From the NCBI GenBank assembly GCA_020848745.1, contig JADLHM010000005.1:1-37664 (forward strand): a stretch of 37,664 nt of DNA, written 5' to 3'. Both the position numbers and the translations under genes were made by a program. This DNA is from Deltaproteobacteria bacterium (GTDB taxonomy: Bacteria; Desulfobacterota; Binatia; UTPRO1). Shown here piece by piece: positions 1-37,664 of this stretch. Numbering within the stretch: position 1 is the stretch's first letter; every line of letters starts with the position of its first letter. A model generated the notes under the pieces. The model was not told the DNA's origin, did no database searches, and saw only the letters and a list, made by a program, of their open reading frames with translations.

Positions 1-1
1 G

Positions 2-472
2 CCGGACGGCGAGATCGACGTGGCGACCGACGAGGAGGGCACGACGACGAGCTTCTTCTCGTGCCAGGTGGACGACGTGTCGCTCTTCGGCGACGTCACC
101 GTCGGCGCGGCGTCGTTGACCTTCGGCTTCTTCGAGGCCGACACGGCGAGCGACGAGGACTTCATCGCCGACTACGACGGCGAACTCGCGCTCGGCGGGG
201 GGAGCGGCGGCCGTTTTCTCGCCGGCTCGGTCGACGTCGCGAGCGAGTCCGCGAACAGCTTCACCATGACCCTCGCGAACGTGGTGGTGGCGACCGGCGT
301 GCTCACGGGCGGAAGCGCCGCGGTGGATCTCACGGAGAGCGACATCGCCGACACCTTCACGCGGCTCGACATCACGTTCGACGGCTCCGGCACCGCGAAC
401 GTGGTGGCGACCCAGGCGAACGGCGGGACGCGGAACTTTCGGCTCGACATCGCGACCGGCGCCGTGTCGTAG
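2..472 (+). CDS. hypothetical secreted-type protein, 3' end only
   Basis: The reading frame is open from the first bases of the window (codons in phase from position 2) to a TAG at 470-472, so this is the C-terminal ~156 residues of a gene that starts outside. The visible part is rich in Gly, Thr, Ser, Ala, Val and Asp, has almost no Lys and one Cys, and alternates short hydrophobic strands with polar turns. This is typical of a beta-rich exported or surface protein. I see no membrane segment, lipobox or catalytic motif. A short GC hairpin follows the stop. Function is not recognised; the coding call rests on phase and strong GC3 bias. Confidence 0.6.
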   Translation, partial: PDGEIDVATDEEGTTTSFFSCQVDDVSLFGDVTVGAASLTFGFFEADTASDEDFIADYDGELALGGGSGGRFLAGSVDVASESANSFTMTLANVVVATGVLTGGSAAVDLTESDIADTFTRLDITFDGSGTANVVATQANGGTRNFRLDIATGAVS

Positions 473-476
473 GCGG

Positions 477-542
477 GCCCCCGTGGGGCTGGCGGTGCCG
501 GCGGCTCGTGGGACGGGACGTCGCGCGGACCGCGCGGGTCCG
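477..542. terminator. two short GC hairpins after the first gene
   Basis: Four bases after the stop at 472 lies GCCCC-CGT-GGGGC (477-489). A second hairpin, CGGACC-GCGCG-GGTCCG, lies at 526-542. Neither has a T-tract. They could end the upstream transcript, but in DNA this GC-rich short hairpins arise easily by chance. Confidence 0.3.
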
Positions 543-569
543 GGCGATGGATCTATAGGGTCGTCGCGC

Positions 570-598
570 TTGTCGGATCGCGAGCGGTCGACTACGTC
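570..598 (+). promoter_or_regulatory. putative sigma70-type promoter for the methyltransferase-oxygenase pair
   Basis: TTGTCG at 570-575, a 17-nt spacer and TACGTC at 593-598, followed by 11 nt to the ATG at 610. No Shine-Dalgarno is visible in that gap, so the mRNA would have an extremely short leader. The -10 lacks the final T. Confidence 0.4.
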
Positions 599-609
599 AG
601 GCGTGTTCG

Positions 610-1707
610 ATGCGTCGCAGGCTTCTCGATCTCATCGTCTGTCCGCGATGTCATTGCGCGCTGGATCTCCGCGCGTACACCTCGGATGGACGCGGGAGCG
701 CCGAGGAGGAGGTGCTGGACGGGCTGTTGCGATGCGGGAGTTGCTCTGGGGAGTTCCCCGTCATCGGCGGCGTCCCGCGGCTCCTGGAGCCGAGGCTGTT
801 GCGGCGCATGGCTCCGCGCTATCCCGAGTACTTTCGAGCGCATCCGCGGCTGCTCGGCGACGATGACGGCGACGAGCACGTGCTTGCCGATACCCTCGAG
901 AGCTTCACCCGGCAGCGTCTCGATCTTCCACCGCCGGGTCCGGCCCTGGTCGCGCAGTGGCATCGAAACTTCCGCCGCTACGTCGATGGCACGATCGGCG
1001 AGGGCGCGCTGCGGGGCAAGCTGGTGCTGGACGTCGGCTGCGGCTTCGGCCGCCACATGTACGTGGCGGGCCTCGAGGGCGCCGAGGTGGTCGGTGTCGA
1101 TCTGTCGGGGGGCGTCGATCGTGCGTACGCCGTGAATCGGCGGCGGACGCGTTGTCACGTCGTGCAGGCGAACGTCCTCGATCGCCCGTTTCGTGATGGC
1201 GTGTTCGACGTCGTGTGGTCGTTCGGTGTGCTGCATCACATGCCCGACCCCGCCGCGGGCTTCCGCGCGATCGTGCCGTTCGCCCGGCCGGACGGGGGCA
1301 CGGTCGTCGTCTGGGTCTACGGGTACGCCGGCATGACGTGGAGCTATCGGTTGTCGCACATGCGCGCGTTGCACCGGGTGACGCGCCGGTGGTCCGGTCC
1401 GGCGCGCGCCCGCGCGTCGACGGTGGTCGCCGCGATCCTCTCGGCGCTCTACTGGGAGCCGCTCGGGGCGATGCGGCGAGCGGGTCTCGGCGGCATCGTG
1501 CGCCGCATGCCGCTCACGGACTACATCGATCACCCGTGGCGCACCCGGATCGCTGGCGTACACGATCGGCTCTCGACGCCGATCACCCACTTCCACGACC
1601 TGCGCGAGCTGAGCGACTGGTGCCGCGCGGCCGGGCTCCAGTACATCTGCGTCAACGACACCGAGCGGCGCGGGTGGCACGCCTCCGGGCGTCGTGCCGG
1701 CGCGTGA
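610..1707 (+). CDS. Trm112-like zinc ribbon + class I SAM-dependent methyltransferase
   Basis: A 365-aa protein that probably methylates a small molecule or glycan/lipid substrate using SAM. Residues 1-60 form a Trm112-like ribbon with C11-x2-C14-x-C16 and C42-x2-C45, ending in a 'FPVIGGVPRL' stretch typical of such N-termini. The Rossmann methyltransferase follows, with motif I LDVGCGFG (about 140-147), an acidic residue closing beta2 (VVGVDLS), and a post-motif 'SFGVLHHMPDP' loop typical of Methyltransf_11/25. The C-terminal ~150 residues are a lid without a recognised domain. The ATG at 610 starts just before the ribbon. The stop overlaps the next gene's GTG (GTGA), so the two are probably co-translated. 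The substrate cannot be read from the sequence. Confidence 0.85.
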   Translation: MRRRLLDLIVCPRCHCALDLRAYTSDGRGSAEEEVLDGLLRCGSCSGEFPVIGGVPRLLEPRLLRRMAPRYPEYFRAHPRLLGDDDGDEHVLADTLESFTRQRLDLPPPGPALVAQWHRNFRRYVDGTIGEGALRGKLVLDVGCGFGRHMYVAGLEGAEVVGVDLSGGVDRAYAVNRRRTRCHVVQANVLDRPFRDGVFDVVWSFGVLHHMPDPAAGFRAIVPFARPDGGTVVVWVYGYAGMTWSYRLSHMRALHRVTRRWSGPARARASTVVAAILSALYWEPLGAMRRAGLGGIVRRMPLTDYIDHPWRTRIAGVHDRLSTPITHFHDLRELSDWCRAAGLQYICVNDTERRGWHASGRRAGA

Positions 1708-2531
1708 CGGCCACGGCGCACCTGCTCGCGGGCGTCCACCGCGCGGCCGTGACACGAGAGCCCTTCGCGCATCTCGCCCGCGGCGGAGCCGTCGACCCGG
1801 GCGTGTACGAGGCGCTGTCGGCGAGCTTTCCGCCGCTCGAGAGCTTCCTCGCGCCGCGCGAGGTCGGCGGGTCGAACCGGGCCGTGCGCAGGAATGCGGT
1901 GCGGGTTGCGGCGGATCCAGGCACGCCACCGGTCTGGCGCGAGTTCTTCGCGCACCACACCTCGGCGGACTATTGGCGCGACGTCGTGCGACTGTTCGCC
2001 GGGCACTTCCGACGCGCGTTTCCCGACCTGGAGGCGCGGATCGGCCGGCCGTACGAGCAGTGGCGCATCGCGCCGCGCGGCGCCGACCCGGACGCCGACG
2101 TGCGCCTCGACTGCCAGTTCGTCGTGAACACCCCGGTCACGGTGCGGAGCAGCGTCAAGACCGCGCACGTCGACAAGGGCGACAAGATCTTCTCGGCGCT
2201 CTTCTACGTGCCCGACCCGCGCGAGACGGGAGCCGGCGGCGACCTCGAGCTCTACGCGTGGCGCCGCGCGCCGCGGTTCGTGAAGCACCGCGTCCTCGCC
2301 CGGGACGTCGCGGTCGTGAGGACGGTGCCGTACGCCGCCAACACCTGCGTCGCGTTCGTGAACTCGCCGCGGTCCGTGCACGGCGTGACGCCGCGTGACG
2401 CCACCGACGTGCCGCGCCGCTATGTGAACCTCATCGCCGAGGTGCGGGTGCGGGCGTTCAGGCCGCAGCAGGTCGGCCGCGTGGTCCGCCGGTGGTACGG
2501 GGTCGCGACCGGCGGCGAGGACGACGCGTAG
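1704..2531 (+). CDS. 2-oxoglutarate/Fe(II)-dependent oxygenase
   Basis: A 275-aa enzyme of the 2OG-Fe(II) oxygenase (prolyl-4-hydroxylase-like, cupin fold) class, which couples oxidative decarboxylation of 2-oxoglutarate to hydroxylation of a substrate. The iron triad is visible as H155-V-D157 and H226, and R239 in 'RRYVNL' sits where the 2OG C5-carboxylate anchor is expected. The first ~90 residues carry 'VYEALSASFPPLE' and 'WREFFAHHTS' stretches often seen in this subfamily. The GTG start lies inside the methyltransferase stop (GTGA), and an earlier start would run through that gene. Pairing with a methyltransferase suggests sequential tailoring of one substrate, such as hydroxylation with O-methylation. 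That link is inference. Confidence 0.85.
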   Translation: MTATAHLLAGVHRAAVTREPFAHLARGGAVDPGVYEALSASFPPLESFLAPREVGGSNRAVRRNAVRVAADPGTPPVWREFFAHHTSADYWRDVVRLFAGHFRRAFPDLEARIGRPYEQWRIAPRGADPDADVRLDCQFVVNTPVTVRSSVKTAHVDKGDKIFSALFYVPDPRETGAGGDLELYAWRRAPRFVKHRVLARDVAVVRTVPYAANTCVAFVNSPRSVHGVTPRDATDVPRRYVNLIAEVRVRAFRPQQVGRVVRRWYGVATGGEDDA

Positions 2532-2619
2532 GGACGCGCGGCTGACGACCCGCATTCCGGTCGTTGCGAGCCCGCACTTCGCACCAGGTCCCTGGCGCGC
2601 GCTTGACGCTCTCGCGACG

Positions 2620-2648
2620 TGGACCCGGTGAGAAATGCGGGCTAGAGC
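2620..2648 (+). promoter_or_regulatory. putative promoter of the SDR operon, leaderless geometry
   Basis: TGGACC at 2620-2625, 17-nt spacer, TAGAGC at 2643-2648, then only 8 nt to the ATG at 2657. Transcription would begin at or a few bases before the start codon. The same TGGACC-N17-TAG core recurs at 15672-15700. Confidence 0.5.
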
Positions 2649-2656
2649 CTTCGGCC

Positions 2657-3436
2657 ATGATCCTTTCCGGCAAGACGGTGATCGTGACGGGCGTCGGCGC
2701 CGGGCTCGGGCGCGAATGCGTGGCCAAGGCTCTCGTCCAAGGGGCGAACGTGGTGATGGCGGCGCGGACGCAGGCGAACCTCGACGCCGCGGTCGGCGCG
2801 CTCGATCCTTCGGGGCGACGCCTCGCGGCGCGCGCCACCGACATCAACGACGCGGAGGCGTGCGCGGCGTTGGTGGGGCTCGCGCGGGAACGCTTCGGGG
2901 GCGTCGATGCGCTCGTACAGGTGGCGGCCTTCGAGCACGCGTGGGGCGGGCTCTTCGCGACCGACTTCGCGTCCTGGCGACAGGCCTTCGAGACCAACGT
3001 GATCGGAGCGTTGACGGTCGTACGGGCGGCGGCCGGCGCGATGAAGGAGCGCGGCGGCGGCTCGGTGGTCCTGATCGGGTCGCAGTCGATGTTCAAGCCG
3101 TCGCTCCCGCAGGCCGGCTATGCGGCGTCGAAGGGGGCGCTCCTCTCGGCGATGTACTACCTCGCCGACGAGCTCGGCCCCGACGCGATCCGCTGCAACA
3201 TGGTGGTGCCGTCGTGGATGTGGGGGCCGCCGGTCGAGATGTTCGTGAAGGGGCGGGCGAAGCAGCAGAAGATCACCGCGGAGGAGGCGCTTCGCGGGAT
3301 CGTCGGCGGCTTCCCGCTCAGGCGCATGACCGAGGACGGCGAGGTCGCGGACGTGGTGGCGTTTTTCGCGTCGGATCTCTCCAAGGCGGTGACCGGCCAA
3401 TACTTGCTGGTCAACGCCGGGGAGATGTCGAAATGA
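2657..3436 (+). CDS. SDR family NAD(P)-dependent oxidoreductase
   Basis: A 259-aa classical short-chain dehydrogenase/reductase. The cofactor loop TGVGAGLG is at residues 11-18, an acidic 'TDIND' stretch sits near 65, and the catalytic set is S142 (or S144) with Y155-x3-K159. 'AARTQANL' after beta2, with Arg and no acidic residue at the strand end, leans to NADP(H), but this is weak. The ATG at 2657 is chosen because it directly precedes the Rossmann fold and follows a well-placed promoter; in-frame upstream codons give an unconserved extension. Its stop overlaps the next gene (ATGA). With the downstream NAD(P)-binding enzyme it looks like a two-step oxidoreductase unit acting on an unknown hydroxy or keto compound. 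Confidence 0.88.
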   Translation: MILSGKTVIVTGVGAGLGRECVAKALVQGANVVMAARTQANLDAAVGALDPSGRRLAARATDINDAEACAALVGLARERFGGVDALVQVAAFEHAWGGLFATDFASWRQAFETNVIGALTVVRAAAGAMKERGGGSVVLIGSQSMFKPSLPQAGYAASKGALLSAMYYLADELGPDAIRCNMVVPSWMWGPPVEMFVKGRAKQQKITAEEALRGIVGGFPLRRMTEDGEVADVVAFFASDLSKAVTGQYLLVNAGEMSK

Positions 3437-4524
3437 CCACCCGTGCGGGCGCGAGCAAGAAGAAGGTCGTCGTGTGGGGGACCGGCTTCGTCGGGAAGCT
3501 CGTGATCCCGGAGATCGTGAAGCATCCGGGGTTCGAGCTTGTCGGTGTGGGCGTCAGCCACCCGGAGAAGGTCGGAAAGGACGTCGGCGCGATCTGCGGC
3601 ATCGATCCCATCGGTCTCGCGGCCACGGACGACGTCGCGCAGCTCCTCGCGACCGACCCCGACGCGCTCGTCCACTACGGACCGACCGCCGCCTACGCGC
3701 GCGACAACATCCGGCTCATCAAACAGTTCCTGCTCGCCGGCATCGACGTCTGCTCGACCGCGATGACGCCGTGGGTCTGGCCGGCGATGACGAAGAACCC
3801 GCCGCAATGGATCGCGCCGATCACCGAGGCGTGCGAACGGGGAGGGGCGTCGTGCTTCACGACCGGCATCGATCCCGGGTTCGCGAACGACCTCTTCCCG
3901 CTGACCCTCATGGGCCTCTGCGGCGAGGTCCGCGTCGTGCGCGCCCTCGAGATCCTCGACTACAGCAACTACGAAGGCGACTACGAGATCGAGATGGGGA
4001 TCGGGAAGCCGGCGGACTTCCAGGCCCTCCTCGAGAATCCCGACATCCTCGCCATGTCGTGGGGCGCGACGGTGCCGATGATCGCGCACGCCGCCGGCAT
4101 CGAGCTCGACGCGATCACCACCACCTGGGACAAGTGGGTGACGCCGAAGGCGATCACGACGGTGAAGGGCACCATCGCTCCCGGCGAGGTGGCGGCCATC
4201 CACTTCACCATCAACGGCGTGTACCGGGGGACGACCCGGATCCAGCTCGAGCACGTGAACCGGGTCGGGCAGGACGCCGCGCCCGACTGGCCGCGCGGCG
4301 GCCGGAACGACGTGTATCGGGTCGAGATCGAGGGTTCGCCGTCGATCACTCAGGAGACCGCGTTCCGCTTCACCGACGGCAGCGGGCGCGACGCTTCGAC
4401 GGCCGGCTGCCTCGCGACGGGCCTGCGCGCGCTGAACGCCGTGCCCTACGTGAACGAGCTGCCCGCGGGCTGGGTGACCGCGCTCGACCTGCCGCTCATC
4501 CCGGGGAGGGGCACGATCCGGTAG
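3433..4524 (+). CDS. dihydrodipicolinate reductase-like NAD(P)-binding protein
   Basis: A 363-aa protein with an N-terminal Rossmann motif (VVVWGTGFVGK, from about residue 12) followed by 'FELVGVGVSHPEKVGKDVG', as in DapB-like and 2,4-diaminopentanoate-dehydrogenase-like enzymes. The family shares DapB's N-terminal fold but is not DapB: the protein is about 100 residues longer and lacks the DapB substrate motif. Many homologues lie beside lipid or aromatic degradation genes. The start overlaps the SDR stop (ATGA), indicating a coupled pair. A role in reducing or oxidising an oxo or imino intermediate made by the SDR is inference. The family call is sound; the reaction is unknown. Confidence 0.75.
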   Translation: MTTRAGASKKKVVVWGTGFVGKLVIPEIVKHPGFELVGVGVSHPEKVGKDVGAICGIDPIGLAATDDVAQLLATDPDALVHYGPTAAYARDNIRLIKQFLLAGIDVCSTAMTPWVWPAMTKNPPQWIAPITEACERGGASCFTTGIDPGFANDLFPLTLMGLCGEVRVVRALEILDYSNYEGDYEIEMGIGKPADFQALLENPDILAMSWGATVPMIAHAAGIELDAITTTWDKWVTPKAITTVKGTIAPGEVAAIHFTINGVYRGTTRIQLEHVNRVGQDAAPDWPRGGRNDVYRVEIEGSPSITQETAFRFTDGSGRDASTAGCLATGLRALNAVPYVNELPAGWVTALDLPLIPGRGTIR

Positions 4525-4546
4525 CCCAGCGGGCGGAGCGCGCGAC

Positions 4547-4576
4547 TTGCTTTCGACGGCGACGCGCGTCCATGCT
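4547..4576 (+). promoter_or_regulatory. weak putative promoter of the two-component pair
   Basis: TTGCTT at 4547-4552, 18-nt spacer, CATGCT at 4571-4576, then 8 nt to the ATG at 4585. There is no Shine-Dalgarno in the gap. The -10 keeps only the A at position 2 and T at position 6, so the call rests mainly on geometry shared with better examples in the window. Confidence 0.3.
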
Positions 4577-4584
4577 GCTGGCGA

Positions 4585-4905
4585 ATGCCGACGTCCGACC
4601 AGGAGAAGCCGTCCCCGCAGCCGGGAGACGCGGCGCGATCCGAGGCGGGCGCCGGTCCGAGCCGTCCGGAGGGGAGCCTGGACGCGGACGTGCAGCGTGC
4701 GCTCGCGGCCGAGCTGCGCTGGCTGACCCACGAGATCAGCCAACCCCTGGCGGCGATCGTGAGCTACGTCCGGGGCGCGCAGATGCGCCTCGACGCCCAC
4801 AGCCTGCAGGAAGCGGATCTCGCCCACGTACTGGAAGCGATCGCGACGCAGGCGCAGCGTGCGGTCGCGATCGTCCGCGGGGCCGATCGGCAACGGGGGT
4901 CATGA
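4585..4905 (+). CDS. HisKA (DHp)-only histidine kinase fragment lacking an ATPase domain
   Basis: A 106-aa protein. Residues 1-32 are a polar, Pro/Glu-rich tail. Residues ~36-105 match the FixL/DctB-type dimerisation and phosphoacceptor hairpin: an H-box 'THEISQPLAAI' with H49, then 'YVRGAQMRL', then a second helix 'IATQAQRAVAIVRG'. The gene stops exactly where the linker to an HATPase_c domain should begin, and no N, G1, F or G2 box follows in any frame. It has no sensor domain or membrane segment, so it is cytosolic. The downstream FixJ-type gene overlaps by ATGA. It could be a phosphotransfer protein (Spo0B-like logic), a dimerisation adaptor fed by another kinase, or a decaying kinase. 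The open frame and coupling favour a functional short protein. Confidence 0.75.
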   Translation: MPTSDQEKPSPQPGDAARSEAGAGPSRPEGSLDADVQRALAAELRWLTHEISQPLAAIVSYVRGAQMRLDAHSLQEADLAHVLEAIATQAQRAVAIVRGADRQRGS

Positions 4906-5546
4906 TGAGCCGAGGAACGATTCACGTCGTCGACGACGACACCGCCGTGTTGCGCGGCCTGCGCTGGTTCTTCGAGTCCGCCGGGCTCGTCGTCGAAAGC
5001 TACGCGAACGCGGAGGACTTCGCGTCGCGCTATCAGCGGGCGACCGCGCCGGAGTGCCTGGTGCTCGATCTCTGCATGCCCGGCCTGTCGGGCCTCGCGC
5101 TGCACCGGACCTTTCACGAGCGGGGCTGGACGCTGCCGGTCATCTATCTCACCGGCCATGGCAAGGTCCCCGATGCGGTCGCCGCGTTGAAGCAGGGAGC
5201 TTTCGATTTCGTCGAGAAGCCCTGCGCCGACGATGCGATGCTGGCGCGGGTGCGGGCCGCGCTGGCGGAGGACGTCCGGCGGCGGGCGCACTCGGAGGAG
5301 ATGGCGCAGCTGGCGGCGCGGATCGCGAGCCTGACGACGCGCGAGCACCAGGTGGCGATGCGGGTGGCCGCGGGCCTACCCAACAAGCTGATCGCCGCCG
5401 AGCTCGGCATCAGTCCGCGAACCGTCGAGGTCTACCGCGCGAAGGCGATGAGCAAGACCGGCTCGCGGTCGACGGCCGAGCTGGTGCAGCTGGTGATGCG
5501 CGAGCGCGGGTTCGAGGGCACGCGCGGTACGCCGGGCTCGCCGTAG
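4902..5546 (+). CDS. FixJ/TodT-type response regulator (REC + LuxR HTH)
   Basis: A 214-aa transcription regulator. The receiver domain (about 7-125) has the acidic pocket D11-D12-D13, phosphoacceptor D56 in 'VLDLCMPG', Thr in 'YLTGH' and Lys in 'VEKPC'. A charged linker leads to a LuxR/GerE helix-turn-helix: 'LTTREHQVAMRVAAG', then 'AELGISPRTVEVYRAKAM'. This is the standard FixJ layout and length. ATG at 4902 overlaps the previous stop, and a second ATG at 4905 follows directly. It should bind DNA as a dimer when phosphorylated. The coupled partner lacks an ATPase domain, so phosphate must come from elsewhere or the regulator works unphosphorylated. Its target promoter is unknown; the nearest downstream unit is the DUF3604 gene. 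Confidence 0.9.
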   Translation: MMSRGTIHVVDDDTAVLRGLRWFFESAGLVVESYANAEDFASRYQRATAPECLVLDLCMPGLSGLALHRTFHERGWTLPVIYLTGHGKVPDAVAALKQGAFDFVEKPCADDAMLARVRAALAEDVRRRAHSEEMAQLAARIASLTTREHQVAMRVAAGLPNKLIAAELGISPRTVEVYRAKAMSKTGSRSTAELVQLVMRERGFEGTRGTPGSP

Positions 5547-5597
5547 CGCGCGGCCGGCGCGGCGCAGCAGACGGAAGGATCCGCGCGGGAAAATCAC

Positions 5598-5627
5598 CTG
5601 ACAAGCGCATCGAGCCCGTGGTAAGGC
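5598..5627 (+). promoter_or_regulatory. putative promoter upstream of the DUF3604 gene
   Basis: CTGACA at 5598-5603, 18-nt spacer, TAAGGC at 5622-5627. The start codon at 5667 is 39 nt further on and has its own AGGAGG, so this would be an ordinary leadered mRNA. Confidence 0.35.
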
Positions 5628-5666
5628 TCGCGGAGCCCATCTCACGCCGCCCAGGAGGCCTCCCTC

Positions 5667-8327
5667 GTGCAACGCCTTCGCCGCTCGATGCTTTCGTCGT
5701 CGCCCGCGCTCGTCCTGACGGCGCTGGTGGCTACCGCCGGCGCCACGCCCTCGCCGTCGCTCGACGCGTACTCGCTCTTCGCGCTCGAGACGATGCACGT
5801 GCGGAACTTGCGGGCCGGGGACGGTGACCTCGGGGTGAACCAGGGCGCGTTCACGGCCCGGGGGAGCTTCTCGGCGCCGACGGCCCAGGTGGTCGCGGCC
5901 TCCGCCGACGTCGTGGCGACCGGCGACTGCAATGGCATCTACGCGACCTCGGTCGCCTCGTCCGGACCCGACTGCCCGGCCGCGGGCGCGGCGCCGCAGC
6001 CGATCGTCGCGGACGTACCGACGGCGTGCGGCTACCCCGCGACCTTCCCGGCGTGCGACGCGGCCGCGGGCGTCACGGTGCGCGCCGGTCGGACGGTGCT
6101 TCCGCCCGGGGTCTACGGCGACGTCGCCGTGAAGAGCTCGGGGGCTCCCGCGACCCTCGAGCTCGTCGGGGGGAGCTACGTCTTCTGCAGCCTTCGGATC
6201 GGCCGCCACGGCGAGGTCCGCTTTCGCGGCGCGGCGCAGCTGCACGTAGCGGGCGCACTGAAGCTCGGGGTCGGCGCGGCCCTGGCCCCGGCCGACGGGA
6301 TGGCGGCGCCCCTCACGGGCCGCGTCTACGTCCAGGGCAAGAGCATCACGCTCGATCGCGAGGCGCGGCTGGCGGCGGCGCTCTGCGCCCCGACGGCCAA
6401 GCTCAAGGCGAACCGCAGCCGCGTCGAGGGGGCGGCGGTGGCCCGGGAGGTGCGCGCCGCCGGCGCGACCGTGCTCCGCCCCTACGAGGAGCCGCGCGCG
6501 GCGTGCGCCGACCACGACCCGCTCCGCAACCTCTACTTCGGCGATCTCCACGTGCACACGGCGCTTTCGTTCGATGCGCAGGCCTTCGACGTGCGGACGA
6601 CACCGGCGGAAGCCTACGGGTTCGCCCAGGGCGCGCCGGTCGCGCTCCCGCCGCTCGACGTGAACGGTGTCGGTACGCGCACGGTTCAGCTGGAACGGCC
6701 GCTCGACTTCGCGGCCGTCACCGACCACTCGGAATTCCTCGGCGAGGTCGAGGAGTGCACGACGCCGGGTGCCCCCAACTACGACGCGCCGTCGTGTCAG
6801 GTGTACCGCGGCGAGACCTTCAACGCCGTCCGCTTCATTGCGCTGCCGCTCGCGAGCCTCGAGCCGGAGCGTTTCGCCGACATCTGCGCACCGAACGGCC
6901 AGGAATGCGCGATCCAGGGCGCGCAGGTGTGGCAGAGCGTGCAACAGGCCGCCGACCAGGCCTACGACCGCACGGCGGCCTGCGGCTTCACGAGCTTCGT
7001 CGGGTACGAGTACACCAGCGCGCGCGCCACGAGCACCCGCCACCGGAACGTCATCTTCCGGAACGACCGCGTATCGTATCCGACGACGTACTTCGAGGAG
7101 CAGTCGCCGCAGGGCCTCTGGAGCCAGCTCGAGGCCGGATGCCGCGACGCCGCGAGCGGCTGCGACGTCCTCGCCATTCCGCACAACCCGAACGAGAGCA
7201 ACGGCAACATGTTCGCGGTCGAGTATCCGGGGGCCCGTTCGGTCGCGGCCGAGCGGACGCAGGCCGCCGCCCGGGGCGCGATGGAGCCGCTCGTCGAGAT
7301 CTATCAGCACAAGGGCGACTCGGAGTGCATGAACGGGCTCTCGGGGGTGATCGGCGCCTCCGACGAGCAGTGCGACTTCGAGAAGGATCCGCGGCCCTTC
7401 CGCGATTGCGGCGACGGTGTCGGAGGGCAGGGCGTCGCCCGCGGCGGCTGCTTCTCGCGCCTCGACTTCGTCCGCAACGTGCTCCTCGCGGGCCTCGCCG
7501 AGGACCAGCGCCTCGGCGTGAACCCGTACCGCCTCGGCATCATCGCGGGCACCGACACGCACAACGGCACGCCGGGGGCCGTCGAGGAGGCGACCTTCCA
7601 GGGCCACCGCGGCACCGACGACGCGACGCCCGCGACCCAGCTCGGAAACGGCGTGCTCACGCCGGGCGGGATCCAATTCAGCCCGGGCGGCATCGTCGGC
7701 GTCTGGGCGGAGGAGAACTCGCGTCCGAGCATCTTCGATGCGCTCCGTCGCCGTGAGGTCTTCGGCACGAGCGGTCCGCGTATCGCCGTCCGCTTCTTCG
7801 GCGGGTGGAACCTGGCGGCCGGCCTCTGCGCGGATCCGGACATGATCGCCGGCGCGTACGCGGCGGGCGTGCCGATGGGCAGCGTGATGGATCCGCCGAC
7901 CGCCGCCGCGCCGTCGTTCCTGGTCGCCGCCGCGCGCGATCCCGGGACGCTCGCGCGCCCGGGGACGCCGCTCCAGCGCGTGCAGGTCGTGAAGGGGTGG
8001 ATCGACGACGCCGGGTGGCACCAGGAGGTCTTCGACGTGGCGGGGGACGCGAACAACGGCGCGACGGTCGACACCGACACGTGCGTCGCGAGCGGTCCGG
8101 GCGACGACGACCTCTGCGCGGTGTGGACGGACCCGTCGTTCGACGCGAGCCGGCACGCCTTCTACTACGTGCGCGTGCTCGAGAACCCGACCTGCCGGTG
8201 GAGCACCGTCACGTGCAACGCGCTCGCGCCGGGCGAGCGGCCGCCGTCGTGCACGGATCCGGACGTCGCCAAGACGGTGCAGGAGCGCGCCTGGAGCTCG
8301 CCGATCTGGTACCGGCCCGGCGCGTGA
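5667..8327 (+). CDS. secreted DUF3604 (PHP-like) protein with N-terminal beta-rich domain
   Basis: An 886-aa exported protein. A GTG start preceded by AGGAGG (5653-5658, 8 nt away) begins a signal peptide with a Leu/Ala core and probable cleavage near 'AGATP'. Residues ~30-275 are repetitive and beta-rich ('LPPGVYGDVAVKSSG', 'LHVAGALKLG'), like parallel-beta cell-surface domains. From about residue 288 comes the DUF3604 domain with PHP-like metal motifs: 'YFGDLHVHTALSFDA', 'AAVTDHSEF', 'AIPHNPNES', 'IAGTDTHNG' and C-terminal 'VFGTSGPRI'. DUF3604 proteins are predicted metal-dependent phosphoesterases or hydrolases; substrates are not established. The protein should act in the periplasm or outside. 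The next two genes follow closely and may be one transcript. Confidence 0.85.
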   Translation: MQRLRRSMLSSSPALVLTALVATAGATPSPSLDAYSLFALETMHVRNLRAGDGDLGVNQGAFTARGSFSAPTAQVVAASADVVATGDCNGIYATSVASSGPDCPAAGAAPQPIVADVPTACGYPATFPACDAAAGVTVRAGRTVLPPGVYGDVAVKSSGAPATLELVGGSYVFCSLRIGRHGEVRFRGAAQLHVAGALKLGVGAALAPADGMAAPLTGRVYVQGKSITLDREARLAAALCAPTAKLKANRSRVEGAAVAREVRAAGATVLRPYEEPRAACADHDPLRNLYFGDLHVHTALSFDAQAFDVRTTPAEAYGFAQGAPVALPPLDVNGVGTRTVQLERPLDFAAVTDHSEFLGEVEECTTPGAPNYDAPSCQVYRGETFNAVRFIALPLASLEPERFADICAPNGQECAIQGAQVWQSVQQAADQAYDRTAACGFTSFVGYEYTSARATSTRHRNVIFRNDRVSYPTTYFEEQSPQGLWSQLEAGCRDAASGCDVLAIPHNPNESNGNMFAVEYPGARSVAAERTQAAARGAMEPLVEIYQHKGDSECMNGLSGVIGASDEQCDFEKDPRPFRDCGDGVGGQGVARGGCFSRLDFVRNVLLAGLAEDQRLGVNPYRLGIIAGTDTHNGTPGAVEEATFQGHRGTDDATPATQLGNGVLTPGGIQFSPGGIVGVWAEENSRPSIFDALRRREVFGTSGPRIAVRFFGGWNLAAGLCADPDMIAGAYAAGVPMGSVMDPPTAAAPSFLVAAARDPGTLARPGTPLQRVQVVKGWIDDAGWHQEVFDVAGDANNGATVDTDTCVASGPGDDDLCAVWTDPSFDASRHAFYYVRVLENPTCRWSTVTCNALAPGERPPSCTDPDVAKTVQERAWSSPIWYRPGA

Positions 8328-8364
8328 CGGCGGGGCCCCGGGGGCGGGCGAGGCGCGGCGGCGC

Positions 8365-9210
8365 GTGGTGAGACGCCTGCTGCGCGAGCCGCTCGTCCAC
8401 TTCGTGGTCCTCGGGGCGGCGCTCTTCGCCCTGCACCGCGCGGTGGCGCCGCCCGGCGCGACGAGCGCGATCGTGGTGACCACGGCACTGCAACGCGGGT
8501 TCCAGCAGGAGCACCTGCGGCGCCACGGGCGCCTGCCGACGCCCGAGGAGCAGCGTGCCCTCGTCGACCGCTACGTGGACACCGAGGTGATGCTGCGCGA
8601 GGCGCTCGCGCTCGGGCTCGATCGCGGCGACATCATCGTGCGGCGCCGGCTGGTACAGAAGATGGAGTTCCTGAACCAGGACCGCGAGCCGCTGCCTCCG
8701 CCGACCGACGCGGACCTGGCGGCGTTTCTCGCGCGCCACGCGGAGCGTTACCAGCTCGCGGCGCGGATGACCGTCGCGCACGTCTTCGTGAGCACGCGCC
8801 TCCATCCCGAGGACACGGAGGCGGTCGCGGACGAGCTCCGCGCGCGCCTCGCGGCCGGCGACGACGCGGCGGGCCTCGGCGATCCGTTCCTGCGCGGACG
8901 CGAGTTCCGTGCCGCGACGGAAGGCGAGCTCGCCGGCGTCTTCGGGCCGGACCTGGCGCGCCGGCTGCAGAGCGCGCCGGTCGGGGAATGGGTCGGGCCG
9001 TACCGATCGAGCTTCGGCGTCCACCTCGTGCGGATCGCGACGCGGGAGGGAGGGCGGCCGGCGACGGTCGACGAGGTCCGCCGCGAGCTCGTCCGCGACT
9101 GGGAGGAGGAGCGGCGGTCGGAAGCGGCACGCGCGGCGCTGGGGGCGCTCCGCGCGCGCTACGACGTGCGCATCGAGGAGCCGCCGACGCCGGGGAGGCC
9201 CGCGTCGTGA
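8365..9210 (+). CDS. parvulin-type peptidylprolyl isomerase (PpiC/SurA-like)
   Basis: A 281-aa membrane-anchored foldase. An N-terminal hydrophobic stretch ('HFVVLGAALFAL', about 12-23) anchors or exports it. The SurA-like helical part ('RYVDTEVMLREALALGLDRGD') is followed by a parvulin domain: 'MTVAHVFVS', a long variable loop, 'VFGPDLARRLQSAPVGEWVGPYRSSFGVHLVRI', read here as separate short blocks. Charged helices end the protein. GTG at 8365 is used, with GTG at 8368 equally possible; no clear Shine-Dalgarno is present. The stop overlaps the next GTG (GTGA). It likely helps fold the exported DUF3604 protein or the HupE-like partner, which is inference from context. Confidence 0.8.
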   Translation: MVRRLLREPLVHFVVLGAALFALHRAVAPPGATSAIVVTTALQRGFQQEHLRRHGRLPTPEEQRALVDRYVDTEVMLREALALGLDRGDIIVRRRLVQKMEFLNQDREPLPPPTDADLAAFLARHAERYQLAARMTVAHVFVSTRLHPEDTEAVADELRARLAAGDDAAGLGDPFLRGREFRAATEGELAGVFGPDLARRLQSAPVGEWVGPYRSSFGVHLVRIATREGGRPATVDEVRRELVRDWEEERRSEAARAALGALRARYDVRIEEPPTPGRPAS

Positions 9211-10235
9211 GACCCGGACGGGTCGCGGCATGGGCCGTCACTCTCCTCGCGATCGCCGGAACGGAAGCGGCGTCGCACACGTTCGAGCCGGCGCTCCTCG
9301 ATCTCCGCGAGCGCGAGAGCGGCACCTTCGACGTCGTGTGGCGTGCGCCCGGGCGGGAGTCGGGCGCGCTCGTGCCGGACGCGCCGCCGCTCCTGCCGCG
9401 GTTGCCCGCGGCGTGCCGCACCCTCTCGGAGCTCGGGGCGAGCGACGAGCGGATCGCGACGCGCGTGGCGTGCGGCGCCGGACGGCTCCGGGGCGAGACG
9501 ATCACCGTGCCGGGGCTCGCCGCGAGCCGCGTCGACGCGATCGTCCGGGTCTCCTGGAACGACGGATCCGCGGCGAGCGGGATCCTCACCGACGCGAGCG
9601 AGTCGTTCGTCGTGCCGGAGGGGCCGCGCGGTATCCTGCTGCCCGGCGCGCCGGCGCGGACGGTGGCGACGCGCTATCTCGGGCTCGGGATCGAGCACAT
9701 CCTCGGCGGCACCGATCACGTGCTGTTCGTGATCGGACTCTTCCTGCTCGTCGGCGCGACCCGGGCGCTGGTCGCGACGGTGAGCGCCTTCACGCTGGCC
9801 CACAGCCTCACGCTCGCGGCGGCGGTGCTCGGGATCGTGACGGTGCCGTCGGCGCCCGTGGAGGCGCTGATCGCGGCGAGCATCGTGCTCCTCGCCCGCG
9901 AGCTGGTGCGCGGCCCCGACGAGCCGCCGACGCTCGCGTGCCGCTTCCCGTGGCTCGTGGCGTTCGTCTTCGGGCTCCTCCACGGGTTCGGTTTCGCGGG
10001 GGCGCTCGCGGAGACGGGCGTGCCCGCCGATCAGATTCCCCTCGCGCTCCTCGCGTTCAACCTCGGCGTCGAGGTCGGCCAGCTCGGGATCGTGGGGGCG
10101 CTGGTCGCGCTCGCGGCGCTGGCCCCGCGCGGGCTCCGATCCTCACGCGGCCGGCCCCGGCTGCCGGCCTACGGGCTCGGAGCCGTGGCGTCGGCCTGGA
10201 TGATCGAGCGGATCCTGCGTTTCTGGGCGACTTGA
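9207..10235 (+). CDS. HupE/UreJ-family membrane protein with periplasmic N-terminal domain
   Basis: A 342-aa protein. A signal-like segment (residues ~5-22) is followed by a ~130-residue soluble, beta-rich region, then a C-terminal membrane domain of about six helices carrying HupE/UreJ_2 motifs: 'GIEHILGGTDHVLF', 'FTLAHSLTL', 'GLLHGFGFAGAL' and 'FNLGVEVGQ'. The conserved His and Asp in these motifs resemble metal-binding positions. Classical HupE/UreJ proteins move Ni or Co, but this long version has no proven substrate. It starts with GTG inside the PPIase stop (GTGA). There is no hydrogenase or urease gene nearby, so a Ni role is not supported by context. Confidence 0.85.
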   Translation: MRPGRVAAWAVTLLAIAGTEAASHTFEPALLDLRERESGTFDVVWRAPGRESGALVPDAPPLLPRLPAACRTLSELGASDERIATRVACGAGRLRGETITVPGLAASRVDAIVRVSWNDGSAASGILTDASESFVVPEGPRGILLPGAPARTVATRYLGLGIEHILGGTDHVLFVIGLFLLVGATRALVATVSAFTLAHSLTLAAAVLGIVTVPSAPVEALIAASIVLLARELVRGPDEPPTLACRFPWLVAFVFGLLHGFGFAGALAETGVPADQIPLALLAFNLGVEVGQLGIVGALVALAALAPRGLRSSRGRPRLPAYGLGAVASAWMIERILRFWAT

Positions 10236-10239
10236 TGCG

Positions 10240-10269
10240 TTGAAGAGCTCGCGGGTCTCCGGCTAGAGT
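10240..10269 (+). promoter_or_regulatory. putative sigma70 promoter of the sulfotransferase gene
   Basis: TTGAAG at 10240-10245, 18-nt spacer, TAGAGT at 10264-10269. The ATG at 10315 is 45 nt downstream, so this gene has a normal leader, unlike the leaderless group. Confidence 0.5.
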
Positions 10270-10314
10270 CGACGGTCTTCGGGTCCGGGAATCCCCAGAG
10301 AACCTCCCATCGGC

Positions 10315-11205
10315 ATGGCCACAGGCTCGGACGAACGCAGGCTCATCCTCATCCTCAGCTCGGAACGCTCGGGCTCGACGCTGACCCGCGTCGTTCTCGG
10401 GGCGAACAGCCGGATCGTCTCCCCGCAGGAGATGTTCCTGATGCGCTACCCCGACTACCGGACGTTCCGGGAGCAGAAGGCCGTCGCGCGCGAGAGCCTG
10501 GTCGAGTTCTTCGAGCTTCTCGGGCAGGCGAAGGACGCGACGGCCATCGACGCCGCATGCGAGGGGCGCGATATCCTCGACGTCTACCGCTGGCTCTTCG
10601 GCTTCCTGAAGCCGGGGCAGTTCCTGCTCGACAAGACGCCCGCGTATGCGAACGACGGCGATACGCTGCGGAGATCCCGGCCCTTGCAGCCCTTCTACGT
10701 CTGGCTCATCCGCCATCCGCTCGGCGTCATCGAGTCGCATGTGCGACTCAAGTTCCGCGAGCGCCATACCAAGGACCTGAAGGGCATCGGGCGGCGGCTC
10801 CAGGACTTCGTCGTCGATCAGGTGGTGCGGACCGAGAACGGCATGCTGCCGGTCGCGCGCGGGCGCGAGGTGAAGTGGGTGCTCCAGCAGACGATCATCC
10901 GCGAGTTCCTCGCGTCGGTGGCCGAGCAGCAGAAGGTCCTCATCAAGTTCGAGCATCTGGTGCGCGACCCGGAGCCGGTCGTGCGGCGGCTCTGCGACGC
11001 GCTCGGCGTCGCGGTCGAGCCCGCGATGCTCGAGGCGTGCGGCGCCCGCAAGGTGATGAACACGAGCCTCGGCGACCCGAACTTCCACACCCACGACCGC
11101 ATCGAGGCGAAGACCGCCGACACATGGCGGGAGGTCTTCCAGGAGAAGCAGCTGACGCTCGAGACGCGGCGCCTGATGGACGCGATCGGCGTCGTCCGCG
11201 AATAG
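10315..11205 (+). CDS. sulfotransferase family protein
   Basis: A 296-aa PAPS-dependent sulfotransferase of the Sulfotransfer_3 type. The 5'-phosphosulfate loop is 'SSERSGST' (residues 15-22), and the 3'-phosphate site is R133-H-P...S141. A family-like 'LLDKTPAYAND' follows beta2, and 'LIKFEHLVRDPEPVVRRLC' precedes the C-terminal helices. It has no signal peptide, so it works in the cytoplasm or at the inner membrane face. It stands alone, convergent with RNase D. Targets could be glycans, lipids or proteins; the sequence does not show which. Confidence 0.85.
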   Translation: MATGSDERRLILILSSERSGSTLTRVVLGANSRIVSPQEMFLMRYPDYRTFREQKAVARESLVEFFELLGQAKDATAIDAACEGRDILDVYRWLFGFLKPGQFLLDKTPAYANDGDTLRRSRPLQPFYVWLIRHPLGVIESHVRLKFRERHTKDLKGIGRRLQDFVVDQVVRTENGMLPVARGREVKWVLQQTIIREFLASVAEQQKVLIKFEHLVRDPEPVVRRLCDALGVAVEPAMLEACGARKVMNTSLGDPNFHTHDRIEAKTADTWREVFQEKQLTLETRRLMDAIGVVRE

Positions 11206-11226
11206 CGGTGCCTCGGCGTCGCGGGT

Positions 11227-12411
11227 CTAACGCTCGCGCCGGATGACGTCGAGGTACGGAGGCTTCGGCAGCGACGCGAGCGCCAGGCGGCCTTCGACCA
11301 GATCGTGGAGCTCGCGCCCGACCAGCTCGGCGCGCCAGCCGTTGGCGAGCGGGTGCTCCTCGGCGCCGCCGGCGACGACGAGCTCGACGTAGCGCTCGAG
11401 GTCGGCGCGCGTGGCGACGAGCTCCGAGGCAATGTCCGCGGCGTCAGAGCGCGTCCGCAGCAGGACGGCGGCGAGCTCGGAGGCCGCGGCGACGCGCCGC
11501 GCGAGCTCGCGGGGCGCCTCACGAGGCGGCGCGATCGGCTCGGCGGCGAGGCCGGCCTCGATGGCGCGGACGAGCCGGGCGCGCGCGGGGGCGGAGAGGC
11601 CGCTCGCGCCGCGCACGTGACCGATCGCGTCGCTGTCGCGGGGGATCGTGCGGGCCACCTCGATGACGGTCGGGTCCTTCAGCACCCAGCCGACCGGGAG
11701 GTCGCTCGCCTGCGCCTCGGCCTCGCGCCAGGCGGCGACCTCGCGCAGGAGGGCGAGCTGGCGGCCCGAGAGGCGGCCGCGGCGGGAGAGCTTCAAGTAC
11801 GCCTGGCGCGGATCCGCCGCCGGCACCCCGGGCCCGTAGCGGCGCGTCAGCTCGTCGGCGACCCAGGCGCTCCGTCCGCGCGCGGCGACGTCGTGGACGA
11901 GCGCGTCGGCGATCGCGTGCAGGTGGCGGACGTCGTCGGCGGCGTAGGCGATCTGCGTCGGCGAGAGCGGGCGCTTCACCCAATTGCTGAAGGTCTCGTT
12001 GTGGGCGAGGCGGATGCGCAGCACGCGCTCGACCAGGCGATCGTAGGCGAGCGACGTGCCGAGTCCGACGAAGCCGGCGACGACCTGCACGTCGAAGATG
12101 CGCGTCGGACGGATGCCGAAGCACCGCGCGAAGAGGACGAGATCGGCCGCCGGGGCGTGCATCAGGATCTCGACGTCCGGATCGGCGACGAGGGCGGCGA
12201 TCGGGGTGACGTCGCCGCCCGCGATGGGGTCGATGATGGCGATGCGGTTCGCGGTCGCGACCTGCACGAGGCACGGGACGGGCGCGTAGGTCCGCTCCCA
12301 CAGGAACTCGGTGTCGAGGCCGATCCGCCCGGCGGCGCGGGCCTCGTCGGCGAAGCCCGCGACGTCGGCGGGGGTCGTGAGGTGCTCGATCGGGGTGGCT
12401 GGCTCTCGCAT
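11227..12411 (-). CDS. rnd: ribonuclease D
   Basis: A 394-aa 3'-5' exoribonuclease of the DEDDy family, which trims tRNA and other small RNA 3' ends. Exo I is D33-T-E35, Exo II holds D90, and Exo III is Y156-x3-D160. An HRDC domain follows ('LSGRQLALLREVAAWREAEA', then 'VLKDPTVIEVA'), then a C-terminal helical region ending 'PPYLDVIRRER' as in Rnd proteins. The length is close to E. coli RNase D. ATG at 12411 is chosen because it places the exonuclease at the usual distance from the N-terminus. TACAAG lies 8 nt before the ATG, but no good -35 is seen. Confidence 0.93.
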   Translation of the reverse strand: MREPATPIEHLTTPADVAGFADEARAAGRIGLDTEFLWERTYAPVPCLVQVATANRIAIIDPIAGGDVTPIAALVADPDVEILMHAPAADLVLFARCFGIRPTRIFDVQVVAGFVGLGTSLAYDRLVERVLRIRLAHNETFSNWVKRPLSPTQIAYAADDVRHLHAIADALVHDVAARGRSAWVADELTRRYGPGVPAADPRQAYLKLSRRGRLSGRQLALLREVAAWREAEAQASDLPVGWVLKDPTVIEVARTIPRDSDAIGHVRGASGLSAPARARLVRAIEAGLAAEPIAPPREAPRELARRVAAASELAAVLLRTRSDAADIASELVATRADLERYVELVVAGGAEEHPLANGWRAELVGRELHDLVEGRLALASLPKPPYLDVIRRER

Positions 12412-12454
12412 GGCGAGGGCTTGTATCAGAATCGCCGGTGAGGGGAGCCCGTCC

Positions 12455-13462
12455 GTGACGCTGCCGGTACCGGCCGATCTACCGCGGTTGCTGCGCCGGC
12501 TCGCGCGCGAGGAGCGGACGGAGCGGCGCGAGCTCGCGCGGTTGGAGGCGCGGCTGCGCCGCTTCGAGGACGTGGAGCGGCCCGCGTACGACGCCTGGCT
12601 CCGGCTCGAGCTCGGACCGGCGGTCGGCGAGGTGGAGGAGCTCTCGAGCGCGCTCCGCGCCCGCCAGGTGCTCGCGGCGCGCGTGACCGAGCTCGTGGAG
12701 GACGAAGGCCTGCACCCGCGCGAGGCGCTCTGGGTCGTGCGGGAGTGCGGCGCGGACGAGGCGCCCCGCGCCGAGGGTGGCGCCGAGCGCACGGCGCGGG
12801 AACGCGACGAGGTCGAGGCGCGGCGGCGCGCCAAGCGCGAGCGGAAGCGGGCGGCGCGCAAGCGCGCGCGGCGGGAGCGGCGCGCGGCCGGCCGGGGCGG
12901 CGGGGCGAGCGGCGCGACCGGCGCGGAAGGCGCCGTCGACGGCGTGGCGACGAAACGGCTCGCCGCGATCTACCGCGCGCTGGCACGGAGCCTCCATCCC
13001 GACTCGCCGAGCGTCGTGCGGACCCTCGCGCCGGCACGGCTGCGCGCCGTCTGGGCGGAGGTGCAGGCCGCGTACGCGGTCCGCGGTCTCGAACGGCTGC
13101 TCGCGCTCGCGACCTGGCTCCAGGCCGTCGCGGAGAGCGGGCTCGACGCCGAGGCGGAACTCGGGGAAGCCGCGGACGCGGCGGGGGGATTCCTCTCGGT
13201 CGCGGAGCGGCACGAGCGGCTGCGGGCGCTCCGCCGGGCCGCGCGCATGCTCGAGCGCCGCTTGGAGGGGCTCGCGGCCGAGCCCGCATGGGCCTTTCCC
13301 GCGGCGACGCCCCAGGCGCGCCGCAAGCTCAGACGGGGCGCGGCGCGGCGGCTCGCGGGCGAGCGCGACGCGCTCCGGGCGGCGCTCGCGGCCGTCGACG
13401 AGTTCCTGGACGACATCGGCCCGCCGCGTCCGCTCCGTGACGCGGCCGGGCGCGTCAGGTAG
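12455..13462 (+). CDS. divergent J-domain protein with N-terminal coiled coil
   Basis: A 335-aa protein starting at GTG 12455 behind a GAGGGGAG ribosome site. Residues ~10-50 and ~110-150 are Arg/Glu/Ala-rich helices, the second very basic ('RRAKRERKRAARKRARRERR'). A degenerate J-domain follows: a helix-II-like 'IYRALARSLHPD' with the diagnostic HPD at 181-183, then helix III 'LRAVWAEVQAAYAVRGLERL'. Helical C-terminal segments continue to the end. HPD-containing proteins stimulate DnaK-type ATPases, so this may be a specialised co-chaperone with an RNA- or ribosome-binding basic region. That function is inference. The 3' end overlaps the convergent DUF983 gene by 8 nt. Confidence 0.7.
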   Translation: MTLPVPADLPRLLRRLAREERTERRELARLEARLRRFEDVERPAYDAWLRLELGPAVGEVEELSSALRARQVLAARVTELVEDEGLHPREALWVVRECGADEAPRAEGGAERTARERDEVEARRRAKRERKRAARKRARRERRAAGRGGGASGATGAEGAVDGVATKRLAAIYRALARSLHPDSPSVVRTLAPARLRAVWAEVQAAYAVRGLERLLALATWLQAVAESGLDAEAELGEAADAAGGFLSVAERHERLRALRRAARMLERRLEGLAAEPAWAFPAATPQARRKLRRGAARRLAGERDALRAALAAVDEFLDDIGPPRPLRDAAGRVR

Positions 13463-13832
13463 CGGCGCGCCGGCGGCGGAGCAGGTAGTCGAGCGCGATG
13501 CCGACCCCGGTTCGCTGCGGCAGCGTCACGACCAGGGCCAGCATGGCGATCGCCCAGGCGACGTAGAACCAGGTCGGCGACGGGACCCACACGCGCAGGA
13601 ACACCATGCCGATCAGCGGCACCAGGAAGAGCACGCGGTCGAGCACGAAGAGGTAGCCGAAGAGGTCCCCCTGGTCCTCGAGGTAGCGCAGGCCGCAGAC
13701 GGCGCAGCGGTCGTGCATCACGTTCAGGCGCTTGAAGAGGGCGCCCTCGCCGCATTGCGGACAGCTCTTGCGCCAGCCGCGGCCGAGCAGGGTCGCGAGC
13801 GTGGGGAGCGGCGTCGCCGCCGGCGCCGTCAT
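13455..13832 (-). CDS. DUF983 family membrane protein
   Basis: A 125-aa protein with an N-terminal zinc-ribbon-like pair CPQC...CAVC (around 25-45), then two hydrophobic segments ('YLFVLDRVLFLVPLIGMVFL' and 'WFYVAWAIAMLALVVTL') and a basic tail. This is the DUF983 layout and size, seen in many proteobacteria with no assigned biochemical role. Its ATG overlaps the stop of the upstream crotonase gene (ATGA), so the two are co-translated. Confidence 0.85.
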   Translation of the reverse strand: MTAPAATPLPTLATLLGRGWRKSCPQCGEGALFKRLNVMHDRCAVCGLRYLEDQGDLFGYLFVLDRVLFLVPLIGMVFLRVWVPSPTWFYVAWAIAMLALVVTLPQRTGVGIALDYLLRRRRAAT

Positions 13833-14617
13833 GCGGGATCGCGGAAGATCGGGGCGCGCTTCTCGATGTTCGCCATCACCGCCTCCAGCTGATTCGCGGT
13901 GCCGATGAGAGCCTTCTGCTCGCGGCTCTCGGCGGCGAGAAGGGCGGCGCCGTCGGCATCGAGGGCGTCGTTGTAGAGGCGCTTCGCGCTGCGGATCGCC
14001 TCGGGGTTCTTGGCGGCGATCTCGCGCGCGAGGCGCGTCGCGGCGGCGTGCGGGTCCGCGTCGACGTGCGTGACGCAGCCGTAGCCGACTCCCTCGGCGC
14101 CGTTGAAAATCCGGCCGGTGAAGGTGAGCTCGCGGAGCACGTCGTCGCGCATGAGGCCGCGGGTGAGGGCGATGCCGGCCATGTCGGGGACGAGCCCCCA
14201 CTTGATCTCCATGATCGAGAGCTTGGTGTCCGGGGCCGCGATCCGCACGTCGGCGCCGAGCATGATCTGGAAACCGCCGCCGAAGGCGACGCCGTGGACG
14301 GCCGCGACGACCGGGACGGGCAGCTGCCGCCAGAGCCACGCCACCTCCTGGAAGAGGTTGGCCGCGCCGTGCGTCCGGGCGGTGATGTCGCCGGGGCCCT
14401 CGGAGCCGGTGAAGCTCGCCATGTCGAGCCCGGCGCAGAAGGCGCGGCCATTCCCCGAGAGGACGACGGCACGGAGACCGGACGTCGCCGCCAGGCGCGC
14501 GCCGGCGGCGGCGATGTCGTCGAACATGGGGCGGTCGAGGGCGTTCATCTTCTCGGGACGGTTCAGGCGGACGTCGGCAACGCCGGCGTCGATCGAGATG
14601 CTCACGCGATCACTCAT
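13829..14617 (-). CDS. enoyl-CoA hydratase/isomerase (crotonase) family protein
   Basis: A 262-aa crotonase-fold enzyme. The two oxyanion-hole blocks are 'GRAFCAGLDM' (57-66) and 'HGVAFGGGFQ' (108-117). 'LSIMEIKWGL' supplies a Glu at the position of the first catalytic Glu of enoyl-CoA hydratase. The length is typical. The start at 14617 is fixed by GGAGAG just upstream and by the family N-terminus ('MSDRVSIS'). It acts on a CoA thioester, as hydratase or isomerase, and the exact reaction cannot be told. DUF983 follows with an ATGA overlap. Confidence 0.88.
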   Translation of the reverse strand: MSDRVSISIDAGVADVRLNRPEKMNALDRPMFDDIAAAGARLAATSGLRAVVLSGNGRAFCAGLDMASFTGSEGPGDITARTHGAANLFQEVAWLWRQLPVPVVAAVHGVAFGGGFQIMLGADVRIAAPDTKLSIMEIKWGLVPDMAGIALTRGLMRDDVLRELTFTGRIFNGAEGVGYGCVTHVDADPHAAATRLAREIAAKNPEAIRSAKRLYNDALDADGAALLAAESREQKALIGTANQLEAVMANIEKRAPIFRDPA

Positions 14618-14894
14618 GGAAGGCTCTCCTGCGGGGAGGCTTGGCAAATGGGCCGAGCTCTCGCAAGAATGGACGTCGCGGCTCGTGTCGGCGCTCGCGA
14701 CGGCGGGGCTCGCTGGGATCGAGGAGGTGACGCTCGGCTACCGGACCAGTACGACGGCCGACGTCGACGTCGCGTTCGAGGACGGTCACAGCGAGTCGTT
14801 CGCGTACGACCTCGTCACGAACGAGCTCACGGCGGTCGGAGGGAGCGGTGCGGCGGCGCGCGCCGTCCTGGACGAGCGCCGCCGCCGCGCGTGA
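14616..14894 (+). CDS. small hypothetical protein, divergent from the crotonase gene
   Basis: A possible 92-aa protein with strong GC3 bias and a globular-looking sequence: an N-terminal amphipathic helix ('WAELSQEWTSRLVSALATAG'), beta-like 'EEVTLGY', 'ADVDVAFEDG', and a basic helix at the end. If ATG 14616 is used, its start codon shares CATG with the crotonase start on the other strand. GTG at 14685 is an alternative, with TTGGCA (14641-14646) and AAGAAT (14665-14670) as a possible promoter between. No Shine-Dalgarno supports ATG 14616. No family is recognised, so the coding call is moderate and the start uncertain. Confidence 0.45.
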   Translation: MEGSPAGRLGKWAELSQEWTSRLVSALATAGLAGIEEVTLGYRTSTTADVDVAFEDGHSESFAYDLVTNELTAVGGSGAAARAVLDERRRRA

Positions 14895-14972
14895 GGGCGG
14901 CCGGAGAAAAGGCGGTTGCCTCCGGTACGCATTCTGGCATGGTACTGCGCATCTCACGGAGGAGATGCCCCC

Positions 14973-15620
14973 ATGCAGAGTCTTCCTCGAGTTCTGGCCG
15001 GGACCGTCCTGGCGCTCGCGACCGGATTGCTCGTCGGCGCCTCCGCCGAGGCCCAGTCGGTCACGGTGAACCGCTGCGCGGCGGCGAAGGTCCGCTGCGT
15101 GATGGGCTACACGCACGTCTGCGGCGTGCAGGGCGTGCTCGGCCTCTTCAAGTGCCATCAGAACGCGACGCTCCGCGGGCGCTTCGTCGACCAGGTCTGC
15201 GTGAACCGGACCGTCGACAAGATCACCGAGTGCTTCCGTGACGCGGAACGGCGCGGGGTCTGCCTTACGAGCGACGACGTGATCGCGATCCAGGGCAAGG
15301 TCGAGGCCTTCGTGCTCGAGGCCGTGCAGGACGTCACTCCGGACTTTCCGTATCCGCTCGTCAACGCGTGCGCGGCGAGCAAGCAGAAGGTCGTGGCCGA
15401 GATGGCCTCGGACAAGCTCGAGTGCTTCGAGGACGCGATGCGGCGCGACCCGGGCGAGGTCGCCCCGGGATGCCTGACGCGCCCCGAAGGGCAGTACGCC
15501 TATCTCTGGGACCGCATCGAGGGGAACGGCGGCTGCCTCACGCTCGGCGACGGCGCGGCGTTGCTCGAGAAGACGGACGCGTTCGTTGCCGACGTGGTGA
15601 CGACGCTCGACCCGCAGTAG
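14973..15620 (+). CDS. secreted cysteine-rich protein with internal repeat
   Basis: A 215-aa exported protein. GGAGGAG sits ~8 nt before the ATG at 14973. A signal peptide ends near 'GASAEAQS'. The mature part has eleven Cys, several spaced as in small disulfide-stabilised helical repeats. A block '(V)CLT-x-DD-x-IAIQGKVEAFVLEAV' near the middle is echoed by 'GCLTLGDGAALLEKTDAFVADVV' at the end, suggesting two diverged copies of an ~85-residue unit. No enzyme motif is visible. A periplasmic or extracellular binding or structural role is possible; no known family is named. Confidence 0.75.
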   Translation: MQSLPRVLAGTVLALATGLLVGASAEAQSVTVNRCAAAKVRCVMGYTHVCGVQGVLGLFKCHQNATLRGRFVDQVCVNRTVDKITECFRDAERRGVCLTSDDVIAIQGKVEAFVLEAVQDVTPDFPYPLVNACAASKQKVVAEMASDKLECFEDAMRRDPGEVAPGCLTRPEGQYAYLWDRIEGNGGCLTLGDGAALLEKTDAFVADVVTTLDPQ

Positions 15621-15671
15621 CGGGCGCGGTCCGGCGCGGACCGCAACTCGCGGTTCCGGCGTCGATTTCGC

Positions 15672-15700
15672 TGGACCTCGCGCGAAGTCCCGAGTAGGCT
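15672..15700 (+). promoter_or_regulatory. putative promoter of the CocE-type hydrolase gene
   Basis: TGGACC at 15672-15677, 17-nt spacer, TAGGCT at 15695-15700. The core matches the SDR promoter at 2620, but here the ATG is 56 nt away and is served by GAAGGA. Confidence 0.45.
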
Positions 15701-15756
15701 TCGCTCGCCATCCGCGCGGCCGTGGCGTGGATGAGCTCCCGTCCGAAGGACCATTC

Positions 15757-17958
15757 ATGCCGACCCGTCACCGAAGGATCCTGTGCGCCGCCTTGCTCGC
15801 GCTCTGCGGCGCGACGCCCGCCGTCGCCCTCGACGTGCAGTCCGGTATCGGCTTCGTCGCCATCACGGGCGAGGTCGAAGGCACGCCGCTCGTGCTCGAG
15901 AACGCCCAGCACGTGGACGTCCAGAGCGGGCTCGTCGATCGCTTCGGGAGCCTGGTCTTTCGCGACCTCGGCCAGGGGAACGCGTATTTCGTGCGCGAGC
16001 CCGGGGGCGCGACGACGGCGGTGACAACGCGCCGCTTCACGGACCATCCGCCGCAGTCCTTCTATCAGGCGCAGACCCTGGTCGAGGGGTTGAACTACAT
16101 CGAGACGCGGGACGGGACGCTCCTCGCGGCGATGGTGCGCGCGCCGCTCGGCAGCTCGTTCGCGCCCGGGCGCCGCTTCCCGACGCTGGTCGAGTACTCC
16201 GGCTATGCCGCCGCCGACCCGGACAACCCGCAGCCCTCGACGCTCATCGCGTCGGCGATGGGGTACGCGACGGTCGCCGTCAACATGCGCGGCTCCGGCT
16301 GCTCGGGCGGCGTGATCGACCTCTTCGATCTGCCCACGACCGCGGACGGCTACGACGTCATCGAGATCGTCGGCAACCAGGACTGGGTGCAGGGCGAGGG
16401 GGTCGGCATGATAGGCATCTCCTTCCCGGGCATCAGCCAGATGTTCGTCGCGGGCGCGCAGCCGCCGCACCTCGTCGCGGTGGCGCCCTTCTCGATCATC
16501 GGCGACATCTACCGCGCGCCGGGCTTCCCGGGCGGTATCTTCAACAACGGCTTCGCCGAGAGTTGGCTACAGGAGCGCGCCGACGACGCGCTCCCGGCGC
16601 CGGAGGGCGGGCAGGCGTGGGCGATCCAGCGCGTGAACGACGGCGACGCCACCTGCCTCGCGAACCAGAGTCTCCGTCTCCAGACGCAGGATCCGGTCGA
16701 TTTCACGCAGAGCAAGCCGTACTACGTTTCCGAGCTCATGGACGCGCGCTCGCCGAGCAACTGGGCCGCCAACATCCGGGTGCCGACCTTCATCTCGGGC
16801 GCCTGGCAGGACGAGCAGACCGGGAGCGGTTTCGTGACGCTCTTGAAGCAGCTGCCGAAGCGCCGCGACGTCAAGATCATGCTCGTGAACGGCGTCCACT
16901 CGAGCTCGATGGAGCCGACGAGCCTCTGGGACTGGACCGCGTTCCTCGACATCTACGTCGCGAAGCGATTCCCGAACATGGACCGGCTGACCCCCTTGGC
17001 CGGCGCGATCTACGAGAACATCCTCGGGCCGGGGGCGCCGACGCCACCGCTGCCGCCCGACTACCTTGCCGGCGCGAGCGATCTGGCCGACGCGCGGCGG
17101 CAGTTCGAGGCCGGGCCGCGCGTACGCGTGCTCATGGAGAACGGCGCGGGCTCCGGGACGCCGGGTCTGCCGGCGCCGCGTTTCGAGCTCGATTTCGAGA
17201 AGTGGCCGCCGCCCGGGGCGCGTCAGACGGCCTGGTATTTCGGGCCGGGGGGATCGCTGTCGAAGTTCAAATCGGTCAGCGACGGCTTCGACAGCTACGA
17301 TCCGGACCCGGAGGCGCGTCCGATGCAGACGATTCCGGGCCAGGGGCAGGCCGAGTCTTGGGAAATCATGCCGGCCTACGACTGGCGGCCGCTCGTCGCG
17401 GGGACGGCGGTCGCGTATGCGACGGCGCCGCTCGAAGCGGACACGACGATCGTCGGCGAGGGCGCCGTCGACCTCTTCCTGCGCTCGAGCGCGTCCGACA
17501 CCGACATCCAGGTGACGCTCACGGAGGTCCGCCCCGACGACCTGGAGACGTACGTGCAGAGCGGCTGGCTGCGGGCGAGCCACCGCAAGCTCGCGCGCAA
17601 GGGCAACACGCGCACCGAGGTCCGGCAGACCCACCTCGAAGCCGACGCCGAGCCCCTGCCGCCGGGCCAGTTCACGAAGATGCGGGTGGGAATCTTCGCC
17701 GTCGCGCACACGTTCCGGGCCGGCTCGCGCATCCGGGTGAGCCTCGAGGCGCCGGGCGGCGACCGCACGCGCTGGGCCTTCGACACGTTCGACACCAACG
17801 GCATGGTGACGAACGACGTGAACTACTCGCGCGGCTACGCCTCGCGTCTGGTGCTGCCGGTCGTGCGGCGTGCGCCGGCGCCGGCGGGCCTGCCGCCGTG
17901 CCCCGGCCTGCGCGGCCAGCCGTGTCGCGCCTACGAGCCGGCGAGCAACGGCGGCTGA
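15757..17958 (+). CDS. secreted CocE/NonD-family (X-Pro dipeptidyl-peptidase-type) hydrolase
   Basis: A 733-aa exported serine hydrolase of the CocE/NonD family, which contains cocaine esterase, glutaryl-7-ACA acylase-like and X-Pro peptidase members. The signal peptide 'ILCAALLALCGATPAVA' follows the ATG at 15757. The alpha/beta-hydrolase has nucleophile S222 in 'GISFPG', a probable acid D352 in 'GAWQDE' and His H381 in 'NGVHSSS', with 'NMRGSGCSGG' as the usual upstream loop. The C-terminal third is the jelly-roll PepX_C-like domain ('TAPLEADTTIVGEGAVDLFL' and 'SRIRVSLEAPGG'). It likely cleaves esters or amides outside the cytoplasm; the substrate is unknown. Confidence 0.88.
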   Translation: MPTRHRRILCAALLALCGATPAVALDVQSGIGFVAITGEVEGTPLVLENAQHVDVQSGLVDRFGSLVFRDLGQGNAYFVREPGGATTAVTTRRFTDHPPQSFYQAQTLVEGLNYIETRDGTLLAAMVRAPLGSSFAPGRRFPTLVEYSGYAAADPDNPQPSTLIASAMGYATVAVNMRGSGCSGGVIDLFDLPTTADGYDVIEIVGNQDWVQGEGVGMIGISFPGISQMFVAGAQPPHLVAVAPFSIIGDIYRAPGFPGGIFNNGFAESWLQERADDALPAPEGGQAWAIQRVNDGDATCLANQSLRLQTQDPVDFTQSKPYYVSELMDARSPSNWAANIRVPTFISGAWQDEQTGSGFVTLLKQLPKRRDVKIMLVNGVHSSSMEPTSLWDWTAFLDIYVAKRFPNMDRLTPLAGAIYENILGPGAPTPPLPPDYLAGASDLADARRQFEAGPRVRVLMENGAGSGTPGLPAPRFELDFEKWPPPGARQTAWYFGPGGSLSKFKSVSDGFDSYDPDPEARPMQTIPGQGQAESWEIMPAYDWRPLVAGTAVAYATAPLEADTTIVGEGAVDLFLRSSASDTDIQVTLTEVRPDDLETYVQSGWLRASHRKLARKGNTRTEVRQTHLEADAEPLPPGQFTKMRVGIFAVAHTFRAGSRIRVSLEAPGGDRTRWAFDTFDTNGMVTNDVNYSRGYASRLVLPVVRRAPAPAGLPPCPGLRGQPCRAYEPASNGG

Positions 17959-17983
17959 TCCGCGTTACGTCTCGTTCCCGCCA

Positions 17984-18019
17984 CACGGCGACGCCGACCG
18001 GGGGTCGGCCGTCGCCGTG
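17984..18019. terminator. bidirectional terminator hairpin
   Basis: Between two convergent genes lies a 16-bp stem, CACGGCGACGCCGACC paired with its complement, with one bulged C (18010) and a GGG loop (18000-18002). There is no T-tract on either side, as expected in a very high-GC genome. It is 25 nt after one stop and 6 nt from the other. Confidence 0.65.
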
Positions 18020-18025
18020 CGCGTC

Positions 18026-19057
18026 TCAGGCGGCGCGCTCGAGCTCGGCGAGGAGCGCCGGACCCGACCAGGTCCGCCGTTCGCCGCCCTCCGCCGCGCG
18101 CACGAGGGCGACGAGGCGGGCATTCACCGGCGCCGTGCGACCCAGGCTTGCGGCGAGGCGCACGATTTCGCCGTTCAACCAGTCGACCTCCGTGGTCCGT
18201 CCGGCCTGGAGATCCTCCCACATCGAGGAGCGCGCCTGCGGATCGACCGCGAGCATGCGGCCGGCGAGGCGGGTGAAGATCGCGTTCGGAAGGCGCAGCA
18301 CGCGGGGAAGCCACGAGGCGGGGAGCGGCGTCAGGCGCGCCGGCGCGATGCCCGCCGCCGCGAGGAGGGCGAGCGCTTCCGCCTGCGCGAGCGCGGTGCA
18401 TCGGCGCAGGGCGCGGTCGGAGAGCTGCGCCTTGAGCGGCAGATCGGAGAGCGCGTTCACGGGGTTGTTGAGATTGAGGAGGAGCTTCGCCCACAGCACC
18501 GGCACCATCCGATCGTGGAGGACGAGCGGCAGTCCGGCGGCCGCGAACGGGGCGAGGTAGGGGTCGAGGCGCGCGTCGCGCGCGACCTCGAGGCGGCCCT
18601 CGGAGCCGTGATGGAAACGACCGGCACCCTGGTGGACGACGTTGAATTGCACCATCCCGGGCAGAACCGTCCGACTCGGGAGCGCGGCGCGCAGACGCTC
18701 CGCGTTGCCGACGCCGTTCTGGAGGCTCACGACGAGCGCGGACGGGGAGAGGACCGCGGCGAGCTCGCGGCCGGCGTCGTCGGTCGCCGCCGACTTGACG
18801 GTGACCAGCGCGAGGTCGGCGCCGCTCGCGGCCGGCGCGGTTGTTTCGAAGCGGATGCGGTCCGGAGCGACGTCGAGGGCCGCGCCTTCCCAGTCCGTGA
18901 GGTGCAGTCCGTGCGCGCGTACCTCCGCCGCGATCCGCTCGCGGCCGATGAAGACGACGTCGCTACCGGTCGCGGCGAGCCGGCCGCCGACGTAGCAGCC
19001 GATGCTGCCGGCGCCGTAGATCGCGATCCGTCTCGCGCGCATGCCGCGCAGCTGCAT
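18026..19057 (-). CDS. ketopantoate reductase (ApbA/PanE) family protein
   Basis: A 343-aa NADPH-dependent reductase of the 2-dehydropantoate 2-reductase family. The Rossmann loop 'IAIYGAGSIGCYVGGRLA' is at the N-terminus, 'VSLQNGVGNAE' follows beta4, and the catalytic Lys region is 'LWAKLLLNLNNPVNALSDL'. A helical C-terminal domain with 'SMWEDLQAGRTTEVDWLNG' matches PanE. ATG at 19057 is given; ATG at 19042 would remove five residues and also fits the family. True PanE supplies pantothenate for CoA, but the family has paralogues for other 2-keto acids. No other pantothenate gene is nearby, so the name PanE is not asserted. Confidence 0.85.
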   Translation of the reverse strand: MQLRGMRARRIAIYGAGSIGCYVGGRLAATGSDVVFIGRERIAAEVRAHGLHLTDWEGAALDVAPDRIRFETTAPAASGADLALVTVKSAATDDAGRELAAVLSPSALVVSLQNGVGNAERLRAALPSRTVLPGMVQFNVVHQGAGRFHHGSEGRLEVARDARLDPYLAPFAAAGLPLVLHDRMVPVLWAKLLLNLNNPVNALSDLPLKAQLSDRALRRCTALAQAEALALLAAAGIAPARLTPLPASWLPRVLRLPNAIFTRLAGRMLAVDPQARSSMWEDLQAGRTTEVDWLNGEIVRLAASLGRTAPVNARLVALVRAAEGGERRTWSGPALLAELERAA

Positions 19058-19119
19058 AGCCGACGCGGTGCGCGCTCGCCATGCGCCTTGTTACGGCATG
19101 GCGGGAGCCTTTTGACGCC

Positions 19120-19147
19120 TTGTGTCAGCTCGGCTCGCCGCTACCAT
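19120..19147 (+). promoter_or_regulatory. putative leaderless promoter of the small membrane protein gene
   Basis: TTGTGT at 19120-19125, 16-nt spacer, TACCAT at 19142-19147, then 7 nt to the ATG at 19155. There is no Shine-Dalgarno. The -10-to-ATG distance equals that of the hemQ gene. Confidence 0.4.
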
Positions 19148-19154
19148 GCGACGC

Positions 19155-19352
19155 ATGGAAACGGTCATGTCGTTCGCGGCGGAGTGGTGGATGGCGGGTC
19201 TCGGCTTCGGCGGCGCGGCGATCGCGGCGGCGCTCCTCTGGCGCTGGGCGCTCGAGGACCTGGTCCTGTCGTCGGTGGAGCTGCCGAGCTGCGAGCGGAG
19301 CAGGCCGAATCCGACGCCGCTCGCACGGTCGGACGCGAAGCCGGCGCAGTAG
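19155..19352 (+). CDS. small single-pass membrane protein
   Basis: A 65-aa open frame. Residues ~10-32 form one hydrophobic segment rich in Ala, Gly, Leu and Trp. An acidic and Ser-rich stretch follows, then a short Pro/Arg-containing tail with one Cys. ATG at 19155 is placed by the adjacent TACCAT box; ATG 19167 is an alternative. It is isolated between divergent and convergent neighbours. No family is recognised. Short length lowers confidence, but GC3 bias and the promoter geometry support it. Confidence 0.45.
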   Translation: METVMSFAAEWWMAGLGFGGAAIAAALLWRWALEDLVLSSVELPSCERSRPNPTPLARSDAKPAQ

Positions 19353-19420
19353 CACCCGAGGGAAGACGACACCTGGGGCCGGCGCGGCGGGCGAGCGTTG
19401 CGCGTCGCGTGCGCCGGCTG

Positions 19421-20551
19421 TCAGGGGACGTGCCGCGCGGCGCCGGATGCCCACTCGTGGACGGCGCCGAAGTACTCGGCGATCAGGCGGTGCGCCCACG
19501 AGCGCGGGCGCCAGTGTCCTTCGAAGAAAGCGCAGTGGCTGCCGCGCGCGGTGAGCACGAGGAGGCTTTCCGGGACGCGCCCGAAGAGGCCGCGATGCTC
19601 CTCGACGTTGGCGTGTGCGCAGACGGGATCGTCGGCGGCGTTCAGGATGAGCAGCGGGACGCCGACGGCGTCGGCGACCCGCATCGGGTTCGTGTGGGCG
19701 TGATAGTCGTCGGCGCTCGCGAAGCCGGCGAAGGGATGCTGGCGGTCGTGCAACTCGCCGATCGTGCGGCTTTGCATGGCGGCGTCCCAGCCCGGATGCG
19801 TCGCCAGGGTCGCGGCGTGACGCTCCAGGAAGTAGCGGCGTACGGCGCCGAGGAGATAGCGAGCGTAGAGCCGATGAACGCGGTGGAAGGCGTGCGTCGT
19901 GTCGTAGCCCGGACAGTACGCGACCGCCGCGGCGAAGGGCGCGCGGGCGCCTTCCTCGCCGAGGTAGCGGACGAGGAGCCCCGACCCGGCGGAGACGCCG
20001 ACGGCGTAGAGCGGCGCCGCCGGGACGCGGGCGCGGATCCGCCCGAGCTGGACGCGCAGGTCGGCGGTCGCTCCGAGCGTGCTGAAGCGCGGCGCGGTGA
20101 GAGGCAAGGCGCCGTGGCCGCGCCGATTGCAGACGACGATGCGCCACCCGAGCCGGCGGCGGAGGGCGCCGACCGTCCGCCGCATGGTCTGTCCGTCGCC
20201 GCAGATCGTCGGCAGCACCACCACGAGGGGCGTCGCCGGCGGGCCCTCGAGGCCGAGCCAGTCGAGCGATACGGTGCCGCCATCCGGCAGGGGGAGCATC
20301 TCGGTCTCGTCGTAGCAGAGCGGTGGCGTGCGCGCGTTGCGCCAGGCGAGGAGGGCGAGCTGGAGGTGACGATTGGCGCCCCACCAGGGCGGCCGGTAGG
20401 GTTCGCGCAGGGTGGCGCACCGGGTCCGCACATGGGTGAGGAATGGCGTCTCGCGGTACACGAGCTCCGGCGGGTGGGCGACCCGCGTCCGGTAGTGGCG
20501 GACGGCGGCCGCCGTCGCGGCGACTCCGGCGAGGAGCGTGGACTCGGTCAC
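19421..20551 (-). CDS. YheT/EMB8-type alpha/beta hydrolase
   Basis: A 376-aa hydrolase similar to the YheT family: the long N-terminus with 'PPWWGANRHLQ' and a 'DGGTVSLDWLG' strand pair is characteristic. The nucleophile is S187 in 'GVSAGSGLLVRYLG', where the usual elbow is GxSxGG. The acid is in 'NAADDPVC' and the His in 'ARGSHCAFFEG'. The start is a GTG at 20551, 16 nt after the exonuclease stop, so it is likely the last gene of a minus-strand operon. Family members are thought to be esterases or lipases; the substrate is not known. Confidence 0.85.
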   Translation of the reverse strand: MTESTLLAGVAATAAAVRHYRTRVAHPPELVYRETPFLTHVRTRCATLREPYRPPWWGANRHLQLALLAWRNARTPPLCYDETEMLPLPDGGTVSLDWLGLEGPPATPLVVVLPTICGDGQTMRRTVGALRRRLGWRIVVCNRRGHGALPLTAPRFSTLGATADLRVQLGRIRARVPAAPLYAVGVSAGSGLLVRYLGEEGARAPFAAAVAYCPGYDTTHAFHRVHRLYARYLLGAVRRYFLERHAATLATHPGWDAAMQSRTIGELHDRQHPFAGFASADDYHAHTNPMRVADAVGVPLLILNAADDPVCAHANVEEHRGLFGRVPESLLVLTARGSHCAFFEGHWRPRSWAHRLIAEYFGAVHEWASGAARHVP

Positions 20552-20567
20552 CGCGTCCGCCGTGCGC

Positions 20568-21434
20568 TCACGGACGCGCCGCGAGCGCCTGGCGCACGCG
20601 CTCGACCGGCGAGGCGAGCTCGTGCGCGGCTACGAGGACGGCGAGCGCGGCCGCGTCCGCCGGGGCGGTCGGCAGCCCGAGGGCGACCGGCGCCAGCGGT
20701 ACGTCCGGCACCGGCAGAACGACGCGCATCGCGGCGGCGAGGTAGTCGCGGCCCGCGTCGAGCTTGCGCGCGACGGCCGGCGCGAGGTCGGTCGCCGCGA
20801 GGATCGCCGGGAGCGAGCCGTAGCGGGCAACGAGCTGCGCGGCGGTCTTCTCGCCGATGCCCCGCACGCCCGGGAGCCCGTCCGAGGGGTCGCCGCGCAG
20901 GAGCGCGAAGTCTCCGTAGGCGCGGCCGGGGATGCCGTAGCGGCGGGTGACCTCCGCCTCGTCGACGACGACGACCTTGGAGACGCCGGTCTGCGGGTAG
21001 AGCACGACGCGGTCGGGATCGCGGACGAGCGCGAAGAGATCGCGATCCCCCGACACCACCGCGACCGGGCCGCGAGAGGCCGCGGCGAGCGTGGCGATCA
21101 CGTCCTCCGCCTCGAAGCCCTCGGCGCCGACCACCGCGAAGCCGAGCGCGCGCAGCACCGCGCGGCCGACGCTCTCCTGCGGCGCAACGGGATCGACTTC
21201 GTCGTCGTCCGCGACCCGGTGCGCCTTGTACGAGGGCAGGGCCGCGACGCGGAACGCCGGGCGCCAGTCGTCGTCGACGGCGATCGCGAGGGCCCGCGGC
21301 CGGTGGTCGAGGAGGAGCCGCGCCAGCATGTTCAGGAAGCCGTAGACGGCGTGCATCGGGATCGAGTCGGGCACCGAGTGGAAGGCCCGGTAGAGCAGGC
21401 TCGAGTAGTCGATCAGCATCGTCGGCGCGCGCAT
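20568..21434 (-). CDS. stand-alone 5'-3' exonuclease / flap endonuclease-like (PIN-fold)
   Basis: A 288-aa protein resembling the 5' nuclease domain of DNA polymerase I without a polymerase. The acidic cluster is visible as 'LIDYSSLLYRAF' (D9), 'AVDDDWRPAFR', 'EGFEAEDVIATL' and 'VSGDRDLFALV'. The helix-three-turn-helix is 'GDPSDGLPGVRGIGEKTAAQL'. It should remove RNA primers or flaps. It sits 15 nt behind a MaoC-like gene and 16 nt before a hydrolase gene, an unrelated metabolic context, so co-transcription probably does not reflect shared function. Confidence 0.88.
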   Translation of the reverse strand: MRAPTMLIDYSSLLYRAFHSVPDSIPMHAVYGFLNMLARLLLDHRPRALAIAVDDDWRPAFRVAALPSYKAHRVADDDEVDPVAPQESVGRAVLRALGFAVVGAEGFEAEDVIATLAAASRGPVAVVSGDRDLFALVRDPDRVVLYPQTGVSKVVVVDEAEVTRRYGIPGRAYGDFALLRGDPSDGLPGVRGIGEKTAAQLVARYGSLPAILAATDLAPAVARKLDAGRDYLAAAMRVVLPVPDVPLAPVALGLPTAPADAAALAVLVAAHELASPVERVRQALAARP

Positions 21435-21449
21435 GTCGTGGCGCGGGTG

Positions 21450-22328
21450 TTACTGGAGGACGCTCGCGGTGCCGACGGTCGCCTTCGTGCCGTCCGCCTT
21501 CTCGCACCAGACGTCCACGTGAACGCGGCGCTTCGCTCCCTCGGCGACCTCCTCGCGCACCTTGCCATGAGCCGTCACCGTGTCCTCGGCCCAGATGACG
21601 TTGACGAGGCGGACGTCGAGCCCGCCGCCGACCTGCCAGGCAAGCCCGAAGGCGGCGGTCATGAGCTCGGAGACGAGGCAGATGGACCACATCCCCTGGA
21701 CGACGACGTCCGGGAACCCGAGCATCCGGGCCGCTTCGCGATCGGTGTGGTAGTTCTTCTCGGGTCCGGAGAAGGCCTCGCACATCGCCAGCGTGATGGT
21801 GCGGGTGAGGGGCGGGAGCGACGCGCCCGGCCCCTCGCCGATGGCGAACTGGCGGTCGGCGCGCTTCTCGCGCTCGCGGTCGACGACGAGGCCGCGGCGC
21901 TCCTCCTCGACGAGGAAGCTCTGGTGGGTGCGGCTCCGCTGCAGCCAGCGACCGGCGTCGTCGGTGAGCAGCACCTCGTTCACGACGTACTCGCGGGTGC
22001 GTTTGACGTAACGCTCGACGACGGTGGAGCGGGTGCGGACGACGCCGCCGACCGTGAGCGGCGCGAAGAGCTGCCACTCCTGGCGCGCGTGCAGATTGCC
22101 GAAAATGTTCGGCAGGTACCAGGCGAGGCTGCGATAGACCTCGGAGTGGAAGAGGAGGGCGGGCGAGGCGACGGCGCCCGAGGCGAGCGCGAGGCGGGAC
22201 GTCGGTCCGCCGACGCCCGCCTCGTAGCGCGCGACGTCGTCATCCGTGAGGGTCGTGGCGCGGCCGCCGAGGTCGCGGCCGACGTGGACCTCGTGGGGGG
22301 GGAAGAAGCCGGCGATCGTCTCGTTCAT
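21450..22328 (-). CDS. MaoC-like double-hotdog protein
   Basis: A 292-aa protein with two hotdog-like halves: an N-terminal FAS1-like dehydratase half ('RYEAGVGGPTS', 'FGNLHARQEWQLFAPLTVGG', 'RTREYVVNEVLLTDD') and a C-terminal MaoC half ('TRTITLAMCEAFSGPEKNYHTDREAARMLG', 'VVVQGMWSICL', quoted as blocks). MaoC hydratases normally carry D-x-N-P-x-H; here the aligned stretch is P-E-K-N-Y-H, so the Asp is missing while the His is kept. Its ATG overlaps the CstA stop (ATGA). It may be a binding protein or use a neighbouring Glu. An enoyl-CoA or acyl-thioester ligand is inference from the fold. Confidence 0.75.
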   Translation of the reverse strand: MNETIAGFFPPHEVHVGRDLGGRATTLTDDDVARYEAGVGGPTSRLALASGAVASPALLFHSEVYRSLAWYLPNIFGNLHARQEWQLFAPLTVGGVVRTRSTVVERYVKRTREYVVNEVLLTDDAGRWLQRSRTHQSFLVEEERRGLVVDREREKRADRQFAIGEGPGASLPPLTRTITLAMCEAFSGPEKNYHTDREAARMLGFPDVVVQGMWSICLVSELMTAAFGLAWQVGGGLDVRLVNVIWAEDTVTAHGKVREEVAEGAKRRVHVDVWCEKADGTKATVGTASVLQ

Positions 22329-24103
22329 CAGCGTGGTCCTCCGTGCGCAGGCGAATCTTGCCCACCGGCGTCGCGTCGTCCATCGCGGCGGCCGTGTGGC
22401 GCGCGAGAGCGCTCGCGGCGCAGGGCCGCGACGGCCTCGGCGACCACCGAGGCGGCGAGGCCGAGGAGCGTGACGGCCACGATGCCGTTCACGAGCTGCA
22501 GCGGGTTCCAGGCGCCGTCCGGGTCGCGCACCGCGGCGAAGGCGGCCCCGGCCTGCAGGACGAGCGCCCAGACCGTAATCGTGAGCACGAAGAGCATCGG
22601 GACGCAGGTGAACCAGACGGGCTTTCCGAGCCGCTTCCGCCACACGGTGACGCCGAGGAGCGTGAGCGCGGCGAGCAGCTGGTTCGATGTGCCGAAGAGC
22701 GTCCAGAACGCCATGTACGTCGGCGGCCGGCCGGGCAGGGGAGCGTCGGCGGTCGCGATGAAGAGGAGCGGGGCGCCGATGGTCGCGAGCGTCCCCACGA
22801 CGGCGCCGGCGCGCGTCCGCCAGTCGAAGAGCTCTTGAATGATGTAGCGCCCGAGGCGGGTCGCGACGTCGAGGGTGTCGAAGACGAAGGTCGAGAAGGC
22901 CATCGACCCGAAGACGGTGGCGAAGAGGAGGTGCTCCTTCCCGAGCACGACGCTGGCGAACTGGCCGATGCCGCGCCCGTAGGTGGCGCCAGCGGGCGCC
23001 TTCGGACCGCCCGGGGCGGCGATCATGATCGTGACCAGCGCGATCAAGGCGACGAAGGACTCGAGCAGCATCGCGCCGTAGCCGACCGGGCGGCAGTCGC
23101 TCTCCTTGGCGATCTGCTTCGCCGTCGTGCCGCCGCAGACGAGTCCGTGGAAGCCGCTGCACGCGCCGCACGCGATCGTGACGAAAAGGAACGGGAAGAG
23201 GAGGCCCGTGGCGCCGCCGACCTCGAAGCCCTTGAACGCGGGCTGGCGGATGGCGGCGTCGCCGAAGAAGATCCCGATCGTGCCGACGGTGAGCACGAGG
23301 TAGAGCACGAAGCCGCCGAGGTAGCCGCGCGGCTGGAGCAGCAGCGAGACCGGCAGCAGCGAGGCGACGAGACAGTAGCCGAGGAGGATCATGCCCCAGG
23401 CTTTGTGCGGGTTGGTGACGCCGAGCGCGAGCAGATCCGAGCACTGCGTCCCGAGCCACACCACGCCGAGGGTCGCCGGCACGAACACCGCCGTGAGCAG
23501 CGCGAGCGGCGGGTTCCACCACCGCTGCGCGAGCCCCATCGCCACGCTCAGCAGGAGGTACGCGGTGCTCGCGAAGGCGACCGCGCCGCCCGCGTCGAAG
23601 CCGACGGCGACTCCGTCGAGCTCCTCGATGCGGCCGAGGAAGGTCCCGGCGGTGACGTCGGTGAACGCGACGATCACGTACACGAGCGCGAGCCAGATGA
23701 AGAGCATCACGCTCACCCATGCGCGCCGGCTCAGGTTCTCCCGGATGATCTCGGCGACCGACGAGGCGCGGTGGCGGACGCTCGCGACGAGGGCGCTGAA
23801 GTCGTGGACCGCGCCGATGAAGACGACGCCGCCGAGGATCCACAGCAGGCAGGGGAGCCAGCCGAACTGCTCGCAGGCGACGATCGGCCCCACGATCGGA
23901 CCCGCGGCGGCGATCGCGCTGAAGTGCTGCGGCATCAGGTACACGGGGGAGGTCGGCACGTAGTCGGTGCCGTCCTCGAGGGCGACCGCCGGCGTCGTCA
24001 CGCGGTCGTCGAGCCCGTACCGCGAGGCGACGAAGCGGCCGTAGAGGAGGTAGGCGGCGGCGAGGACCGAGAGGAAGATCGAGGCCAGGACCGGCAGGAT
24101 CAT
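22328..24103 (-). CDS. cstA: carbon starvation protein CstA (peptide/pyruvate permease)
   Basis: A 591-aa polytopic inner-membrane protein with about 14-16 hydrophobic segments. CstA signatures include 'GTDYVPTSPVYLMPQHF', 'AAAGPIVGPIVA', 'VHDFSALVASVRHR', 'CSGFHGLVCGGTTAKQIAKE' and 'VGYGAMLLESFVAL'. It is shorter than E. coli CstA (701 aa) at the C-terminus, as in many other phyla. Family members take up pyruvate or peptides. ATG 24103 begins at the first membrane helix and lies 9 nt from a TAAGCC box, with no Shine-Dalgarno. It leads a run with maoC-like, exonuclease and hydrolase genes and is divergent from hemQ. Confidence 0.92.
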   Translation of the reverse strand: MILPVLASIFLSVLAAAYLLYGRFVASRYGLDDRVTTPAVALEDGTDYVPTSPVYLMPQHFSAIAAAGPIVGPIVACEQFGWLPCLLWILGGVVFIGAVHDFSALVASVRHRASSVAEIIRENLSRRAWVSVMLFIWLALVYVIVAFTDVTAGTFLGRIEELDGVAVGFDAGGAVAFASTAYLLLSVAMGLAQRWWNPPLALLTAVFVPATLGVVWLGTQCSDLLALGVTNPHKAWGMILLGYCLVASLLPVSLLLQPRGYLGGFVLYLVLTVGTIGIFFGDAAIRQPAFKGFEVGGATGLLFPFLFVTIACGACSGFHGLVCGGTTAKQIAKESDCRPVGYGAMLLESFVALIALVTIMIAAPGGPKAPAGATYGRGIGQFASVVLGKEHLLFATVFGSMAFSTFVFDTLDVATRLGRYIIQELFDWRTRAGAVVGTLATIGAPLLFIATADAPLPGRPPTYMAFWTLFGTSNQLLAALTLLGVTVWRKRLGKPVWFTCVPMLFVLTITVWALVLQAGAAFAAVRDPDGAWNPLQLVNGIVAVTLLGLAASVVAEAVAALRRERSRAPHGRRDGRRDAGGQDSPAHGGPR

Positions 24104-24112
24104 CGGGGCGGA

Positions 24113-24141
24113 GGCTTACGTCACGCGCGGCGCGCGTTCAA
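24113..24141 (-). promoter_or_regulatory. promoter of cstA, overlapping back-to-back with that of hemQ
   Basis: Read on the minus strand: TTGAAC (24141-24136), 17-nt spacer, TAAGCC (24118-24113), then 9 nt to ATG at 24103. No Shine-Dalgarno is present. Its -35 abuts the hemQ -35 within GTTCAATTGACC, whose CAATTG core is shared by both boxes' ends. Confidence 0.55.
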
Positions 24142-24170
24142 TTGACCCTTCGCGACGGGCTCCCTAGAAT
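24142..24170 (+). promoter_or_regulatory. promoter of hemQ, leaderless geometry
   Basis: TTGACC at 24142-24147, 17-nt spacer, TAGAAT at 24165-24170, and 7 nt to the ATG at 24178. This is the best sigma70-like promoter in the window, with 5/6 at both boxes. The start site should fall at or next to the ATG, giving a leaderless mRNA. Confidence 0.7.
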
Positions 24171-24177
24171 CCGTGCG

Positions 24178-24990
24178 ATGGCCACTCCTCTCGTTCCATC
24201 CGTCGGCTGGCCCGTGTCGCACTGGTTCTATCGGATCGATCGCCTGCGTTGGCGCGGCCTCGACGGCGACGCGCGGCGCGCGGCGATCGACGAAGCGCGC
24301 GCGTGGGTGGCGCGGGTGGAGACCGAGGAGGGGATGCAGCTCGTCCCGCTCGCGATGATCGGCAAGGCCGACCTCGGCTTCGTGGCGGTCCATCCCGATC
24401 TCTGGCGCCATCAGCAGCTCGCCCAGGAGCTTGCCGCGACCGCGCTCGGGGCCTGCCTCGCGCCGGTGTACTCCTTCCTCTCGCTGTCGGAGGTGAGCGA
24501 GTACCTCAGCACCGACGCCGACTGGTCGCGCGTCCTGATCGACGATCAGCAGGTCGATCCGACGTCGCCCGACTTCGCGAGCAAGATGGCGACGTTCCGC
24601 AAGCGTATGACCCACTACGTCGAGGCTCGTCTGCACCCGAAGCTCCCCGACAACTTCCCGATCGTCTGCTTCTACCCGATGGCGAAGGCGCGCGGCGAGA
24701 AGCACAACTGGTACGCGCTGCCGTTCGAACACCGCAAGAAGCTGATGCAGGGGCACGGCGAGTCCGGTCGGAAGTACGCGAGCCGGCTGACCCAGCTCAT
24801 CACGACCGCGACCGGCGTCGACGACTGGGAATGGGGCGTCACGCTCTTCGCGGGCGACCTGAAGGCGGTGCGCGACGTCGTCTACGAGATGCGGTTCGAC
24901 GAGGGCAGCGCGATCTACGGCGTCTTCGGCCCGTTCTACGTCGGCATCCGCTTCGCCTCCGACGAACTCGCGTCGGTCCTGCGGCTGTAG
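24178..24990 (+). CDS. hemQ: coproheme decarboxylase (HemQ/ChdC)
   Basis: A 270-aa chlorite-dismutase-fold protein that oxidatively decarboxylates iron-coproporphyrin III to heme b, the last step of the coproporphyrin-dependent route. The catalytic Tyr is Y166 in 'CFYPMAKARGE' and the proximal heme His is H193 in 'MQGHGESGRKYA'. The 27-residue gap equals that between Y145 and H172 of firmicute HemQ. Family blocks 'NWYALPFEHRKKLM', 'DDWEWGVTLFAGD' and 'VYEMRFDEGSA' are intact. Chlorite dismutases lack this Tyr, so HemQ is preferred. The ATG at 24178 lies 7 nt from TAGAAT. No other heme gene is in view. A yajD-type gene follows 11 nt later. Confidence 0.92.
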   Translation: MATPLVPSVGWPVSHWFYRIDRLRWRGLDGDARRAAIDEARAWVARVETEEGMQLVPLAMIGKADLGFVAVHPDLWRHQQLAQELAATALGACLAPVYSFLSLSEVSEYLSTDADWSRVLIDDQQVDPTSPDFASKMATFRKRMTHYVEARLHPKLPDNFPIVCFYPMAKARGEKHNWYALPFEHRKKLMQGHGESGRKYASRLTQLITTATGVDDWEWGVTLFAGDLKAVRDVVYEMRFDEGSAIYGVFGPFYVGIRFASDELASVLRL

Positions 24991-25001
24991 TGGAGGATGT
25001 G

Positions 25002-25361
25002 ATGGCGACGCGTTCGTTCCGTCCGCGGCAGCGGCGTCGCCCCGGGACCGCCGCGCCGGGAGGCGCTGGGACGGGGAAGCTCGACGCGCTCGTGGCGGAG
25101 GCGAAGGCGGCACGCGCCGCTCGCGCCCACGGCTATCGCGAGCGCTCGCTCGCGCTCCACGGCTGGATCTGCGCGCGCTGCGCGCGCGAGTTCGAAGCCG
25201 AGAGTCTCCACCTCCTGACCGTCCACCACAAGGACGGAAACCACGAGCGCAACCCTCCCGACGGCAGCAACTGGGAGAATCTGTGCCTCTACTGCCACGA
25301 AGCCGAGCACACGACGCACACGCTCGGCGATTATCTCACCGGCCGCGATCGCGGCCGGTGA
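25002..25361 (+). CDS. yajD: YajD-family HNH nuclease
   Basis: A 119-aa protein closely following E. coli YajD. A basic, Gly/Pro-rich N-terminal tail leads to 'HGYRERSLALHGWICARCARE' (C57, C60), then 'LTVHHKDGNHERNPPDGSNW' (H75, H76, N90) and 'LCLYCHEAEH' (C95, C98, H99). The paired Cys bind a structural zinc and the HNH set forms the metal nuclease site. YajD's cellular role is unknown. GGAGG at 24992-24996 supports the ATG at 25002, 11 nt after hemQ, so they are probably one transcript. The last codons lie inside a 32-nt perfect palindrome. Confidence 0.9.
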   Translation: MATRSFRPRQRRRPGTAAPGGAGTGKLDALVAEAKAARAARAHGYRERSLALHGWICARCAREFEAESLHLLTVHHKDGNHERNPPDGSNWENLCLYCHEAEHTTHTLGDYLTGRDRGR

Positions 25362-25364
25362 GAT
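25333..25364. repeat. 32-nt perfect palindrome at the end of yajD
   Basis: ATCTCACCGGCCGCGA followed directly by its exact reverse complement, centred between 25348 and 25349 on GCGATCGC. It covers the last yajD codons and its stop (25359-25361) and is 13 nt from the stop of the convergent SOD-like gene. As RNA it folds identically from either strand, so a bidirectional terminator is the simplest reading; a protein-binding site is possible. No T-tract. Confidence 0.75.
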
Positions 25365-25376
25365 CGTGCGCCGGCA

Positions 25377-25850
25377 TTACTTCGCGGCTTCGATGACGCC
25401 GCAGGAGATGATGCCGAAGGTCACGAGCGAGCCCGGATTCGGCGGGTCGCTGCTGATGACGATCGACTTGCCGATGACCGAGGCGTCGCCGGGCTTGACG
25501 GTCAGTTTGGTCGACGAGACCTTGAGCGTGCCCATGCCGTCCGCGCCGGGCGTGATCTCGCCGAGGAGGCCGGCGTCGTGGTCGCCGCCCGGCTGAAGCC
25601 GGTGCCCGACGGCGGCCGCGTTGGACCCCGTGCAATCGCCCTTCTCGTGGACGGCGATCGCGTGCTTCTTCCCGGGAGTCAGGGCTTTCGCCGAGATGGT
25701 GATGGTCGTCGAGCCTTCGGCCTCGTCGAAGGTGGCGGTGCCGGTCACCTGTGTGCCGCTCTTGGGTTCGAAGGTGGCCGTCGCGGTGGTCGGCGTCTTC
25801 GAGCAAGCGGCGACGGAGATGGCGACGGCGAGCAGAATGAAACGATGCAT
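25377..25850 (-). CDS. Cu/Zn superoxide dismutase-fold lipoprotein with degenerate metal site
   Basis: A 157-aa lipoprotein: short signal with lipobox 'SVAAC' (C16). The rest aligns with bacterial SodC: 'KKHAIAVHEKGDC', 'VGHRLQPGG', 'DAGLLGEITPGADGMG', 'ASVIGKSIVIS' and 'GIISCGVI'. The disulfide pair C73-C150 is kept. Of the metal ligands, H68, H83 and H91 remain. The first copper His of HxH is A66, the late copper His is S133, and the His/Asp-containing zinc loop is shortened with Leu where Asp is expected. Dismutase activity is therefore unlikely; a structural, copper-scavenging or regulatory role is possible. AGGAGGAGG precedes the ATG. It converges on yajD. Confidence 0.8.
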   Translation of the reverse strand: MHRFILLAVAISVAACSKTPTTATATFEPKSGTQVTGTATFDEAEGSTTITISAKALTPGKKHAIAVHEKGDCTGSNAAAVGHRLQPGGDHDAGLLGEITPGADGMGTLKVSSTKLTVKPGDASVIGKSIVISSDPPNPGSLVTFGIISCGVIEAAK

Positions 25851-25930
25851 GCGAAACTCCTCCTCCTGGAATTTAGCCGCGCATGATGGCCGAGGTCGTC
25901 GGGAAAGACAATTGCCGGGACGCGCGCGTC

Positions 25931-25959
25931 TGGCTCGCCGCGGGGCGCCCCGTTACTCT
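25931..25959 (+). promoter_or_regulatory. putative leaderless promoter of the DUF523-DUF1722 gene
   Basis: TGGCTC (25931-25936), 17-nt spacer, TACTCT (25954-25959), 9 nt to the ATG at 25969. The -10 fits TANNNT; the -35 is poor. No Shine-Dalgarno. Confidence 0.4.
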
Positions 25960-25968
25960 CCGGCCGAC

Positions 25969-26937
25969 ATGTCATCCGGATCGCCCCCAGACAACGATCG
26001 GCTGCGGCTCGGGGTCAGCACCTGCCTGCTCGGCGAGCAGGTGCGGTTCGACGGCGGCCACAAGCACGACCGCTTCCTGACCGACGTGCTCGGGCGCTAC
26101 GTCGAGTGGGTGCCCGTCTGCCCCGAGCTCGAGGTGGGCATGGGGGTGCCGCGCGAGGCCGTCCGCCTCGCAGGGGACGTGGAGGCGCCCCGCATGGTCG
26201 GCGTGCGCACGACGCGGGACCACACGCGCGCCATGCGGCGCTTCGCGGCTGCCCGCGTGCGCCAGCTCGCCGGGCTCGGCCTGCACGGCTACGTCTGCAA
26301 GCGAGCCTCGCCGAGCTGCGGCATGGAGCGCGTCCGGGTCTACGGCGGGCGCGGCGCGCCCTCGCGCCGGGGACGCGGCCTCTTCACGGCCGCGTTCGTG
26401 GAGGCGCTGCCGCTCGTGCCGATCGAGGAGGAGGGCCGCCTCGGCGACCCCGTGCTCCGCGAGACGTTCATCGAGCGCGTCTTCGCGTACCGGCGTTGGC
26501 AGGCGCTCGCGGCGTCGCCGACCCGCGCGGCGCTCACGGCGTTCCATGCCGTCCACGAGCACCAGCTCCTGGCGCACAGCCCGATGCACTATCGGGCGCT
26601 CGATCGGTTGGTCGGGGAACGGAAGCGCCGGCGGCCGGGGGCGCTTGTCGCGTCCTACGGAGCCGCGTTCATGGCAGCGCTCGCCGTCCCCGCGACGACC
26701 ACCAAGCAGGTGCACGTGCTCCGGCGCCTGGCCGGGTTCTGCCGCGAGCATCTCGACGCCGCCGATCGCCGCGCGCTCGCGAGGGCGATCGACGAGTATC
26801 GCCGGTTCCTGGCGCCGCTCGTGGTGCCGCTCACCCTGCTGCGCCATCACGTCGAGAAGCACGGGGTGGCCTCCCTGCAGGGGCAGACCTACCTCGAGCC
26901 GCACCCGGAGGAGCTGATGCTCCGGAACCACGTCTGA
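25969..26937 (+). CDS. DUF523-DUF1722 fusion protein (TudS/YbgA-like)
   Basis: A 322-aa cytosolic protein. The DUF523 half (about 12-155) has 'GVSTCLLGEQVRFDGGHK' with C19, C51 in 'VPVCPELEVGMGVPRE', and C110-KRASPS-C117-G, the cysteines that hold a [4Fe-4S] cluster in the DUF523 thiouracil desulfidase TudS. The DUF1722 half (about 180-318) has 'FHAVHEHQLLAHSPMHYR', 'YGAAFMAAL', 'KQVHVLRRLAGF' and 'LLRHHV', as in E. coli YbgA. The full fusion is common in proteobacteria. A sulfur-removal or cluster-dependent repair role is inferred from TudS; the DUF1722 role is unknown. Confidence 0.88.
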   Translation: MSSGSPPDNDRLRLGVSTCLLGEQVRFDGGHKHDRFLTDVLGRYVEWVPVCPELEVGMGVPREAVRLAGDVEAPRMVGVRTTRDHTRAMRRFAAARVRQLAGLGLHGYVCKRASPSCGMERVRVYGGRGAPSRRGRGLFTAAFVEALPLVPIEEEGRLGDPVLRETFIERVFAYRRWQALAASPTRAALTAFHAVHEHQLLAHSPMHYRALDRLVGERKRRRPGALVASYGAAFMAALAVPATTTKQVHVLRRLAGFCREHLDAADRRALARAIDEYRRFLAPLVVPLTLLRHHVEKHGVASLQGQTYLEPHPEELMLRNHV

Positions 26938-27063
26938 GCCAATGCCGCGGCCGTCGCGTAGGGCCGCAGTTGCGGTGTGCGCGCGTAGCGCCTCGGTCCG
27001 ATTCTCGCGCCTACGGCGTCATTCGGAGGCGGTGGCAGCAGGCGGGCGGATCGGGGCGGGTTT

Positions 27064-27100
27064 CTACGGTCGCCGGGGTTCTGCCACCCGGCGACCGTAG
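27064..27100. terminator. strong 14-bp hairpin
   Basis: CTACGGTCGCCGGG (27064-27077) and its perfect complement (27087-27100) with a 9-nt loop. It lies 127 nt after the DUF523 gene stop and about 200 nt before the stop of the convergent membrane TPR gene. A terminator serving both strands is plausible; no T-tract is present. Confidence 0.5.
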
Positions 27101-27141
27101 GCGGCATCCCGGACCCACCCACCGTCGTCACCGAGGCAGAC

Positions 27142-27244
27142 GGCTCGCGCCGGACCGATACTACCGGCAGCAGGACGACACGCGGTGCGAGACAGCGTCG
27201 CCACCGCAGGCAGGCTCGCGCCAGACCGAGGCTCCGGTGCGAGA
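27142..27244 (+). repeat. diverged direct repeat in the intergenic gap
   Basis: GGCTCGCGCCGGACCGA at 27142-27158 recurs at 27213-27229 with one change. CGGTGCGAGA at 27183-27192 recurs exactly at 27235-27244. The spacing between the two blocks differs between copies (24 versus 5 nt), so this is an old duplication with a deletion or insertion, not a fresh tandem repeat. Confidence 0.45.
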
Positions 27245-27305
27245 TCGGACCGAGGCACTATCCGTGCAGATCCCTCCGAGCGTCGGTTCGGGCGCCGCAC
27301 CGGGC

Positions 27306-29092
27306 TCAGCGCGCCTCGGGGTGGGCCGCCAGCCAGTCGCCGAGCTGGCGGGCGTTTTCAGTCGCGTCGCGTCCGACGGCGTCGTCGCCCGCGAGCGCGG
27401 CGGCGCGCTGATACTGCGCGTGGGCCTCGCGGTATCGGCCCGCGTCGTACAGGATCCCCGCGAGCGTGGCGTGGCCCTGCGGGTAGCGCGGGTTGATGGC
27501 GAGGGCCCGCTGCACCGCGTCGAGGGCGCGGTCGAGCTCCCGCTCGGCGCCCGCGAGGTCGCCGGCGCGGCGGGCGGCCTGCCCGCGGCGGCGCGCGATC
27601 ATGGCGAGCCCGCGGTAGGCGATCGCGTGCCCGCCGATCTCGTTCGCGCGCGTGAAGAGATCCTCGGCCTCGGCGTCGGCGCCACGCTCGACGAGGACGA
27701 GCCCGAGGTTGATGCACGTGCGCTGGCGGGTGATCTCGCCCGGGTGGAGCTCGAGCGCGTGCCGGTAGGCGGCCTCGGCCTCGGTCGCGCGGCCGGCGGC
27801 GGCGAGCGCGAGGCCGAGGTTCATGTAGGGGAGCGCGTCGTGGGGCGCTCCGGCCGTCACCGCCGACCAGAGCGTGAGCTGGTCGCGCCAGTGGCGGTTG
27901 CGAGCCACGGTCGTGGCGAAGAGCGCGGTCAGCACGACCGCGACGGCGGGCGTCGCGGCCGCGAGCGCGCGGTGCCCGTGGAGCCCGCTCGCCACCAGGA
28001 GCGCGACGCCGACCATGCCGAGATAGAGGCGGCGTTCGGCGACCGGGGTGACGGAGAAGTCCGCGAGCACGACGGCGACCGCCGGCGCGACCGCGATCAC
28101 GAACCAGAGGGCACCGAGCCGTCGGACGCCGTCGCGGCACGGGTGCAGGACGAGCGCGGCGATCCCGAGGGCGCCGAGGGCGGCGAGCGCGAGGTGGCCC
28201 GCGTCGGTGGGCGTGGTCGGGACGTAAGGCGCGAACTCGACCGGGGCCACGACGCGGCCGATCTGGTAGCCGAAGGCCCCGGCGAGGTTCACGAGATCCT
28301 GCCAGCGGAGGGCGTGCCGGCCGATGCCGGTCGTGACGTCGGGAGGACGGAGGGCTTGACAGAGCACGACCCCGACGAGGCTCGCGGCGAGCGCGGGCCA
28401 CGCGCGCCGGAGTCGTCCCGCGATCGGCGCCTCCGGGCGCGGGACGACGGCGAGCGCGGCGACGAGGAGCGCGGGCGTCACGCTGCCGGTCTCCTTGGCG
28501 GCGGTCGCGAGGAAGGACGCCGCCGCGACGGCCGGCGCGACCCACCATGCGGGCGTCGCCTGGCCGCGCAGGAAGGCGAGTACGGCGAGCATCGCGAAGG
28601 TGCCGGTCAGCACGTCGGCGCGGCACGTGAGCCAGGCGACCGACTCGACCTGGACGGGATGGACGGCGAAGAGCGCGGCCGCCGCGAGCGCCGCCCAGGG
28701 CGCTACGCCGAGGACGCCCGCGAGGCGGAGCACGAGGACGCCGTTCACCGCATGGAGCAGCACCTGCGTGACGTGGAAGCCGGTGCTCGTGGTCCACAGG
28801 CGGTGGTCGATCCACAGCGTCATGAGCTCGAGCGGGCGGTACATGCGCATGTTCGGGAGCCCGGGAGGCTCGCGCCAGGCGTCGAGCCAGCCGGCGTAGA
28901 AGCGCACCTTCTGGTCGAGGAGCACCGTGTCGTCCCAGACGAAGCCGTGTCCGAAGGTGTTGGCGAAGGCCACGACCGCGAGCGCGAAGACGAGAAGGCT
29001 CGCGACCGCCGGGGTCGGGGCCCGGCGCCACACGGGCGCGGCGGGGGGCGTCGGTGGCCCGGCAGCCGGCGCCGCGCGCCGGCGCGGGGCGC

Positions 29093-29096
<4 letters not shown>
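27306..29096 (-). CDS. TMTC-like multispanning membrane protein with C-terminal TPRs
   Basis: A 596-aa inner-membrane protein. Residues ~30-400 hold about ten hydrophobic segments. An early 'HGFVWDDTVLL' carries the D55-D56 pair typical of the first periplasmic loop of GT-C-type and TMTC glycosyltransferases, and 'HPVQVESVAWLTCRADV' is a TMTC-family hallmark. The last ~180 residues are TPRs ('ALPYMNLGLALAAAGRATEAE', 'PQGHATLAGILYDAGRYREA', as blocks). Eukaryotic TMTCs O-mannosylate proteins; bacterial members are uncharacterised, so glycosyl transfer is inference. Its ATG overlaps the lhr stop (ATGA). The start at 29096 gives a basic N-terminus before helix 1. Confidence 0.82.
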
Positions 29097-33472
<4,376 letters not shown>

Positions 33473-33480
33473 CGGCGGCG

Positions 33481-33486
33481 ACGGTA
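33481..33486 (-). promoter_or_regulatory. -10-like box in front of lhr
   Basis: TACCGT on the minus strand, 8 nt before the GTG at 33472. It fits the TANNNT-near-start pattern, but no convincing -35 is found 16-18 nt upstream and no Shine-Dalgarno is present. Confidence 0.3.
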
Positions 33487-33541
33487 CCACCGGTCGTCCC
33501 GAGCGGGTAGGCCGCGGGGCGCACCCGTCAGCGGTTGGCGG

Positions 33542-33570
33542 TTGACCCCCGTGGCGGGATCGGGGACAAC
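33542..33570 (+). promoter_or_regulatory. weak putative promoter of the SLOG-like gene
   Basis: TTGACC at 33542-33547, 17-nt spacer, GACAAC at 33565-33570. The -35 is strong and the -10 poor. The gene has GGGAGGG about 8 nt before its ATG, so this would be a leadered message. Confidence 0.3.
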
Positions 33571-33593
33571 GCGACACGCGGGAGGGCGACGGC

Positions 33594-34145
33594 ATGAAGC
33601 GCGAGGAATGCATACTCTTCAGCGGCGCCGCGGGCGGCGCGGAGGCCGAGTTCGGTGCCGCGGCCGAGCGGCACGCCATCGAGGAGGTGAACTTCACCTT
33701 CGACGGACACCGTGACGCGCGCAGCCGAGGCATCCGCGTCCTCACCCACGAGGAGCTCGAGCACGGCGACGTCAGCCTCTCGTACGTCTCGAAGCTGATG
33801 CACCGCCGCTATCCCGACACCGCCATGTTCAAGAAGGTGCTGCAGTGCATCTGGCACCAGGTGAACAACGGCCAGGAGATCTACGTCGTCGGCACCATCC
33901 AGCCCGACGACACCGTGAAGGGCGGCACGGGCTGGGGCGCCGAGTTCGCGAAGCTCTGCAACAAGCCGCTCTTCGTCTTCGACCAGGAGAAGAACGGCTG
34001 GTTCCGCTGGACCGGCGACACCTTCGAGAAGGCCGCCGACCCCGTGGTCCGGCACCGCCACTTCACGGGCACCGGCACGCGCTTCGTGAAGGAGAACGGC
34101 CGGGCGGCGATCCAGGGTCTGTTCGCCCGCAGCTTCGGCGCCTGA
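33594..34145 (+). CDS. SLOG/YpsA-like Rossmann protein
   Basis: A 183-aa cytosolic protein. It opens with a strand and glycine loop 'ILFSGAAGGAEAEFG', as in DprA/LOG/YpsA-type SLOG folds ('SGGAxGAD'). A second signature is 'YVVGTIQPDD' followed by 'VKGGTGWGAEFAKLCNKPLFVFDQEKNGWFRW' (given as the blocks GGTGWGAEFAK and KPLFVFDQ), where SLOG proteins bind a nucleotide. 'HQVNNGQEIYVV' is an additional block I cannot assign. SLOG domains bind or cleave nucleotide-like ligands, including in stress signalling. GGGAGGG supports the ATG. It converges on the MFS gene with three bases between stops. Fold call moderate, function unknown. Confidence 0.65.
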   Translation: MKREECILFSGAAGGAEAEFGAAAERHAIEEVNFTFDGHRDARSRGIRVLTHEELEHGDVSLSYVSKLMHRRYPDTAMFKKVLQCIWHQVNNGQEIYVVGTIQPDDTVKGGTGWGAEFAKLCNKPLFVFDQEKNGWFRWTGDTFEKAADPVVRHRHFTGTGTRFVKENGRAAIQGLFARSFGA

Positions 34146-34154
34146 CGGTCAGGC
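34140..34154. terminator. short palindrome spanning two convergent stops
   Basis: GCCTGAC-G-GTCAGGC. The TGA of the plus-strand gene (34143-34145) and the TGA of the minus-strand gene (34151-34149) sit symmetrically in it. The arms are only 7 bp, so a terminator role is tentative. Confidence 0.3.
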
Positions 34155-35345
34155 CGCTCGCTCCTCCGGGGGCGGCACGCCGCGAAACGCTCGCCACAGC
34201 AGGAGATCGTAGGTGATCTTCATCGCGGCGCCGGCGACGAGCGGCGCCGCGAGGGATCCCCGCTCCAGGAAGAGCCCCGCGAACGAGGGGGCGACCGCCC
34301 AGGCGCCGAGGCGGACGAGGCTCGTCACGCCCGACGCGATGGTGCGCTCCTGCGGCGCCACGACGGCCATCACGTAGGACTGGCGCGTCGGCACGTCCAT
34401 CTCGACCAGCCCCTCGCGCAGCACGAAGAGGACGGCCGCGACCCAGAAGCTCGGGGCGATCGCGACCGTGACCAGCAGCAGGCTCGAGGGGATGTGGGTG
34501 AAGACCATCGTGTTCACGAGACCGATGCGGCGGGCGAGCCAGGCGGCGCCGAAGTGCGAGAGCGCGTTCGCGACCCGGGCCAGGAAGAAGAGGGCGCCGA
34601 TGGTCGCCGCGCTCGCGCCGAAGCGGGTCGCGAAGAACCACGAGAGGAGGGCGGTGGTGAGGAAGCCGCCGCCGAGCGCGTCGAGCGCGAAGAGAGCGCA
34701 GAGCTTGGCGAGGATGCCGCGGGTCGCGGGCGAGACGCGCAGGCGGGCGGGAGCCATGTGCTCGACCGCCGGTGAGAGCCCGAGGTAGAGGCCGACCGAG
34801 GCGAGGGCGAGCGCCGCGTAGGCGAGCACCGAGGCGCGGAGCGCCGCCGGGTGCGCGAGGCCCGCGCCGCGCTCCAGGAGGACCGGCAGCCCCGCCGCGA
34901 CGCTGCCGAGCGCGTGGCCGGCGTCCTGCAGCACGTTGTACCAGGCGAAGGCCCGCGTCCGTCCGGCGTCGTCGGTCGTCGCGGGGAGGATCGCCTGCTC
35001 GACGACGAGCGCCGCGCCGCGGTCGCGACCCATGCCGTTCGCCATGCCGAGGAAGGCGGCGATCGCGAGAGCCGCGGGGTGGTCGACGCAGGCGAGCGCG
35101 ATGCCGCCGGCGGCGGTCGCGACGGCGAGGAGGACGAGCGTTCGCCGTCTCCCGATCCGGTCGCCCGCGAGCGTCACCAGGAGCGACGCGAGCGCGCCGC
35201 CCGCGAGGCCGGCGGCGACGACGACGCCGATCGCCGCGACGTCGAGCGGCACCGCGGCGAGGTGCAGGCCGAGCAGCACCCCGATCATCCCGACGCCGAG
35301 CGCGCGGGCGAACGCGCTCGCGAGGAGGAGGGTGCGGTCGGTCAC
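34149..35345 (-). CDS. MFS transporter
   Basis: A 398-aa major facilitator permease with about 12 hydrophobic segments. The loop 2-3 motif 'GDRIGRRRT' is present, and a second-half equivalent 'WLARRIGLVNTM' follows. 'ATTDDAGRTRAFAWYN' and 'FVLREGLVEMDVPTRQSYVM' resemble drug/metabolite efflux members, but the substrate cannot be read. GTG at 35345 overlaps the stop of the upstream DUF1259 lipoprotein gene (GTGA), so expression is coupled. Confidence 0.85.
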   Translation of the reverse strand: MTDRTLLLASAFARALGVGMIGVLLGLHLAAVPLDVAAIGVVVAAGLAGGALASLLVTLAGDRIGRRRTLVLLAVATAAGGIALACVDHPAALAIAAFLGMANGMGRDRGAALVVEQAILPATTDDAGRTRAFAWYNVLQDAGHALGSVAAGLPVLLERGAGLAHPAALRASVLAYAALALASVGLYLGLSPAVEHMAPARLRVSPATRGILAKLCALFALDALGGGFLTTALLSWFFATRFGASAATIGALFFLARVANALSHFGAAWLARRIGLVNTMVFTHIPSSLLLVTVAIAPSFWVAAVLFVLREGLVEMDVPTRQSYVMAVVAPQERTIASGVTSLVRLGAWAVAPSFAGLFLERGSLAAPLVAGAAMKITYDLLLWRAFRGVPPPEERAA

Positions 35346-36379
35346 CCGCCGCGCGGCAGCTGGTCGAGCGCCTTGCGGACGCCGGCGGCGAGCGCGTCCG
35401 GGCGTCCGACCCCCCAGAAGCTCACGAACACCAGACGAGGCTCCTCGCGGCTCGAGTTGTCGTGGATCCCGACCACGCCGATCCGCGACTGGCGGAGCGC
35501 GTGGATCACCGGTTGCAGCTCGCTCGGGGCGAGCATGAGCTCGCCCGCGACCGCCGCCCGCTCCGACGAGCCCTGGAACGCCGCCCACGACGTCGGGCTC
35601 ATCGTCGCGCCGAGCGCGACGCCGAGCTCGGCGGCGCGCAGGTCGGCGCGCGGGATCGCCACCCGGTAGACGCCGTTCTCGTGTTCGCCGCGGAGGCCGA
35701 GCACGAGATCGAGGTGCGCGACGTCGAGGTCGGAGCGCGCCTCGGCGGCGGCGGCCTTCTGGGGGCGCGCGGCCCGGACGCGGACAATCGCCTCCTGCAC
35801 GTCGCGGACGCCGCGAGCGAGCGCCACGGGATTGCCGACGCCGTCGAAGTGCACGAAAAGCACGCGCGGCTCCTCGCCGACGAAATGTCCGTGCAACGCC
35901 GTGGCCTCGAGGCCGGCGTTGGCGAGCGCCGAAACGACGGCCTGGAGCTCGTCGGCCGCAACCGGCATGAGGCCGACGAGCATGGCGCCGCTCGCGTGCG
36001 GTCGGAAGGCGACCCAGCCGGCGAGCCCCATGCGCGGCGTGATCGGGAAGCCGTCGAGGGTGACCTTGAGGTCGCCGCGCGGCTTGGTGATGCGGAAGAC
36101 GCCGTCGGGCATGACGGCCCCCGTGAGTCCCGACGCTTCCTCGATGGCGACCGTGTCGAGCCCGCTCGTGCCGGCCAACGGAGGGAGAGGCGCGAGTGCG
36201 GGGCTCGCCGGCGCCGGCAGCGTCGCGACGGGCTGGCCTTTGCTCGGGAGCGCGCTTTCCTTCGCGGGCGGGGCCGCGACGGGCGCCGCTGTTTCGACCG
36301 CCGCCTCGGGCTCCGGCTTCCGGAGCAACCCGCATCCCGCGACCGCGACCGCGAGCGCCACCGCGACCAGTCTCCGCAT
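35342..36379 (-). CDS. lipoprotein with two DUF1259 domains (LppY/LpqO family)
   Basis: A 345-aa lipoprotein. ATG 36379 is preceded by GGAGGTG; the signal peptide ends in lipobox 'VAVAGC'. A Pro/Ala-rich linker (to about residue 75) leads to two DUF1259 copies. Copy 1 shows 'GVFRITKPRGDLKVTLDGFP', 'WVAFRPH' and 'ATALHGHFVGEEPRVLFVHF'. Copy 2 shows 'GVYRVAIPRADLRAAELGVA', 'WAAFQGS' and 'VVGIHDNSSREEPRLVFVSF'. Copy 2 has lost the 'HxH' of the first ('LHGHF' versus 'IHDNS'). Mycobacterial LppY/LpqO share this layout; their role is unknown. Coupled to the MFS gene by GTGA, it may be a periplasmic partner of that permease. Confidence 0.85.
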   Translation of the reverse strand: MRRLVAVALAVAVAGCGLLRKPEPEAAVETAAPVAAPPAKESALPSKGQPVATLPAPASPALAPLPPLAGTSGLDTVAIEEASGLTGAVMPDGVFRITKPRGDLKVTLDGFPITPRMGLAGWVAFRPHASGAMLVGLMPVAADELQAVVSALANAGLEATALHGHFVGEEPRVLFVHFDGVGNPVALARGVRDVQEAIVRVRAARPQKAAAAEARSDLDVAHLDLVLGLRGEHENGVYRVAIPRADLRAAELGVALGATMSPTSWAAFQGSSERAAVAGELMLAPSELQPVIHALRQSRIGVVGIHDNSSREEPRLVFVSFWGVGRPDALAAGVRKALDQLPRGG

Positions 36380-36448
36380 GCCGGCCACCTCCACGGGCGG
36401 CACCTTAGACGCTTACGGGCGGCGGACGCCAGCGCTCCGACGACCAGA

Positions 36449-37444
36449 TCAGTGACAGCCGAGCGCGGCGACGAAGCCGGTCGCGGGCGCACCGGCCGCG
36501 ATCCACTCTTCGATGAGCTCGATGTGGAGATGGTGCAGCCGCTTCAGGTCGCGGGGCATCTGTACGCCCTCACCGTCGGCGAGCTCGCCGCGGAGCTTCT
36601 TCAGGATGAAGCTGTTCTCCGGGTTCCCGGGGTCGACGCGGAGATGGCCGGCGCTTGCCGCGGCGAAGTTCGCGGGTCCGACCCCGACCAGGCTCGCGTA
36701 CGCCTCGCCGTCGGCGAGCGAGAGCTGGTGCTCGCCCTGGGCGACGTTGTGGCAGGTCGGGATCGCGCAGGTCGGGGTGAAGATCTGGCGCTGGATCTGC
36801 TCGAAGGTCGACGCGATGCCGTCGCAGGGCGTCGTGTCCTTCCCGGGAACGCAGGTCATCCTGAGCTTGTCGTCGTCGCGGATGGACGGCGGATCGGCGG
36901 TGAGCGTCGACACGATCGCCTTGCGGCCGCGGCGCCACCGGCCGCCGCTCCGCGACGGCTGGATCGGCGTCCGGAGGCTCATCTGGATCTCGCCGCCGCA
37001 GACGTTCAGGTCGGTTGCCTCGACGGGGAGAACGAGGAAGTTCAGCTGGTCCTCGAGGGCCTGGAAGTCGAAGTCGTGCTCCGGGTTCGTGTCGGGCTGC
37101 TCGTTCTCGACGAAGAAGCTCTCGAGGGTCTGCGGCGCGCAGCTCGGGAGCCCGGGATCGGTGACGTTCAGGCAGACCTCGACGCGGAATTGGCAGAGGC
37201 CGAGCGTCGGATCCTCGTCGCACGCCGGATCGTTGTCGACGCAGCGGATCTCGCGCGGACGCGCCGCGGGCTGGTTCGCGGGCGTGCCGCCGAACTCGGC
37301 GAGGCAGTCGGTGGCCGACGCGCCGCCGCCCGGCGTGAGGGCGAACGCCGGCATCGGCGTGAGGGCGAACCCGAACGCGAGGACGAGCGCGCCCACGGTT
37401 GCCGTCCCCGGTACGCGCACGGAACCGCCGCGGCGCGGGTCCAT
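36449..37444 (-). CDS. secreted cytochrome-like protein with CX4CH motif
   Basis: A 331-aa exported protein. ATG 37444 begins a signal peptide ending near 'PAFALTP'. The N-terminal half is Cys-rich with Asp/Pro stretches. The C-terminal ~110 residues match the planctomycete-type cytochrome c region found beside DUF1501/DUF1800 genes: 'IFTPTCAIPTCHN', 'GEAYASLVGVGP', 'RVDPGNPENSFILKKL', 'VQMPRDL' and 'ELIEEWIAAGA'. The heme-type motif is CAIPTCH, i.e. C-x4-C-H rather than CxxCH. It starts 5 nt after the DUF1501 gene stop, so they are one unit. Heme binding is plausible, not certain. Confidence 0.72.
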   Translation of the reverse strand: MDPRRGGSVRVPGTATVGALVLAFGFALTPMPAFALTPGGGASATDCLAEFGGTPANQPAARPREIRCVDNDPACDEDPTLGLCQFRVEVCLNVTDPGLPSCAPQTLESFFVENEQPDTNPEHDFDFQALEDQLNFLVLPVEATDLNVCGGEIQMSLRTPIQPSRSGGRWRRGRKAIVSTLTADPPSIRDDDKLRMTCVPGKDTTPCDGIASTFEQIQRQIFTPTCAIPTCHNVAQGEHQLSLADGEAYASLVGVGPANFAAASAGHLRVDPGNPENSFILKKLRGELADGEGVQMPRDLKRLHHLHIELIEEWIAAGAPATGFVAALGCH

Positions 37445-37449
37445 GCGCG

Positions 37450-37664
37450 TCAGGTGAGGAACCCCAGGGTGGAGAAGCTGCCGTTCAGGATCGGCGTGTG
37501 GGCGCCGGGTGAGAGCAGCCACTTGTCGATGACGGTGGCGTAGACCTGGCGGAAGTCGACGTTCCACTTGGTGTTGCCGCCGTCGAGGTCGGTGAGGTCG
37601 GGGAAGGTGCCGTAGAGGCCGCCGTTCACCGTGTCGCCGACGACGAAGAGGGGCGAGGCCGCGC
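37450..37664 (-). CDS. DUF1501 family protein, C-terminal end only
   Basis: The minus strand is open from the window edge to a TGA at 37452-37450. The ~71 visible residues include 'APLFVVGDTVNGGLYGTFPDL', 'WNVDFRQVYATVIDKWL' and a terminal 'STLGFL', a clear match to the C-terminus of DUF1501 (sulfatase-like, often Tat-exported) proteins. The start lies outside the window. DUF1501 genes usually pair with DUF1800 or cytochrome-like genes, as here. Function unproven. Confidence 0.8.
   Translation of the reverse strand, partial: AASPLFVVGDTVNGGLYGTFPDLTDLDGGNTKWNVDFRQVYATVIDKWLLSPGAHTPILNGSFSTLGFLT

Follow-up and report, generated by a model that had tools for sequence, protein, structure and literature searches.

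The 106-amino-acid protein encoded directly upstream of a FixJ-type response regulator in the window (the whole stretch of 37,664 nucleotides analysed here) appears to be a natural, lineage-specific derivative of a FixL-type kinase, reduced to its phosphoacceptor (DHp) hairpin and carried by two species. As the original prediction stated, the protein ends right after the hairpin that bears H49, its stop codon overlaps the ATG of the regulator gene, and no HATPase_c domain follows. Our preferred reading, which we hold tentatively and with somewhat less than even confidence, is that this remnant core of a FixL/TtrS-type kinase serves mainly as a co-translated phosphatase or drain on FixJ. The features that bear on this reading are collected in Table 1.

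Table 1. Features of the DHp/FixJ locus and its upstream neighbours (positions in the window)
Feature	Position	Strand	Remarks
DHp-only protein, 106 aa	4585..4905	+	Residues 1-36, variable N-terminus; residues 37-106, complete HisKA/DHp hairpin
Key DHp residues of the 106-aa protein: H49, E50, Q53, P54			Basis: sequence
Possible alternative GTG start (V36)	4690..4692	+	In frame, also in the congener; product would be a bare 71-aa DHp
ATGA stop/start overlap of the DHp and FixJ genes	4902..4905	+	Identical in the congener (locus L035)
FixJ-type response regulator, REC + LuxR/GerE HTH, 214 aa	4902..5546	+	Pfam, NCBIfam
DapB_N / DAP_DH_C oxidoreductase	3433..4524	+	Pfam; 60 nt upstream of the DHp gene
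Short-chain dehydrogenase (SDR)	2654..3436	+	Pfam; ATGA overlap with the DapB-like gene

The 106-aa protein can be placed in the HisKA/DHp group by its H-box histidine and its two-helix hairpin, which are recovered by Pfam, by alignment, and by AlphaFold2. HisKA is the sole Pfam match (E-value 2.2e-5, 24.8 bits, about 2 bits under the gathering score of 26.9), and the DHp parts of the NCBIfam TtrS and FixL models match residues 47-98 at 1.1e-8 and 1.1e-5, respectively. AlphaFold2 predicts helices at residues 31-70 and 76-105, with a pLDDT of 96-99 through most of their length, preceded by a poorly ordered N-terminus. The PDB structures closest to the predicted hairpin are the DHp of HK853 (several of them in complex with RR468) and the hybrid regulator LvrB, with E-values that are weak (at least 0.16), not surprisingly for a short helical hairpin.

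No sensor domain (PAS or other) was detected in the 106-aa protein, in which Pfam finds HisKA alone and residues 1-36 are both poorly ordered and neutral (see below). Nor is there a HATPase_c domain on the same chain, the stop codon lying immediately 3' of the DHp, and none of the 55 matches in a PF02518 profile search of the genome falls on the contig concerned (C5, which is exactly the window). A programmed -1 frameshift fusing the DHp to FixJ seems unlikely, the GGGGG run being a poor slippery heptamer.

The downstream gene product qualifies as a FixJ response regulator by its REC domain with an Asp site (90.7 bits) and its LuxR/GerE HTH (59.7 bits). Read from the sequence, the phosphorylation-site residues D11/D12, D56, T84, and K106 are all present, and the REC site is intact. 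The protein matches the NCBIfam FixJ model NF006900 at 3e-61, but its 206.5 bits stay below the equivalog cut-off of 255, and it is therefore best described as FixJ-type rather than FixJ proper. The ATGA overlap suggests that this gene is translationally coupled to the DHp gene.

The same arrangement is found in a congener (JADYZW010000029.1, genome G001), in which the DHp ORF recurs with its end and ATGA overlap unchanged, the DHp protein being 78% identical and FixJ 83%. This supports the predicted coupling of a DHp-only protein to FixJ, and since the congener is an independent MAG with an identical layout, an assembly error joining two genes, or a deletion scar, can be rejected. Conservation in the sister species indicates that the DHp-only protein is probably a working part. 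In a third congener (G002) the flanks are joined, with window position 478 adjoining 5542; the SDR, DapB-like, DHp, and FixJ genes are therefore all absent there, and the difference may reflect either a loss in G002 or a gain in the other two. It had been stated that the idea should be abandoned if close relatives had a full kinase at this locus, with a frameshift or deletion in the window; no such kinase was found, and G002 is without the whole block.

Three further observations concern the surroundings of the pair. The interval 479-5541, all of which is absent from G002, is an indel hot spot: about 2.2 kb of the window (486-2657, a methyltransferase and another ORF) is not in G001, which in turn carries some 470 bp more downstream of FixJ. 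Within the 60 nt that precede the DHp gene, CTTGCTTTCGACGG occurs at 4545-4560 and is conserved in both species, perhaps as a promoter or operator. The DapB-like/DAP_DH_C protein shows 84-87% identity to proteins of two genomes from other families (G075 and G049), and closer relatives have no match that high; acquisition of this gene by horizontal transfer is possible. The DHp-FixJ pair does not adjoin the DapB-like gene in G049; the G075 contig stops at that point.

Comparison of the window species with its congener (Nei-Gojobori) gives a dN/dS of 0.175 for DHp codons 37-106 and of 1.03, that is, neutral, for codons 1-36; the neighbouring genes have values of 0.26 (FixJ), 0.22 (SDR), 0.17 (a DUF3604 gene), and 0.13 (DapB-like). 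The 22 nucleotide changes in the DHp are distributed 5/4/13 over the codon positions and cause 7 amino-acid changes, where random placement of these changes would be expected to give 14.9 (0/5000 simulations as low), and the same simulation reveals no bias against amino-acid change in the N-terminal 36 codons. Purifying selection on the DHp alone, next to neutral codons 1-36, argues that it is the protein product of the DHp codons that is retained, the N-terminus being free. Given that neutrality, the GTG at 4690 could be the true start of the gene. These values bear on whether the ORF is a decaying kinase remnant, or is retained just for its translational coupling to fixJ. Such an origin would suit the neutral N-terminal codons, the ATGA overlap, and the presence of the ORF in only two of three congeners, but the constraint on the DHp codons and the clean ends, with no frameshift in either species, make it quite improbable.

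The origin of the protein can be approached through its homologues. The best matches to the DHp adjoin FixJ genes that are also among the top matches to the FixJ of the window (e.g., in G030, G012, and G031). In nearly all intact tandem pairs of related genomes, the DHp is separated from FixJ by 498-619 nt, the exceptions being one pair with a gap of 833 nt and one in opposite orientation; in the window and in the congener, the gap is 0. As 498-619 nt corresponds to the length of the catalytic (CA) domain, which in homologous kinases occupies some 150-180 aa after the DHp, a gap of 0 means that the CA segment is missing. The plain reading of these sequences is that sensor and CA were lost from an intact kinase/FixJ pair before the two species diverged.

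In a class-wide search of 148 genomes, only the window ORF sits in an open frame of less than 222 aa, and among the roughly 100 DHp homologues of the class that were read, none apart from that of the congener is DHp-only, those with short extensions being cut by a contig end, broken off inside a recognisable CA, or spurious matches within a CA. When the genomes of 84,980 species were scanned with peptide patterns, a method that reaches close relatives only, the congener alone was returned as lacking a CA. Searches of the class, the phylum, and plasmids yielded no other DHp-only family, and a text search of the literature on DHp-only proteins found no relevant paper. The expected conservation of H49 without an ATPase across genomes is thereby seen in two congeners and not across several independent lineages, every other homologue of the class having a CA or being cut off.

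Compared with 102 kinases of the class, the 106-aa protein has kept H49, E50, Q53, P54, L55, A57, R92, and A93. The base of the bundle (residues 37-48 and 99-104) departs from what is usual in the kinases (A48T, G42A/V, R101D, and, in the window species, R37Q), N52S near H49 is a further change from the consensus, and the helix-2 end "RLRxFVRK" of the class kinases is lost. This pattern would fit a part that still faces the regulator and is no longer joined to a sensor helix or a CA linker. Residues 43-66 of helix 1 are identical in the two species, which would also be compatible with mere binding, the DHp dimer titrating FixJ or forming mixed dimers with another kinase, with no chemistry at H49, in the manner of the pseudokinase RocA. 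RocA does not need its histidine, and overexpression of a truncated form devoid of the CA gives complementation (PMC7028121). However, a pure binder need not keep its phosphorylation site, and with H49, E50, Q53, and P54 all retained we consider this explanation improbable. Both it and the decay or coupling described earlier are less likely than a DHp that removes phosphate from FixJ or delivers phosphate to it.

For the preferred reading, phosphatase or drain activity on FixJ, the steps can be outlined as follows. An ancestral FixL/TtrS-type kinase encoded upstream of a FixJ gene would have lost its sensor and catalytic domain, leaving the DHp hairpin, which would dimerise and dock on FixJ. 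As there is no ATP-binding part, only ATP-independent steps would be open to the protein: FixJ~P could be dephosphorylated by phosphatase activity, by back-transfer to H49 with subsequent hydrolysis, or by both. Regulation would probably be negative in sign, with FixJ kept off as long as neither acetyl phosphate nor another kinase drives it. We favour this activity because the isolated DHp of EnvZ and of NtrB is enough for response-regulator phosphatase activity and in vivo yields a constitutive phosphatase phenotype (PMC3510030), and FixL-derived DHp/CA modules are phosphatases on FixJ (PMC11164954). The roles originally listed for the 106-aa protein left out the response-regulator phosphatase, the activity with the best precedent for a DHp on its own (PMC3510030). 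Two of the listed roles, Spo0B-like transfer and a sink, are still plausible.

Several points count against a phosphatase or drain. In CrdS, the acidic residue at H+1 is required for kinase and dispensable for phosphatase activity, and the substitution N375Q at H+4 abolishes the latter (PMC3510030). Here, E50 (H+1) is kept and H+4 is Q, though Q is native at this position throughout this FixL-type family. The changes beside H49 are unusual (N to S at H+3, A to T at H-1), and the DHp-only protein is carried by two species only. The CA domain, moreover, normally boosts DHp phosphatase activity strongly.

Since the counterpart of E50 is dispensable for the CrdS phosphatase, its retention leaves room for a phosphotransfer role, in which H49 would be phosphorylated by another protein (the receiver of a hybrid kinase, as with Spo0B, ChpT, and PhyT, or the CA of a full-length kinase acting in trans) and the phosphate passed to FixJ as a positive input. 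We regard this as possible but doubtful. Both H49 and E50 are kept despite the changes at flanking positions 48 and 52, in CrdS an E at H+1 is specific to the kinase activity (PMC3510030), and PhyT offers an example of a degenerate kinase that serves as phosphotransferase from one regulator to another (PMC5898713). Another protein of the same genome (L133:1419-2891, minus strand; G000:C125, about 22470) has the architecture PAS-DHp-REC and no match to HATPase_c, which suggests that DHp modules lacking a CA are tolerated there. An obvious donor, on the other hand, is missing: the genome (99.5% complete) contains neither an orphan CA protein nor a close FixL-type paralogue, the next match having an E-value of 0.14.

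The HATPase_c matches of the genome fall in DHp-containing proteins or in GyrB, ParE-like proteins, and MutL (as judged by HisKA, HisKA_3, and direct reading), with no orphan FixL-type CA protein among the 55. A dedicated split-kinase partner is therefore unlikely, and the suggestion of an adaptor using another kinase's ATPase is weakened in so far as it calls for a dedicated, separate ATPase; a full-length kinase may act in trans on the DHp-only protein. A broader proposal, that the bare DHp exchanges phosphate with its own FixJ while other kinases supply it in trans through their ATPase or receiver, so that FixJ becomes a sensorless integrator, seems to us rather unlikely. Another protein of the genome (L132:1103-2908, minus strand; G000:C46, about 71558) combines a receiver-like N-terminus, a sigma-54-type AAA domain, and HisKA in an unusual fusion with no recognisable HATPase_c.

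If the protein is functional, a two-component pair can outlast the loss of both its sensor and its ATPase, and the locus would allow one to test which DHp residues serve regulator binding and phosphate handling alone. Researchers who count kinases by HATPase_c should keep in mind that DHp-only proteins are overlooked.

Among known systems, FixL/TtrS-type kinases (including the FixL chimeras PDB 8a3u and 4gcz) resemble the 106-aa protein in DHp sequence, in the H-box HExxQPL, and in their place directly upstream of a FixJ-type regulator; the 106-aa protein differs in lacking both a sensor (PAS or other) and a HATPase_c/CA domain, and in its diverged bundle base. Spo0B and ChpT, the dimeric DHp phosphotransferases, likewise have a DHp with a phosphorylatable His and are not expected to have kinase activity. 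They retain a degenerate CA-like domain, whereas the 106-aa protein is without any C-terminal domain or CA remnant, and its partner is the adjacent FixJ. Both have been termed degenerated kinases (PMC5898713). PhyT and PhyP of Sphingomonas (PMC5898713), which have negative and transfer roles, are also kinase-derived, with an intact DHp His and a gene beside that of their regulator. Unlike the 106-aa protein, these two are membrane-bound, have a DHp of the HWE/HisKA_2 type, and possess a degenerate ATPase domain.

Rv0600c/Rv0601c of M. tuberculosis form a split kinase. In the split kinase Hik36-Hik43 (PMC7656254), phosphoacceptor and ATPase are again on separate chains, but a CA-bearing partner exists there, and a separate partner of this kind was not found in the present genome. 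Judged by its domain content, the 106-aa protein may function like a histidine kinase, Spo0B/ChpT, or a split kinase, but it is architecturally none of these. The EnvZ and NtrB fragments (PMC3510030) are alike in consisting of a DHp alone and in being of the HisKA type; they were engineered, whereas the 106-aa protein is a natural gene product and thus parallels in nature the DHp fragments with which kinase and phosphatase activity have been told apart in the laboratory.
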